DNA of 55,543 nt from a bacterium (GTDB lineage Bacteria > Patescibacteriota > Saccharimonadia > Saccharimonadales > UBA4665): positions 1 through 55,543 of the forward strand of contig JAJZMC010000008.1 in the NCBI GenBank assembly GCA_021803105.1. Reading direction: 5' to 3'. The notes under the pieces were generated by a model. It was not told where the DNA came from. It ran no database searches and was given only the letters and a program-made list of their open reading frames with translations. Position 1 is the stretch's first letter. Each line of letters starts with the position of its first letter. A program made the translations under genes and the position numbers. Of the stretch, positions 1-55,543 are shown in pieces.

Positions 1-124
1 TACTGCTGTTTGCCCTCGTTCGCTAATAGTTGTTTTCATGAGCTTTATTATACATGACGAAGGACTGTATTACAAGCAGAATACTGAATCTAGCATGTAA
101 GAGAGTTTGTTATGAATATGGTAG

Positions 125-138
125 GCATGAGTTGGACG
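125..138. repeat. direct repeat left of HTH/PIN TA pair
   Basis: GCATGAGTTGGACG here matches GCATTAGTTGGACG at 939-952 at 13 of 14 positions, in the same orientation. The two copies bracket the TA operon at 191-893. This may mark the ends of a small inserted unit, although a 14-bp match in AT-rich DNA is weak evidence alone. Confidence 0.4.
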
Positions 139-190
139 CATTGAACAGAAATTAAACGTAAACTTATTGGAATATACGAATTAATAAAGA

Positions 191-625
191 CTATAGACTA
201 CGCAAGTATTGTAAAAACCCACCAGGTGTTAAAAGGATAATTTTAAAATCTCGCCTAAGTTTCTCGGATTCAAAGTGGCGGATATTGTAGGATATTAGAA
301 ACGTAACTTTTGCTACTTTGGCACCAGCAACTATGTGGGCATCATCAACATCCCGTACATAATTAGCAAACTGTTCCTGTACTTTTTCATACGATTGATT
401 AATCTTTACGGAAGCAAAACGTGTACTAATGGTTTTCTGTAGTTTTTCTGGGTTAAGTTGCAGCCGGTTGGTGACTTTCTCAAGTTCTAAGGCAGAGAAG
501 TTGGACACGTATAGCTCGACTTCCTTGGTATCGTGCAATAACGTATAGGATGCGCCAGATGTTGAAAGTAGAGAAGAAATTACGACATCCGAGTCAACAA
601 AAACTCGTATCGATTTTCCAGCCAT
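191..625 (-). CDS. PIN-domain toxin (VapC-like RNase)
   Basis: A 144-residue protein with the layout of a PIN-domain ribonuclease. It opens with a beta strand ending in the first acidic site (VFVDSDVVISSL, Asp11/Asp13) and has a late acidic cluster (DVDDAHIVAGA, residues about 91-101) followed by a hydrophobic strand. PIN toxins cleave RNA with Mg2+ held by such acidic residues. The gene starts 1 nt after the stop of the upstream HTH gene, so the two are co-transcribed and probably translationally coupled. This fits a TA operon in which the HTH protein is the antitoxin or repressor. RNA target unknown. Confidence 0.8.
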   Translation of the reverse strand: MAGKSIRVFVDSDVVISSLLSTSGASYTLLHDTKEVELYVSNFSALELEKVTNRLQLNPEKLQKTISTRFASVKINQSYEKVQEQFANYVRDVDDAHIVAGAKVAKVTFLISYNIRHFESEKLRRDFKIILLTPGGFLQYLRSL

Positions 626-626
626 A

Positions 627-893
627 TTACAACCCTGCGCGTACTGCTGATAGCTCTTTATGTACTTGAGCGAGTGAAGCTACGTCTGCTTGTTCTGCAG
701 CATACAAATCAGCATCTAGGCCAGTAAACATGAAGCTAAGCGAACTAGCAGGTATTCGATAAACCCTACCAAACCGTTTAGCAACCAGTTCACCTCTACC
801 AATTAAATCGTAAACTGTATTTTTAGAGAGTTGTAGCATAGATGCGACCTGCTCGGGGGTGTAAATAGTTTCGGGAAGTGTGTTATTAGACAT
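627..893 (-). CDS. excisionase-type HTH protein, probable antitoxin/repressor
   Basis: An 88-residue protein with an N-terminal helix-turn-helix of the excisionase/MerR-like HTH_17 type (residues about 9-55: YTPEQVASMLQLSKNTVYDL followed by a wing containing KRFGRVYRIP). It precedes the PIN gene in one operon, the usual order for antitoxin then toxin. Its own promoter (900-928) holds a direct repeat GTAAC-N5-GTAAC between the -35 and -10 boxes, a plausible autoregulatory operator. The start codon lies 6 nt after the -10 box, with no room for an SD site. The HTH could also belong to a recombination directionality factor, but the PIN partner favours antitoxin. Confidence 0.75.
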   Translation of the reverse strand: MSNNTLPETIYTPEQVASMLQLSKNTVYDLIGRGELVAKRFGRVYRIPASSLSFMFTGLDADLYAAEQADVASLAQVHKELSAVRAGL

Positions 894-899
894 GACTAT

Positions 900-928
900 A
901 TGTTACTAAACGTTACCCAATATGTCAA
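900..928 (-). promoter_or_regulatory. promoter of HTH/PIN operon with operator-like repeat
   Basis: On the minus strand: TTGACA (923-928), 17-bp spacer, TAACAT (900-905), then 6 nt to the ATG at 893. The spacer contains GTAAC twice, 10 bp apart. Transcription should begin at or next to the ATG, giving a leaderless mRNA. Confidence 0.75.
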
Positions 929-938
929 TACATGGTAT

Positions 939-952
939 GCATTAGTTGGACG
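939..952. repeat. direct repeat right of HTH/PIN TA pair
   Basis: Partner of the copy at 125-138 (13 of 14 identical). Between here and 1130 I see no convincing gene; a 26-codon ORF at 986-1066 on the plus strand is too short to call and may be a remnant. Confidence 0.4.
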
Positions 953-1130
953 AAACGGAATAAGTTCAAATTTGATCTGAAGAACATGCGGCAGATAGTA
1001 GGATTAGTTAAGAGAGAGATTGGAGTTATACTGAGAAAGCATGGGCTTGAAGGCTTGAACTTTTAGATTCAGCATATTCTTATGAGCAGTAATATGCCAA
1101 AGGTTTTAAGTCTTTAGAACAGAGCAGTAA

Positions 1131-1573
1131 CTAAATGAATTTAGTGAATATATACGCACGATCTGCTTCTGGAATTGCCGGATCTACTTCAGATAACAGC
1201 ATAGTAGATATTTCTAATCTTATAGCTGTCTTATTAGTTGGGTTTTGTTCGACATCAGAGGCTACTTGTTCATGTATAGCTTCATCTGTTAAGTCTGAAT
1301 TAGCCTGTTTTATATTAACTACATCATCTACAAAGCTATCAACTCGTTTAAGATGACGTATAAGATAATCTCTTCGATCTTTCTCTAAACTTAGAATTAC
1401 AGGACTTAATTTCAGTTTTATATCAGTTGTGCGGTCGTTAAGCTTTGTTCTAGAGCAACACCAAGTCTTTCTTGTTCACCAGCCTGTATAGCGGCTAGCC
1501 GTTTAAATGTAACACCCATAAGAGGATGATTATCGAAATCGAGCTTTTCCTTGGGGTTGTATTCTCCTGTCAT
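1131..1573 (-). pseudogene. frameshifted hypothetical gene
   Basis: Reading leftward from ATG 1571-1573, one frame encodes 51 residues (start MTGEYNPKEKLDFDNHP) and stops near 1418. Moving back one nucleotide near 1440, inside GAACAAAGCTTAACG, opens a second frame that runs to a TAG at 1131-1133 (about 100 residues; segments LSPVILSLEKDRRDYLIRHL and ADRAYIFTKF). The second frame has a TGA shortly upstream and no start of its own, and the span is 443 nt, one short of a multiple of three. The simplest reading is a single-base deletion, either real or a sequencing error. No canonical slippery heptamer is present. Protein family not recognised; charged and mostly helical. Confidence 0.6.
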
Positions 1574-1610
1574 AAAGGTAGATTAACTTAAATACTCCGA
1601 AATATCAATC

Positions 1611-1687
1611 TGGTAGCGACGAGTGGACTTGAACCACCGACCCCAGGCTTATGAGTCCTGTGCTCTAACCAACTGAGCTACGTCGCC
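1611..1687 (-). tRNA. tRNA-Met (CAT)
   Basis: Full cloverleaf on the minus strand with encoded CCA. Acceptor GGCGACG/CGTCGCT (first pair G-U), anticodon loop CTCATAA, T loop TTCAAGT. The body closely resembles elongator tRNA-Met rather than tRNA-Ile2, which also carries CAT, so Met is preferred. The anticodon stem CAGGA/GCCTG has an A31-G39 mismatch. The accessory segment 125-1573 lies on its 3' side. Confidence 0.9.
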
Positions 1688-1765
1688 AAGTACAGATATA
1701 AATATAGCATATTTTTAGTTAATCAGTTATCTGCCTAAAAAATAATCATTAATTTAAATAACGTT

Positions 1766-2272
1766 TTAAATTAATTGAATTATCTCAGCATTATTTAGTT
1801 TAGTTGAATTATAAAATGGTATTTTTGGATTGATCACATGTCTTAAAGCGCGACCAATAGCACCGTGACTAATGACTAAAATATTATCTGCTGGTATAGT
1901 TTTTAAAATGAGCCAAGCCTTAGAGGCTCGTGTTATTAAATCTTCGATTGTTTCTATGCCATCATAATCTTTTAAGCCAGCAATATATGGTTTTCCCTCT
2001 AGTAGTCCATAATCTCTTTCTAAGAGTAATTCGTTATAGACAATTTTATTAATTTTAAAATTAATTTGTTTAGATATTATTTTAGCGGTTTGTTTGGTGC
2101 GTTGACTTGGTGAAGCTATAATATAATCGATTTGATAATTTTTTAGTTGTCTACCAACTTGTTCTGCCTGTATTATACCTTTAGGACTAAGGATAGTTTC
2201 AGATCTTCCTGAAAAAATACCTTTTTCGTTCATTACGCTTAGACCATGGCGAACAAAATATATATGTTTCAT
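1766..2272 (-). CDS. histidine phosphatase family protein
   Basis: About 168 residues with the phosphoglycerate-mutase/acid-phosphatase signature: N-terminal FVRHG (phospho-histidine), ASPSQRTKQTA, a central LLLERDYGLLEG (catalytic acid), and VISHG near the C-terminus. Such enzymes are phosphohydrolases or mutases; the substrate cannot be told. I start it at ATG 2270-2272 (MKHIYFVRHG), since a minus-strand TATAAT at 2281-2286 ends 8 nt before it; an in-frame ATG lies at 2278. It is divergent from tilS with only about 20 bp between starts, so the two promoters overlap. Confidence 0.85.
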   Translation of the reverse strand: MKHIYFVRHGLSVMNEKGIFSGRSETILSPKGIIQAEQVGRQLKNYQIDYIIASPSQRTKQTAKIISKQINFKINKIVYNELLLERDYGLLEGKPYIAGLKDYDGIETIEDLITRASKAWLILKTIPADNILVISHGAIGRALRHVINPKIPFYNSTKLNNAEIIQLI

Positions 2273-2292
2273 ATACAATTATTATAACTATT

Positions 2293-3192
2293 ATGAATGT
2301 TAAACTTAAATCCGGAAAATATATTGTGGCTATTAGTGGTGGCGTTGACTCTATGGTTTTACTTGATTTATTAATGAAAACTTATGCGACAAACAAAAAT
2401 TATCAATTTATTGTGACGCATTTTAATCATGGCATAAGGATTGATTCAGATGAAGATCAAAAATTAGTAGCTAATATTGCTAACAAATATCATTTAGTTT
2501 TTGAGTCTTATAAAGCTAATCTAGGAGCAAATGTTAGCGAAAATTTTGCTCGACAGTCTAGATATAGTTATTTAAGAAATGTAATGAAAAAACATCAAGC
2601 AGATTATATAATCACGGGCCATCATCAAGATGATGTTATTGAAACTGCAATTTTTAATGTAATTAGGGGTACAGGTCGTAAAGGGTTAACATCTTTAGGA
2701 CAGACTAATGAGATTAAAAGACCATTATTAAATTATAGTAAAAAAGATATTTTAAAATATGCTAAATATCATAAAATATTTTGGCGAGAAGATAGTACTA
2801 ATAAAGACATTAAATATAGCCGTAATTTCATCCGAGAAGAGATTGTTTCAAAATTTTCTAATACAGATTACTCGAGATTATTAGGTTTAATTAATAGGCA
2901 GAGAATTGTTAATATTAAATTGGATAATGAGTTAAAAAAACTATTATCTAATACGGATGATATTGACTATCTTGATCGATCATATGTTGTTAATTTGCCA
3001 GTTAGCTTGGCTAGCGAACTAATTGCTAGTTGGCTTAGGAATAATCAATTATTAGATTTTGATAAAAAAACTATTTACAGGATATTAAATGGTAGTAGAA
3101 TAAGTAAATCAGGCATGAAATATGATGTGAAACATAATTTTTATGTTATTATAACCAAGCAATATTTGGCACTCAAACATACTGAGCGCTAG
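2293..3192 (+). CDS. tilS: tRNA(Ile)-lysidine synthetase
   Basis: Converts C34 of the tRNA-Ile(CAU) anticodon to lysidine using ATP and lysine, so that AUA is read as Ile. Seen: PP-loop SGGVDS at residues 15-20, THFNHGIR, and the GHHQDD motif near residue 112. At 299 residues it is shorter than E. coli TilS (about 430) and appears to lack the C-terminal domains, as in compact TilS forms. A TATAAC box at 2283-2288 ends 4 nt before the ATG. tilS next to ftsH is a conserved arrangement in many bacteria; the hpt gene often found between them is absent. Confidence 0.92.
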   Translation: MNVKLKSGKYIVAISGGVDSMVLLDLLMKTYATNKNYQFIVTHFNHGIRIDSDEDQKLVANIANKYHLVFESYKANLGANVSENFARQSRYSYLRNVMKKHQADYIITGHHQDDVIETAIFNVIRGTGRKGLTSLGQTNEIKRPLLNYSKKDILKYAKYHKIFWREDSTNKDIKYSRNFIREEIVSKFSNTDYSRLLGLINRQRIVNIKLDNELKKLLSNTDDIDYLDRSYVVNLPVSLASELIASWLRNNQLLDFDKKTIYRILNGSRISKSGMKYDVKHNFYVIITKQYLALKHTER

Positions 3193-3227
3193 TCAACTAA
3201 TTATTAATAGAGTATAATTTAAATTTG

Positions 3228-5105
3228 ATGGATAAGAAATCACTTAATATTAATTCAAAAAATAATTTAAGCAATCGACGTAATTTTAAAAATATCGTCT
3301 TTATTATTTTAGTTATTTTATTTGGACTTACTTTATTTGCTTCTTCTAAACAAAGTACATCTAACATTAAGACCATTCCTATTACTCAGGTAATTACAGC
3401 TGCGAATGAGGGCAAGTATAAAAGTATTACTGTTAAAAATAATAGTAATGAGATTGACATTACCCCTAAAGGTGCCAATAAGGTGACTCTAAAAAGTTAT
3501 ACTGACCCAAATACTAGCCTTAAGACTTTAGGAGTTAATTATTCAAAGGTACAGATTAATTATAGCCCTCAAAGTAATTCAACGTCGACTTGGTTAAGTA
3601 TTGCTGAGTCAATCTTGCCGGTGATCATTATTGCTGCCATTTTGTTTTTTATATTAAAAAGTGCTCAAGGACAGGGTAACCAGGCACTAAGTTTTGGTAA
3701 AAGTCGAGCTAGACTTTATGGGAACGAAAAAGATAAAATTATATTTAAAGATATTGCTGGATCAGCAGAAGCTAAACAAGATTTAGAAGAAGTAGTTGAA
3801 TTCCTTAAGTTTCCAAAAAAATTTGCAAGTCTTGGTGCTAAAATTCCTAAGGGAGTTTTATTGATTGGACCACCAGGAACCGGTAAAACTATGTTAGCAC
3901 GAGCTACTGCAGGTGAAGCAAATGTACCATTTTTTAGTATATCTGGTTCCGAATTTGTTGAAATGTTTGTTGGGGTAGGTGCTTCTAGGGTACGTGATTT
4001 ATTTGCTAAAGCTAAAAAAAATGCACCTTGTATAATTTTTGTTGATGAAATTGATGCTGTTGGTCGAAAACGTGGTAGCGGTATGGGGGGCGGTCATGAT
4101 GAAAGAGAACAAACATTAAACCAAATTTTAGTGGAAATGGATGGTTTTGAACAAGGTCAAAATGTTATAGTTTTGGCGGCTACTAATCGTGCTGATGTTT
4201 TGGATCCAGCTTTATTACGACCAGGTCGCTTTGATCGCAGAGTAGGCATAACTTTACCAGATAGAAAAGATCGAGAAGCAATATTAAAAATTCATTTTCA
4301 AAAAAAACCTTTAGCTAAAGATGTTGATCTCGATGCTTTAGCCGCTAAAACTGCTGGTTTTTCTGGTGCTGATCTTGCTAATGTTGCTAATGAATCAGCG
4401 ATTATTGCTGCTAGAAATTCTCATCATGAAATTTCTCAACAGGATGTAACTGATGCTTTTGAACGAGTAGCAATTGGACCAGAACGAAAGAATAAAATAA
4501 TGAATGAATCAGACAAGGCTACTACAGCATATCATGAAGCTGGACATGCTTTAGTTGGTCATGTTTTACCAGATAGTGATCCAGTTCATAAAGTAACAAT
4601 TATTCCTCGTGGTGGGACTGGTGGAGTGACTTGGTTTATCCCACCAGAAGATCGAGCTTATAGTTCGTTAATACAATTTAAAGATGTATTAGCTCGAGGG
4701 TTAGGTGGTAGGATTGCAGAGGAAATTGTCCTAGGTCCGGATCGTATTACAACCGGTGCTGGTTCTGATTTACAAGGTGCTAGTGAGTTAGCGCGTGATA
4801 TGGTCGTTAATCAAGGTATGGGGACCAAATTACGAGATCAAGTTTTTAAGGTTGATGATGGTATGATGATCGATCGTTTAGTCCATGAAAGAGAATATTC
4901 TGATGCTACAGCTAAAGTTATTGATGAAGAAATTGAAAGCTTAATCAATGAAGCAGCAACTAGAGCTAGAATAGTTATTAAAGCCAATTTGAGTTATCTT
5001 GATAAATTAAAAGATGCTTTAATTGAAAAAGAAACAATAGATTCAGCTGAGGTTGCTAGAATTTTAGATGGTGCTAAACTTCCAAAAGCTGCTATGCTTT
5101 ATTAG
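3228..5105 (+). CDS. ftsH: ATP-dependent zinc metalloprotease FtsH
   Basis: Membrane-anchored AAA+ protease that degrades misassembled membrane proteins and short-lived regulators. In order: TM1 (about 20-40), extracytoplasmic region, TM2 (about 128-147), AAA+ domain with Walker A GPPGTGKT (about 214-221), Walker B IIFVDEID, an SRH arginine-finger region, and an M41 protease domain with zinc motif HEAGH (about 436-440). A normal-length FtsH of 625 residues. A TATAAT box at 3213-3218 ends 9 nt before ATG 3228; an in-frame TTG directly upstream (3225) is a less likely start. No SD site is visible. Confidence 0.96.
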
Positions 5106-5205
5106 ATTTATTTTTTAACTGTTTTAGTAATAATATACAATTAAAATAATATTCTCTGGATATAGCTAGGTATCTATTTTATACTTAAGTGACTAAGTTT
5201 TTTAT

Positions 5206-6801
5206 ATGGATAATACTCAAACTGCGACAAAGAAGAAAATAACATCGGTTAGCTCAGCCGCTTTTTTATTAATTGGTGCTGCTTTATTTGGTCAAGTACT
5301 TGGTTTTTTAAGAACTAAACTTGTTAATGCTAATTTTCCATTAGTTGGACCTAATAGTACTGATGCCTATTTCGCTGCTTTTAATATTCCTGATCTTTTC
5401 TTTTTTACATTATCTGCTGGAGCTCTTGGTGTTGCTTTCATTCCGGTATTAACCGATCGTTTACATGAAGGTATTAATAAAGCAGTGTGGGAATTAACTA
5501 CTTCATTACTTAATTTTTTAGCTATTATTATGTTAATTGTAGCAATAATTATTTTAGTGTTTGCTAAACCATTGATTGCGAATGTTGTTGCTCCTCATTT
5601 ACCACCAGCTGAGATTAATACGGCTGCTACAATTATGAGATTTTTAGCTTTTAATCCTTTACTTTTTACTATTTCTGGAATTTTGACGAGTGTTCAACAA
5701 ACAATTGGTCGCTTTTTTTTCTATGCAATTGCACCAATCTTTTATAACTTATCCATTATTGCTAGTATTTATATTTTCCGTAACAATATTGGGTTAGTTG
5801 GTCTTGGTATAGGCGCTCTCGTTGGTGGTATATTACAACTTTTAATAGTATTTTTCGGATTAGTAAAAACACATTTTAATTGGCGGCCGAAAATAGTTTG
5901 GCGATCGAGTGATTTTAGAAAAATTTTAAGAAATTTACCACCAAGATCATTAGATCAAGGTATTGATCAAGTAGAAAATATTGTTGAAACACATATTGCT
6001 AGTGGACTGGGAGCTGGTGCTATTTCAAATTATGCAAATGCTTATATTCTTTCTACTGCCCCAATACTTTTAATTGGTACTACGATTGCTACAGCCGCGT
6101 TTCCTAGGCTAAATATTAGATTATCTCAAAAACGACCAGATTTGTTTAGAAAAGATTTTCAGCAAATTTTACGTACAATGGTTTGGGTTAGTGCGCCAAT
6201 TTGTGTTGTGGCTTATTATTGTCGTGGTTATTTATCTAGGATAATTTATACTAAGGGTGATGAAGAAATAGCTATTATTTTTGGTTATTTAACTTTTGCT
6301 ATTTTTGCTCGTATAATCTATTCAATTATTTCTAGATGGTTCTATTCTCATAAAGATACCAGGACGCCTTTGTTTGTTTCTATTTTTGCAATAGCGCTTA
6401 ATATTGTTTTGGCAGTATATTTAGCACAACCTGCTCGATATGGTATTGCTGGATTAGCTTTAGCTCAGTCAATTGTGGCTAGTATGGAAGTATTTATTTT
6501 AACTGTAATTATGGTTATAAAAGATCATAAAATATTTAATTTAAATTTTTGGAATGGTATTGCTAGAATAATTTCAGTAACCGGTTTTAGTGTCATTGCA
6601 GGCTATGTTATGATAAGTTTTTATCCGTTAGGTTATAACGATAGAGGAATAGTTACTCTAGGTGGAAAATTATTACTTATTACATCAGTTACTTTTTTGG
6701 TTCACATTGGTATGTCGGCTTTGTTTGAATTAGAAGAAGTACGTCCTTTATTAAAACAAGCAGTTAAGATTGTATTAAAACCAATCAAGATTTATTTTTA
6801 A
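5206..6801 (+). CDS. murJ: lipid II flippase MurJ
   Basis: A 531-residue polytopic membrane protein of the MOP superfamily (MviN/MurJ), which flips lipid-linked peptidoglycan precursor across the membrane. Seen: N-terminal GQVLGFLRTKLVNANFP, then NSTDAYFAAFNIPDLFF, the typical MurJ region with many hydrophobic helices, and RILRNLPPRSLDQ-like cytoplasmic loops. It matches the MurA and MurB genes at 46.9-50.8 kb, so the organism builds peptidoglycan. lepA follows after 10 nt, probably co-transcribed. A possible -10 (TATACT) lies near 5180. Confidence 0.93.
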   Translation: MDNTQTATKKKITSVSSAAFLLIGAALFGQVLGFLRTKLVNANFPLVGPNSTDAYFAAFNIPDLFFFTLSAGALGVAFIPVLTDRLHEGINKAVWELTTSLLNFLAIIMLIVAIIILVFAKPLIANVVAPHLPPAEINTAATIMRFLAFNPLLFTISGILTSVQQTIGRFFFYAIAPIFYNLSIIASIYIFRNNIGLVGLGIGALVGGILQLLIVFFGLVKTHFNWRPKIVWRSSDFRKILRNLPPRSLDQGIDQVENIVETHIASGLGAGAISNYANAYILSTAPILLIGTTIATAAFPRLNIRLSQKRPDLFRKDFQQILRTMVWVSAPICVVAYYCRGYLSRIIYTKGDEEIAIIFGYLTFAIFARIIYSIISRWFYSHKDTRTPLFVSIFAIALNIVLAVYLAQPARYGIAGLALAQSIVASMEVFILTVIMVIKDHKIFNLNFWNGIARIISVTGFSVIAGYVMISFYPLGYNDRGIVTLGGKLLLITSVTFLVHIGMSALFELEEVRPLLKQAVKIVLKPIKIYF

Positions 6802-6811
6802 TGGTTGTTTT

Positions 6812-8590
6812 ATGAATAATATTAAAATTAGAAATTTTTGTATTATTGCTCATATTGATCATGGTAAATCGACTCTTGCTGATCGTTTATTAGAACTTAC
6901 TAATACAATTAGTATGAGAGATATGAAAAACCAAGTATTGGATAAAATGGATTTAGAAAGAGAAAAAGGGATTACTATTAAATTAGCTCCAGTTAGGATG
7001 AAGTATAAAGATTATGAGTTTAATTTAATCGATACACCTGGTCATGTTGATTTTAGTTATGAAGTTTCTCGTTCTTTAGCGGCGTGTGAAGGTGCTATTT
7101 TGGTTGTTGATGCCACCCAAGGTATTCAAGCTCAAACTTTAGCTAATGTTTATTTAGCAATCGCAGCAGGTTTAGTTATTATTCCTGTTATTAATAAAAT
7201 TGATTTACCTGCTGCTGATGTTTTAAAAGTTTCAAAAGAAATTATTAATCTATTAAATTGTCAAGAGAAGGATATTATTATGATATCAGCTAAAACTGGA
7301 CAAGGAGTAGATGAAATATTAAATCGAATTGTGACTGAAGTTCCATATCCTAAAAAAATTGATAATCAGCCACTTAAGGCTTTGATTTTTGATTCGTATT
7401 ATGATGAATATCGGGGTGTTATTTTGTATTTAAGGGTTTTTGAAGGCACTTTAAAATTAAACGATTCAATTACTATAATGTCTTCTAAATCAATTGGTGT
7501 CACTTTGGAAGTTGGAGTATTAACACCAAATATGTCGGCTTTATCTCAATTAGAAACGGGTGAAATTGGATATGTGGTTACAAATTTTAAATCGACTAAG
7601 CAAGCTAAAGTAGGTGATACTGTTACTCTAACAACAAAACCAGCTCAAACACCCTTGTCTGGTTATAAAGAGGTAAAGCCGTTTGTTTTTGCTGGTTTTT
7701 TTCCCTCAAGTAATGAACAGTACCAAGAATTAAAAGATGCTATTGAAAAATTAACTCTTAGCGATTCGGCTTTATCTTTTACTTTGGAAAATTCACCAGT
7801 ACTTGGTTTTGGAGTTAGAATCGGATTTTTGGGACTACTTCATTTAGAGATTATAAAAGAGAGATTAATTAGAGAATATAATTTAGATTTGATTGTCACT
7901 AATCCTTCAACTGATTATCGAGTAAAATTAACTAATGGAAGAATTATAGAAATAAGAAGTGCTAGTGAGTTACCGGATATTTCTGAAGTGTCTGAAATTT
8001 ATGAGCCATGGATTTTAGGAGAAATTGTTACTCCAATAAGTTACATTGGTTCAATTATTCAATTAATCGCTAGAAGTCGTGGTTATCAAAAGAGTATTAA
8101 TTATATAGAAGATCAGGCAGTGATTAATTTTGAAGCGCCACTCGCTAATATGTTAACTGATTTTTATGATTCTTTAAAAAGTGTTACTAGTGGGTATGGA
8201 TCATTTAATTATGATTTGGCTGATTATAGAATCGAAGATCTTGTTAAGCTTGATTTTTATATAGCTGGTGAAAAGATTGATGCGTTATCATTAATCGTAC
8301 ACCGTAGTGAAGCAATTAAATTAGGTCGTTTTGTAGTTGAAAAATTAAAAACTATTATTCCTAAACAAAATTTTCAAGTAGCTATTCAGGCTGGTATTGG
8401 TGGTAAGTATATAGCTAGAGAAGATCTTTCGGCTTATCGAAAAGATGTTACGGTTGGTTTATATGGAGGAGATGTATCTCGTAAGAAAAAAGTTTTAGCC
8501 AAGCAGAAAAAGGGTAAAGAAAGAATGAAACGTTTTGGTAAGATAGATATTCCCTCAGAAGTTTTTACTGTAATGTTAAAAAGGGAGTAG
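6812..8590 (+). CDS. lepA: elongation factor 4 (LepA) GTPase
   Basis: Ribosome-associated GTPase of the EF-G family, 592 residues, usual length. G motifs: G1 AHIDHGKST (about 13-21), G2 region REKGITIK, G3 DTPGHVDF, G4 NKID, and SAKTGQG. LepA-specific features follow: the domain II/III region with GFLGLLHLEIIKERL and the C-terminal KQKKGKERMKRFGKIDIP. It begins 10 nt after murJ and ends 6 nt before the guanylate-kinase-like gene, indicating one transcription unit. Its exact role in translation or ribosome assembly is still debated for the family. Confidence 0.95.
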   Translation: MNNIKIRNFCIIAHIDHGKSTLADRLLELTNTISMRDMKNQVLDKMDLEREKGITIKLAPVRMKYKDYEFNLIDTPGHVDFSYEVSRSLAACEGAILVVDATQGIQAQTLANVYLAIAAGLVIIPVINKIDLPAADVLKVSKEIINLLNCQEKDIIMISAKTGQGVDEILNRIVTEVPYPKKIDNQPLKALIFDSYYDEYRGVILYLRVFEGTLKLNDSITIMSSKSIGVTLEVGVLTPNMSALSQLETGEIGYVVTNFKSTKQAKVGDTVTLTTKPAQTPLSGYKEVKPFVFAGFFPSSNEQYQELKDAIEKLTLSDSALSFTLENSPVLGFGVRIGFLGLLHLEIIKERLIREYNLDLIVTNPSTDYRVKLTNGRIIEIRSASELPDISEVSEIYEPWILGEIVTPISYIGSIIQLIARSRGYQKSINYIEDQAVINFEAPLANMLTDFYDSLKSVTSGYGSFNYDLADYRIEDLVKLDFYIAGEKIDALSLIVHRSEAIKLGRFVVEKLKTIIPKQNFQVAIQAGIGGKYIAREDLSAYRKDVTVGLYGGDVSRKKKVLAKQKKGKERMKRFGKIDIPSEVFTVMLKRE

Positions 8591-8596
8591 TTAGTC

Positions 8597-9343
8597 GTGG
8601 ATCAGTTAATTTATCTTGATAAATTCAAAAAGATATTGCAGTCTTATAAACCGTCTGAATTTGCTATCTCGCTTTTGTCTGAACTTAATCTTTGTTTATT
8701 TTTAGGTCCTAGTGGTGCTGGTCGTAATACGATTATTAAAGAATTGGTTAAATCTGGTAGGTATTATTTTGTAGTTTCAGATACTACTAGAATGCCAAGA
8801 TATAATAACGGAATATTAGAAAAAAACGGTATTGAATATTGGTTTAAAACTGAAGCTGAAATATTAATTGAACTAAAAAAAGGTTTATTTTTAGAAGCTG
8901 AAATAATTCATAATCAACAAGTTTCTGGCATTAGTATTAGGGAGTTGAATCAAGCTAATAAGCTTAACAAGATTGCAATAACTGATATTGATTTAGGTGG
9001 AGTAAAAAATATTTTATTATTAAAACCAAATACTAAATGTTTTTTAATATTACCACCTAGTTTTGATATTTGGCTCGAGCGGTTAAATAATAGAGATAAG
9101 ATGTCAAATAATGAAATTATTCGGAGATTTAAGACAGCAATTAAAATTTTTGATAGGGCATTATCAGATAATTTTTATATTATTATAAATAATGATGTAA
9201 ACTTATCTACTGAAATAATCAATAAATTTTGCCAAGAACCAAAACAAAATTATAAAAAAACTTCATCTGAAGTAGAATTATTAAAATTATTATCGCATAA
9301 GTCTAAACAATATATAGAAAAATTTAGCACTCTTGACATGTGA
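8597..9343 (+). CDS. guanylate-kinase-like protein with altered P-loop
   Basis: 248 residues, GTG start 6 nt after lepA. The fold signature of guanylate kinase is present: P-loop-like GPSGAGRNT (37-45), then SDTTRMPRYNNG matching the GMP-binding 'S-TTR-PR-GE' segment, and ITDIDLGGVKNI matching the usual 'D-D-QG---'. The Walker A lysine of GPSGxGK is Arg43 here, and an 80-residue C-terminal extension is unlike ordinary Gmk (about 200 residues). It may be a diverged kinase or a non-catalytic paralogue. Its last codons and TGA stop lie inside the first CIRCE element, so HrcA binding overlaps this gene's 3' end. Confidence 0.65.
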   Translation: MDQLIYLDKFKKILQSYKPSEFAISLLSELNLCLFLGPSGAGRNTIIKELVKSGRYYFVVSDTTRMPRYNNGILEKNGIEYWFKTEAEILIELKKGLFLEAEIIHNQQVSGISIRELNQANKLNKIAITDIDLGGVKNILLLKPNTKCFLILPPSFDIWLERLNNRDKMSNNEIIRRFKTAIKIFDRALSDNFYIIINNDVNLSTEIINKFCQEPKQNYKKTSSEVELLKLLSHKSKQYIEKFSTLDM

Positions 9344-9362
9344 GTGCTAATAATAATATAAT
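9324..9362 (+). promoter_or_regulatory. CIRCE operator and promoter of hrcA-grpE
   Basis: A perfect CIRCE inverted repeat TTAGCACTC-N9-GAGTGCTAA at 9324-9350, the HrcA repressor site. The 9-bp spacer contains the -35 box TTGACA (9333-9338); TATAAT follows at 9357-9362 after 18 bp. HrcA bound here would block RNA polymerase directly. Confidence 0.93.
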
Positions 9363-9397
9363 ACCCCTTATTAGTTTATTAATTTTATAAAAATATT

Positions 9398-10111
9398 ATG
9401 GATGTTATGACTGAACGTCAAAAAAATATTTTAAGTGCTATCGTTGAGCAATACGCCGAAGTTGCCAGCCCAGTCGGAAGTAATTTATTGGCAAAAGCGT
9501 TCAATGTTTCTTCCGCTACTATTCGTTCAGATATGTTTGAATTAGAAATAATGGGTTATATTACTCAACCCCATACTAGTGCTGGACGCATACCAACCGA
9601 TAAAGGATATAGATTTTACGTTAATCAGTTAAGCGATACAGGCTCTTTTCTTAGTAATAAGTCACGAGTTAGTAACGCTTTAGCTTCTCGAGTATCTAAT
9701 GCAGGTGCGCCGGAAAGAATGATTCGAAATGCTGTTGATACATTAGTTGAGCTAACTCATAATCTTGGACTAGCTACTATTGGTAATCAATTATATATGA
9801 GTGGTTTAAGTAATTTATTTGGTCAGCCAGAATTTATTAATAGTGAACAAGTCATGCAGGTTGCCAGATTATTAGATAATTTAGAACCTTGGATAAGAGA
9901 AACTGCCCCTAATGAACCACTTAGCGTTTATATAGGGGCTGAAAATCCTATTGGCCGATCGGCTGGCTGTAGTTTAATCATCAGCCGTTTTAGAGGACCT
10001 TATTCAGACCGAAGTTATATTGGAATGCTTGGACCAACTAGACAAAGTTATAAGGAAGTTATGTCACTTGTTAGACGGGCTGGGCAGGAATTAGAAGAAG
10101 TATTATTATAG
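9398..10111 (+). CDS. hrcA: heat-inducible transcription repressor HrcA
   Basis: Represses heat-shock genes through CIRCE; two such sites are in this window. N-terminal winged helix (TERQKNILSAIVEQYAEVAS; VSSATIRSDMFELE; PHTSAGRIPTDKGYRFYV) and a C-terminal segment GMLGPTRQSYKEVMSLV typical of the family's last helix. At 237 residues it is about 100 shorter than B. subtilis HrcA, with the central domain reduced while both ends are kept. First gene after the CIRCE promoter, so autoregulated; grpE follows after 20 nt. An in-frame ATG at 9407 is an alternative start. Confidence 0.93.
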   Translation: MDVMTERQKNILSAIVEQYAEVASPVGSNLLAKAFNVSSATIRSDMFELEIMGYITQPHTSAGRIPTDKGYRFYVNQLSDTGSFLSNKSRVSNALASRVSNAGAPERMIRNAVDTLVELTHNLGLATIGNQLYMSGLSNLFGQPEFINSEQVMQVARLLDNLEPWIRETAPNEPLSVYIGAENPIGRSAGCSLIISRFRGPYSDRSYIGMLGPTRQSYKEVMSLVRRAGQELEEVLL

Positions 10112-10131
10112 TTTAATTAAAGGAGGAATTA

Positions 10132-10635
10132 ATGCCTGAAAATAAAAAAAATATTAAAAGTAATAAGGTTAATAATTCTGTTAAAAATGATCAACTTAAA
10201 AATCAGATTGAAGAATTAACTCAAGCCTTAAAACAAGAAAGAGCTGATGCTATCAATATCAGGCGTCGTATGGAAGATGAAAGATTAAAATCAGCTAGTT
10301 ATTATAAGGCATCTATTATAACAAGCTTTCTACCCGTAATAGATAATTTTGATCGAGCATTAAAACACGTTCCACTAGAACTTAAAGATAATAGTTACAT
10401 AAGGGGTATTGAAGGTATTGTTAAACAATTTGAAGATGTTTTAAGTAGTTTAGGTATCCAAAAAATACCAACAGTTGATCACGAATTTAATCCAGTACTT
10501 CATGAAGCAGTAGCAGTAGATGGTGAAGATGGTCAAATAGAAATTATTAGCGAAGAATTACAGGCTGGTTATAAAATAGATGATACGGTAATTCGTCCGG
10601 CCATGGTAAAGGTAAAAAAAGTTAATAAGTTATAA
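10132..10635 (+). CDS. grpE: GrpE nucleotide exchange factor
   Basis: Releases ADP from DnaK. 167 residues: a charged N-terminal tail, a long helix (residues about 20-75) for dimerisation, then the family core FLPVIDNFDRALKHVP and the C-terminal beta domain (LHEAVAVDGEDGQ; GYKIDDTVIRPAMVKV). A strong SD, AAAGGAGG, ends about 7 nt before the ATG. Second gene of the HrcA-controlled operon; the dnaK CIRCE begins 9 nt after its stop. Confidence 0.94.
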   Translation: MPENKKNIKSNKVNNSVKNDQLKNQIEELTQALKQERADAINIRRRMEDERLKSASYYKASIITSFLPVIDNFDRALKHVPLELKDNSYIRGIEGIVKQFEDVLSSLGIQKIPTVDHEFNPVLHEAVAVDGEDGQIEIISEELQAGYKIDDTVIRPAMVKVKKVNKL

Positions 10636-10643
10636 AAATGTTA

Positions 10644-10681
10644 TTAGCACTCTTGACATGTGAGTGCTAATTTTTTATTAT
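10644..10681 (+). promoter_or_regulatory. CIRCE operator and promoter of dnaK-dnaJ
   Basis: A second CIRCE at 10644-10670, identical to the first including the 9-bp spacer. The -35 TTGACA (10653-10658) is again in the spacer; the best -10 is TATTAT at 10676-10681 (17-bp spacing), with TATAAT at 10681-10686 as an alternative. This leaves a leader of roughly 75 nt before dnaK. Confidence 0.92.
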
Positions 10682-10763
10682 ATAATTATATTTAGCACCT
10701 AATATGTAAGTTTGCTTAAATAAGAAGTAAGTATCGATTATTTAGAAAAAAAGGAGATAAATA

Positions 10764-12662
10764 ATGAGTAAAATTATTGGAATTGATTTAGGAACAACTA
10801 ATTCTGCAATGGCAGTTATGCAATCTGGTAAACCAGAAATAATTGCTAATAGTGAAGGCAATCGTACTACTCCATCTGTAGTAGCTGTTAATAAAAACGG
10901 TGAGAGATTAGTTGGTCAAGTTGCTAGACGTCAACAGGTTACTAATGCTAAGAATACCATTTACGAAGTTAAGCGATTAATTGGTCGTAGCTGGAATGAT
11001 AACGAAGTACAACGGGATCTCAAATTGATGGGATATGAAATTATCAAAAGCGGTAACTCAGTAAAAGTAAAAATGGCTGATAAAGAATATAGTCCGGAAG
11101 AAATTAGTGCCATGATACTAACCAAGTTAAAAGCAGATGCAGAAGCATTTTTAGGGGATAAGGTTACTGAGGCTGTTATTACGGTTCCTGCTTATTTCGA
11201 TGATAGTCAACGTCAAGCTACTAAGGACGCTGGAAAAATTGCTGGACTTGAGGTTAAAAGAATAATCAATGAACCAACTGCTGCCGCCTTAGCCTATGGG
11301 TTAGATAAAAATAGTAAAAAAGATGAAAAAATAGCTGTTTATGACTTAGGTGGTGGAACTTTTGATGTCTCAATTTTAGAACTTGGTGATGGTGTTTTTG
11401 AAGTAAAATCAACTAATGGTGACACACATTTAGGTGGAGCTGATTTCGATCGAGTAATTATTAATTATTTTGCTGATGAATTTAAAAAAGAGCATGGGAT
11501 TGATATTAGTGATGATAAACCAGCAATGCAAAGATTAAGAGATGAAGCAGAAAAAGCTAAGATTGAATTATCTTCTGCTCAAGAGGTTAATATTAATTTA
11601 CCTTTTTTGACAGCTGATGCTGAGGGGCCTAAACATTTCGAGCATAAATTAACTCGAGCAAAACTAGAACAGTTAGTAGCTGATTTAATTGTTAAAACTG
11701 CTGAACCTTGTAAAAAAGCTTTAAGCGATGCTGGCCTTAAAGCCAGTGATATTGACGCCGTAGTATTGGTTGGTGGTATGACTAGAATGCCGGCAGTTCA
11801 AGAAAAAGTTAAACAAATTTTTGGTAAAGATCCCATGAAAGGTGTTAATCCTGATGAAGTAGTAGCTGTTGGTGCTGCTATTCAGGGTGGAGTTTTACAG
11901 GGTGATGTTAAGGATGTTTTGTTATTAGATGTTACTCCATTATCTTTAGGTATTGAGACTATGGGTGGAGTTATGACTAAGTTAATTGAGAGAAATACTA
12001 CTATACCAACATCTAAGAGTGAAGTTTTTTCTACGGCCGCAGATAATCAGCCACAAGTTGAGATTCATGTTGCTCAGGGTGAAAGAGAAATGATTGATGG
12101 AAATAAGTCACTTGGTCGATTTGTGCTTGATGGTATTCCACCAGCTCCTCGTGGTATTCCACAGATTGAAGTTACTTTCAATATTGATGCCAATGGTATT
12201 TTAAATGTTACAGCTAAAGATAAGGGTACTTCTAAAGAGCAAAGTATTACTATTTCTGGATCAGGGAATTTAGATAAAACTGAGGTTGAAAAAATGGCTA
12301 AAGAAGCCGAAGCGCATGCTGAGGAAGATAAATTACGTAAGGAAGTTGTAGAAACTAGGAATACTCTTGATAGTACAATTTACCAAGCAGAGAAATTAGC
12401 AAGTGATAATAAAGATAAATTAACTGAAGAAGACCAAAAAATATTAAATGAAGCAGTTGAAGTTGCCAAAAAAGTTACGTCTGATAATGAAGCTTCAAAA
12501 GAAACATTAGAATCAGCAGTTAAAGAATTAAACGATAAATTAATGCCAATTGGTGCTAAAATGTATGAAAATGCCACAAAAGAAGAAACTTCTGATAATA
12601 AATCAGATGATAAAAAATCAGATGAACCAATTGAAGGTGAAGTTATTGATAAAGAGAAGTAG
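10764..12662 (+). CDS. dnaK: Hsp70 chaperone DnaK
   Basis: ATP-driven folding chaperone working with DnaJ and GrpE, both in this cluster. 632 residues, full length: GIDLGTTNS phosphate-binding loop at the N-terminus, [53 protein letters not shown], then the linker [16 protein letters not shown], the substrate-binding domain and a charged C-terminal tail. SD AAAAAAGGAG is well placed before the ATG. HrcA/CIRCE control is expected. Confidence 0.97.
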
Positions 12663-12710
12663 TCTTCAGGTAATCTAATATAAAAAGGAAGGACAGGCTA
12701 GCATATTAAT

Positions 12711-13778
12711 ATGGCTAAAGACGACTATTATGAAATTTTGGGTATTTCAAAATCTGCTAGTGCTGATGAAATTAAAAAAGCTTTTCGGCGAGCAGCTGTA
12801 GAACATCATCCAGATCGGGGTGGTGATGAAGCCAAATTTAAAGAAATAAATGAAGCCTATGAAGTTTTAAAAGATCCAGAAAAAAGAAAACGATATGATC
12901 AGTTTGGTAAGGCTGGTGTTGGTGGTTCATCTGGTGCTGGTTTTGGTGGCTTTAATAGTCAAAATATTAATTTTGATTTCGGTGATCTTGGTTTTGGAGA
13001 TATTTTTAATAGTTTTTTTGGCGGTCAGTCTTCATCAAGATCCCATGATCAACAGCAAAGAGGTAGAGATGTTGAAACTGAAATTGAAATTGCTTTTAAA
13101 GATGCTGTATTTGGAACAGATGTTGACATTAACCTTACATTAGATGATATTTGTGATCATTGTAAGGGTAAAACTGTTGAGCCAGGTTATGAAATGAAGA
13201 CATGTCCGACTTGTCATGGATCAGGACAGGTTGTGTCAGTTAGTCAAACTATTTTTGGTAATATACAACAAGCAAGTATTTGTCCGACTTGTCATGGATC
13301 AGGACATATACCAGAAAAAATTTGTAGTGTTTGTAAAGGTAAAGGAACTCAATCAAAAAAGCAAAAAATTGATTTAAAAATTCCAGCTGGTATTGATGAT
13401 GGTGCTGTTATTAGATTAAGGGAACATGGTGAAGCTAGTGCTGGTGGTCACAAGGGAGATTTATATGTAAATGTTAGGGTTAAGGCAGATAAAAACTTTA
13501 CTCGAGAAGGTGATCTTATATTAAGTAATGAGCATATAGATATGGTATCAGCTGCACTAGGTACTGAAATAGATGTTTTAACAGTTGATGGATCAATTCG
13601 TATGAAGATTCCAGCTGGCACACAGAATGGATCAGATTTTAAATTATCTAATCATGGAGTGCCACATCTAAGAAATAATTCTAGAGGGCCTCATATTGTT
13701 ACAATTTATGTAGATACGCCAACGCATATTAATCGTCATCAACGACAGCTTTTAGAAGAATTTGTTAGACTAAATTAG
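12711..13778 (+). CDS. dnaJ: co-chaperone DnaJ (Hsp40)
   Basis: Stimulates DnaK ATPase and delivers substrates. 355 residues with the full type I layout: J domain with HPD (HHPDRGG, about 29-35), Gly/Phe-rich linker (about 70-105), four zinc-binding CxxC repeats (CDHCKGKT, CPTCHGSG, CPTCHGSG, CSVCKGKG) and the C-terminal substrate domain. The first zinc repeat ends in T rather than G. It follows dnaK by 48 nt. Its stop overlaps the stop of the convergent GGDEF gene by 4 nt, so no terminator fits between them. Confidence 0.95.
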   Translation: MAKDDYYEILGISKSASADEIKKAFRRAAVEHHPDRGGDEAKFKEINEAYEVLKDPEKRKRYDQFGKAGVGGSSGAGFGGFNSQNINFDFGDLGFGDIFNSFFGGQSSSRSHDQQQRGRDVETEIEIAFKDAVFGTDVDINLTLDDICDHCKGKTVEPGYEMKTCPTCHGSGQVVSVSQTIFGNIQQASICPTCHGSGHIPEKICSVCKGKGTQSKKQKIDLKIPAGIDDGAVIRLREHGEASAGGHKGDLYVNVRVKADKNFTREGDLILSNEHIDMVSAALGTEIDVLTVDGSIRMKIPAGTQNGSDFKLSNHGVPHLRNNSRGPHIVTIYVDTPTHINRHQRQLLEEFVRLN

Positions 13779-14464
13779 AGCATTTTTGTTTTTTGCTGAT
13801 ATTTATATTTTTTCATTGCCTTTTCGGCTCGTAATTTCATGGATTTAAATGTATCACCTGTTTGATAATTGGCTCGTCCAAAAGATATATTAAATCCTCC
13901 TTCGGCGTAAAGTTTATTATTTTTAAGTGTTTTAAAAAACGCCTTTTTAAGTCTATTCTCAATAGAATCCATTTTGACATTAAAAGAAGTTTCTTGGTTA
14001 GTTCTCTTATCCTTATTTAATAATATTATAAATTCATCGCCTCCAATTCTTGCTACTAGATCATCTTGTCTGGTAGCCTCTTGAAGAGTAATACCAGCAA
14101 AATACTTTAATAGTTCATCGCCAGCATCATAGCCGTATAAATCATTAACATGTTTAAAATTATCTAAATCGAATAAAATCAAATCATAATTTGTTATGTC
14201 TTTTTCTTGTAAAGCTTCCTGGATTCCAAATAAGTTATATATACCAGTTAATACGTCATGAGTTGATTTATATTGATAATAATCTTTTTCGGATTCTAGA
14301 TTTGATAATTTATTTTGGATACTAAAATTTTCTCCAATAGCGATCCCCAAAACTCGACCAATATTATATGCTTCTCTCTCTTTAGTATTTTTTAATGATT
14401 GAAAATAAAGATCTGATGTATATTTATCAGATTGGATATGTGTATTATTGATTGATTCTGACAC
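13775..14464 (-). CDS. diguanylate cyclase (GGDEF domain)
   Basis: Predicted to make cyclic di-GMP from two GTP. 229 residues; the GGDEF domain fills the C-terminal two thirds: LILFDLDNFKHVNDLYGYDAGDE (metal and guanine contacts) and ARIGGDEFIILLN. An RxxD inhibitory site (RQDD) precedes DLVAR-GGDEF, so catalysis and product feedback both look intact. The N-terminal 60-70 residues carry no recognisable sensor and no membrane segment. GTG start (14462-14464), supported by a consensus promoter ending 6 nt upstream. It is divergent from the small membrane peptide and the protease-rimK pair. Confidence 0.88.
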   Translation of the reverse strand: MSESINNTHIQSDKYTSDLYFQSLKNTKEREAYNIGRVLGIAIGENFSIQNKLSNLESEKDYYQYKSTHDVLTGIYNLFGIQEALQEKDITNYDLILFDLDNFKHVNDLYGYDAGDELLKYFAGITLQEATRQDDLVARIGGDEFIILLNKDKRTNQETSFNVKMDSIENRLKKAFFKTLKNNKLYAEGGFNISFGRANYQTGDTFKSMKLRAEKAMKKYKYQQKTKML

Positions 14465-14470
14465 AGGAAT

Positions 14471-14499
14471 ATTTTACAATATAATATAAAAAATGTCAA
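14471..14499 (-). promoter_or_regulatory. promoter of GGDEF gene
   Basis: Minus strand: TTGACA (14494-14499), 17-bp spacer, TAAAAT (14471-14476), then 6 nt to GTG. It fixes the GTG as start and implies a leaderless mRNA. Confidence 0.75.
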
Positions 14500-14513
14500 A
14501 AAAATAACATGTC

Positions 14514-14542
14514 TTGATAAAATATTGAAGTAGTTAGATAAT
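14514..14542 (+). promoter_or_regulatory. promoter of 36-residue membrane peptide
   Basis: TTGATA (14514-14519), 17-bp spacer, GATAAT (14537-14542), then 7 nt to the ATG at 14550. It starts 14 bp from the divergent GGDEF promoter. Confidence 0.65.
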
Positions 14543-14549
14543 ACTATCT

Positions 14550-14660
14550 ATGATTAAAAAAAATCAATCTGGGTTTATACCTCTTTTGATTACTGTTATG
14601 GTTGTCGTTATAGTTCTGATTTATTTAATCTATACAAGAGTTGTTAATGCAAAGCATTAA
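14550..14660 (+). CDS. 36-residue prepilin-like membrane peptide
   Basis: A short ORF, MIKKNQSGFIPLL followed by about 17 hydrophobic residues and a basic tail (YTRVVNAKH). The basic start, Gly then Phe, and hydrophobic helix look like a type IV prepilin leader (cleavage between G8 and F9), but there is no Glu at +5 and no globular part. It has its own well-formed promoter with the same -10-to-start spacing as nearby genes, which argues it is real. It could be a minor pilin-like peptide or a simple single-span membrane peptide. Confidence 0.6.
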   Translation: MIKKNQSGFIPLLITVMVVVIVLIYLIYTRVVNAKH

Positions 14661-14686
14661 TTTCTAGGGTAAGTTTAGTTATAATA

Positions 14687-14714
14687 TTGCAAAATATTAG
14701 AAATATGATATAAT
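14687..14714 (+). promoter_or_regulatory. promoter of protease-rimK operon
   Basis: TTGCAA (14687-14692), 16-bp spacer, TATAAT (14709-14714), then 7 nt to the ATG at 14722; leaderless arrangement. Confidence 0.75.
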
Positions 14715-14721
14715 CTAGATA

Positions 14722-15141
14722 ATGGAAAATAAACACATAGTCGGACATTTAGAAGTAATTGATTTATTAGATTTAGATATTTTAAACGTTATAGCAAGAG
14801 TTGATAGTGGAGCCCAAATTTCAGCAATTTGGGCTTCATTTATTAAAGAAACTACTAAAGGGCTTGAGGTAGTTTTTTTTGGTAAAAGTTCAGCATATTT
14901 TAATGGTCAAAAAATTATATTACCTTACTTCCGTTTTGCAAACATTAAAAACTCTACTGGAGAGATAGAAAAACGATATAAAGTATTACTACGTGTTAAA
15001 ATTCATAATCATGTTATGAAAAAATGGTTTACTTTAGCGGATAGATCAAAACAAAAGTATCCTATTTTAATAGGAAGAAACATTTTAAAGGATAAATTTT
15101 TAGTTGATGTCTCTCTAGAGTTAAATAATCAAGGTAGTTAA
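14722..15141 (+). CDS. retropepsin-like 'ATP-dependent zinc protease' (RimB-type)
   Basis: 139 residues matching the small protease family often coded beside rimK (Pfam 'Zn_protease' type). The aspartic-protease-like motif ARVDSGAQISAIWA (about 26-39) and the C-terminal YPILIGRNIL are the family marks. The family name is historical: the motif suggests a retropepsin fold with one active Asp per subunit, so a homodimer is likely. In Pseudomonas the equivalent RimB works with RimK and c-di-GMP. Here it precedes rimK by 21 nt in one operon. Proposed role: trimming or controlling RimK-made tails. Confidence 0.8.
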   Translation: MENKHIVGHLEVIDLLDLDILNVIARVDSGAQISAIWASFIKETTKGLEVVFFGKSSAYFNGQKIILPYFRFANIKNSTGEIEKRYKVLLRVKIHNHVMKKWFTLADRSKQKYPILIGRNILKDKFLVDVSLELNNQGS

Positions 15142-15162
15142 GATAGTTTAAGGAGAAAAGTT

Positions 15163-16068
15163 ATGAATATTGTTATATTATCTAATGGATCGGGTAATTA
15201 TTCTACTAAACGTATCAGAAATGCTGCTAAAGAACGAGGACATAATGTACGTGTTATAAGTTATGCAAAATGTTATGTAACCTTAGAAAAAAATAATCCA
15301 GTTATATATTATAACGGAGAAGAAGTTAAAGATGTTGATATTATTATTCCTAGAATTGCTTCTAGTTTAACTAAGTATGGTTCTTCGATTGTTAGACAAT
15401 TCGAAATGCAAAATGTTTTTACTACTGCTAGTTCGATAGCTATTGTAAGATCTAGAGATAAATTGAGAAGTATGCAGATATTATCTAAAGCTAGTATTGA
15501 TATTCCAAAAACAGTTTTTGCTAGGGAAACTGATGATTTTGATGGAGTGATTGAGCAAGTAGGTGGAGCACCTGTTATTATAAAAGTAGCTCGAGGTACT
15601 CATGGTAATGGAGTAGTGCTTGCTGAAACTAGAAAAGCTGCTAAAGCCGTAATGCAAGCTTTTTATGTTGAAGGTGTAAGTTTTTTAGTCCAGGAATATA
15701 TTGAAGAAAGCGCTGGAACTGATATAAGAGCTTTGGTTATTAATGGTAAGGTGGTGGCAAGCATTATGAGACAAAGTTTAGACGATGATTTTCGGGCTAA
15801 CACTCATCAAGGAGGGGTTGGTAAATCAGTAAAATTATCTGATGAAGAAAAAAAGACAGCTCAAAAAGCCGCTAAAGCTATTGGACTTACGGTTTGTGGT
15901 GTCGATATGATGCGTTCAAATCGTGGACCATTAGTACTTGAAGTTAATTCATCTGCTAGTCTAAAAACCCCAGAATTAATTACAGGTTTTGATGTTGCAG
16001 GACAAATTATTGATTATGCTGTCCAGGCTGCCAAAGCTGGTCGTCGTAAGGATAAAATCGGCGCTTAA
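15163..16068 (+). CDS. rimK: RimK-type glutamate ligase (ATP-grasp)
   Basis: 301 residues, the usual RimK length. N-terminal Rossmann-like part (IVILSNGSGNYSTKRI; DVDIIIPRIASS), central ATP-grasp lid (VIIKVARGTHGNGVVLAE), and the catalytic part (VQEYIEES-GTDIRALVINGKV; ANTHQGG; VLEVNSSASLK). RimK adds glutamates to the C-terminus of ribosomal protein S6 and can form poly-alpha-glutamate. A good SD (AAGGAG) precedes the ATG. The gene pairs with the upstream protease and lies 0.7 kb from a diguanylate cyclase; Pseudomonas RimK is stimulated by c-di-GMP. Confidence 0.92.
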   Translation: MNIVILSNGSGNYSTKRIRNAAKERGHNVRVISYAKCYVTLEKNNPVIYYNGEEVKDVDIIIPRIASSLTKYGSSIVRQFEMQNVFTTASSIAIVRSRDKLRSMQILSKASIDIPKTVFARETDDFDGVIEQVGGAPVIIKVARGTHGNGVVLAETRKAAKAVMQAFYVEGVSFLVQEYIEESAGTDIRALVINGKVVASIMRQSLDDDFRANTHQGGVGKSVKLSDEEKKTAQKAAKAIGLTVCGVDMMRSNRGPLVLEVNSSASLKTPELITGFDVAGQIIDYAVQAAKAGRRKDKIGA

Positions 16069-16105
16069 ACTCTATATTACTTCAGTTTATGATATAGTTA
16101 AAATA

Positions 16106-16597
16106 ATGCATTCTGCTAATGTTATTTTATTATTGATTATTTTACTCCCAGCTTTGATGATTGCTTGGTTTAGAATTAATGCCGTTTTTTTATTTTTTAG
16201 TTTATGTCTAGGTTACGTATTGTCTGGGGTTATTGGTGGAGATAGTTCTAGTTTGTTATCTCTTTTTAGTAAATCTTTTAATTCTCCGACAGTTACTCAA
16301 CCTGATACATTAAAGTTAATAGTACTATTTATACCTGTTTTATTAACAGCTATGTTTATGTTTAAATCGGTTAAAAAAAATAGAGCTTTATTAAATCTAA
16401 TTCCTGCTTTTTGTTTTAGTGTACTTGCTTTAATTTTAATTTCACCCTTAATAAGTAGGCATTTATTATTATCATATAGTCAATCTAGTTTTTATCTTCA
16501 ATTAGTTAAGGCTAAAGATTTAATCCTTGAACTAATTTCTTTAGTTATTCTTTTCTTTTTGTTTCTTGATAGATTAAATAGGCGACATCACACTTGA
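16106..16597 (+). CDS. hypothetical membrane protein
   Basis: 163 residues with about four hydrophobic helices (residues about 5-22, 25-43, 66-86, 95-115) and a last one near 138-155; no conserved motif recognised. A longer reading frame begins inside rimK (15989), but TATAGT at 16093-16098 ends 7 nt before ATG 16106, so I start it there. It ends in TGA 16 nt before the stop of the convergent ATP-grasp gene. The CvpA-like hydrophobic layout is only a loose resemblance. Confidence 0.7.
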   Translation: MHSANVILLLIILLPALMIAWFRINAVFLFFSLCLGYVLSGVIGGDSSSLLSLFSKSFNSPTVTQPDTLKLIVLFIPVLLTAMFMFKSVKKNRALLNLIPAFCFSVLALILISPLISRHLLLSYSQSSFYLQLVKAKDLILELISLVILFFLFLDRLNRRHHT

Positions 16598-16613
16598 AAT
16601 AAGTAAGTATTTT

Positions 16614-17846
16614 TTAAATATTTTCAGTTATAACATGTACACTATTTTTTACATATAGATAGTCTTTATTGAAGATTGTTTTATTTTTATTGTGTAACAT
16701 AATAATTGCACATGCTTTATGACCATCCGCAGATTTACCAACAAATTGTCCCGGTTTACTTTTTAAACTGTAATAGGCTAAAGATGGCAACTTTTCTAAA
16801 AATTTTTCGTTAGAAATTGATTGAAATATACCATTATGTTTTGGAAATAATTCTATAACAACACAAGGATCATTACGTAGTATATGTATATCTGGTTGTT
16901 TTCCTAGAGCTATTGATAATGTATTATCTGTAATATCTATTCCGTTGGCTAATTCATGCATACGTTCTCGGTAACCACCAGTCCGAGCACCAATTTCTAC
17001 TATTCTGGGTCCTTCTTGGCTTAAGATTATTTCTATATGTGCAGGTGAGTTTTTTATGCCAAGTGCTTCACAGCCTATTTTGGCTGTATGCCTAATTGCC
17101 ATTATATCTTTTTTATCTAAATTTGACGGTAATAGTCTACTGTAGTGAAAATTATCATTATAACCCAGCTCTTGGCCTGTTTCGTAATCAACTACTGCTT
17201 CCAGAACATGAACAGTACCTAGATGATCCACGAATGCATCGACTGAATAAATATGACCTTCAATAAACTCTTCAATAAGCAGTTTAGGTGTTCTATGAGG
17301 CGCATATTTATCGTAGACTGCTTTAATTTTACTGATAGTTTGATTGTATTGAGATAGCAACTCTTGTTCATTATTAGCCTTGGTAACTAGAAGACTTTTA
17401 GACAAATTAGCAGGTTTTAAAATCAAAGGAAAAGAGTGTGTATGCGCGAATTTTATTAAGTCATCTTTGTTATTTATTTGACAAAAATCCGGACTAATTT
17501 TTTCAGTAGCTTTAGCGAATTTTTTCCGCATAAGTTCTTTATCAGTACAAGCTTGAGCTGCTTTAATTGGTAATGCTGGTAATCCGATTGCCTTAGCTAT
17601 ATAGGCAGCTGGTAGGACATAGCTTTCATATGTTGCAATAACACCATCAACATGATAGAGCATTTTGATTTCTTTTGCAGTTTTATTAATTGATTTTATT
17701 GTTGAAAAATTACATAATATTGTTTGTTTTGATTCGTATCCAGTTGCTAGTTTTTCATCTAATAATACTATGTAAGTATGGTTATGTTCGTCTAGATAAT
17801 TACGTAAACGAGAAAAACTTTTACCAATTAATAAGAACGTGGACAT
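16614..17846 (-). CDS. ATP-grasp ligase (carboxylate-amine ligase-like)
   Basis: 410 residues. Three parts of an ATP-grasp enzyme are visible: an N-terminal nucleotide-fold region (STFLLIGKSFS; DGVIATYESYVLPAAYIA), the lid and grasp core (FPLILKPANLSKSLLV; LLIEEFIEGHIYSVDAF) and the metal/phosphate site (AHIEIILS; RIVEIGARTGGYRERMHELA). This resembles CarB/L-amino-acid ligase enzymes that join an amine to an acyl-phosphate. The substrate cannot be deduced. It is divergent from the DUF1704 metallopeptidase with a 145-bp shared upstream region, suggesting a ligase/peptidase couple. Confidence 0.85.
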   Translation of the reverse strand: MSTFLLIGKSFSRLRNYLDEHNHTYIVLLDEKLATGYESKQTILCNFSTIKSINKTAKEIKMLYHVDGVIATYESYVLPAAYIAKAIGLPALPIKAAQACTDKELMRKKFAKATEKISPDFCQINNKDDLIKFAHTHSFPLILKPANLSKSLLVTKANNEQELLSQYNQTISKIKAVYDKYAPHRTPKLLIEEFIEGHIYSVDAFVDHLGTVHVLEAVVDYETGQELGYNDNFHYSRLLPSNLDKKDIMAIRHTAKIGCEALGIKNSPAHIEIILSQEGPRIVEIGARTGGYRERMHELANGIDITDNTLSIALGKQPDIHILRNDPCVVIELFPKHNGIFQSISNEKFLEKLPSLAYYSLKSKPGQFVGKSADGHKACAIIMLHNKNKTIFNKDYLYVKNSVHVITENI

Positions 17847-17954
17847 TGTTATTTTAACCTAGTCTTCTAAATATATAGATAATATAATGAAGATCATTAT
17901 AGTAATAAATCCTTTAAAAAGCTATAAGTTTATTATTTTATAAAACAAAAATTT

Positions 17955-17986
17955 TTGACAAATATGGATAATTATGATAATATAAT
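17955..17986 (+). promoter_or_regulatory. promoter of DUF1704 gene
   Basis: TTGACA at 17955-17960; TATAAT at 17981-17986 (20-bp spacing, longer than ideal) or GATAAT at 17976-17981 (15 bp). The ATG is at 17992, leaving no SD. Confidence 0.55.
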
Positions 17987-17991
17987 ATTTA

Positions 17992-19314
17992 ATGTCAGAA
18001 ATACCCTCAATAAAAGTATTAGAAGCTATAAAACCTATTAACGCCGGAACAGGTGAAGACGTTTTAGTTTATAGCGGTTTAGAAGCAGCAGTCCAGAACT
18101 ACAAACCCACTAATGCACAACGCTCAAATGAAGTATGGAATAGTAAACAGGGTAGTTTAGAGGATGTATCAAAAGCCCGACAACTTGCTTTAGAATATTT
18201 GCTTCGGACTTCAGAAAAGGTAGTTGAGTCTAATGAAGGCAATCGAGATTTATGGGCTGATCGTTTTACTCAAGCTACAACTGAATTATATGGCGAACCT
18301 GAGCCAACTGAAGTGATTAAGCTTCTAATGAATGAAGTCGGTCTACTTACTGGCCTTAAAGATAAAGAAGGTATATCTCAACAACACGTTAATTTTTTAC
18401 TTGATGTTTATCAGCCAATTATCGCCGATTTTTCAGTTATAGGTAATATTGAATCAGCCCAAGCACAAGTCGAACAAGAAAAAGCTGCAATACAAAAATA
18501 TGGAGAAGCAATAAGAGAAAAGTACCAACCAATTTTTGACCTTGTAGATGAAGCAGGTAAAACTGAATTCACTTTTACTGATTTACAGGAATTATTTACA
18601 AAAGCACTAGATTGGTTAAAAGATAACGATGACCCTGAGTGGAGTAAATGGGAAGTTGTTTTAGTAGATGGTATTATACTTTCGGTTCAAGCTTCCGGTA
18701 GGAAAATAAAGATTGGAACACATCGTGAATCAGCTTCACCTAAAGACACATGTGGTTTACTGGCTCATGAATTATTAGTTCACGCTTTAAGAGGTAAGAA
18801 CGGCTACAAGACGGGTGACAAGGAATTAGCTACAGGGTTGGTTGGTTATTTAGATGCTGAGGAAGGATTAGGAGTACTTGCTAGAGAAGCTATTAATAAT
18901 GAATCTCCTGAAAAAGCATATGATGATTATATTGATATAGCTTTAGCTCTTGGTACTGTTGATGGAATTCAGAGAACCCGTAAAGAGATGTTTGAAATTA
19001 GTTATGCGCGTCAACAAGTAAGGCTAGAGCTACAAGGAGCAGACGAAGCAGTTATCTCATCATTAGCACCTAGAGTATGGGGACATATTGACCGTATGTA
19101 CAGAGGTGGTAGAGGTGATGATTTAGGTACTAAGCAAGCAATCTTTACTAGAGATATTGTTTACTATGTCGGTTATAAACAAATGGCTGAATATATAACT
19201 AGTCAACTTGCAAACGGCAGGTCTGCAACTGAAGTGTTTAATTATTTATCGCAAGCTAAATTTGACCCAAATAATCCACAACACGTGGAGAGGGTAGCCA
19301 ATCCAAAGACTTAA
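17992..19314 (+). CDS. DUF1704 / MATCAP-like zinc carboxypeptidase
   Basis: 440 residues. The active-site signature of DUF1704 is clear: LAHELLVHALRG gives HExxxH (His259, Glu260, His264), followed by LDAEEGLGVLAREA, the third ligand and 'EGLA' motif (Glu290/291). The family includes animal MATCAP, which removes the C-terminal tyrosine of tubulin, and bacterial 'QEGLA' proteins of unknown substrate. No signal peptide, so cytoplasmic. Its divergent neighbour is an ATP-grasp ligase, mirroring the ligase/peptidase logic of the tubulin cycle. Substrate unknown; enzymatic class fairly certain. Confidence 0.85.
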   Translation: MSEIPSIKVLEAIKPINAGTGEDVLVYSGLEAAVQNYKPTNAQRSNEVWNSKQGSLEDVSKARQLALEYLLRTSEKVVESNEGNRDLWADRFTQATTELYGEPEPTEVIKLLMNEVGLLTGLKDKEGISQQHVNFLLDVYQPIIADFSVIGNIESAQAQVEQEKAAIQKYGEAIREKYQPIFDLVDEAGKTEFTFTDLQELFTKALDWLKDNDDPEWSKWEVVLVDGIILSVQASGRKIKIGTHRESASPKDTCGLLAHELLVHALRGKNGYKTGDKELATGLVGYLDAEEGLGVLAREAINNESPEKAYDDYIDIALALGTVDGIQRTRKEMFEISYARQQVRLELQGADEAVISSLAPRVWGHIDRMYRGGRGDDLGTKQAIFTRDIVYYVGYKQMAEYITSQLANGRSATEVFNYLSQAKFDPNNPQHVERVANPKT

Positions 19315-19331
19315 CATTTTTTAGTAGATTT

Positions 19332-19361
19332 TCAGTTAAAAAAGATAAAAAAGTTTATCTT
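19332..19361 (-). terminator. intrinsic terminator after zinc-ribbon gene
   Basis: On the minus strand, AAGATAAA-CTTT-TTTATCTT is followed by TTTTAAC. It would end leftward transcripts from 19539-19781. The stem is AT-only, so efficiency is uncertain; no T tract follows it on the plus strand. Confidence 0.45.
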
Positions 19362-19430
19362 ATAGAAATCAGTCTTATTTACATATATAACATGCCCTAA
19401 TTAAATAGAAAAATAAATGATTTACAGTTC

Positions 19431-19535
19431 TTGTAGCACACCAAATAAGTAAGTTATATTTTTTTATTGAAAAATTTCTTAGATGTAGGCAACTTCTAAA
19501 CAACTCATACAGGAAAGAACATTTTAGTCGAGAGT
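19431..19535 (+). repeat. alpha repeat copy 1 (degenerate)
   Basis: Shares with alpha copy 4 the string CACCAAA-AAGTAAGTTATAT, then TTTCTTAGATG, AACTTCT and a GGAAAGAAC-like end. The most diverged of four copies (others at 20441, 22051, 22781). It lies at the left end of the tRNA-Lys-linked segment array, with no gene inside. Confidence 0.6.
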
Positions 19536-19538
19536 AAC

Positions 19539-19781
19539 TTAAGATTTTAACTTTTTAGGTACTCTTGAAGCCCAAGTAACTTTATTGCACTTTGGGCATC
19601 TGAGTCTTTTTCTGCCTAAACTATGAGGCGTTATTAAGACAGATAATAAAGAAGGGCTAAATACATTATCACAATTACTGCACTTAAAATCATATTTTTT
19701 AATAAGTATGTACTGAATAAATATTACTAAAATTAAGAGAATTGATATGATAATTATAGGACTCAGTGAGCTTGATGACAT
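19539..19781 (-). CDS. small membrane protein with zinc ribbon
   Basis: 80 residues: a single N-terminal membrane helix (about 7-28) followed by CSNC and, 26 residues later, CPKC, a four-cysteine zinc ribbon on the cytoplasmic or outer side. No enzyme motif. Function unknown. Single gene of its array segment, between alpha copy 1 and beta copy 1, probably with its own terminator at 19332-19361. Confidence 0.7.
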   Translation of the reverse strand: MSSSSLSPIIIISILLILVIFIQYILIKKYDFKCSNCDNVFSPSLLSVLITPHSLGRKRLRCPKCNKVTWASRVPKKLKS

Positions 19782-19930
19782 ACTAGTGACATTTTACTAT
19801 AGAAGTTGTCTATCAAGCGAGTTTATAATTTGCTTGCAGTAGAGGTTATAGCGTTACAGAATTTATACAATTTTCTTTTGTTGTTAAAAATCGTTATATA
19901 GCTATTCTTGGATTTAGATTATAGATATTA

Positions 19931-19980
19931 CCTGGAGGTTCATAGTGGAAGTTGTAGCAATCGAAATTAGAAACAGTTAA
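19931..19980 (+). repeat. beta repeat copy 1
   Basis: Starts CCTGGAGGTTCATAGTGG and continues GAAGTTGTAGCAATCGAA-ATTAG. It aligns with copies at 21342 and 22271; about three quarters of positions in the first 36 match copy 3. The TGGAGG start resembles the 3' end of tRNA-Lys. Nothing else is evident in the 258-bp gap 19782-20039. Confidence 0.55.
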
Positions 19981-20039
19981 CACCTACATGTCATCAAAGT
20001 TGAGTACTTTGTTCTATCAAAATGAGGTAAGATAAATCT

Positions 20040-20354
20040 ATGAGTAAAGAAGAAATATCTGATGGTACAGTTCATAAAATGTCAGCTGATTTAAAGAAAG
20101 CTCTTGTTTCTGATCCGATAGCATATACAATCTGGCAGAGCAGTCTTACGCCACTGGCACGTAATGAGTGGATCTGCTGGACTGTGACGGTTAAACAACA
20201 GAAGACGAGAGATAATCATGTTAATCGAGTAGTTTCTGAGCTCAAAGAAGGAATGCGTCGGCCTTGTTGTTGGCTAGGTTGTATTCACCGCACCGACAAA
20301 GCTATAAGTCCTTCTGTTCAACGGATACTTGATAAACAGACTAAATCCAAATAG
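20040..20354 (+). CDS. YdeI/OmpD-associated family protein
   Basis: 104 residues resembling the YdeI/OmdA family: helical N-terminus (MSADLKKALVSDPIAYTIWQ), SLTPLARNEWICWT, then KQQKTRDNHVNRVVSELKEG followed by MRRPCCWLGCIHR, a CC-x3-C pattern seen in a sub-branch of this family. The biochemical role of the family is poorly known (linked to bacteriocin or envelope-stress protection). SD GAGGTAAG lies about 10 nt upstream. Single gene between beta copy 1 and alpha copy 2. Base composition is less AT-rich than the core genes, consistent with acquisition. Confidence 0.75.
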   Translation: MSKEEISDGTVHKMSADLKKALVSDPIAYTIWQSSLTPLARNEWICWTVTVKQQKTRDNHVNRVVSELKEGMRRPCCWLGCIHRTDKAISPSVQRILDKQTKSK

Positions 20355-20374
20355 TGGGATTCGAACTTTTTCAG
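20353..20374 (-). other. tRNA T-arm-like remnant
   Basis: AGTGGGATTCGAAC matches the T-arm part of tRNA-Lys (AGTGGGACTTGAAC at 23658-23671) at 12 of 14 positions, same orientation. The rest of the tRNA is missing, so it looks like a leftover tRNA 3' fragment from an integration event. It overlaps the YdeI stop codon. Confidence 0.45.
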
Positions 20375-20440
20375 TATAGGAAATTATTCGTCACAACAAT
20401 TGAAAAATCAACAATTAAGTTATATCTGTAAGAGAAAACC

Positions 20441-20584
20441 TAGAGGTCCAGCAAAGAAATAAGTTATATACTTTCACCCAAGAACTCCTTAGATGGAGAG
20501 TACTTCTGGATAATCAATATAGGCAAGAGTGTATTAGCAAGAAAAGGTTAAGTTCGATATATTCCTAGTTAGATTTATGTCTAT
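20441..20584 (+). repeat. alpha repeat copy 2
   Basis: Begins TAGAGGTCCAGCAAAGAAAT, then TAAGTTATATACTTTCA, a hairpin-forming centre (20480-20511: CCAAGAACTCC, loop, GGAGAGTACTTCTGG), ATAGGCAAGAG and GATATATTCCTAGTT. Strongly similar to copy 3 over its whole length of about 145 bp. Confidence 0.8.
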
Positions 20585-20605
20585 AGGTCTGTTATTATAA
20601 ACAAC

Positions 20606-21223
20606 ATGCCAATCAATAAATATATAGCTAATGCAAGCGGTGAGTTTGGTCGTGAAATTCTAGATAAGATAAATGCTGGATTTGCTCAAGGTCAAGCAAT
20701 TGTTAGTGATAAGTTAGGAGCAAATAAAATAGATGTAGTTTTTGTAAATGCTCCAAAGGATGTTATACCTGAAATAGGTATTGGTGGATACTCTCCTGGA
20801 CCATATAATATATATGTTAGCTTAGATCCTAATTTCAAAACTTTTTCTGTTGAAGACATGGTACTTACTATTCTTCATGAAACACACCATTGCGTGAGAT
20901 GGCGTAAGCCTGGATATGGTCAGACCCTAGGTGAAGTAATGATAACCGAAGGACTCGCAACTTTATTTGAAGAAGAACATAGTGGTACCCTGCCAATATA
21001 TGCTCAAGTACCAATCAAACAAGATGAAATAGATAAAGCCAGAAATATCCTAAACGATGAAAAATATAATCATAATGAATGGTTCTTTGGAGTAAAAAAT
21101 ATTCAAAGGTGGTTTGGATATACTTATGGATATCAATTGAGTAAAGCATATTCACAAAAAACAAATAAAAGTGCTGCAGAACTAGTTAATACGCCAGCTG
21201 AACTGTTCTTAAAAGATGTTTAA
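20606..21223 (+). CDS. DUF2268-type putative Zn-dependent protease
   Basis: 205 residues. TILHETHHCVRW supplies an HExxH zinc motif with a further His, and 25-30 residues later ITEGLATLFEEE supplies the Glu expected as third ligand, as in DUF2268 predicted proteases. An upstream strand GGYSPGPYNIYVSLDP fits the family's edge strand. No signal peptide or membrane helix, so probably cytoplasmic. Substrate unknown. Only gene between alpha copy 2 and beta copy 2; its start is about 20 bp from the repeat, so the repeat may supply the promoter. Confidence 0.8.
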   Translation: MPINKYIANASGEFGREILDKINAGFAQGQAIVSDKLGANKIDVVFVNAPKDVIPEIGIGGYSPGPYNIYVSLDPNFKTFSVEDMVLTILHETHHCVRWRKPGYGQTLGEVMITEGLATLFEEEHSGTLPIYAQVPIKQDEIDKARNILNDEKYNHNEWFFGVKNIQRWFGYTYGYQLSKAYSQKTNKSAAELVNTPAELFLKDV

Positions 21224-21341
21224 AGCCTCATTAAATAGAACAAATTTGTGTAAAAGACACTAGGCTAGTATTTCTATATTCTCCATCCGTAAAACAAAAA
21301 GTTACAATCGTTGTGGTTTTAGTGAATATCAGTAAGAAGTG

Positions 21342-21382
21342 TCTTGGAGGTCTATTGTAATGTTTATGAAATCGAACTAGCA
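21342..21382 (+). repeat. beta repeat copy 2
   Basis: TCTTGGAGGTCTATTGTAAT then GTTTATGAAATCGAACTAG; aligns with beta copies 1 and 3, with one gap. Sits between the DUF2268 gene and the TA pair. Nothing else is evident in the 247-bp gap 21224-21470. Confidence 0.5.
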
Positions 21383-21470
21383 GTTCACCAAGGACAATTA
21401 TTTATTTCAGAGTCTTTATGTAAATCTATTGCAACTAAACTAAGGCTTCATCCAGCGGTTTTATTATAAT

Positions 21471-21731
21471 TTAACTGTATAGCTGACTATGGGTACCGAT
21501 TAGACCAAAGATTATCAAGTCTTCACCTCGTTTTATATACAAAGCTCGTAAATCTCCACTAACGTTCATACTCCAATATCCAGCAAATTTACCTTTAAGT
21601 GGATGGATTCTAAGCTTTGGATTAATTGGGTCAAGTGCAAATAAATGAACACTCTCATCAAATTGTTGCTGAAATTTCTTAGGCAGTTTCTTATACTGCT
21701 TCTTAAATTTTGGCATGTATTGAAAAGTCAT
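21471..21731 (-). CDS. RelE/YafQ-type mRNA interferase toxin
   Basis: 86 residues with the RelE-superfamily pattern: KFKKQYKKLPKKFQQQFDE helices, HPLKGKFAGYWSMNVSGDLRALY (the conserved 'L-G-W-i-gdlRl-Y' core) and a C-terminal GTHSQLY. Such toxins cut mRNA on the ribosome. It follows the RelB/DinJ-like antitoxin by 5 nt. The short length and HSQLY end suit YafQ more than ParE. Confidence 0.87.
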   Translation of the reverse strand: MTFQYMPKFKKQYKKLPKKFQQQFDESVHLFALDPINPKLRIHPLKGKFAGYWSMNVSGDLRALYIKRGEDLIIFGLIGTHSQLYS

Positions 21732-21736
21732 GACCT

Positions 21737-22009
21737 CTACCTTTTAAGATCAGCCAGAAAGTCATCTATGTTATCAAACTTCTTGCTAACTTTACCTGCC
21801 TTTAGGTCTGCCTCAATCTGTGTTATCAAACCTTCTAGCTTGGGAGTCATCGGCTCAGGTGAATAAAGTTCAATACGTCTAGTTGACGCAACCTGACGTA
21901 GGTAAGAATTAACAAGTGTACTCAGCGTTAAGCCAGCACTTTTAGCAACTTCCTGTGCAGAAATCTTAACATCTTTATCTAATTTTACACTAATAACTGT
22001 ACTGTTCAT
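21737..22009 (-). CDS. RelB/DinJ-type antitoxin
   Basis: 90 residues: N-terminal ribbon-helix-helix (STVISVKLDKDVKISAQEVAKSAGLTLSTL reads as strand, helix, helix) typical of RelB/DinJ, then a charged C-terminal arm that would wrap the toxin. First gene of the operon, as usual. Its promoter carries an 8-bp perfect inverted repeat, a likely self-repression site. The ATG is 7 nt after the -10 box, with no SD. Confidence 0.86.
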   Translation of the reverse strand: MNSTVISVKLDKDVKISAQEVAKSAGLTLSTLVNSYLRQVASTRRIELYSPEPMTPKLEGLITQIEADLKAGKVSKKFDNIDDFLADLKR

Positions 22010-22016
22010 ACTACCA

Positions 22017-22046
22017 AATATATACCCTGTAGGTATATACTGTCAA
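22017..22046 (-). promoter_or_regulatory. TA promoter with palindromic operator
   Basis: Minus strand: TTGACA (22041-22046), 18-bp spacer, TATATT (22017-22022), 7 nt to ATG. TATATACC-N5-GGTATATA (22019-22039) fills the spacer and overlaps the -10, suitable for binding a ribbon-helix-helix antitoxin dimer. Confidence 0.78.
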
Positions 22047-22050
22047 GTCT

Positions 22051-22197
22051 TTAATGGAGGGCCCTTAAGGAAATAAGTTATATACTTTCATCCAGGAACT
22101 CCTTTAGATGGAGAGTACTTCTGGATAATTCAATATAGGCAAGAGCAGCTTAGTAATAAAAGATTGAGTTCTATATATTCCTAGTTGGAGTTATAGA
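22051..22197 (+). repeat. alpha repeat copy 3
   Basis: Begins TTAATGGAGGGCCCTTAAGG; TGGAGGGCCC equals the tRNA-Lys 3' end and GGGCCCTTAAGG equals that gene's 5' border (23719-23730). Then TAAGTTATATACTTTCATCC, hairpin centre CCAGGAACTCC/GGAGAGTACTTCTGG, ATAGGCAAGAG and TATATTCCTAGTT. The 345-bp gene-free stretch 22010-22354 holds the TA promoter, this repeat and beta copy 3. Confidence 0.8.
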
Positions 22198-22264
22198 GTT
22201 AATTTAATAGCCTAGTAATATTTGCTTTTTTAGTTGTATTAACTTTCTGGCGCTGAAATTAACA

Positions 22265-22312
22265 TGGAAAGACTGAGGGGCCATTGTAGAAGCTGTAGCA
22301 AGCGCTATTAAG
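22265..22312 (+). repeat. beta repeat copy 3
   Basis: GGAAAGACTGAGGGGCCATT then GTAGAAGCTGTAGCAAGCGC. The first part also resembles the tRNA-Lys 3' flank (GGAAAAGACTGGAGGGCCCA at 23640-23659). Lies between alpha copy 3 and the VOC gene. Confidence 0.6.
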
Positions 22313-22354
22313 CAAGCGAAGCGCGTTATATATCGTTGACTAACCAATAGCAGT

Positions 22355-22732
22355 CTAAGTATCTGGTGAAGTAGACTGTAGGACAATACCATTGCCATCA
22401 GGGTCGTCGAAGGTTACGAATCTTCCCCAAGGCTGTTCTTGAATACCGCCTTCAATTTTAACGCCATTATTTTCCAGTGCTGCTACATCACTCTCTAGGT
22501 CTTTAGTTTCTAATACTAGTCCTTTCATCGAACCTGGCTTCATGGTGTCAAACCATGTTACGAAAGTAATTGAAGTTTCTGCATTTCTTGGTTTAACTTC
22601 AACCCATCGCTGGTCAGGCCCCATCGGGTTATCACGAACCAGCTCAAAGCCGAGTTTATTGATATAAAAATCCTTGGCTGATTCTTGGTCGGCAACAGGT
22701 AAAGATAGTAGTTTAATTTGCGATATATTCAT
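22355..22732 (-). CDS. VOC (glyoxalase/bleomycin-resistance fold) protein
   Basis: 125 residues with two beta-alpha-beta-beta-beta modules: IKLLSLPVADQESAKDFYIN-KLGFELV in the first and GLVLETKDLESDVAALENNGVKI with FVTFDDPDGNGIVLQ in the second. VOC proteins are metal-dependent lyases, dioxygenases or binding proteins; the substrate cannot be inferred. A clear SD (AAAGGAGG) precedes the ATG, unlike most genes here. Less AT-rich than the core genes, consistent with recent acquisition. Single gene between beta copy 3 and alpha copy 4. Confidence 0.85.
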   Translation of the reverse strand: MNISQIKLLSLPVADQESAKDFYINKLGFELVRDNPMGPDQRWVEVKPRNAETSITFVTWFDTMKPGSMKGLVLETKDLESDVAALENNGVKIEGGIQEQPWGRFVTFDDPDGNGIVLQSTSPDT

Positions 22733-22780
22733 TTATCCTCCTTTTAGGTATAAGAAGTTTTGCATTAGTATACCATCAAA

Positions 22781-22885
22781 TTGGAGGCCCACCAAAGAAG
22801 TAAGTTATATATTTTTGTAGAGGAATTCCTTAGATGGAGAGCATTTCTGGATAACGCTTATAGACAAGAAAGACATATAAGAAGA
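22781..22885 (+). repeat. alpha repeat copy 4
   Basis: TTGGAGGCCCACCAAAGAAG then TAAGTTATATATTTTTG, GAATTCCTTAGATGGAGAGC, TTTCTGGATAACGC, ATAGACAAGAAAG. Similar to copies 2 and 3 but with a weaker hairpin. Separates the VOC and SpoU segments. Confidence 0.7.
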
Positions 22886-22915
22886 CAGGACGAACTATAT
22901 TATCAGTAATAATTA

Positions 22916-23545
22916 TTAGCGATTTGGTTTAATAAACTCGTCCCAGGACTGCATTTTTTTAGCTGCCAACCTTTTGGGCTTAAAGCGAGCCTTATTATGT
23001 TCAAAAATATAACGTAGTCGCTGGTAGCTAATATGACTTAGGATAATTCCTGTACTCGTACCTAGGTTTAAGCTTTCCATAACACCACCCATAGGAATTT
23101 GAATACATAAATCAGCAGCATTAGATGCGTCTTCTGATACCCCCTTGGATTCATTACCAAACCAGACAGCAAGCTTTTTTTGAGTGAAAGTTTCTTCATA
23201 TAAATTAACGTTCACCTTACTCTTAAGATGCGAAGAGGTAACCGCTATGGTGTAGTTGTTATTTCGTAAATGCTTGATACAATCAGTGGCTGTTTTGAAA
23301 CGTTTCACAAATACCCACTTGTTAGCTCCAACGCTAACGTTCTTCAGGTGTTTATTGGTGCGTGAAGTTTCAAAATCACGAACAATATCATTTTCGCCAA
23401 TGACATAAAGTTTCTCAATGCCAAAAGCTGAAATGTTTCTCATTGCTGAGGCAATGTTAACAATGTCTTTTGGGTTTTCAAGAACGCAAATAAAGTATTT
23501 ATTCTGCAGATGCTTTACTTGCCTAATCCTATCTCTTATGGGCAT
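22916..23545 (-). CDS. SpoU/TrmH-family RNA 2'-O-methyltransferase
   Basis: 209 residues with SPOUT knot motifs: motif 1 LENPKDIVNIASAMRNISAFG (Asn and Arg contacts), motif 2 LAVWFGNESKGVSEDA, motif 3 CIQIPMGGVMESLNLGTSTG. Such enzymes methylate ribose 2'-OH in tRNA (TrmH, Gm18) or rRNA using SAM; which RNA is not clear. Lies between alpha copy 4 and tRNA-Lys, the segment nearest the tRNA. Base composition is less AT-rich than the neighbouring core. Confidence 0.85.
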   Translation of the reverse strand: MPIRDRIRQVKHLQNKYFICVLENPKDIVNIASAMRNISAFGIEKLYVIGENDIVRDFETSRTNKHLKNVSVGANKWVFVKRFKTATDCIKHLRNNNYTIAVTSSHLKSKVNVNLYEETFTQKKLAVWFGNESKGVSEDASNAADLCIQIPMGGVMESLNLGTSTGIILSHISYQRLRYIFEHNKARFKPKRLAAKKMQSWDEFIKPNR

Positions 23546-23647
23546 AACAGATGAAGTATAGCAAAAAATGCAAAAAGATGCACTGGATGTAAGTCGGGGT
23601 TATAGATATAAACTAAATTACTAATGCATAAAATAACAGGAAAAGAC

Positions 23648-23724
23648 TGGAGGGCCCAGTGGGACTTGAACCCACGACACCCTGCTTAAAAGGCAGGTGC
23701 TCTAACCGGCTGAGCTATGGGCCC
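23648..23724 (-). tRNA. tRNA-Lys (TTT)
   Basis: Cloverleaf with encoded CCA: acceptor GGGCCCA/TGGGCCC, anticodon stem CCTGC/GCAGG with loop CTTTTAA, T arm GTGGG-TTCAAGT-CCCAC. The discriminator base is U (A in E. coli tRNA-Lys). The acceptor GGGCCC is self-complementary. Its 3' end (plus-strand TGGAGGGCCCA) recurs in degenerate form at the borders of the segments to its left. Confidence 0.93.
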
Positions 23725-23873
23725 TTAAGGTTAATTAGATTTTATTTAAATTTCCTAAATAACTTCTTTAATTATCTTGAAAAATTTAAAAAAGTCAATC
23801 TTTTAGCTTTTTAACCTTTTAATAAAAATGTTATAATAACAGATAATAAAGTTTAAGGTAAATGGAATTTAAT

Positions 23874-24605
23874 ATGTCTGGACATTCTAAATGGTCAACG
23901 ATAAAAAGACAAAAAGGTGTGAAAGATGCAGCTAAAGGAGCCATTTTTACGAAACTAGGAAATGCTTTAGCGCTTGCTGCTCGTAGTGGTACAGATCCAA
24001 ATACTAATTTTACTTTAAGACTAGCTATTGATAAGGCTAAATCTAATAATATGCCTATGGCTAATATTCAACGAGCAATTGATCGGATTTCTGATAAGAA
24101 TGCTGCGGCATTGACTGAAATATTATATGAAGGATATGGTCCAGGCGGTGTTGCTATTTTAGTAAGCGTTACAACTGATAATATTAATAGAACATACCCG
24201 GAGGTTAGATTAGCTTTTTCGAAACACGGAGGATCAATTGCTGATAAAGGATCTGTTGTTTTTCAATTTAATCACAAAGGTTTAATTAAAGCTAATGGTC
24301 GTGCTGATGATTTATTATTATTGGCTATTGACGCTGGTGCTGAAGATGTTTTGGAAGAAGATGATGAGGTGATAATTTATACTGACCCAAAAGCTTTAGC
24401 TGAAGTACGTGATAAATTGAGAGAAATGTCTATTGAAGTTACTGATGCAGAGTTAACTTATTTGCCTAAACAGACCATTAAAATTAATGATACGGTTACA
24501 GCCGGTAAAATCTTAAGATTAATGGATGCTCTTGAAGTAATAGATGAAGTTAATAATATTTTTGTGAATTTTGAAATAGCAGATTCTGTTATGGAAACCT
24601 TGTAG
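23874..24605 (+). CDS. yebC: YebC/PmpR family regulator
   Basis: 243 residues from MSGHSKWSTIKRQKG, the conserved start of the family; an in-frame ATG 12 nt upstream (23862) lies closer to an AAGG element and is possible. Further marks: KAKSNNMPMANIQRAIDR, YEGYGPGGVAILV, DNINRT, and the C-terminal lobe. Members act as transcription regulators or, as shown more recently for some, help ribosomes through difficult motifs. Location just before ruvCAB is conserved in many bacteria. TATAAT at 23832-23837. Confidence 0.92.
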   Translation: MSGHSKWSTIKRQKGVKDAAKGAIFTKLGNALALAARSGTDPNTNFTLRLAIDKAKSNNMPMANIQRAIDRISDKNAAALTEILYEGYGPGGVAILVSVTTDNINRTYPEVRLAFSKHGGSIADKGSVVFQFNHKGLIKANGRADDLLLLAIDAGAEDVLEEDDEVIIYTDPKALAEVRDKLREMSIEVTDAELTYLPKQTIKINDTVTAGKILRLMDALEVIDEVNNIFVNFEIADSVMETL

Positions 24606-24614
24606 TTATTATAC

Positions 24615-25097
24615 ATGCGTATTATTGGTATTGATCCAGGCACCGGTATTTTGGGATTTGGTATTATTGACAGTAGTCTAGGAAAATTTAAATTAGTTGA
24701 TGCTGGTGTTATTAGAACATCTGCTAAAGAAGATGATTCTACTAGGTTATTAACTATATATTCGGAGTTAACTACTATTATTGAAGAGGTATCGGCAGAT
24801 GTAATGTCAGTAGAAAAATTATTCTTTGCGCAAAATGTAACAACAGCTATGACGGTATCTCAGGCTCGTGGAGTTGTATTGCTTGCTGGTATTCAAGCTC
24901 ATTTAGAAATTTTTGAATATACTCCATTACAAATTAAACAAGCTATGACTGGTTATGGTAGAGCTGAGAAAATACAAATTCAAGAGATGGTGAAAGTATT
25001 ATTGGGTCTTTCTGTTATTCCAAAGCCTGATGATTGTGCTGATGCATTGGCTGCTGCTATTACTCATGGTATGTCTTCAAGATATAAAAATAAATAA
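24615..25097 (+). CDS. ruvC: Holliday junction endonuclease RuvC
   Basis: 160 residues. Cuts Holliday junctions. RNase H-like fold with acidic catalytic residues: IIGIDPGTGILGFG (Asp7 region), SVEKLFFAQN (Glu), and KPDDCADALAAAITH (Asp pair). Begins 9 nt after yebC and is followed by ruvA after 20 nt, so the gene set acts as one repair operon. Confidence 0.94.
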   Translation: MRIIGIDPGTGILGFGIIDSSLGKFKLVDAGVIRTSAKEDDSTRLLTIYSELTTIIEEVSADVMSVEKLFFAQNVTTAMTVSQARGVVLLAGIQAHLEIFEYTPLQIKQAMTGYGRAEKIQIQEMVKVLLGLSVIPKPDDCADALAAAITHGMSSRYKNK

Positions 25098-25117
25098 ATT
25101 ATGTTAATCTAAGTAGT

Positions 25118-25696
25118 ATGATAGCGAGTTTAACTGGTATTATTACAACTGGTTTTGATGAAAGTATTATTTTAGAAGTGCAGGGAATCGGTTATGGAGT
25201 GCTGATTAATCGTTTTGATCGAGTAAATCTTAAAAATGGTGATGAAACAAGGTTATATATTTATGAACATATTAGAGAACAAGCTCATGATTTATATGGT
25301 TTTACAAATATTGCAGGCAAGAAATTTTTTGAGCAGTTGTTAGATGTTTCTGGTGTTGGTCCAAAAATGGCTATTAATATATTAAATATTGGTTCGATTG
25401 ATGAGATTAAAAAAGCCATTGCTCAATCAAATGTGGCATATATTAAGCAAGCTAGCGGAATTGGTAAAAGGGTAGCTGAGAGAATTATTATCGAGTTAAA
25501 AGACAAAGTTGGTTTAGTTGTAACTACAGACGATGGAGTAAGTTTGTTGTCTGATAATTTAATTAATGACGATGAAGCTTTACAGGGTTTAATAGCTTTA
25601 GGTTATTCGACTAATGATGCACTGAAGGCTTTAGCACATATTGATAATAACTTATCTCCTGAAGAAAGAATTAAGCTTGCTTTAAAAAATTTTTAA
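25118..25696 (+). CDS. ruvA: Holliday junction branch migration protein RuvA
   Basis: 192 residues: OB-fold N-terminus (MIASLTGIITTGFDESIILEVQGIGYGV), helix-hairpin-helix pair (FEQLLDVSGVGPKMAINIL; YIKQASGIGKRVAERIIIELKDK) and a C-terminal domain for RuvB contact (EALQGLIALGYSTNDALKAL). It binds the four-way junction and loads RuvB. Operon with ruvC and ruvB. Confidence 0.94.
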   Translation: MIASLTGIITTGFDESIILEVQGIGYGVLINRFDRVNLKNGDETRLYIYEHIREQAHDLYGFTNIAGKKFFEQLLDVSGVGPKMAINILNIGSIDEIKKAIAQSNVAYIKQASGIGKRVAERIIIELKDKVGLVVTTDDGVSLLSDNLINDDEALQGLIALGYSTNDALKALAHIDNNLSPEERIKLALKNF

Positions 25697-25758
25697 TAAT
25701 TTATGATAAAAATCAGATTGATACAGCGTAATAAATTTATGGGGTATACTATTTAAAG

Positions 25759-26802
25759 ATGATAGATCGAATTATTAGTCCAATTAGTACTGAAAACGAT
25801 GAACCAAAAGAAGTTGAAATCGACAATAATCTAAGACCAAAAGATTTCTCTAGTTATATTGGTCAGGATAGACTTAAAAAAAATTTGCAACTTTCTATTA
25901 AGGCAGCTAAAAAACGTAATGAGCCACTTGATCATGTATTATTGTATGGCCCACCCGGACTAGGTAAAACGACTATGGCTAATGTTATAGCTAATGAGAT
26001 GACCGCTCAAATTAGAATTACTAGCGGACCGGCTATTGAAAGATCTGGAGATCTTGCTAGTTTATTAACGAATTTGTCTGATGGTGATATTTTATTTATT
26101 GATGAAATTCATCGCATTAATCGAAATGTTGAAGAAGTTTTATATAGTGCTATGGAGGATTTTAAGTTAGATATTATGTTAGGAAAAGGTCCTAGCGCTC
26201 GTAGTTTAAGGTTGGATTTACCTAAATTTACAATAATAGGTGCTACTACTAGAACAGGTTCCTTGTCAGCTCCATTACGAGATAGATTTGGTATTATTCA
26301 TCGTCTTGAATTTTATACTCCGTTGGAAATAGAACAAATTATTAAAAGAGCTGCTAGTATATTGAATGTTAAAATCGATGATTTAGCAGCCATAGAGTTG
26401 GCTAAAAGATCTAGATTAACTCCGAGAATTTCTAATAGAATATTAAAAAGAGTAAGAGATTATGCTGAAGTCCATGGTCAAGGAATTATTACATTAAATA
26501 TTTCTGATGATGCTTTAAAATTACTTGATATCGATGAGCTTGGTTTAGATACGGCTGATAGAATGTTACTTTCAGCAATTATTAACAATTACAATGGTGG
26601 ACCAGTTGGTCTAGATACTTTAGCGGCATTAACGTCTGAAGAAAATACCACTATTGAAGATTTTTTTGAGCCATATTTAATGCAGATTGGTTTATTAGAA
26701 AGAACTCCAAGGGGTCGTAAGGCTACTGCTAAAGCTTATAGCCATCTTGGTATTAAGAGAAATATGTCAGTAAATGATGATAATCAGGCTAAATTAGTTT
26801 AA
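25759..26802 (+). CDS. ruvB: Holliday junction helicase RuvB
   Basis: 347 residues: [15 protein letters not shown], Walker [10 protein letters not shown], Walker B LFIDEIHR, sensor [19 protein letters not shown] and a C-terminal winged helix ([14 protein letters not shown]). Hexameric motor for branch migration with RuvA. A TATACT box (25745-25750) ends 8 nt before ATG, so it may also have its own leaderless promoter. Its stop is 3 nt from the stop of the convergent pilus-linked gene. Confidence 0.95.
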
Positions 26803-26805
26803 TTT

Positions 26806-27102
26806 TTAAAACGGATTATTTCTTGCTTGTTCAAATAATGCTTTGACATTAACGTTATTGTTTTGTAATTGTTGTAACTGATTAATAATTGCTTGATTAA
26901 TATGTGCTGGTGCAACTGTGTTATTTGTTTTGGAATTAGCACTAAAAGATACTTGGTCTAAATTATTGATTTTAAGTATTAAAAAGCTGTATAGAAATAA
27001 CATAAAAATAATATAGATAATTAATTTATATTTATTAAAAAACTTAATAAATGTTGTTAGTGAATCTAATAATTGATTATTTAAGGTAGTATTTTTAGTC
27101 AT
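26806..27102 (-). CDS. hypothetical single-pass membrane protein at end of pilMNO operon
   Basis: 98 residues with a membrane helix at about 28-46 and a polar C-terminal tail rich in Asn/Gln. Its start overlaps the PilO-like stop by 4 nt (ATGA), so it is translated with the pilus genes. Position suggests a PilP-like or accessory assembly role, but no sequence motif supports this. Confidence 0.6.
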   Translation of the reverse strand: MTKNTTLNNQLLDSLTTFIKFFNKYKLIIYIIFMLFLYSFLILKINNLDQVSFSANSKTNNTVAPAHINQAIINQLQQLQNNNVNVKALFEQARNNPF

Positions 27103-27755
27103 AATTTGTTTCCTGGTTTTATATATATATTAAGAGATATAGTAAATGAGACTAGGTTGCCGTTTTGAGAGTTAGGCGTAATTAGTAAAGATGTAATTTG
27201 AGCTGTTTGACGATTATTTTCTAGTCCTTGTAAAAAATTAATAAATTGACTGAATGAAGCTAATTGTCCGTATTGAGCTGAGCTGGTAATAGTGATTGGT
27301 AAAATATAAACGCCTGGAATAGTTGGTACTTGGGTAAGTTGTGATAGGTTAGGATTATTAATCGGTAAAGTGGCGGCAATAGATGGAGTAGTAACCTGTG
27401 TGGATGATCCAGTAGTAGTACCAAGATTAGATGTTGGGAAAGTGATTGATCCAAGTACGATATTATTAGCATTTGCTATATTCACTATTTGTCTAATAGT
27501 TTGAGTTTGATCTTTATTTTGTGGTACAACAGATTGAGCAATAGTATAAAGTGAAGAATATTTTTTGATTTCTGATTTAGCGTTAATTAAACGTAATTGT
27601 TTAATGTTTAAGCTATTAATTTGTGACTGAGCAGACGTTAATTGTTTTGATTGATTGGTTAGTAAACTACTCATTTCATAAGTTGCGCCAATGGATCCTA
27701 CTAGACATATAAGTAGTAAACTTATTAAGGCGTAATAAATTCTTTGGTGGTTCAT
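27099..27755 (-). CDS. pilO: type IV pilus assembly protein PilO-like
   Basis: 218 residues: N-terminal membrane helix (about 6-29), coiled region (NQSKQLTSAQSQINSLNIKQ) and a C-terminal ferredoxin-like part (TIPGVYILPITITSSAQYGQ; FINFLQGLENN) typical of PilO. It would pair with PilN in the alignment subcomplex linking the membrane platform to PilM. Overlaps pilN by 1 nt and the downstream gene by 4 nt. Confidence 0.78.
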   Translation of the reverse strand: MNHQRIYYALISLLLICLVGSIGATYEMSSLLTNQSKQLTSAQSQINSLNIKQLRLINAKSEIKKYSSLYTIAQSVVPQNKDQTQTIRQIVNIANANNIVLGSITFPTSNLGTTTGSSTQVTTPSIAATLPINNPNLSQLTQVPTIPGVYILPITITSSAQYGQLASFSQFINFLQGLENNRQTAQITSLLITPNSQNGNLVSFTISLNIYIKPGNKL

Positions 27756-28357
27756 TAAGATTTTTTACCTTGATTAATTAATAAGAATTGATTGTTGTTA
27801 TTAAATAGAGCTCTTAAGGATACAGTAAAAGGGTATTTATTATTAACAGAAGATGTACCGTTATTATTAATTGATATTATGTCAATATTTTTAAATAAAT
27901 TTTTAGTTGGGTCACTAAGATTTACTTGAATTTGAGTAGCGGTTGTGTAACTTGTGGCATTAGCTGTTAAATTAATGCCGGTTGAAGTATTGTTAATACT
28001 AAGTCCTGTTAAAGCTGTTCCGGACGGCATAGCAGATCCAATTGCGGTTATAAGTTTGGAGAATAAAATTTCTTGACCTAATACTTTTGTCACTAAACTA
28101 AAAGTGTTAGTAAAATTTTTGATTTGAGAATTAGTTTTATTAATGTTTTCTTTATTTAATTTATTCTGTAAAGACACAATTTGTTGTTGGTCGTTATTCG
28201 AAGAAGTTTTAAACAGTATTATGCCATAAGTGGTAATTATAATTAATCCTGCGAAGCCTATTAGTGAAATAAAAATCCATTTACGGATTATATTATTTTT
28301 TCTAGCATATATATAATCTTTTTTTATATCTGGCGGTAATAGATTGATCATTTTCAA
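27755..28357 (-). CDS. pilN: type IV pilus assembly protein PilN
   Basis: 200 residues, starting with MKMINLLPPDIKKDYIYAR, the PilN 'INLLP' motif that binds PilM, then one membrane helix (about 27-49), a coiled stretch and an extracytoplasmic domain. Overlaps pilM by 4 nt. Confidence 0.87.
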   Translation of the reverse strand: MKMINLLPPDIKKDYIYARKNNIIRKWIFISLIGFAGLIIITTYGIILFKTSSNNDQQQIVSLQNKLNKENINKTNSQIKNFTNTFSLVTKVLGQEILFSKLITAIGSAMPSGTALTGLSINNTSTGINLTANATSYTTATQIQVNLSDPTKNLFKNIDIISINNNGTSSVNNKYPFTVSLRALFNNNNQFLLINQGKKS

Positions 28358-29433
28358 AAAGTCTCTTGTGGATTAGTTAAAGCAAGTCCGGCGACAGTAG
28401 CATACATTGGTTTATCGGCTGTATTTGGTGGCTGTAATCCTTTAAAACTCATATATTGCCAAGGATCAGTGTGTCTAACAGCTAATCGTATGGAATTAGT
28501 TAAATAATCGCTTAGTCCAGGCATGTTAGCACCTCCTCCTAATACAACAATTTGACCAATTGGTCTTGAATTACCGTATCTTTCTTCATAATAACGCATC
28601 ATACGTTTAATTTCTTTGATCACTTCATTAAGGATTGGTTCTAGAGAGTCTTTAATAATAGTTTGTTTTTTGCTAACAGATAAGCCATATTTTGTTTTTA
28701 TTAAACCGGCTTCAGCTAAAGTAATACCAAGAGTGTTTTTTATAGTGTTAGTAAAAATTTCACCTCCTGCTTGAACAGTGCCTGTCACAAGAACATGTTT
28801 ATCAAAAATACTAATATCAGCTGATCTGGATCCAAAATCAATTATTACAGTTGCTAAATCATTTTGTGGATCAAGTGAAAATAATCTTCCACTAGAGCTA
28901 AGAGTTGGTTCAATTAACACTGTTTCTAAGCCTAGAATCTCGGTTAATTTTAAATAAGAATCAACAATATTTTTTGGTACAGCAACTAAAAAAACATCAA
29001 TTGAATTTTTTGTTTTTTTAATAATTTCAAAATCTAGATATAGTTCATCGAGTGGTAAAGAAACATATTGTTCAGCCTCTAATCTAACAGCTGAAGCTAT
29101 TTCTTTTTTTTGTAAATTTGGTAAAGAAATAGAACGAGTAAAAGTACGATAAGCAGGTATAGCCACTGCAACTCTTTTTGTGGTAATGTTACCAATTAAA
29201 TTATTTTGAAATAGTTTATAGGCAGATTCAGCAATTTTTTCGGCGTTTGTGATAACTCCGTCTTCAATTACATCACGGTCAAAATTAGTAAAACCATAAC
29301 CAATAATTTGTAACTCTTTCTTTTTGTTTTTAGTTGGACTAATTATTTGCATTACTTTAAGCGAACTTGGTCCGATATCTAGTCCAAATAATGGTTTGTC
29401 GTTTAAAAAATATGGTATTTTTGGATTTTTCAT
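28354..29433 (-). CDS. pilM: type IV pilus assembly ATPase-fold protein PilM
   Basis: Actin/Hsp70-fold cytoplasmic ring protein that binds PilN and PilB. FGLDIGPSSLKVMQI (phosphate 1), VAIPAYRTFTRSISLP, AEQYVSLPLDELYLDFEII, IIDFGSRSADISIFD (phosphate 2) and VVLGGGANMPGL (adenosine) are visible. I choose ATG 29431-29433 (MKNPKIPYF), since GGTGGG upstream can act as SD; the frame extends 12 nt to a TTG. First gene of the pilMNO operon, after the terminator of pilA. Confidence 0.9.
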   Translation of the reverse strand: MKNPKIPYFLNDKPLFGLDIGPSSLKVMQIISPTKNKKKELQIIGYGFTNFDRDVIEDGVITNAEKIAESAYKLFQNNLIGNITTKRVAVAIPAYRTFTRSISLPNLQKKEIASAVRLEAEQYVSLPLDELYLDFEIIKKTKNSIDVFLVAVPKNIVDSYLKLTEILGLETVLIEPTLSSSGRLFSLDPQNDLATVIIDFGSRSADISIFDKHVLVTGTVQAGGEIFTNTIKNTLGITLAEAGLIKTKYGLSVSKKQTIIKDSLEPILNEVIKEIKRMMRYYEERYGNSRPIGQIVVLGGGANMPGLSDYLTNSIRLAVRHTDPWQYMSFKGLQPPNTADKPMYATVAGLALTNPQETF

Positions 29434-29500
29434 TTCACCCACCAATGTTTCTTGTTTATAGTAGATAGTATAACAAAAGAATTTTACTAACTCTATAATA

Positions 29501-29530
29501 AAATAATCCTAGTTGGTACCAGGATTATTT
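29501..29530 (-). terminator. intrinsic terminator after pilA
   Basis: AAATAATCCT and AGGATTATTT form a 10-bp perfect stem with a 10-nt loop; on the minus strand T-rich DNA (TTTTATTATAG) follows. It would separate pilA transcripts from pilMNO. The sequence is symmetric enough to work in both directions. Confidence 0.75.
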
Positions 29531-29551
29531 TATACTAGTTAAATCAATAAT

Positions 29552-30034
29552 TTAATCTAGGTTATGTTTGACATCTGTACCAGCTCCACCTTCTAAGGTA
29601 GCTGTAAGTGTATATTGGGAACAAGTTGTATCATTAGCTTCACAATTAGCTGCACTACCAGTACTATCTGTTGGTGTATAGTAGTAACTGCCAGCAGCTG
29701 GAGTACCGGTTGATAAACAGTTAGTAGTTGATGATTGGACACAAGTAGAAGAAGGATCTTCCAGAGCAGTTACATCTAAGCTTTTCATATTTGCTGTTGT
29801 CCATGCAGGATTATTCAAGTCTGCATAAGATGGGTAGTGACCATTAGTAGCATAGTAAGCTTCTAGGTTTGTTTGAACTGAATTCATATCAGTTTGTCTT
29901 TTTGCGTTCCTAGCTTTTGCTTGAATTCCTGAATATGTTGTAATGACAATAGCTGCCAAAATTCCAATTACGACAATAACGATCAAAAGTTCAACAATCG
30001 TAAAGCCTTCTTGACGTTTTTTTAGGGAGATCAT
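29552..30034 (-). CDS. pilA: type IV major pilin / pseudopilin
   Basis: 160 residues: short basic leader KKRQEG, cleavage before FTIVELLIVIVVIGILAAI with Glu at mature position 5, a long N-terminal helix, then a Ser/Thr-rich globular part with five cysteines. A strong SD (AAGGAGG) is 9 nt before ATG 30032-30034; the in-frame GTG at 30043 abuts that SD and is rejected. High expression is likely. Flanked downstream by a terminator. Confidence 0.9.
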   Translation of the reverse strand: MISLKKRQEGFTIVELLIVIVVIGILAAIVITTYSGIQAKARNAKRQTDMNSVQTNLEAYYATNGHYPSYADLNNPAWTTANMKSLDVTALEDPSSTCVQSSTTNCLSTGTPAAGSYYYTPTDSTGSAANCEANDTTCSQYTLTATLEGGAGTDVKHNLD

Positions 30035-30148
30035 AGGTCCCACCCTCCTTATTTTTCAATTATTAATATTTTGATTTCTAAAAACAGTAATTATTTTTAG
30101 TTATCTAATTTGATTATAACCATAAGTGTAATTAAATCAATAGTAAAT

Positions 30149-31426
30149 TTAGTTACTTGGTATTTGTTTTGTTAGATTAGCAATTGGTCCCATGACTGAT
30201 GCTGCGATCAAACCAACACCAGCCCCTAGTAATACTATCATAATTGGTTCAATGATAGCCGCTAAACCATCAATTAAGACTGATACTTCTTCTTCATAAA
30301 AATCTGCGATTTTTGCTAAGACTTGATCTATTTGACCAGTTTCTTCTCCTACTAATAACATTTGAGCTACTATTGGTGGAAAATGTGGACTTTTACTAAT
30401 AGGTTCGGACAATGCTTTACCGTTTTGCACCTCTTTAGCAGCATTTTTAAGTTCAGCTTCTATTACTTTATTACCTATGGCTGCTCCTGTGACTTCGAGG
30501 GCGTCTAAGACTGTTACTCCTGCTCCCATTAAAGATGCGAATGTTCTAGAAAATCTAGCAATAGCGATTTTTAAAATGATTATTTTAATTACGGGCATTT
30601 TTAATAATGCGGCATGGAAATTATATTTTCCTTGTGGGGTTTTAATATATTTAAGGAAATAGATAAAAATAATACCAAAAATAATTAAAAACAATATTAA
30701 GTTTGGTGTGCTGGAAATGATAGGTATTTTATTAATTAAAGGTATCAAATGAATAATAGACGGGTGAACACACTCATTGGAGAAATCAAGAAGAATTTGA
30801 CTATAAACGGGTAATTTAGCATGTGGTCCACCAAGTTCATAAATAATTTTTTCAATTTTTGGCATAATAAATAACATAATCCCAAAGAAAGCTATGATGG
30901 TGATTGTTAAAATGACAATTGGATACATCATGGCACTTTTAATTTTTTTCCTAATACTAGAATCTAATTCAACTTGTAAAGCTAATCTTTTTAATATTTG
31001 GTCTAAAATACCACCTTCTTCGCCAGCCTTAACCATACTGACGTAAACTTCATTAAATACGTCGGGATATTTAGCAAATGAATCAGCTAATGGTAAACCA
31101 CTTTCTATATCTCTAGTAACTGAAGCTAGCACTTCCCTTAGGTAAATACTTTCTGAGTCACTAGCTAATGCCGATAACGATCTCGGTAGAGGAACACCCG
31201 CACTAATCATGGTTGATAATTGTCTAGTAAAAATTACTAAATCTTGAAGCCTAACTTTTTTAGCTGGACCAAAAATTGATGCTCTTTTTTTCTTTTCATT
31301 TTCTATTAATAATGGTTTAAGGCCTTGCTTGTGTAGTAGCGTCAGTAGATTTTGTTGATTAATTGCTTCTGTTGTCCCTGTAATCACTCGTCCATCTTTA
31401 GTTGTAGCTTTATAAGTATAGCGCAT
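30149..31426 (-). CDS. pilC: type IV pilus platform protein PilC (GspF family)
   Basis: 425 residues: start MRYTYKATTKDGRVITGT, two GspF domains (LVIFTRQLSTMISAGVPL; ARFSRTFASLMGAGVTVLDAL), each followed by the conserved VKAGEEGGILDQIL and LVGEETGQIDQVL motifs, and three membrane helices. It is the inner-membrane platform on which PilB works. 4 nt after pilB in one operon. Confidence 0.93.
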   Translation of the reverse strand: MRYTYKATTKDGRVITGTTEAINQQNLLTLLHKQGLKPLLIENEKKKRASIFGPAKKVRLQDLVIFTRQLSTMISAGVPLPRSLSALASDSESIYLREVLASVTRDIESGLPLADSFAKYPDVFNEVYVSMVKAGEEGGILDQILKRLALQVELDSSIRKKIKSAMMYPIVILTITIIAFFGIMLFIMPKIEKIIYELGGPHAKLPVYSQILLDFSNECVHPSIIHLIPLINKIPIISSTPNLILFLIIFGIIFIYFLKYIKTPQGKYNFHAALLKMPVIKIIILKIAIARFSRTFASLMGAGVTVLDALEVTGAAIGNKVIEAELKNAAKEVQNGKALSEPISKSPHFPPIVAQMLLVGEETGQIDQVLAKIADFYEEEVSVLIDGLAAIIEPIMIVLLGAGVGLIAASVMGPIANLTKQIPSN

Positions 31427-31430
31427 GGTT

Positions 31431-33242
31431 TTATTGTACTGCTGTAGTAGTTACTCTCAAAATTTCTTCAATAGTTGTTTCGCCCCGTAAGGCTTTAATA
31501 AATCCATCTATTTGCATTGGCAACATACCTTCATCAATTGCAGTTTTTTCTATAACTTCACTAGAATTATTACTGACAATTAATTTTTGGATTGAGGCAG
31601 AATTAGTTAGAACTTCATAAATACCAATTCGTCCTTTATAACCAGTGTGATTACATATACTACAGCCATCAATTTTAGCTTTGAATAATTTAATAATTTT
31701 ATTTGGGGTGGAACTTAAATCATCAGCTTGATTTTTTTTATTATCTTTATTAATACCAATACCATCATGTAAGGCACTAATTTCTAATTCGTTAATACGC
31801 TTTATACTGGTTGAAGAGTCCATTTGTAGTATTTTTGTTAAATGTTTTAAGTAATTATCATCTGGAATAAAACTTTCTCTACAATTAATACATAATTTAC
31901 GCACTAATCTTTGAGCAATGACTACTCTTACTGTACTAGCAATTAAGAATGGTTCCACTCTCATATCTAATAATCTAGGTAAACAAGTAGCAGCATTATT
32001 AGTGTGTAAGGTTGAAAATACTAGATGTCCCGTTAGTGCAGCTTGCACCGCTAGATCAGCTGTTTCATGGTCTCTAATTTCTCCTATCATAATAATATTT
32101 GGATCTTGGCGTAATAAAGCTCTTAGACCATTAGCAAAAGTCATGCCCGCAATAGGGTTGACTTGTGTTTGATTAGCTCCAACAATATGATACTCTATCG
32201 GATCTTCGATCGTTGAAATGTTAACGTTAGGTGTATTTAGAGAACTTAATACACTAAATAGTGTAGTTGATTTACCAGATCCAGTTGGACCTGTGACTAA
32301 AATCATGCCGTGTGGTTGGGTAATTGCATGGTTTAATTCAATTAAAGCATTACCCCAAAAACCAAGTTCATTAAAATCGGCGGCCTTTGATGATTCATTT
32401 AAAATCCTCATTGCAATTTTTTCACCATCTAATATTGGTAAAGTTGAAACTCTAAGAGCATAAACTAATCCGTTAACTTCGACTTTAAATCTACCATCTT
32501 GTGGCGCTCTGTGTTCATCAATTTTTAAGTTACTTAAAATTTTAATTCTACTAATTAAAGCATTAAGTAACTTGCGGGGTAATTTGTTTGCTTCTTTTAA
32601 TAAACCATCAATTCGATATCTAATCACAACAAAACCTTCTCTTGGTTCGATATGAATATCACTAGCACCTGCTTTAATACCATATTCAATTATTAAATTA
32701 ACGGTTTGAGCAACAGGTGAATCTTCAGCTAAATCACTTTCGTCAATCTCGTCAATCTCATCTAAATTATTTTGGCTAGCGATAACTTGAGTAAGTTCAT
32801 TGTTAATATTTTCACGATATTGTCCGAGAGCAGATTGCAGTAAACTATCTGTTGTAATGTAAACTTTAATATTGTTTCCTAGTTGCTTCTGTAAAAAATT
32901 TAACCCTTGAATATCGTCGGGATCTTCCATCGCAATTAAGTTTGTTCCATTTTCATCAATATCAAAGACAATAGCATTATATTGATTTGCAATTCTTTCT
33001 GGTAACAGTTTTAAAACATCCGGTTTAATATCTCTTCCATTAAGTTCAATAAATGGAATATCTATTTCTTCAGCATATAATTTTGTTAATTCTTTTTCTG
33101 TTAAAAAATTATTTTTAATAACTAAATCTTGTAATGGTTTTTTATCAGTTTTTTCTTGCTCTTTTAATGATTCTAATTGTTCATTAGAAAATTTTTTAGT
33201 TTTAATTAAGAGTTTTTCTACTAACGAATCTGGTATTCTCAT
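31431..33242 (-). CDS. pilB: pilus extension ATPase PilB (GspE family)
   Basis: 603 residues: N-terminal MshEN/T2SSE_N-type domain (about 1-140), Walker A GPTGSGKSTT, Asp box, Walker B region IIMIGEIRDHETADLA, His box TLHTNNA, and two CxxC pairs (CINC, CSIC) for a zinc site. It powers pilus extension. MshEN domains bind c-di-GMP in some relatives; the key residues here are only partly conserved (KPLQDLV). No PilT retraction ATPase is in the window. Confidence 0.94.
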   Translation of the reverse strand: MRIPDSLVEKLLIKTKKFSNEQLESLKEQEKTDKKPLQDLVIKNNFLTEKELTKLYAEEIDIPFIELNGRDIKPDVLKLLPERIANQYNAIVFDIDENGTNLIAMEDPDDIQGLNFLQKQLGNNIKVYITTDSLLQSALGQYRENINNELTQVIASQNNLDEIDEIDESDLAEDSPVAQTVNLIIEYGIKAGASDIHIEPREGFVVIRYRIDGLLKEANKLPRKLLNALISRIKILSNLKIDEHRAPQDGRFKVEVNGLVYALRVSTLPILDGEKIAMRILNESSKAADFNELGFWGNALIELNHAITQPHGMILVTGPTGSGKSTTLFSVLSSLNTPNVNISTIEDPIEYHIVGANQTQVNPIAGMTFANGLRALLRQDPNIIMIGEIRDHETADLAVQAALTGHLVFSTLHTNNAATCLPRLLDMRVEPFLIASTVRVVIAQRLVRKLCINCRESFIPDDNYLKHLTKILQMDSSTSIKRINELEISALHDGIGINKDNKKNQADDLSSTPNKIIKLFKAKIDGCSICNHTGYKGRIGIYEVLTNSASIQKLIVSNNSSEVIEKTAIDEGMLPMQIDGFIKALRGETTIEEILRVTTTAVQ

Positions 33243-33412
33243 ATAATTTTAGTTATTTGATAAAATATAATTAAGCATAATCTTAATAATAACAGATTTA
33301 AAATATTATTTGAAAAGTAAATGTAGTTAATAAATATAGAAAAATTGTTAGTAATGTTAGAATATTGTATTAGAGTGGGCTTTATCAATTAAAGATTTAT
33401 GAGGATATACTT

Positions 33413-34435
33413 ATGAAACAAAATCAAGATACTAAAAAAGTGGTAATGAATGAAAATAAGTCTAAAGCACTCTCTATGGCTTTAGAGTCTATTGAAAAAC
33501 AATTTGGTAAGGGATCAATTATGAAATTAGGGGATTTTAATGCTAAAACTGTTGATTGTATTTCAACAGGTAGTTTATCACTTGATTTAGCTCTAGGGGG
33601 TGGTTTACCAAAAGGACGAGTAGTTGAAATATATGGCCCAGAAAGTTCTGGTAAAACAACTCTAACATTACATGCTATCGCAGAAGTACAAAAAAATAAT
33701 GGTGTAGCTGCTTTTATTGATGCTGAACATGCTCTTGATCCGGCTTATGCTAAACGGATAGGTGTCGATGTGGATAATTTATTACTTTCTCAACCCGATA
33801 ACGGAGAGCAGGCACTTGAGATTGTTGAAACTTTAGTGCGTTCTAATGCTGTTGATATTATTGTTATTGATTCAGTAGCAGCATTGGTACCCAAGGCTGA
33901 GATTGAAGGAGAAATGGGTGATAGTCATATGGGTCTTCAGGCTAGATTAATGAGTCAGGCTCTTCGTAAATTAACAGGTATTATTAGTCGATCACATGTA
34001 ACAGTTGTATTTATTAATCAGATAAGAATGAAAATAGGTGTGATGTTTGGTAATCCAGAGACTACTACGGGTGGTAATGCTTTAAAGTTTTATGCTAGTG
34101 TTCGAATGGATATAAGACGTACCAGTCAAATTAAGCAAGGTGATGATGTGATCGGTAATCGTACAAAAGTTAAGGTAGTTAAAAATAAGATTGCACCACC
34201 ATTTAGGGAAGCTGAATTTGACATTATGTATAATAAGGGCATATCTAAAACCGGTGACGTTTTAGATTTAGCAATTAAACATAATATTGTTGATAAAGCC
34301 GGAGCTTGGTTTTCTTATCAAGATAATAAAATCGGTCAAGGTCGAGAAGCAGTAAAACTTTATTTTAGTGATAATCCAAAAATCATGGATGAGATTATTG
34401 ATAAAATTTTGTTAGCAGAATCTAAAAAAGTATAA
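33413..34435 (+). CDS. recA: recombinase RecA
   Basis: 340 residues, near E. coli length: [20 protein letters not shown], Walker [38 protein letters not shown], the L1/L2 DNA-binding loops with [20 protein letters not shown]. Binds ssDNA for strand exchange. SD GAGG precedes the ATG; a promoter TTGTTA-17-TATTAG lies about 45 bp upstream. I see no LexA-type box. recX follows. Confidence 0.97.
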
Positions 34436-34463
34436 AGTTATAATTTTATAATTATTTAATTTT

Positions 34464-35054
34464 ATGACCATTACTAAGATTACAGTTTCGAGTACCAAGC
34501 CTACATTAATGGCGATTTATGTTGATGATTTATTTTTAACAAATCTCCCAAGACAAGTAATCGAAAAAAATAATATTAGAGTTTCGCAAAAATTATCATC
34601 AGATGATTTTAAAAGTCTTGAACAATTAGGATTAGAAGAGCAATATTATGATAAAGTTTTAAAATATTTAATGATTAGACTTCGAAGTAGTTTTGAAGTA
34701 GTTTCTTATTTGGAAAAAAAAGCAGTCCCTAGTGACATTATTAATAAAATAATTAATCGTTTAATAGAAGAGAATTTATTAGATGATTTTAAGTTTACTC
34801 AAGCGTTTATTAATGACAGAATAAAATTAAAACCATCTTCTTCATTAAAAATTATCTATGAACTTAAAGCTAAAGGCATAGGCAGTGATATAATCAATGA
34901 TTTAGTTAATAGGTCGGAAATTGATGATAAAGCATTAACTGTTTTAATTATTAAAAAAAGAAAAATACCTCGTTATTTAGATGATAAAAAATTAATTAGC
35001 TATTTAATGGCTCAGGGATTTTCTTATTCTAATATATTAGAACATTTAAAATAA
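34464..35054 (+). CDS. recX: regulatory protein RecX
   Basis: 196 residues of three-helix repeats: YDKVLKYLMIRLRSSFEVVSYLEKK, IINRLIEENLLDDFKFTQAFINDR, SLKIIYELKAKGI. Such repeats fit along the RecA filament groove and modulate its activity. Begins 28 nt after recA. Sequence identity of the family is low but the gene order supports the call. Confidence 0.87.
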   Translation: MTITKITVSSTKPTLMAIYVDDLFLTNLPRQVIEKNNIRVSQKLSSDDFKSLEQLGLEEQYYDKVLKYLMIRLRSSFEVVSYLEKKAVPSDIINKIINRLIEENLLDDFKFTQAFINDRIKLKPSSSLKIIYELKAKGIGSDIINDLVNRSEIDDKALTVLIIKKRKIPRYLDDKKLISYLMAQGFSYSNILEHLK

Positions 35055-35063
35055 GAATTATTG

Positions 35064-35591
35064 TTAGTATAATTGTTGAATTGCGACAGCAGGTGTTCCT
35101 ACTTTAATTTTTTTCTCTAGATTTTCGATGATTATTTTGTGATCTGTTATTTCAAGAATTTGACTTCGGTCTACACTTAACGTTGTCCCTTTAAAATTTT
35201 TTAATATTGATTGGCTTACATAAAGCTTACTGACATACATATTAGTAGAATCGATGGCAAAATTTTCTACTTTACCAACTTTTTGTTTATCTATTGTTTC
35301 GACTGTTTTACGTATTAAATCATAGTTTATATCTAATATTTTTTTTAGTCTAATAAGTTCTGTTGGATCAGTTAAAGAATTAAAATCATTAACAATGAAA
35401 CCCTGAAGCGATACTTCTCTAATATCTTGATTAAGTAATACTTTGATTGTTCGAGAGTTATCAATACAATAGAATCCTTCGATTTTAAGATTGTTAGGAT
35501 TACATATAGTATCTTTGACCGTACCTATCGGATGACCATCTTGAATAGATAAAATTCGTTTATTGCTAAGAGAACTTTTTAAAATTAACAT
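35064..35591 (-). CDS. PRC-barrel domain protein
   Basis: 175 residues with two PRC-barrel-like halves: SNKRILSIQDGHPIGTVKDTICNP (about 8-31) and DKQKVGKVENFAIDSTNMYVSKLYV (about 101-125). PRC barrels are small beta-barrels used in RNA (RimM-type) or photosystem proteins; a stand-alone pair has no known task. TATACT at 35598-35603 (minus) ends 6 nt before the ATG, so the mRNA is leaderless. Confidence 0.75.
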   Translation of the reverse strand: MLILKSSLSNKRILSIQDGHPIGTVKDTICNPNNLKIEGFYCIDNSRTIKVLLNQDIREVSLQGFIVNDFNSLTDPTELIRLKKILDINYDLIRKTVETIDKQKVGKVENFAIDSTNMYVSKLYVSQSILKNFKGTTLSVDRSQILEITDHKIIIENLEKKIKVGTPAVAIQQLY

Positions 35592-35656
35592 AATTTAAGT
35601 ATAAACCTAATTTTAAACTAAAGTTTTATTTTTATGATGACTATATTCTATTAGGA

Positions 35657-35662
35657 TATAAT
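35657..35662 (+). promoter_or_regulatory. -10 box of tsaE-tsaB
   Basis: TATAAT ends 7 nt before the tsaE ATG at 35670; no SD is possible. A clear -35 is not seen. Confidence 0.6.
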
Positions 35663-35669
35663 ATAGATC

Positions 35670-36146
35670 ATGAAAGAAAATAATACGGATTTTAAATCAA
35701 CAGTATTATCAGAAAGTGTTTTTAAGACCGAGAAAATAGCTTCAGCTATTGGACATAATTTACGTGGTGGTGAAGTAATAATACTAAAGGGTGATCTAGG
35801 TAGTGGTAAGACGGCTTTTGTAAGGGGTTTAGTTAGGGGTAGTGGTAGTTTAGATTTTGTTTCTAGTCCTAGTTTTGTAATTCGTAATGATTATCAAACG
35901 GCAAGAAATATAATTGCTCATTTTGATTTTTATCGTTTGGATGATCCTGGAATTTTAAGTAGTTCATTGCAAGAATTATTAGGCGATAATCACTATATTA
36001 TTGTTATTGAATGGGGTGATATTGTCTCTGATTTATTACCTAGAAAGACAATGATTATAGAATTTTCTAGTCTTTCTAGTAATAAAAGAAAACTAGATTT
36101 AACGTATGATAAAGCATTAAGTTATTTAGTAGGTGGTTTAAATTAA
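35670..36146 (+). CDS. tsaE: tRNA t6A synthesis ATPase TsaE
   Basis: 158 residues. P-loop GDLGSGKTAFVRGL (about 44-57), SSPSFVIRNDY, HFDFYRLDD and IVIEWGD are TsaE marks. With TsaB and TsaD it completes N6-threonylcarbamoyl-adenosine at tRNA position 37. tsaB starts directly after its stop codon. Confidence 0.93.
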   Translation: MKENNTDFKSTVLSESVFKTEKIASAIGHNLRGGEVIILKGDLGSGKTAFVRGLVRGSGSLDFVSSPSFVIRNDYQTARNIIAHFDFYRLDDPGILSSSLQELLGDNHYIIVIEWGDIVSDLLPRKTMIIEFSSLSSNKRKLDLTYDKALSYLVGGLN

Positions 36147-36539
36147 GTGATTATTCTAACTATTAATACAAGTCAACCTGAAGCTGAAATTACTATTTTT
36201 AACGATCAAATAATAATTAGCGAGATTAAGTGGCAAGCACATAAATTTCTTACTACCACGCTTAATTTAACCATAAAAAATTTGTTATTAGATAATGGTT
36301 TAACCTTTAAAACAATTGAAGGATTAGTTTTTTATAAAGGACCAGGAAGTTTTACTGGTTTAAGGATTGGTGCGAGTGTAGTTAATAGTTTAGCATATGG
36401 TTTAAAAATTCCAGTTGTTGGAACATCTAAAGAGGATTGGCAAAAAAAAGGAATCCAAAAAATAATTCATAAAAAGAATGACTTTATAATTATTCCAGAG
36501 TACGGTTTAGAGGCACATATTACTTTAGCAAAAAAATAA
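36147..36539 (+). CDS. tsaB: short TsaB-like protein
   Basis: 130 residues, GTG start abutting the tsaE stop. The N-terminal ASKHA half is present (ILTINTSQPEAEITIF; GLVFYKGPGSFTGLRIGASV; GLKIPVVGTS), which binds TsaD. The second half of ordinary TsaB (about 220-230 residues) is missing, with a short tail instead. No stop-then-reopen is visible, so this looks like a reduced protein rather than a fresh truncation. Confidence 0.82.
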   Translation: MIILTINTSQPEAEITIFNDQIIISEIKWQAHKFLTTTLNLTIKNLLLDNGLTFKTIEGLVFYKGPGSFTGLRIGASVVNSLAYGLKIPVVGTSKEDWQKKGIQKIIHKKNDFIIIPEYGLEAHITLAKK

Positions 36540-36554
36540 AGATTTTAAATAAAT

Positions 36555-36583
36555 TTGACGGTTAAAATGAAGAATTGTATAGT
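36555..36583 (+). promoter_or_regulatory. promoter upstream of rny
   Basis: TTGACG (36555-36560), 17-bp spacer, TATAGT (36578-36583). Expected start near 36590, giving a leader of about 140 nt before rny, unusually long for this genome. Confidence 0.65.
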
Positions 36584-36586
36584 TAT

Positions 36587-36640
36587 ATCAGGAGAGAGAC
36601 TTTTAAAAATATTCTACTCCATGATTTGTCGTTTTATTTT
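36587..36640 (+). ncRNA. 5' hairpin then U-rich tract in rny leader
   Basis: ATCAGGAG (36587-36594) pairs with CTCCATGAT (36617-36625), one bulged A, and is followed by TTGTCGTTTTATTTT. It sits right at the predicted transcript start. It could be an attenuator/terminator, a stabilising 5' hairpin, or a short sRNA. No known riboswitch consensus recognised. Confidence 0.4.
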
Positions 36641-36729
36641 AAGCTTATATATTTGTTATAACTAAAATCAGATTGTATGTATTAAATAATATTTAATCAA
36701 GTTTGATTTTATTTTAGAAAGGATTATTT

Positions 36730-38238
36730 ATGTTGCAGGCTATTTTAGCAATCATAGGTGTTGCTATTGGTTTTGGATCTAGTCAAATTATTAATAAAAA
36801 ACGTTCTATATCTACTAAGGACGAGGCTACTAAGGAATTAACTAAAGCTAAACATGAAGCTGAAAAATTAGTAACTAAAGCTAAAGAAGATGCTCAAAAA
36901 GCTATCGAAGAAGCGAAAAAAGAAGAACAAGCTAGACGTTCTGAACTTCAGAGTTTAGAAAAAAGACTAGTAACTCGTGAAGAGTCATTAGATAAAAAAC
37001 TTGATGAATTGGATAAACGACAAGAAAATCTTAGAAAAAGTGAAGATGAACTAGATAAATTGAAAAATGAAATTCGTGATATTAGACTTAAACAACAAGA
37101 TAAACTTGAAAAAATCGCTAAACTGACTAAAAAAGATGCGGCTGATAAATTGATTCAAATGACAGAGAGAGATATTAGTAATGATTTAGTAGGTTTAGTT
37201 GGTAAATTACAAAATGAAGCCAAGGAAACTGCTGAAGAAAAGGCTGCTTTAATTATAACTACTGCTATGGAAAGAATGTCTAGTGAGGTAACAGCAGAAA
37301 GAACAATTACCAGTGTTAAATTAGAAGATGAAGAAATGAAGGGTCGCATTATTGGTAAAGAAGGTCGGAATATTCAAGCTTTACAAAAAGCTACTGGTGT
37401 TGATATTTTAGTTGATGATACTCCTGGCTATGTTGTTCTTAGTAGTTTTGATCCAGTTAGACGAGAGGTAGCCAGACAAGCTCTTGATATGTTAATGAAA
37501 GATGGTCGTATTCACCCTGGAAGAATAGAAGAAATTGTTGAAAAAGCTCAAAAAAATATTGAAAAAGAAGTTTTTCGTGCTGGTGAAGATGCGGCTAGAG
37601 AAGTTGGTATTGTAGGTATTCCAAAAGAGATAGTACAATTATTAGGTGAATTAAAGTTTCGTACTAGTTATGGTCAAAATGTTTTAAAACATAGTACAGA
37701 AATGGCACACATTGCGGGTATGATAGCAGAAGATTTAGGAGCTAATATTAAAGTAACTAAATATGCAGCTTTAGTTCATGATTTAGGTAAGGCTTTGACA
37801 CATAAAATGGAAGGTAAACATCATCATATATCTGGTGAGATATTAAGGAAATATGGTGCTCCAGAAGAAGTAGCTTTAGCAGCCGAGCAACACCATGATG
37901 ATGTTGAAGCAACTTCTGTTGAAGCATTAATCATTCGAGTGGTAGATGCTATTAGCGCTTCACGTCCTGGTGCTCGTAATATTTCAGCTGAAAATTTTGG
38001 AGAAAGAATGAGAGATTTAGAGAATGTTGCTAATAGTTTTTCTGGTGTTGATAAAACTTATGCAATCAGTGCTGGTCGTGAAATTAGAGTGTTCGTAAAA
38101 CCTCAATCAATTGATGATTTGAGTGCTATTAAATTAGCTCGTGATATAGCAACAAAAATTGAATCGACTATGCAGTATCCTGGTACCATTAAGGTTAATG
38201 TAATTCGTGAGACACGAGCTATTGAATTTGCTAAATAG
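36730..38238 (+). CDS. rny: ribonuclease Y
   Basis: 502 residues: N-terminal membrane helix (about 3-19), a long charged coiled coil (about 30-150), KH domain (GRIIGKEGRNIQALQKATGVD) and HD domain (NVLKHSTEMAHIAGMIA; VHDLGKAL; EQHHDD). Membrane-bound endonuclease that starts mRNA decay. SD AGAAAGGA is present. It is followed after 17 nt by the YmdB-type gene, its common partner in Gram-positive bacteria. The long leader may allow feedback control. Confidence 0.95.
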   Translation: MLQAILAIIGVAIGFGSSQIINKKRSISTKDEATKELTKAKHEAEKLVTKAKEDAQKAIEEAKKEEQARRSELQSLEKRLVTREESLDKKLDELDKRQENLRKSEDELDKLKNEIRDIRLKQQDKLEKIAKLTKKDAADKLIQMTERDISNDLVGLVGKLQNEAKETAEEKAALIITTAMERMSSEVTAERTITSVKLEDEEMKGRIIGKEGRNIQALQKATGVDILVDDTPGYVVLSSFDPVRREVARQALDMLMKDGRIHPGRIEEIVEKAQKNIEKEVFRAGEDAAREVGIVGIPKEIVQLLGELKFRTSYGQNVLKHSTEMAHIAGMIAEDLGANIKVTKYAALVHDLGKALTHKMEGKHHHISGEILRKYGAPEEVALAAEQHHDDVEATSVEALIIRVVDAISASRPGARNISAENFGERMRDLENVANSFSGVDKTYAISAGREIRVFVKPQSIDDLSAIKLARDIATKIESTMQYPGTIKVNVIRETRAIEFAK

Positions 38239-38255
38239 TGTAGAGTTTTATTTTT

Positions 38256-39062
38256 ATGAATATCTTATACATTGGTGACATTATGGGATCGTTCGGAGTA
38301 AAAGTAGTATCTAAAGTTTTACCTCAACTTTCTAAAGATTATAAAATTAATATCATTATTGCTCAAGCTGAGAATGTAACAAATGGAAAAGGAATTAGTC
38401 AAGATGATTATAGATATTTAAAGCAACTTGGCATTGATTTCTTTACTGGAGGAAATCATATTTTTGCTGATGAGTCGATAAATTCTAGTCTTAATGACAA
38501 AAATCAGCCAATCGTTGTACCGGCTAATTACAATGATGAAAATTTAAATAATGGGGCAAAAATTTTAAAAACTCGTTGGGGAGATATTTTAGTGGTAAGT
38601 TTATTGGGGCAAATTGTTGGTAAAGATTCTAATCGTTTATTTAATAATCCTTTAATAACAATTAATAAAATTTTAACTCAAACCAGAAATCACAATTATT
38701 TTGCTAAAATCATTAACTTTCACGGAGACTATAGTAGTGAAAAGATTGTAATTGGGCATTTTTTGGATGGTCAAGTAAATGCCGTAATTGGTGATCATTG
38801 GCATGTTCCAACGGCTGATGCTAGAATATTGCCAAAAGGTACTGCTCATATATCTGACGTTGGTATGTGTGGAGCACTTAATTCTTCGCTCGGTATTAAA
38901 TCTGAGGTTATTATTGATCGTTGGTTATCAGGTTTAAAAAATCGTAATGTTTTAGAAGATACAGGGTCTTGGCAATTTAATGCTGTGGTAATTAAAATTG
39001 ATGAAAAAAATTCTAAAACTCTTTCAATTAAGTCAATTAATTTAAGTGACAAAAAATTATAG
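38256..39062 (+). CDS. YmdB-family metallophosphoesterase
   Basis: 268 residues: ILYIGDIMGSFG (Asp), AENVTNGKGI (Asn), GGNHIFAD (Asn-His), HFLDGQVNAVIGDHWHVPTADARILPKGTAHISDVGMCG with the histidine cluster. The family hydrolyses 2',3'-cyclic nucleotides in vitro and affects RNA levels and biofilm choice in Bacillus. Gene order rny then ymdB is conserved. Confidence 0.9.
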   Translation: MNILYIGDIMGSFGVKVVSKVLPQLSKDYKINIIIAQAENVTNGKGISQDDYRYLKQLGIDFFTGGNHIFADESINSSLNDKNQPIVVPANYNDENLNNGAKILKTRWGDILVVSLLGQIVGKDSNRLFNNPLITINKILTQTRNHNYFAKIINFHGDYSSEKIVIGHFLDGQVNAVIGDHWHVPTADARILPKGTAHISDVGMCGALNSSLGIKSEVIIDRWLSGLKNRNVLEDTGSWQFNAVVIKIDEKNSKTLSIKSINLSDKKL

Positions 39063-39101
39063 TAAATGCTAATTTAGTAGAGTATAATTAGACAATCGTT
39101 A

Positions 39102-39178
39102 CGGGATGTGGCGCAGTTGGCTAGCGCGCGCGGTTTGGGACCGCGAGGCCGGAGGTTCGAGTCCTCTCATCCCGACCA
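39102..39178 (+). tRNA. tRNA-Pro (TGG)
   Basis: Acceptor CGGGATG/CATCCCG with the C1-G72 pair typical of tRNA-Pro, anticodon stem CGCGG/CCGCG with loop TTTGGGA, T loop TTCGAGT, A73 and encoded CCA. One of two tRNA genes here with no TA islet on the 3' side. Confidence 0.95.
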
Positions 39179-39262
39179 GAAATAACTTATGAAATTTAAC
39201 ATCTTCTTTATTGCATATAACGTAGTATTATTTTTTTTATTTCAATGTAAAATAAAGACTGA

Positions 39263-39886
39263 ATGATAGTTTTAATTTTATTAGCAATTTTTGTATTACT
39301 CATTATTAACGAGTTTTGGTGGAAACACACTAACAAGATTAGTGAAACTAATAGAAAATTTGTTCATATAACTGTAGGTAGTTTAGTAGCATTTTGGCCT
39401 TTTTTAATTAGCTGGCAAGATATTAGATATTTAAGCTTAGCTTTTATAATTGTCATTATAGTTTCAAAGTATTTTAATATCTTTGAAGCAATACACTCAG
39501 TTGAAAGACCAACGATTGGTGAAGTTTTTTTTGCTGTTGCTGTTGGCTTAACTACTTATATTACAAATAATAAGTGGATATATCTTATTGCTATATTGCA
39601 AATGAGTTTGGCTGATGGTTTGGCAGCTATATTGGGTGTTAAATTTGGTTTAAAAAATCGTTATAAAGTTTTCGGGCAATATAAAAGTTTGATTGGTAGT
39701 TTAAGTTTTCTGACTTGTGCCTTTTTGTTGCTTATTTTATATAGCTCAGTAGTTAGTGGTATAAGTATTATTTTATTATTTAATCTGGCTTTGTTTTTAA
39801 CTGCCATTGAAAATATTGGTGTTTTCGGTATAGATAATTTATTGATACCAATATTAACGGTAGTTTTTCTTCGTCTTATTGGCTAA
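39263..39886 (+). CDS. dolichol/phytol/diacylglycerol kinase-like membrane protein
   Basis: 207 residues, about six membrane helices, with RKFVHITVGSLVAFWPF near residue 31 and ADGLAAILGVKFG plus KSLIGSLSFL, the signature of the CTP-dependent polyprenol/phytol kinase and CDP-DAG synthetase superfamily. It probably phosphorylates a lipid alcohol; which one is unknown. Overlaps the 3' end of the convergent P-type-ATPase-like gene by 11 nt. Confidence 0.8.
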   Translation: MIVLILLAIFVLLIINEFWWKHTNKISETNRKFVHITVGSLVAFWPFLISWQDIRYLSLAFIIVIIVSKYFNIFEAIHSVERPTIGEVFFAVAVGLTTYITNNKWIYLIAILQMSLADGLAAILGVKFGLKNRYKVFGQYKSLIGSLSFLTCAFLLLILYSSVVSGISIILLFNLALFLTAIENIGVFGIDNLLIPILTVVFLRLIG

Positions 39887-41720
39887 TTTTTTGTAATTTA
39901 TAGTCTTTAAATAAAATGAAAATAACGATTAGAATAATGTTGATTGGTGATATTAAAGTGCTTAATGTAAGACTATAGTTATAATGGAGTGCCAGTACAA
40001 TTAATAGTAAGTTTATAAATAAACTAGCTATAATAAGTTGTTTAATGTTTTTATAATCTTTTGAGGCTATTTTATGGATGTAAAGTACCGTTGTTAAATC
40101 ATTGTTTGGTAAAATTATATTGGCTGGATTATCTAATAAATTTGGTATGTTTTTATTTAATTCGATTGATACATTAGATCTTTGATAAAGGGGATTATTG
40201 TGAGCATTAGTACTTATAAAAATAAATGGTCGTCTTTTTTCGTTTTCTAAATAATTTAATTTATCTTTTAGAGAATAATTATAGTAAAATTCGGATATAT
40301 TAAGTTCATTGGCAACTAGCTTAGTTGCGTATTTATGATCACCGCTCATAATAATCAGATTTTTAAAATTATCTTTAAGATATTTTATTGCCTTTGGAGT
40401 GGTATCGGCTATTTTATTTTCGAAAATAATCGTACCTACTAAATGGTTATCTATAACTATAAGTATAGCTGTTGAATTAATTGTTTTAGGATTAAATTTT
40501 TTAGGAATAATAATTGAATTTTGTTCGATTATTTTTGGTGAACCTATTTGAATGATTTGATTTTTATAGTTTGCTTTTAGGTGATGTTTATCAATCTGTT
40601 GGATATTCTTAATTTTTAGAAGTTTTAATTTTTTATGTTTAATTTGATTTATAAGAGCCTCGGCTATTTTGTGATTTATATTGGTTTGCATTGAAGCAGC
40701 TATAATCAGTAATTCATCATTTGTTAGATCAGAAAAAGAAACTATTTTTTCGATTACATCGTAATCTGAATTAAGAACATTATTTTTAGTGAAGACCACA
40801 GACTTTGCTTTAACCAGTCGTTCTAAATTTTTACCTGATTTTATTATTACATTATTTTTAGCTAAAATTTTAATCGTACTTAAATAAGCTGTCGTGGCTG
40901 GTAAGAGTAGTATAAATGGTGAAGAAAGCACTATAATCTTCAGGAAATTATTATGGTTATTAGTGAGCATGAAGTCTAATATAGCTATAGTTAAAACAAT
41001 TAAATAATAAACAAATACGTTATTAATAATTAATTTAGAGGTTGTTGATTGACTTATTAAAGCTTGTTTTATGGTTTTATTTTTTAATGATAAGTAACTT
41101 TCAGAATATGAGTTATTAATTTTTGCAATAATAGTATTATCTAAATTGACTGACCCTTGATAGAGTATATCACCAACTGATTTTGTTATTTTTTGATTTT
41201 CAAAGATAATCGATTCATCAAAATTGCTTTTACCTTCAATAATCGTACAGTCAGCTGGGATAGTTTCTCCAGCCATAATAGTAATTTTATCGTTTTTCTT
41301 TAATTTAATTACTAATTGATCAATAATCTTTTTGCCAGTGTTTAAGTGACTTACTAGATTTTTTGCATTAAAACTTGTTATGGTTTTATTTTTTAAGTAT
41401 TTTAGTAATATTTTTTCTATAACGGGATAAAGTGTTAAAAATAGTAGCATAATTAATGAAACTGTGTAGTATCGATAAATAATCGAGAAAATAATAGCTA
41501 CAATACCAATAATGTTAAGATCATAATTACCATATCTAAAATGATCATAAAATTGGTATAGGGTTGGTATTAAAACAAGTATTGCTTCAATAATAGCTAG
41601 CCAAACTACATATTCAGATAAATTGATTTTTTCAAGAATTAATGCACTGATAAGGCCGATTATACTTAAAAGTAATAAAGAGTAAGTTTTAATTTTTTTA
41701 AAAATAATTTTAATTATCAT
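39876..41720 (-). CDS. P-type-ATPase-like protein without catalytic motifs
   Basis: 614 residues with the layout of a heavy-metal P-type ATPase: paired helices, actuator-like part (KNDKITIMAGETIPADCTIIEG; FDESI), helices with FILLLPATTAYLSTIKILAK and IKSGKNLERL, then nucleotide and phosphorylation parts. The essential motifs are replaced: DKTGT reads TKNNV, TGES reads FENQ, TGD reads SGD, GDGxND reads STNAHN, CPC reads SPF. With no phosphorylatable Asp it cannot pump by the P-type cycle. The frame is intact and an SD (AAAGGA) is present, so it is kept as a pseudoenzyme rather than decaying. Confidence 0.82.
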   Translation of the reverse strand: MIIKIIFKKIKTYSLLLLSIIGLISALILEKINLSEYVVWLAIIEAILVLIPTLYQFYDHFRYGNYDLNIIGIVAIIFSIIYRYYTVSLIMLLFLTLYPVIEKILLKYLKNKTITSFNAKNLVSHLNTGKKIIDQLVIKLKKNDKITIMAGETIPADCTIIEGKSNFDESIIFENQKITKSVGDILYQGSVNLDNTIIAKINNSYSESYLSLKNKTIKQALISQSTTSKLIINNVFVYYLIVLTIAILDFMLTNNHNNFLKIIVLSSPFILLLPATTAYLSTIKILAKNNVIIKSGKNLERLVKAKSVVFTKNNVLNSDYDVIEKIVSFSDLTNDELLIIAASMQTNINHKIAEALINQIKHKKLKLLKIKNIQQIDKHHLKANYKNQIIQIGSPKIIEQNSIIIPKKFNPKTINSTAILIVIDNHLVGTIIFENKIADTTPKAIKYLKDNFKNLIIMSGDHKYATKLVANELNISEFYYNYSLKDKLNYLENEKRRPFIFISTNAHNNPLYQRSNVSIELNKNIPNLLDNPANIILPNNDLTTVLYIHKIASKDYKNIKQLIIASLFINLLLIVLALHYNYSLTLSTLISPINIILIVIFILFKDYKLQKISQ

Positions 41721-41924
41721 ATAATCCTTTTTACGAAATACTATTCGGTAAATTATACCAGTTATATTTTGCTTAATTAGTATTATTTTTAAATTTAATC
41801 AGTAATAATTTATATTTTTAAATAGATAAAAACGTCTTAGATTAATGAAAGTACTTAATTTAGACTAAAAAGTAGTATAAATTATATTAAAGGTTAATAA
41901 TTTTGTTTATGAATATTATAATAA

Positions 41925-42002
41925 TGGGGCGAATGATGGGGCTCGAACCCACGGCCTCCGGAGCCACAATCCAGCGCTCTAACCAACTGAGCTACATCCG
42001 CC
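41925..42002 (-). tRNA. tRNA-His (GTG)
   Basis: Encodes G-1 and C73 (the His-specific extra pair), acceptor GCGGATG/CATTCGC, anticodon stem CTGGA/TCCGG with loop TTGTGGC, T loop TTCGAGC, and CCA. No accessory islet on its 3' side. Confidence 0.95.
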
Positions 42003-42087
42003 ATATTAACAGAGGTGATTATAAACTAATCTTTATAATAAAACAAATTTTTTTTAAAATTTAAATTTTGGGTTATAATAAAATAAT

Positions 42088-42804
42088 ATGACAAATCAAA
42101 TAGATAAAGTAAATGATCAATCGAAAACTATTAATATTTTTGGCGAAGTTGTAAGTTTAAATAATTTATTAGGTATTTTAATATCTTTGTTGATTTTCTT
42201 TTTTTGTTTCGCAATCGCAGAACAACATGTCGCATCGGGATTAAATAAAAGAATCTTTTATGATATTAATAATTTATCAAATTCATTTAAGAATGTAGCG
42301 TTATTTATTACTGAGGGTTTAGGGGCAGCTTATCCAATAATTGTTTGTGTCTTAGTGCCTGCAATTTTTAAAAGATGGAGATTAGCTTGGAGATTTTTTG
42401 TGACAGTTGGTGGAGCTGGTGTATTGATGGAAATAGTGAAAGTTATTGCTAAACAACCAAGACCGAATGTTTTATTACAGGGACATTTAAATGTTAGGGC
42501 AGTAGAAAAGGGATTAACTAGTTTTCCATCTGGTCATCAATCAGTTGCAACAGCTATGGCTTTAACATTGTGGTTAATTTTACCTACTAAGTGGCGTTTT
42601 TTGTCGGTTATTTGGATTATTCTTGTCGCAGTTTCCAGAGTATATTTGGGTGTTCATATGCCGATAGATGTACTTGGTGGTTTCGCTATTGGATTATTTA
42701 TGTTTTATGCGGTTAAATTATTACCAACTAAACTAGCTAAGTTATTTTATTTAGATAAAGAAGAACTTTTATTAGAACCTCAAGATTTAAAGATTAGTAA
42801 ATAA
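42088..42804 (+). CDS. PAP2-family membrane phosphatase
   Basis: 238 residues, about six helices, with the three acid-phosphatase motifs: KVIAKQPRP (KxxxxxRP), FPSGHQSVA (PSGH) and SRVYLGVHMPIDVLGG (SRxxxxxHxxxD). Likely removes phosphate from a lipid such as undecaprenyl pyrophosphate or phosphatidic acid. It could work with the lipid-alcohol kinase 2 kb upstream. TATAAT at 42074-42079 ends 8 nt before the ATG. Confidence 0.88.
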   Translation: MTNQIDKVNDQSKTINIFGEVVSLNNLLGILISLLIFFFCFAIAEQHVASGLNKRIFYDINNLSNSFKNVALFITEGLGAAYPIIVCVLVPAIFKRWRLAWRFFVTVGGAGVLMEIVKVIAKQPRPNVLLQGHLNVRAVEKGLTSFPSGHQSVATAMALTLWLILPTKWRFLSVIWIILVAVSRVYLGVHMPIDVLGGFAIGLFMFYAVKLLPTKLAKLFYLDKEELLLEPQDLKISK

Positions 42805-43158
42805 TTTTTTCTGATTAGGAATAGATAATTAATATAAATAATTTTTAATATTTTGTAATTTTAATTATTTAATTTCGTTTTATAATACTAATAGTTACGA
42901 AGGTTCAATAAGGGTACATGTTATTATGAACTTTTCAAAATATTTTTGATTTTATTAGTTTTAGTGTCTCTCATATTGTAATACTAATATATTTAGTGTT
43001 TATCATGGTACCCCCTATTTGATATGTTCAGAAGAAATTATTATCAGATAATTGCAGCTTTAGCCAAAGAAGTACTACTGGTGAATCAGCATTGAGTTAG
43101 TTTTCTACTATTTTTTGTACAGCCTAAGGGTAATTTTTATAGTTAGGTTGAAGCTAAC
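42805..43158. other. gene-free stretch with far border of tRNA-Arg islet
   Basis: 354 bp with no convincing ORF. It holds an imperfect hairpin (AAGGTTCA at 42899-42906 with TGAACTTT near 42927-42934), perhaps a PAP2 terminator, and the tRNA-end copy at 43005-43014. The right part (43015-43158) is islet DNA with no visible feature. Confidence 0.5.
43005..43014 (-). repeat. copy of tRNA-Arg(UCU) 3' end (att-like)
   Basis: ATGGTACCCC is identical to 43853-43862, the CCA-containing 3' end of tRNA-Arg, in the same orientation. The BrnT/BrnA-type TA pair lies between. Consistent with a left border made by insertion at the tRNA end. Confidence 0.55.
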
Positions 43159-43440
43159 TTATTTGTTAGCTGCCATAAGTTCTTCGTCAACCTTTTCGCT
43201 TAGATAAACCTTCATTAATGACTGGTAGGGGACGCCTTTTTGATTTGCTAAAACTTTAATATGAGCAAGCAATGGAGCGGGTAGTCTCATTGAAATTGAT
43301 TCAGAAGACAACTTAAGATTAGGGAATATGGTCTCCTCGGCTTTAGACCAGTCTATATAGTCAGTAGTACTATGAGTATCCCAAAATTCTGCCTCTTCTT
43401 TGTCGTTTTTAAAGTCTGGAATTTTTTTAAGCTTCTTCAT
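43159..43440 (-). CDS. BrnA/CopG-type antitoxin
   Basis: 93 residues: charged N-terminal arm with AEFWDTHSTTDYIDWSKAE (toxin-binding region of this family), then SSESISMRLPAPLLAHIKVLANQKGVPYQSLM, a ribbon-helix-helix. Its start overlaps the toxin's 3' end by 14 nt, and the toxin comes first, the normal BrnT-BrnA order. Confidence 0.85.
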   Translation of the reverse strand: MKKLKKIPDFKNDKEEAEFWDTHSTTDYIDWSKAEETIFPNLKLSSESISMRLPAPLLAHIKVLANQKGVPYQSLMKVYLSEKVDEELMAANK

Positions 43441-43723
43441 ATTGTTTCCTCTCCTTTCTATCCATATCTCTTATAGATATGATTCTTATTTCCTCTCTTC
43501 TAAGTGTAAAAGTGACCTGTAATCTTCTCTTATTTTTTGTTTGCCCTAAACCATGATAGTGTTGCTCTTTATCGGAAGAGTGCCTGATGTCTTTGCTTGT
43601 CAAGAAAGGTCTTTGTGTAAATATTTCTTCTGCTTCTTGGGTAGTCACATTATGCTTTATAAGGTTCTTACGAATATTGCCTGTGTCCCACTGGAATGTG
43701 ATTGTTTTAGGCAATATCCTCAT
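43427..43723 (-). CDS. BrnT-family toxin
   Basis: 98 residues matching BrnT ribonuclease-like toxins: TFQWDTGNIRKNLIKHNVTTQEAEEIF, then RRLQVTFTLRREEIRIISIRDMDRKERKQYE, the two conserved ends of the family. A consensus promoter (43730-43758) precedes it by 6 nt, giving a leaderless mRNA. Confidence 0.87.
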   Translation of the reverse strand: MRILPKTITFQWDTGNIRKNLIKHNVTTQEAEEIFTQRPFLTSKDIRHSSDKEQHYHGLGQTKNKRRLQVTFTLRREEIRIISIRDMDRKERKQYEEA

Positions 43724-43729
43724 CGTTAA

Positions 43730-43758
43730 AGTATATTCTTAGTATATACATTTGTCAA
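43730..43758 (-). promoter_or_regulatory. promoter of BrnT/BrnA operon
   Basis: Minus strand: TTGACA (43753-43758), 17-bp spacer, TATACT (43730-43735), 6 nt to ATG. On the plus strand AGTATAT occurs twice (43730 and 43741), a possible operator. Confidence 0.75.
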
Positions 43759-43788
43759 GAGTTTAACTGACCATTCCTAGCTAATCCC

Positions 43789-43806
43789 CTAGAGGATTCG
43801 AACAGA
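43789..43806 (-). other. tRNA T-arm-like remnant
   Basis: CTAGAGGATTCGAACAG resembles the T arm of a minus-strand tRNA (GTTCGAATCC core) but lacks the rest. It lies between the BrnT promoter and tRNA-Arg, similar to remnants at 20353 and 55352. Confidence 0.4.
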
Positions 43807-43853
43807 TTAGAGTTAAATGAACAGGGAACTTTTGACAGAGGTAGTTGCACAGA

Positions 43854-43930
43854 TGGTACCCCGAGCAGGATTTGAACCTGCGACCTTAGGCTTAGAAGTC
43901 CTCTGCTCTATCCAGCTGAGCTATCGGGGC
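43854..43930 (-). tRNA. tRNA-Arg (TCT)
   Basis: Acceptor GCCCCGA/TCGGGGT (G1-U72), D arm, anticodon loop CTTCTAA, T arm GCAGG-TTCAAAT-CCTGC, A73 and CCA. The anticodon stem GAGGA/GCCTA has mismatches at 27-43 and 31-39, which is unusual. Bears the BrnT/BrnA-type islet on its 3' side. Confidence 0.88.
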
Positions 43931-44062
43931 ATATTGATTACAAATTAGAATTATAACATAATTTTTCAGTTATATTTTTTAATAATAGTTATTTTAAAAA
44001 AGTTTAAATAGTAATTTATCCTAAACTAGGTATACTAAAAGTAGATATTTATTAATACAAAA

Positions 44063-44830
44063 ATGAAAATATTTTTAATACTTATATTGTTTATTGTAAT
44101 AGTTGCAGTTTTATCTTGGTATTTAATATCAAAAGATAGGGGACAAAAAGAACCAGTTTCTATATTATGGCTTGCCTTTTTATTAGGAATAATTGGTGCA
44201 ATGGTAGCAATAATTACTGAAAATATTTTTGTTAATCCTAAAAATACTCAACCTGGTGCTTCGTTAACCAATATGTTCGGTAGTTTTTTAATTGTTGGAT
44301 TTATTGAAGAATTAATTAAATTTTTGCCACTGGCGATTTTTATATATAAGAAAAGTTATTTTAATGAGTTTACTGATGGAATAATTTATTTTGCTCTTGT
44401 TGGATTAGGTTTCGGTTTGCCAGAAAATATATTGTATGTATTATCATTTGGAACTTCTGCTGGAATCGGACGTCTTTTTTTGACACCATTTTTTCATGCT
44501 ACTACTGTTGCGATTGTGGGTTTTTATTTAATTAAGGTTAAAATAACTCATAGTTCATTTCGCGCAGTATTTTTAGCTTTTTTTGCTGTTGTATTACTTC
44601 ATGCACTATATGATTTTGGTTTAACTGCTACAAATAGTTTATTAACTTTAATGTCAATAATAATAACTGTGTTATTAAGTATTAATTTATTTATGATTTA
44701 TCATCGAGCTAGTAAACTTGACCAAGTATATGGTTTAGCAGAAGTCGGTTATAATAAGTACTGTCGTACTTGTGGATTATTAAACGAACATCACATGATG
44801 TATTGTAATAGGTGTGGTAATCGTACTTGA
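44063..44830 (+). CDS. PrsW-family intramembrane metalloprotease with C-terminal zinc ribbon
   Basis: 255 residues with about seven helices and PrsW motifs: FIEELIKFLPL (EExxK), LGFGLPENILYV (the family's E in a 'FAxxE' context), FFHATTVAIVG and VLLHALYDFG (histidines). PrsW cuts anti-sigma factors in Bacillus. The C-terminus adds CRTCGLLNEHHMMYCNRCG, a zinc ribbon not usual for the core family. A second zinc-ribbon membrane protein follows with overlap, so they may act together. Confidence 0.83.
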   Translation: MKIFLILILFIVIVAVLSWYLISKDRGQKEPVSILWLAFLLGIIGAMVAIITENIFVNPKNTQPGASLTNMFGSFLIVGFIEELIKFLPLAIFIYKKSYFNEFTDGIIYFALVGLGFGLPENILYVLSFGTSAGIGRLFLTPFFHATTVAIVGFYLIKVKITHSSFRAVFLAFFAVVLLHALYDFGLTATNSLLTLMSIIITVLLSINLFMIYHRASKLDQVYGLAEVGYNKYCRTCGLLNEHHMMYCNRCGNRT

Positions 44831-44838
44831 AAAATAAA

Positions 44839-45726
44839 ATGATTTGTCCAAATTGTAATTATGAAATTGATGAAAGTGAAATTTTTTGTGGTAATTGTGG
44901 TCAACAATTAAAACCTCAAACAATTAATTTTACTAATTATCAAATAAATCAATCACCTTTAGCAGCTAATATTGGTAGTAAAGTGTTACCTAATTATGCT
45001 TTATTAAAACAAATTCCCAGAATCAGTAAAAGTGTTTTTGTTTGTTTCTCTGCTGTCATATTAGCAGGGGTTACTCTATTATTTATTTCGCCGCTTGTTA
45101 GTCTAATATTTAGTTTAATTTCTATGATAGCTGCTACTTTTATTTCTAGACGTCATCATTTATTCTTAAAAATAACAGGAATTATTTTAGCATCAATTAT
45201 TGTCATTATTTCTGTTGGCTTATTTGTTTATAATTATGATCAAATAAAAATTACATCATCTCAGAACAAAAATTCATTTACTACTTTTAGTTCGGTGGTT
45301 AATACAAATTGTTATAGTTTTTCTTTTCCAACTATGCTTTATTTATCTAAAACGTTAAATAGTTGTTCAATTTTAGCTTATAATGGCAATTCGGTAAGTA
45401 CATCAACTGTCTTTTATAAAATAGTGTCGCTTAATGATGTAACGTTAAACTCCAGTAATTTTGTATCGTTAATAAAACCATTAATAATTAAGGACGTTAA
45501 TAAAAATCTTTCTACTTTTCATATTGTTAAAGAATTTAGTACAACTTTTGCCGGTAATTTAGCATATCAAATTATGGTTACTAATAATAAAAACAACGTA
45601 TCAATTATTGAAGAAGGAGTTTATCATCCTGCGACTTTCAATAATTTATTTGATATTATTTATGCTAGTAATGGTAAAAATTTAAGTTTAAATAATTTAC
45701 AATTGAGTTGGTTATGGAAAAATTAA
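44839..45726 (+). CDS. zinc-ribbon membrane protein
   Basis: About 295 residues: N-terminal zinc ribbon MICPNCNYEIDESEIFCGNC, linker, two or three membrane helices (about 65-90, 90-105, 110-135), then an outer domain of about 150 residues with no motif I know. ATG 44839 is chosen; the frame reaches a TTG at 44827 overlapping the PrsW TGA, possible by coupling. Candidate partner or substrate of the adjacent PrsW. Confidence 0.75.
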   Translation: MICPNCNYEIDESEIFCGNCGQQLKPQTINFTNYQINQSPLAANIGSKVLPNYALLKQIPRISKSVFVCFSAVILAGVTLLFISPLVSLIFSLISMIAATFISRRHHLFLKITGIILASIIVIISVGLFVYNYDQIKITSSQNKNSFTTFSSVVNTNCYSFSFPTMLYLSKTLNSCSILAYNGNSVSTSTVFYKIVSLNDVTLNSSNFVSLIKPLIIKDVNKNLSTFHIVKEFSTTFAGNLAYQIMVTNNKNNVSIIEEGVYHPATFNNLFDIIYASNGKNLSLNNLQLSWLWKN

Positions 45727-45995
45727 ATTCTAAAAACTTATTAAAACACATATTGCCAATTCTATTAATTGGTTTAATTTTACCAATGTTTATATTAGGT
45801 AATAATATTAAGATTAAATCATTTCGACATTTTGTTTTATCACCCATTTTAGTAATATCACAAAAAGATAATAGTGGTTTTGTACTTAGAACCAATTATA
45901 AAAATAATTTAATTAATAATAATTTACAGTTATATAAAAAAATAAATAAAACTGTGAAATATTTTGTGTTAGAAATTAAAGCTCAAAACAATTAA
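45714..45995 (+). CDS. hypothetical small membrane protein
   Basis: 93 residues with one membrane helix (about 10-30) and a basic outer part. Overlaps the previous gene's end by 13 nt, so translational coupling is likely. No family recognised. Its stop codon is the first three bases of the tRNA-Gly end copy at 45993-46003. Confidence 0.55.
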   Translation: MEKLNSKNLLKHILPILLIGLILPMFILGNNIKIKSFRHFVLSPILVISQKDNSGFVLRTNYKNNLINNNLQLYKKINKTVKYFVLEIKAQNN

Positions 45996-46003
45996 TATGG
46001 TGC
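45993..46003 (-). repeat. copy of tRNA-Gly 3' end (att-like)
   Basis: TAATATGGTGC equals 46815-46825, which spans the 3' end of tRNA-Gly (its TGGTGC is the end of the CCA tail and acceptor). Same orientation. Marks the far border of the islet 46004-46814. Confidence 0.55.
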
Positions 46004-46026
46004 AGTGTTCTTAACAAAGTCAGAAC
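46001..46026. repeat. 26-bp direct repeat, left copy
   Basis: Identical over 26 bp to 46646-46671 (starts TGCAGTG, ends TCAGAAC). Contains the short inverted repeat GTTCT-N10-AGAAC. Directly abuts the tRNA-end copy. The two copies enclose exactly the RelE/Phd-type TA pair and its promoter. Confidence 0.9.
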
Positions 46027-46034
46027 CGGTTTAG

Positions 46035-46340
46035 TTATTTTTCAAGTAATCTAACGTAGTCAGATCTAGCATATAGAATACGCAGTATATAAACTTCCTG
46101 ATCAGTAACTCTATATATTATTAAGTAGTTATCTACTATTAAATACCTATAGTTATCCAGTTTGGTGTCTATCGTTTTTAATCCAGCACCAAGCTCCGGA
46201 AAGTCTGATAGCTTTTGTGATGCATGAAGTATTTTATCGGCTATGTTATGTGCAGCAATTGGATTACCTAAATCATTGCTAATATAGTTAAATAAGTCGG
46301 CCAGATCTTTCTCCGCTAAAGGAGTAAATATAATTTTCAT
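46035..46340 (-). CDS. RelE/ParE-family toxin
   Basis: 101 residues: KIIFTPLAEKDLADLFNYIS, KLSDFPELGAGL, NYRYLIVDNYLIIYRVTDQEVYILRILYARSDY, the ParE/RelE core with conserved 'YR-lv-nYlI-Y-v'. ATGA overlap with the antitoxin. A gyrase (ParE) or ribosome (RelE) target cannot be told from sequence. Confidence 0.88.
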   Translation of the reverse strand: MKIIFTPLAEKDLADLFNYISNDLGNPIAAHNIADKILHASQKLSDFPELGAGLKTIDTKLDNYRYLIVDNYLIIYRVTDQEVYILRILYARSDYVRLLEK

Positions 46341-46585
46341 AAACTTATATTATATTTTTTTGAGATCTGATCTAAAGAAATGCCATTATCCTTTAGGGAT
46401 TTCTCTCCTTTTTGTATTTCTTTTAGCAAGTTTTCTACAGTTTTCTTATAATCATAGTCGTCTATCTTAGAGATTACATAACTACCCCGGCCATTACGCG
46501 TGAGGTAGACTGGCTTATTTACGTCTACTTTATTTAAGACTTCAGTATAGTTACGTAAATCTGAAATAGGTAAAATATTTGGCAT
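46337..46585 (-). CDS. Phd/YefM-type antitoxin
   Basis: 82 residues from MPNILPISDLRNYTEVLNKV, the Phd/YefM N-terminal fold, with PVYLTRNGRGSYVISKIDDY. The longer frame to 46699 is rejected: an SD GGAGG sits about 9 nt before ATG 46583-46585 and a promoter at 46607-46635 lies inside the longer frame. Unlike the other TA operons here, this one has a leader and SD. Confidence 0.87.
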   Translation of the reverse strand: MPNILPISDLRNYTEVLNKVDVNKPVYLTRNGRGSYVISKIDDYDYKKTVENLLKEIQKGEKSLKDNGISLDQISKKYNISL

Positions 46586-46606
46586 AATTATATTCCTCCA
46601 ATAAGT

Positions 46607-46635
46607 ATTGTAGCAATATATGCGTGCGAATACAA
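46607..46635 (-). promoter_or_regulatory. promoter of Phd/RelE operon
   Basis: Minus strand: TTGTAT (46630-46635), 17-bp spacer, TACAAT (46607-46612). Start near 46600, leaving a short leader that carries GGAGG. Confidence 0.65.
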
Positions 46636-46645
46636 CAGCAGTTGT

Positions 46646-46671
46646 TGCAGTGTTCTTAACAAAGTCAGAAC
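46646..46671. repeat. 26-bp direct repeat, right copy
   Basis: Perfect partner of 46001-46026, 645 bp away. The stretch 46672-46814 between it and tRNA-Gly shows no gene. Confidence 0.9.
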
Positions 46672-46819
46672 GATAATTACTATTATTTAGAACTATCATC
46701 TCTTATGAGTGGCTACAACCGATGGCAAACAATGCTAAAGTATACGTGCCGAGCTGGAAAAGGTTAGAACCTCTCTCCGACAGATACAAAAAGTCTCAAA
46801 AGAGGCCTTGCGTCTAATA

Positions 46820-46894
46820 TGGTGCGGGTGGCGGGAATCGAACCCGCATTACCAGTTTGGAAAACTGGGATAATGACCATTATATGACACCCGC
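46820..46894 (-). tRNA. tRNA-Gly (TCC)
   Basis: Acceptor GCGGGTG/CACCCGC, anticodon stem CCAGT/ACTGG with loop TTTCCAA, T arm GCGGG-TTCGATT-CCCGC, encoded CCA. The discriminator is A, whereas E. coli tRNA-Gly has U. Bears the RelE/Phd islet on the 3' side. Confidence 0.94.
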
Positions 46895-46924
46895 ATAGAT
46901 ATTCGTAAATTATATCATAGGAAA

Positions 46925-48451
46925 TTATATATCATGAAGAATAGTTATTCTGGCACCTAGATTGTTTAATCTATCAGCCAAATCTTCATAGCCTCGATTA
47001 ATCGTATAGACGTTTCTAAGTAATGAGGTACCGTTGGTGGCTAACATACCAATTAATAATAGGCTAGCTGGTCTTAGTGCAGGCGGACAGACAACTTCTG
47101 CGCTTGAAAACTTAGTTGGTCCAGTAATAAAAACTCGATGGGGGTCAGCTAATTCAATCGTTGCTCCAATTTTTGTTAGTTCAGTATAATAGATAGCTCG
47201 ATTTTCATACATCCAGTCATGTATTAGTGTTCTTCCTCTTGTGATACAAGCAATTAATACGAAATAAGGTATGTTGTCTGGATTAATACCTGGGTATAGG
47301 TTTGGATGAATTTTTTCTTCTAAAGCTTTTAGTGAATGATTGTGTGGAAAAATCGTAATATCACAAAGTTCAATCTCTCCATTATTTGCTTTATACGATG
47401 TTGATTTTTCATATTTTACACCCATTTTTGATAGTTTTAAGAGTTCTAGTGCTATCCATTGGTAAGGTACACGTTTAATCGTAATCTTTGAATTTGTAAT
47501 TATTGCGGAAGTAATAAAAAACATTGCTTCAATTGGATCTTCAGTTGGATAATAAGTAATATTTTTTTTAATTTTTTCTGTTATGCCTTTTATTTTAAGG
47601 AACGGAGTACCGATGCCTTCTATACTAATTCCAAGTTTTCTCAAAAAATATGATAAATCTTGTACCATATAATCACCACTAGCTCCATGGATTTGAATTG
47701 TTTGGTTAAGTTTCGCTGCCGCTAATAAGACGTTATTGGTGACAGTATTACCAGCTTCGTATAAAACAACCTCCTTAGGTATTTTCTTCTTAACATTAAT
47801 TTGATAGTTACCTTTAGATGCTTTTATGCTTAAACCAAATTCTTCTAATGCAAATAAATGTGGTGTTACAGTTCTTTCTCCTAATTTACAACCCCCAGCA
47901 TAAGGAATTTTAAAGTTTGCATTATCATGCATTAAAACTCCAATTAGCATTAAAACGGATCTTGTTTTTTTAGCGGCAACCGCATCAAGATTATTAAGTT
48001 TTAACTTTTCGGGTCGTTTAATTTCTAGATCATTATCATTTATCCATTTAACACTTACTCCAATACTTTCAAGTATTTCAATAATTCTATAAACTTCTTC
48101 GATTTTCGGGAAAGATTTAAAATGTGTTACACCGTAATTTAATAAACTAGCACATAAAAGAGCAACAGCTGCATTTTTACTTGTTTTTAATGATATTTCA
48201 CCTTTAAGTTTTGTATTACCTTCAATTCTTAAATTAACTTCATTGTTACTACTAATACTTAATAATTGTTTGTTTAAAACATCACTTATCCTACCTAGAG
48301 TTTCTATACTTAAATTTTGCTTACCATGTTCTATACGATTGACAGCTGATTGTGAAGTAGATAATCGTCTAGCAAATTCTGCCTGAGTTAAACCACGTTC
48401 TTGTCTTATTTGAGCAATTAACTGACCTATTTTAGTGTTAATTTGATTCAT
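46925..48451 (-). CDS. murA: MurA with N-terminal XRE HTH
   Basis: 508 residues. Residues about 5-62 form an XRE helix-turn-helix (IGQLIAQIRQERGLTQAEFARRLSTSQSAVNRIEHGKQ). Residues about 72-508 are UDP-GlcNAc enolpyruvyl transferase: KTSKNAAVALL (catalytic Lys), YAGGCKLGERTV (the Cys that fosfomycin attacks, in GGC) and VCPPALRPASLLLIGML. First committed step of peptidoglycan synthesis. Full-length MurA is about 420 residues, so the HTH is a true extra. A TATAAT box ends 10 nt before the ATG. The fusion could let the enzyme bind DNA. Confidence 0.9.
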   Translation of the reverse strand: MNQINTKIGQLIAQIRQERGLTQAEFARRLSTSQSAVNRIEHGKQNLSIETLGRISDVLNKQLLSISSNNEVNLRIEGNTKLKGEISLKTSKNAAVALLCASLLNYGVTHFKSFPKIEEVYRIIEILESIGVSVKWINDNDLEIKRPEKLKLNNLDAVAAKKTRSVLMLIGVLMHDNANFKIPYAGGCKLGERTVTPHLFALEEFGLSIKASKGNYQINVKKKIPKEVVLYEAGNTVTNNVLLAAAKLNQTIQIHGASGDYMVQDLSYFLRKLGISIEGIGTPFLKIKGITEKIKKNITYYPTEDPIEAMFFITSAIITNSKITIKRVPYQWIALELLKLSKMGVKYEKSTSYKANNGEIELCDITIFPHNHSLKALEEKIHPNLYPGINPDNIPYFVLIACITRGRTLIHDWMYENRAIYYTELTKIGATIELADPHRVFITGPTKFSSAEVVCPPALRPASLLLIGMLATNGTSLLRNVYTINRGYEDLADRLNNLGARITILHDI

Positions 48452-48533
48452 GATGGCATTAATTATACCATATTGGGTAATATTTAGTTTTATATTTTTT
48501 AGTAGTCGTATTACTTAACTTGAGGTAAAATAG

Positions 48534-49814
48534 ATGATGATGAAAGATTTTAAAATACAACAGTTAATTGAGTTTGAAACTCAACGTCAAAGAGAAGGTT
48601 TAGAATTAATACCATCAGAAAATTATGTTAGTCGAGAAGTTTTAGAAGCTATGGGTAGCGTTTTGACTAATAAATATTCAGAAGGTTATCCAGGTAAAAG
48701 ATATTATGGTGGACAAGAAAATATTGATCAAATAGAGCAACTAGCTATTGATCGAGCTAAAAATTTATTTAAGGCAGATCATGCTAATGTTCAGCCCCAT
48801 TCGGGTGCGCCAGCCAATGAAGCAGTATATAGTGCTTGGTTAGAACCAGGTGATACTATTTTGGCTATGGATTTATCTCATGGTGGTCATTTAACTCACG
48901 GTGCACCAGTTACTAGATCAGCTAAACTTTATAATTTTATTCGTTATAAAATGAAAGATATTACGACCGGTGAGATTGATTATGAAGAGTTAAGTCAGTT
49001 AGCTTATAAATATAAGCCAAAAATTATTTTAGTTGGATACAGTTCATATCCGAGAGAAATTGAATATGATAAAGTTGCCAGTATAGGTAATGAAGTAGGA
49101 GCTTTATTGATGGCTGATATGGCTCATATTGCAGGTTTGATAGTCGGTGGAGTTGCCAAGAATCCTTTTGATTATGGATTTCATGTCATTACATCTACGA
49201 CACATAAAACATTACGAGGTCCACGTGGTGGTCTAATTTTAACTAAAGGGATAGTTAGTAATTCTTTAAAAGTACCTGAAACAACAATTACAAATATACC
49301 AACTTTAATTGATCGTGCTGTTTTTCCTGGTATGCAAGGTGGTCCACATGAACATATTATTGCCGCTAAGGCCGTTTCTTTCTATGAAGCACTTCAGCCT
49401 GATTTTAAAGTTTATGCCAAGCAAATTATTGATAATGCTCAAGTTTTAGCTTCCTCTTTAAAAGATAGAGGATTTTATTTAATTACCGGTGGAACATCTA
49501 ATCATATGATGGTAGCAGATGTTTATCAAAGTTTTAATTTAACAGGTGATGTTGTGCAAGAAACGTTAGATTCTATTGGATTAACTTTAAATAAAAATAT
49601 TATTCCAGACGATAAACTTTCTTCTTTTAAACCAAGTGGTATTAGACTTGGTACTCCGGCTATTACTACCCGTGGTCTTAAAGAAAAAGAGATGGAACAA
49701 ATAGCTGAGTGGATGAGTATAGCAATTAAAAACCATAATAACAGTCAATTATTAAAAGATCTTAAGAAAGAAATTACTAACTTTTCTTTACAATTTCCAT
49801 TACCGAGTGATTAG
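48534..49814 (+). CDS. glyA: serine hydroxymethyltransferase
   Basis: 426 residues. PLP enzyme converting serine and THF to glycine and methylene-THF. ELIPSENYVSREVLEAMGS, NKYSEGYPGKRYYGG, MADMAHIAGLIVGG, TTHKTLRGPRGG (PLP Lys) and the C-terminal RLGTPAITTRGL are canonical. Three ATGs in tandem (48534, 48537, 48540); SD GAGG at 48522-48525 favours the first or second. Convergent overlap of 15 nt with murB. Confidence 0.96.
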   Translation: MMMKDFKIQQLIEFETQRQREGLELIPSENYVSREVLEAMGSVLTNKYSEGYPGKRYYGGQENIDQIEQLAIDRAKNLFKADHANVQPHSGAPANEAVYSAWLEPGDTILAMDLSHGGHLTHGAPVTRSAKLYNFIRYKMKDITTGEIDYEELSQLAYKYKPKIILVGYSSYPREIEYDKVASIGNEVGALLMADMAHIAGLIVGGVAKNPFDYGFHVITSTTHKTLRGPRGGLILTKGIVSNSLKVPETTITNIPTLIDRAVFPGMQGGPHEHIIAAKAVSFYEALQPDFKVYAKQIIDNAQVLASSLKDRGFYLITGGTSNHMMVADVYQSFNLTGDVVQETLDSIGLTLNKNIIPDDKLSSFKPSGIRLGTPAITTRGLKEKEMEQIAEWMSIAIKNHNNSQLLKDLKKEITNFSLQFPLPSD

Positions 49815-50846
49815 TGGTAATATTTCTGGTTCTTGGATTAAAGTTATACCAGTTTTTTGATGAACAGCTTTGATGATTTTATCTCGGAAAATTTCTAAAT
49901 CAGCAGTTGAATGAGCTTTTTCGTTTATTAAAATAAGTGGTTGTTTTTCCCATGTTGCCATACCTGTTTGCCAATCATGATAGTCTTTAAACCCAGCAAA
50001 CTCTATTAACCAAGCGGCTGAAATTTTTAAACTCTCTTCTGAGTGTTTCCAGTGGGGAATTTGTTGATTTAAAGTTTTCTGAAGTAAGAAAAAATCAGCA
50101 TAACTAATTATTGGGTTAACAAAAAATGAGCCACAGTTAGCTATTTTATTTGGATCTGGTAATTTCGCCGCTCTTATATTTTGAACAATTTGTCTAAGTA
50201 TTTGAGGTGTAATTTCATTAATTTGATGTTCTTTTATATATTCTTCAATAACTGAGTAAAACGGTGCTGCCGGATTTTGTTTTTTTAAATTAATTGTAAT
50301 TGCAGATATTAAATATCTGCCTGGTTCATGATTTTTAAATAAACTAGAACGGTAACCTAATAAACATTGGCTAGCGGATAAAATAACATAATCTGATATT
50401 TTTATATCAAAGGCTTCAACATTAAGTAAAGAGTCTACTATTTCTTGTCCATACGCACCAATGTTTTGAATGACGGTTGCACCAACAGTACCCGGGATAC
50501 TACTGAGTGCTTCTATGCCAGTCAAACCCATATTAACGGTTTGTTCTACAATTTTGTCCCAGTTTTCACCAGATCCAATAGTTAAATAAAAATTATCTGG
50601 TCTATCGTTAGATATTTTGAGTCCTGATATTTTGTTAACTATCAGCAGACCATTAAAACCATCGTCTGACCATATAATATTATTACCACCACCTATCATA
50701 ATAGTTTTTAAGTTATTTTTTTGAGCCCAAGATAGTGCTTCAAGTAAGTCCATTCTAGTAGTTACCTGACAAAGGTATTTAGCCTTACCGCCTAGTTTCA
50801 TGCTTGAATAATCTTTTAATGAAATATTTTGCCGAATGTTAATCAT
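49800..50846 (-). CDS. murB: UDP-N-acetylenolpyruvoylglucosamine reductase MurB
   Basis: 348 residues. FAD enzyme for the second peptidoglycan step. SSMKLGGKAKYL, MIGGGNNIIWSDDGFNGLLI (FAD), LSSIPGTVGATVIQNIGAYGQEI, GYRSSLF, CGSFFVNPIIS (catalytic Ser) and an AAWLIEFAGFKDY segment before the C-terminal Glu point to the longer, E. coli-like type. TATAAT upstream (about 50855-50860, minus) ends 8 nt before the ATG. Confidence 0.95.
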   Translation of the reverse strand: MINIRQNISLKDYSSMKLGGKAKYLCQVTTRMDLLEALSWAQKNNLKTIMIGGGNNIIWSDDGFNGLLIVNKISGLKISNDRPDNFYLTIGSGENWDKIVEQTVNMGLTGIEALSSIPGTVGATVIQNIGAYGQEIVDSLLNVEAFDIKISDYVILSASQCLLGYRSSLFKNHEPGRYLISAITINLKKQNPAAPFYSVIEEYIKEHQINEITPQILRQIVQNIRAAKLPDPNKIANCGSFFVNPIISYADFFLLQKTLNQQIPHWKHSEESLKISAAWLIEFAGFKDYHDWQTGMATWEKQPLILINEKAHSTADLEIFRDKIIKAVHQKTGITLIQEPEILPLITR

Positions 50847-50948
50847 ATATAAATATTATACGATTAAATGATAATACCTAAGAATATGAATAAAATATAT
50901 ATAATTTAATCTGTTAACCTTGCAACTTTTAGTCTTAAAAGTTAATAT

Positions 50949-51527
50949 ATGATTATGTTGAATCCAAAATTAAATCAACCATATAAAGAGCTAGGCGAGT
51001 CGTTAAAAGCTTGGAGAGAAAAATTTCATGAGACAATTTCAGAAGTTTCAAATGCGGTTGAAATAGAAGTTGAAGTTTTAGAAAAAATTGAGCTGGGTAT
51101 AGATCGACCTAGTGAAGATATATTAGTCTTATTAATTAATCATTTTAAGTTAAAAGATAATGATGCTATGGCGTTATGGAAAATGGCTAACTATAACGAT
51201 AGTAATTTTTTTGATCCTAATTTACTTAACTCATCTATTAAAAATAATATACTTAATGGTGCAAGTTTAGTGATGGTTATGCCTGTTGATATAAGACCAT
51301 TATATTCTGATCAATTTGATGTATCAGTCGGTTCGTCTGGTATAGTTTTAAATTTTAACCAGAATTTACTAGATAATCAGGTACTACCAGTTGCTAGAGT
51401 TGGAGTTAGTTTTGAACAGGCAACTAATATTGTAAAATCTTTAGAGGCTGCTTTGCTTAAAGCTAAATACAATACTGGCCCTAAAAAATTAAATTCAACT
51501 AATAATAATGAAGCAACTAATTCTTAA
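50949..51527 (+). CDS. XRE HTH protein with DUF3467-like C-terminus
   Basis: 192 residues: XRE-like HTH (about 12-66: LGESLKAWREKFHETISEVSNAVEIEVEVLEKIELG) and a C-terminal part (MVMPVDIRPLYSDQFDVSVGSSGIVLNF; PVARVGVSFEQATNIVKSLEAAL) that resembles DUF3467-type domains. Probable DNA-binding regulator; target unknown. An in-frame ATG two codons on is also possible. Confidence 0.72.
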   Translation: MIMLNPKLNQPYKELGESLKAWREKFHETISEVSNAVEIEVEVLEKIELGIDRPSEDILVLLINHFKLKDNDAMALWKMANYNDSNFFDPNLLNSSIKNNILNGASLVMVMPVDIRPLYSDQFDVSVGSSGIVLNFNQNLLDNQVLPVARVGVSFEQATNIVKSLEAALLKAKYNTGPKKLNSTNNNEATNS

Positions 51528-51547
51528 GTACACATAAATTTTTAATA

Positions 51548-52129
51548 ATGACTGGTAGAACACATGATTTGGCGGCGATTTCTGCCCTTTTAGCTATTTT
51601 CATATATGAACCACTGATAGAGATAAGTTTATCAACATTATTTTTAGCTTTATTATTTAATCAAATTGGTGGTATTTTACCCGATATAGATCAACCAACT
51701 GCTCCGTTTTGGCGAAATTTACCAGTGGGTAAATTAATAGGTAAGATTATTGATAAAAGTTTACTTGGTGGTCACAGATTTTTGACACATTCATTACTCG
51801 GAGCTGTGATTTTTGGTGGATTATTTTATTTTGGATTACTATTTCTTAAATCAGCCATTTTAAGCATTAATGTAGGTATTATTTGGATATCATTTATGGT
51901 TGGTGTATTATCTCATCTTTTGTTAGATAGTTTTACTAAAGAAGGCATACCATTATTATTACCTATAACGAAAAAAATTGGTTTTCCGTTTAATAAACAG
52001 TTAAGGATTACGACTGGTAAATCAGTGGAATATTTAGTAGTTATACCAGTAATAATTTTTATAGATATTTTTTTAATATCATCAAATTATTCTTACATTA
52101 CTCATTTTTTTAAGTATTATATAATCTGA
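51548..52129 (+). CDS. YdjM-type membrane metal-dependent hydrolase
   Basis: 193 residues, about four helices. MTGRTHDLAAI, GGILPDIDQPTAPF, GHRFLTHSLLGA and GVLSHLLLDSFTKEG are the conserved His/Asp motifs of the LexA-regulated YdjM/YfhP family (DUF457). The substrate is unknown, possibly a membrane lipid. Follows the XRE gene by 20 nt. Confidence 0.83.
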   Translation: MTGRTHDLAAISALLAIFIYEPLIEISLSTLFLALLFNQIGGILPDIDQPTAPFWRNLPVGKLIGKIIDKSLLGGHRFLTHSLLGAVIFGGLFYFGLLFLKSAILSINVGIIWISFMVGVLSHLLLDSFTKEGIPLLLPITKKIGFPFNKQLRITTGKSVEYLVVIPVIIFIDIFLISSNYSYITHFFKYYII

Positions 52130-52204
52130 TAAAAAAATAAAACTTGAATTTTTAATTATTAAGTTTAATACTTATAATTATGTTAATAACTAAGGGAGAG
52201 AAAA

Positions 52205-52498
52205 ATGTTACAACTTTATTTATATAGTTTTATTGCTGGTTTATTTGGCGCCAATGGTGTACCTCATTTTATAAAAGGTATAATGGGTGAAAAATTTCAG
52301 ACACCTTTTTCGAAAGAATCATCGGCTGTTGTTAACGTTATCTGGGGATGGTTAAATTTTTTAATTGCTGGATTGTTATTATTTTTTGGCAATATACACC
52401 CTCATTTATTACGAGCTTTTGGTCTAACAGCAATCGGTGCTTTATTAATGGCTTGTCTTTTAGCTTATATGTGGGCTAAAAATTCATCTAAAAAATAA
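52205..52498 (+). CDS. hypothetical membrane protein
   Basis: 97 residues, three helices (about 3-18, 45-63, 68-90) with NGVPHFIKGIMGEKFQTPF between the first two. This PHF-KG-GE-F-TPF pattern looks like a conserved small family, but I cannot name a function. SD AAGGGAGAG is strong. Confidence 0.7.
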   Translation: MLQLYLYSFIAGLFGANGVPHFIKGIMGEKFQTPFSKESSAVVNVIWGWLNFLIAGLLLFFGNIHPHLLRAFGLTAIGALLMACLLAYMWAKNSSKK

Positions 52499-52520
52499 AT
52501 TGTTTTTATAATTTTTGTTA

Positions 52521-53519
52521 GTGAAAAATGAAAAATTATTGAATAATTTTAATTTCCATGGGGAAGTTATCGACGTTGTTAGCGATGTAGCCGATCGTTT
52601 TAGAAAATTATCTTATTCGAAGATTGAGGCGTCACTTCCTGCAACTACTAAGTTTAGTTATCAGGATGACAGATTGCCAATATCTGTTTTAGATATTATT
52701 CCTAAAAATGATTTTGAAGATGTGTTAGTTTATCATCTTCCAATGGGTAATGATATTAATAGCAATATGAAATTTTTAATAGCTACTATAAGAGAAGCTT
52801 TACCTAATAAACGGATTATTGTGACTGGTAATACTGCTGAACCTGGTCAAAATTCTGCTAAATTAGCTTATAGTGATATTTGGGAAATACATTTAGGTAA
52901 TGTAAAGTCTTTAATTAAACCTGTTGTAAGATATTTAGCAAATCAAGCTATTAATGAAACCATACAAGTTGGTTATTCATATGGAGCTGAAAAAACAGCT
53001 ATGTTTTCAAGTTTAGGGCATTTTTATAACCAAAAAATAACAAAATCAATAATTTTAGAACCGGTTGCTATAAAAAAAAGAAAATTTATTGATTTAGCAT
53101 ACAATTTTTTAAGGTCAGGCCTTTTAATGGAAGATTATGTTAAAGAAACGAATTGTTTAGCCTATGAGGAAGCGCGTAATTTAGCAACTATTGAAGGTCG
53201 AGGTACATTAGGTTATTTAGTTGGTTTGGGAAGATTAGGTAACTTAGCTATAAGCGCAGAGCTTGCTAAAAATAATTTTTTTAATCGAATATCGACTGCT
53301 TTAATTCATCAACCACAGATGAAATCAGTTCTTGGATGGGGTAAAAATAGTGAATTAGCTTCTAATCATAATATGTTAGAACTTGTTACTTTACTAAAAG
53401 ATAGTTTCGGTCCACGTATTAATGATCTATCATTAGATGATCAGACTCATGCTATGGGAGATAATATTTTTTTACAATTAGCATTAATTTTACAAAGTTT
53501 TAAAATATTAGAAGATTAA
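52521..53519 (+). CDS. alpha/beta-hydrolase-like protein
   Basis: 332 residues from GTG 52521. VLVYHLPMGNDINSNMKFLI, then RIIVTGNTAEPG, and a nucleophile elbow QVGYSYGAEKTAMF (GxSxG), followed by a lid-like helical part and a late D-QTHAMGDN that can supply the His. Esterase or lipase-like; substrate unknown. TATAAT (52507-52512) ends 8 nt before GTG 52521; the longer frame from TTG 52515 would begin inside the promoter's melted region. Confidence 0.65.
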   Translation: MKNEKLLNNFNFHGEVIDVVSDVADRFRKLSYSKIEASLPATTKFSYQDDRLPISVLDIIPKNDFEDVLVYHLPMGNDINSNMKFLIATIREALPNKRIIVTGNTAEPGQNSAKLAYSDIWEIHLGNVKSLIKPVVRYLANQAINETIQVGYSYGAEKTAMFSSLGHFYNQKITKSIILEPVAIKKRKFIDLAYNFLRSGLLMEDYVKETNCLAYEEARNLATIEGRGTLGYLVGLGRLGNLAISAELAKNNFFNRISTALIHQPQMKSVLGWGKNSELASNHNMLELVTLLKDSFGPRINDLSLDDQTHAMGDNIFLQLALILQSFKILED

Positions 53520-53536
53520 TTTTTAGAGCTGTTATG

Positions 53537-54349
53537 TTAAATCAAAATGTTCTGCTTAATGAGTTGATAGCATCCATAAATTACAGCTTCTTCTGGTTTT
53601 TGGGCTGATTGAACGGTTGGTTTCGGAATTAAAGGATCTTTTAGATTTTGAATAGTTTGATTGATATATTTACCGTATTGTTTAAAATAAGTTCCGATAC
53701 TGCCACCAATGATAATTATGTCTGGGCGAATTATTGGGAGAAGTATTAGGATTCCTTCAGTTATATTATTAGCAATATTTATCCATGTATTTTCATCTGT
53801 TATATCTTTGGCATATTTGCCAAAAGTTTGAGTAATAGCTTGCCCAGAAGCGAAAGACTCCCAGATAATTTTTTGATTATTATGATTTAAAATCATATGG
53901 CCTGGTTCCATGTCAATTAATGATTGATCTATTTTTTGATTTATTATTAGAGAACCACCTATGCCAGTTGAGACAGTAAGATATAAGATGCGCGAAAATT
54001 TATCTTTTAATAAAATAGCTTCTGATAAACCGGCTAGATTTGCATCATTATCAATTAAGACTGGGCAATTTGTTATATTACTAATATCTTTTTTTGGATT
54101 AACATTATGCCATTTTAATTTTCCTCCACCTATTAAACGATAAGTTGTTCGATTGATTGTTTCGGGGAAGGCAGCTGCCACATATTCGTAATTTAATTCG
54201 CCCAGTAAAGTGATATTTTTTGTTAAAATTGATAAAAAAATATTATATTTTTTAGGTGTTTCAAATTTAATCATATTTTTTAATTGACCAGAAGTATTAA
54301 AACTGGCAATTAAAGTTTTCGTTCCACCAACATCTATAGTTAAATACAT
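53537..54349 (-). CDS. ROK-family sugar kinase
   Basis: 270 residues: LTIDVGGTKTLIASF (phosphate 1), VLIDNDANLAGLSEA (catalytic Asp), LTVSTGIGGSLI and MEPGHMIL. ROK kinases phosphorylate glucose, N-acetylglucosamine or similar sugars. The usual zinc motif CxCGxxGC is absent here (NHNNQKIIWE instead), and there is no HTH, so not a repressor. A -10 TATGAT (54356-54361, minus) ends 6 nt before the ATG. Confidence 0.85.
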   Translation of the reverse strand: MYLTIDVGGTKTLIASFNTSGQLKNMIKFETPKKYNIFLSILTKNITLLGELNYEYVAAAFPETINRTTYRLIGGGKLKWHNVNPKKDISNITNCPVLIDNDANLAGLSEAILLKDKFSRILYLTVSTGIGGSLIINQKIDQSLIDMEPGHMILNHNNQKIIWESFASGQAITQTFGKYAKDITDENTWINIANNITEGILILLPIIRPDIIIIGGSIGTYFKQYGKYINQTIQNLKDPLIPKPTVQSAQKPEEAVIYGCYQLIKQNILI

Positions 54350-54435
54350 TTACTTATCATATCAAAATATATATTTGATATAAACTCAGTTTAATTATAT
54401 TTTTTATTTATTATTGGATATAATCTATATATTAA

Positions 54436-54512
54436 GCACCTGTAGCTCAGTGGATTAGAGTGTCTGGCTTCGAACCAGAAGGTCGCAGGTTCGAATCCTG
54501 CCAGGTGTACCA
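54436..54512 (+). tRNA. tRNA-Arg (TCG)
   Basis: Acceptor GCACCTG/CAGGTGT (G1-U72), anticodon stem TCTGG/CCAGA with loop CTTCGAA, T arm GCAGG-TTCGAAT-CCTGC, A73 and CCA. Bears the AbrB/PIN islet on the 3' side. Confidence 0.94.
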
Positions 54513-54532
54513 ATTAGTGTTCGTTTAACTAC

Positions 54533-54561
54533 TTGACTTTCGTTATACGCTTTGATATAGT
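54533..54561 (+). promoter_or_regulatory. promoter of AbrB/PIN operon
   Basis: TTGACT (54533-54538), 17-bp spacer, TATAGT (54556-54561), 7 nt to ATG 54569. It begins 20 bp after the tRNA end. Confidence 0.72.
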
Positions 54562-54568
54562 TCAACAT

Positions 54569-54805
54569 ATGAATACAGATGTAGTAACACTCTCCAGTAA
54601 ATATCAAGTAGTAATACCTAAGATGGCTCGACAAAAACTAGGTCTTAATAAGCCTAATGGTCAACGCTTTAAAGTTAAGCGGGTTTCCAATACTGAAATT
54701 GTCTTTCGTAAAGACAAATCTCTTGATGACTATCTTGGACAATACAGTGACGCCTTTCCCGATAACGCCACTGCCAAGCTCAGACAAATGAGAAACAAAG
54801 AGTGA
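54569..54805 (+). CDS. AbrB/MazE-type (SpoVT fold) antitoxin
   Basis: 78 residues: MNTDVVTLSSKYQVVIPKMA, the swapped-hairpin AbrB DNA-binding fold (VTLSSKYQVVIPK-R-LGL), followed by a charged arm. I start at ATG 54569 because the longer frame from TTG 54533 begins on the -35 box. First gene of the TA operon; the toxin follows after 16 nt. Confidence 0.85.
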   Translation: MNTDVVTLSSKYQVVIPKMARQKLGLNKPNGQRFKVKRVSNTEIVFRKDKSLDDYLGQYSDAFPDNATAKLRQMRNKE

Positions 54806-54821
54806 GAAGAATAAACAGACA

Positions 54822-55235
54822 ATGTTAGTTGCCCTAGATAGCAATATATTTATTGCAGCTCTATCCTCGAAAGAAAAGCATAGCCTAAATGCTCAAAAAT
54901 TGTTACGTGATATATCTATTGGAAAAAATCAAGCTATAGCTTCTTCAATAGTTTATGGTGAAGTTTACAGCATTCATCTATCTGATCGACCTTTAGACCT
55001 CGTGGACTTCTTTTCACATATAGATAATCTGGCGACCATTGCAGCAGACAATAATATTTGCTTAAAAACTGGGGAACTTAGACTAGAATATGGCCATAAA
55101 TTAAAACTACCTGATGCCATGCATTTGGCTACTGCGTTAATAAACAAAGCTGAATTGTTTATAACAAACGATGAGTTATTGGCAAAAATATCTCAAAAGT
55201 TAATACCAACAAAAACACTATCACAGCTAACCTAA
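54822..55235 (+). CDS. PIN-domain toxin (VapC family)
   Basis: 137 residues: MLVALDSNIFIAAL (Asp6), SSIVYGEVYS (Glu), LPDAMHLATALINKAELFITND (two Asp) give the four-acid PIN site. RNase toxin, target unknown (often tRNA or rRNA). Partner of the AbrB-type antitoxin. Not closely like the PIN protein at 191-625. Confidence 0.87.
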   Translation: MLVALDSNIFIAALSSKEKHSLNAQKLLRDISIGKNQAIASSIVYGEVYSIHLSDRPLDLVDFFSHIDNLATIAADNNICLKTGELRLEYGHKLKLPDAMHLATALINKAELFITNDELLAKISQKLIPTKTLSQLT

Positions 55236-55543
55236 ATTTTATAATTATTGTGTTATAGACGTTTTTGATTGTAGAAATTGTTTATGTTTGGTGGCTATGT
55301 CCTATCATACAGACATTGTAAAAGATGACTAATTAATGATCGAGACAACAAAAGTGTTCGAACTTCATCTAAGACGGTGTACCAAATACTATAGTGAGTA
55401 AGTGTATATAAGTAAGTGTTAACCCAAAATTAAAATAGTAGCATCACAAATTTAAAACTGGAGTTGTTTTGGTGTTGGTATCTGTTGGTAGCCAAGAACC
55501 TGGTCGTTTCTAAGAAACCTTACTTCGGTTGTTATTCGGTTAG
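55236..55543. other. gene-free stretch with far border of tRNA-Arg(UCG) islet
   Basis: 308 bp with no convincing ORF or RNA. It holds the tRNA-end copy described separately; the DNA beyond 55386 shows nothing I can name. Confidence 0.5.
55352..55385 (+). repeat. degenerate tRNA-Arg(UCG) 3' end (att-like)
   Basis: GTGTTCGAAC (T-loop-like) is followed 15 nt on by GGTGTACCAA (55376-55385), identical to 54504-54513, the tRNA-Arg acceptor end plus CCA. Same orientation; the TA pair lies between. A border left by insertion at the tRNA 3' end is likely. Confidence 0.6.

Follow-up and report, generated by a model that had tools for sequence, protein, structure and literature searches.

The stretch of DNA analysed here, referred to as the window, comprises 55,543 nucleotides from a bacterium of the order Saccharimonadales (contig JAJZMC010000008.1, assembly GCA_021803105.1). 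At a tRNA-Gly(TCC) gene on the minus strand (46820-46894), which is the integration target discussed below, the window carries an islet with two nested pairs of repeats. The outer pair is an 11-mer (TAATATGGTGC) found at 45993-46003 and 46815-46825, which matches the 3' end of the tRNA-Gly. The inner pair is a perfect 26-mer (TGCAGTGTTCTTAACAAAGTCAGAAC) at 46001-46026 and 46646-46671, flanking genes for a ParE/RelE toxin and a Phd-like antitoxin, both on the minus strand. A previous sequence-only reading had described the outer pair as copies of the tRNA end and the inner pair as a perfect repeat enclosing the RelE/Phd operon. Both descriptions proved exact, with the small correction that the left 11-mer and the left 26-mer share three bases. 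The 26-mers are themselves nested in a 29-nt repeat with one mismatch (45998-46026 and 46643-46671). The toxin (46035-46340, 101 aa) matches Pfam PF05016 (E=8e-19) and NCBIfam RelE_StbE, in both cases above cut-off, and the Phd/YefM-like antitoxin (46337-46585) matches PF02604 with an E-value of 8e-6, which is below the curated cut-off. The two are encoded together in one operon, as expected of a type II system, and represent a predicted toxin-antitoxin pair. Farther towards the tRNA, tblastn revealed a relic of the 3' end of a large serine recombinase (LSR) gene on the plus strand (46707-46822), the frame of which is broken and the last stretch of which, SIRAELEKVRTSLRQIQKVSKEALRLI-W, enters the tRNA-Gly antisense. 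Inspection of the sequence directly 3' of the tRNA-Gly showed an imperfect hairpin followed by a T-run (46787-46807, minus strand), a candidate replacement terminator for this tRNA gene.

The sequence-only reading had also placed the insertion at the tRNA-Gly, and this is borne out by unoccupied loci in five congeneric genomes (G001-G005). In these genomes the neighbours are kept in the order MurA-like gene, tRNA-Gly, zinc-ribbon gene, and the distance from the tRNA-Gly 3' end to the zinc-ribbon gene is 251-281 bp, versus 1094 bp in the window, 822 of which are taken up by the islet. The same interval measures 1057 bp in G006, where it holds another cassette, with a FitA-like/PIN pair. Five empty genomes and two differently filled ones thus indicate that the tRNA-Gly is an insertion site which is unoccupied in most of the genus. 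The MurA-like protein (46925-48451), which adjoins the tRNA-Gly throughout the genus, starts with a helix-turn-helix-like stretch.

Within the whole 810-kb genome, the 25-nt core of the repeat occurs in exactly two copies at up to three mismatches (none for the reversed control), and the genome-wide search that had been suggested for the 26-mer returned the two copies at the islet only. Beyond this genome, the site pattern was found in 13 of the 93 genomes of the family, with no reversed-control matches, and several of these 13 genomes contain at least three tandem copies, a few hundred bases apart and in one orientation. A profile built from 33 sites retrieved 79 sites in the sequence stretches collected. 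Scored with a profile built from related sites, the two window copies reach 47.1 and 34.3, whereas ten shuffled windows gave 10.3 at most; the score of the left copy is partly by construction because the profile contains that copy itself. Where a tRNA lies on the expected side of a site, the closest one (Gly, Arg or Tyr) is on the opposite strand in 66 cases and on the same strand in none. The first bases of the site track the adjoining tRNA: agreement at position 4 is 0.94 versus 0.57 expected, and the total agreement was unreached in 10,000 shuffles (p<1e-4, to be taken as a guide only, since related sequences are non-independent). The constant part of the site translates in one frame into W[CY][ST][VI][LI]xxVRTxL, and 51% of single-base codon differences are synonymous in that frame versus 9-38% in the other five. 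An inverted repeat in the window 26-mer (GTTCT-N10-AGAAC) had suggested a palindromic recombinase site or a terminator. This suggestion does not hold in the wider set, where the left arm varies, the inverted repeat is not kept and conservation follows codon positions. A tRNA-like RNA structure of the site, which we had also considered, was dropped on seeing the codon pattern. Judged from its correspondence to the tails of full LSR elements, the 26-bp repeat is a displaced C-terminal tail of an LSR and, at the same time, the predicted P' half of an att site.

The putative source of such tails is provided by full LSR elements. LSR homologues are present in 133 of the 295 genomes of the order, and at 26 of the 30 best LSR loci the LSR frame enters the antisense 3' end of a tRNA via a Trp codon complementary to CCA. 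The tRNAs entered by LSR frames are those for Tyr, Gly, Trp, Arg, Gln, Ser, Lys, Asn, Ala and Leu. For instance, the LSR of G124 (579 aa, with Resolvase PF00239, Recombinase PF07508 and zinc-ribbon PF13408 domains) has a C-terminus that enters tRNA-Tyr antisense (...EEAICQE-WCRERDSNPRRR). The distal end was located for six LSR elements, roughly 8-11 kb off. All six distal ends start with 6-9 nt identical to the element's own tRNA, such as TGGCAGGGG for Trp, so that both junctions share a short identical core, and distal ends encode short tails that run to a stop, for example WCSVLNKVRTALLTYSIA, WCGILSEVRTAMLSYPTI and WQGVIEQVRTLLLAYQ. On the simplest reading, the attachment core would be part of the LSR gene's 3' end, and integration would trade the tail for antisense tRNA while the old tail stays at the distal end. 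In the phylogenetic tree, related LSRs at Tyr, Gly, Trp and Arg tRNAs form one clade, implying that the target isotype has changed repeatedly. We found no un-integrated, intact LSR gene ending in the proposed tail; an LSR search of viral contigs gave no match, and phage records contained distant LSRs only (<60% identity). In the window's own genome, which is 97% complete, no LSR of this clade was found, and the only LSR found there belongs to another clade and lies beside tRNA-Asn. There (locus L207, G000 contig C3, ~53728-54180), the junction into the antisense tRNA is crossed by a short ORF of its own that follows this 500-aa LSR, instead of by the LSR.

The nested repeats had been explained either by two insertion events or by core and arm parts of a single att site. 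The former is the case, and the core-and-arm alternative is not supported: each 26-mer marks the outer edge of its own unit. Two insertions make up the islet, namely unit A (45998-46642), with the ParE/RelE-Phd cassette, and unit B (46643-46819). The P' site of unit A (45998-46033, plus strand), at the outer edge of the islet, is composed of the tRNA-end copy TGGTGC and the LSR-tail-like sequence WCSVLNKVRTGL. From the TGG at 45998, unit A runs to 46642, the last base ahead of the next site, and unit alignment shows that its tRNA-side edge (46586-46642, minus strand), which includes the promoter region of the toxin-antitoxin pair, is conserved in G000, G040 and G124 as far as the following site. 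The following P' site, that of unit B (46643-46678, plus strand; CCSVLNKVRTII), has its Trp codon mutated from TGG to TGT. In G040, unit A lies behind tRNA-Tyr at 93% identity, its limits unchanged and its flanks unrelated, and G124 carries it twice in a tRNA-Tyr array at 89-90% identity; in both genomes the match spans from TGG to the next TGG. The unit A site in the window starts with TGGTGCAG, the tRNA-Tyr end, yet adjoins tRNA-Gly (TGGTGCGG). Whereas unit A encodes no LSR, unit B holds a broken LSR relic only: the frame reading into the tRNA at ATA TGG encodes the SIRAELEKVRTSLRQIQKVSKEALRLI-W stretch, the broken part ahead of it still reads EWLQPMANNAK, and the relic is 64% identical over 28 aa to the C-terminus of the G101 LSR (tblastn, E=7e-8). 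Unit B is an LSR element collapsed to its two ends. It is unusual for two P' copies to be identical, as they are in the window: sites of different units mostly show many synonymous differences, and unit A has other P' variants in other genomes. Recent exchange between the two copies, or the use of the same integrase, is possible.

The islet is not the only place in the window with such sites. A first pattern, restricted to TGGTGC, overlooked Lys-type and degenerate Arg-type sites, which were found by matching the 3' end of each tRNA itself. A second cassette lies at tRNA-Arg(TCG) (54436-54512, plus strand). Its cargo (54569-55235, plus strand) comprises a MazE/AbrB-like antitoxin (54569-54805) and a PIN toxin (54822-55235), and its P' site (55349-55384, minus strand; WYTVLDEVRTLL) begins with 9 nt of its own tRNA's 3' end. 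This MazE/PIN cassette is shared, at 88%, with G004 of the same genus (L138). A degenerate candidate P' site (43006-43041, plus strand; WYPLFDMFRRNY) contains a 9-nt copy of the end of tRNA-Arg(TCT), and between this tRNA and the degenerate site lies a BrnT/BrnA pair (43159-43723), recognised by BrnT/CopG Pfam matches; the region 43006-43853 is probably an old cassette. Sites of the Lys type mark the outer edges of a glyoxalase cassette (22055-22143, plus strand) and a SpoU methylase cassette (22782-22870, plus strand), the latter adjoining tRNA-Lys (23648-23724, minus strand). The tRNA-Lys array as a whole (21345-23647) includes the sites at 22055 and 22782 and a weak one at 21345, with a YafQ/RelB pair further out. 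Just beyond it is a DUF2268 protease gene, and DUF2268 is cassette cargo elsewhere. Lys-type sites have a consensus of their own (WRAIV.. type, TGGAGGGCCATCGTRGACGYTATYGCAAC), with five copies in G128 and three in G049 (loci L195 and L196), and different LSR clades therefore seem to have their own site families.

Across the genomes compared, which are largely fragmented assemblies, 70 site-to-next-site intervals have a median of ~0.7 kb, and nearly all are without an LSR. The strand of the tRNA carries 85 of the 107 cargo ORFs, and the top families among 93 cargo proteins are PIN (10), ParE (7), Phd (6) and MazE (4). No shared motif was found in the tRNA-side cassette edges. These edges are enriched in terminator-like hairpins (26 of 70, versus 10.8 in shuffles), which would help to end transcription of the tRNA. 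Besides unit A, two other LSR-less units recur in different genomes. One of them, a cassette with a DUF2268 protease, is present in G028 (in a Tyr array), G025 (at Arg-CCG) and G050 (at Arg-TCT), with copies that match exactly from the TGG and diverge in the last 40-odd bases beside the tRNA. The third recurring cassette is found in G051 and G106, at tRNA-Gly in both cases, and includes ParE/Phd in G051.

We consider it highly probable that the two units were stacked at the CCA end of tRNA-Gly through site-specific recombination by LSRs of this clade, which is widespread in the order, with the 26-mer as the stranded tail. Integration would join the LSR frame, at the Trp codon complementary to CCA, to the antisense tRNA, and the original C-terminal tail (W..V...VRT.L) would remain at the far junction together with the P' half-site. 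The targeting of tRNAs and the swap of tails can be read from the sequences themselves, as can the relic, the exact unit boundaries and the empty sites. Unit A would then represent an LSR-less cassette, reduced to a P' site, a toxin-antitoxin pair and a tRNA-side edge, that most likely moved as a circle while the LSR was supplied in trans, and the toxin-antitoxin pair may help it to persist through addiction. Serine integrases normally recognise both halves of attP, and the lack of a motif in the tRNA-side edges weakens the case for movement of the cassettes in trans. Such movement is something we infer. Also counting against the explanation are the failure to find an LSR of the clade in the window's genome, or an un-integrated LSR gene with the tail, and the identity of the two P' copies.

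Alternatively, the LSR-less units could be immobile scars, namely full LSR elements deleted down to the P' end plus a retained addiction module. Unit B, with its LSR relic, is exactly such a scar, and locus L124 also retains an LSR-like end beside tRNA-Arg. Moreover, the toxin-antitoxin families, which resist loss, are the commonest cargo, and tRNA-side edges without a conserved motif are also in line with scars. However, the three LSR-less units each appear in more than one genome with boundaries that match, in two cases behind different tRNAs, so that movement is needed after the loss of the LSR; of the cassette loci searched, the window alone yielded an LSR relic (E<=1e-3). We regard scars as the unlikely explanation of the LSR-less units, albeit the most credible of the alternatives; many units may indeed be scars with an addiction module, those recurring as wholes excepted.

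Recombinases other than an LSR fare much worse. No tyrosine recombinase other than Xer was found in the genome, and the site length (~29 nt) is close to that of dif, which could point to cassettes moved by the host Xer at dif-like sites, in the manner of pdif modules; yet the sites are non-palindromic, keep a single orientation to the tRNA and match the LSR gene tails of full elements, making this very improbable. The same Xer protein falls far below the cut-off for integron integrases, and the site is coding-like, does not keep across copies the inverted repeat that the paired R and L boxes of an attC fold would require and is anchored at a tRNA end rather than at attI. Tandem one-gene cassettes, mostly in one orientation (85/107 ORFs) and rich in toxin-antitoxin pairs, are reminiscent of a classical integron or of a CALIN, i.e. 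an attC array without an integrase, but we give that origin hardly any credence. Just as slight is the chance of a classical tRNA island whose tyrosine integrase was lost. Although the far junction bears a tRNA 3'-end copy like those of Islander islands (PMC4383910), the islet contains no tyrosine integrase, the remnant next to the tRNA comes from an LSR, and LSR tails match the site in its constant part.

Stacking by the LSR clade can be compared with known systems. Exchange of tails upon integration has been described at rumA, for streptococcal ICEs with a single serine integrase (PMC4701971). As in our elements, the att site lies in the 3' end of the LSR gene, the 3' part of which is swapped with that of the target, so that the C-terminus of the integrase changes. 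These ICEs, however, target a protein gene, whereas our elements enter tRNA genes of many isotypes at the CCA end, their LSRs take the new C-terminus from antisense tRNA, and arrays of LSR-less cassettes accumulate. Islander tRNA islands likewise have a tRNA 3' fragment at the far end and can occur in tandem arrays, but they use tyrosine integrases, and serine integrases aimed at tRNA genes were stated in 2014 to be unknown (PMC4383910). Integration-dependent immunity in mycobacteriophages (PMC9262239) also involves an attP inside a coding gene, an attB overlapping a tRNA and an altered C-terminus of a phage protein; there, the integrase is a tyrosine integrase and the altered protein is a repressor, not the integrase. 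With integrons and CALINs, the arrays share small tandem cassettes with one site each, a common orientation, a fixed anchor and toxin-antitoxin cargo, but they are without IntI, folded attC and attI, the sites being derived from an LSR gene tail and the anchor being a tRNA gene. Swapping of LSR tails is thus known, whereas a tRNA-targeting LSR family with integron-like arrays of LSR-less cassettes was not found in the open-licence literature searched, nor were such cassettes mentioned in the Saccharibacteria/Patescibacteria literature searched (open-licence only). More tentatively, and as something slightly less likely than not, we propose a serine-integrase counterpart of the integron. In it, tRNA 3' ends would be fixed points of capture for LSR-less cassettes that each end in a P' site, are moved in trans by LSR elements and build up into arrays, while every integration would give the integrase a C-terminus of antisense tRNA; that tail may toggle the enzyme from inserting to resting.

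Little is understood of how genes are taken up by Saccharibacteria and other tiny bacterial parasites, whose genomes are streamlined. With the stranded tail as its mark, the family of mobile elements that stacks small cassettes at tRNA ends in genomes of this type offers a simple sequence feature by which many small gene gains can be located at base precision. These gains are largely toxin-antitoxin pairs, which island finders based on tyrosine integrases would miss. The LSRs are also a clear case of serine integrases aimed at tRNAs, and the occurrence of close relatives at different isotypes makes them useful for studying and choosing integrase targets.

Two further loci deserve mention. At L070 (9627-11520, G000 contig C8), a methyltransferase-like gene and then a BrnT/BrnA-like pair occupy the stretch between a strong P' site and the contig end, and the contig has no tRNA beyond the site. 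The largest array seen, L061 (8965-14307, G028), has seven or more sites in tandem behind tRNA-Tyr, and its cargo includes a phosphatidylglycerol lysyltransferase-like gene.
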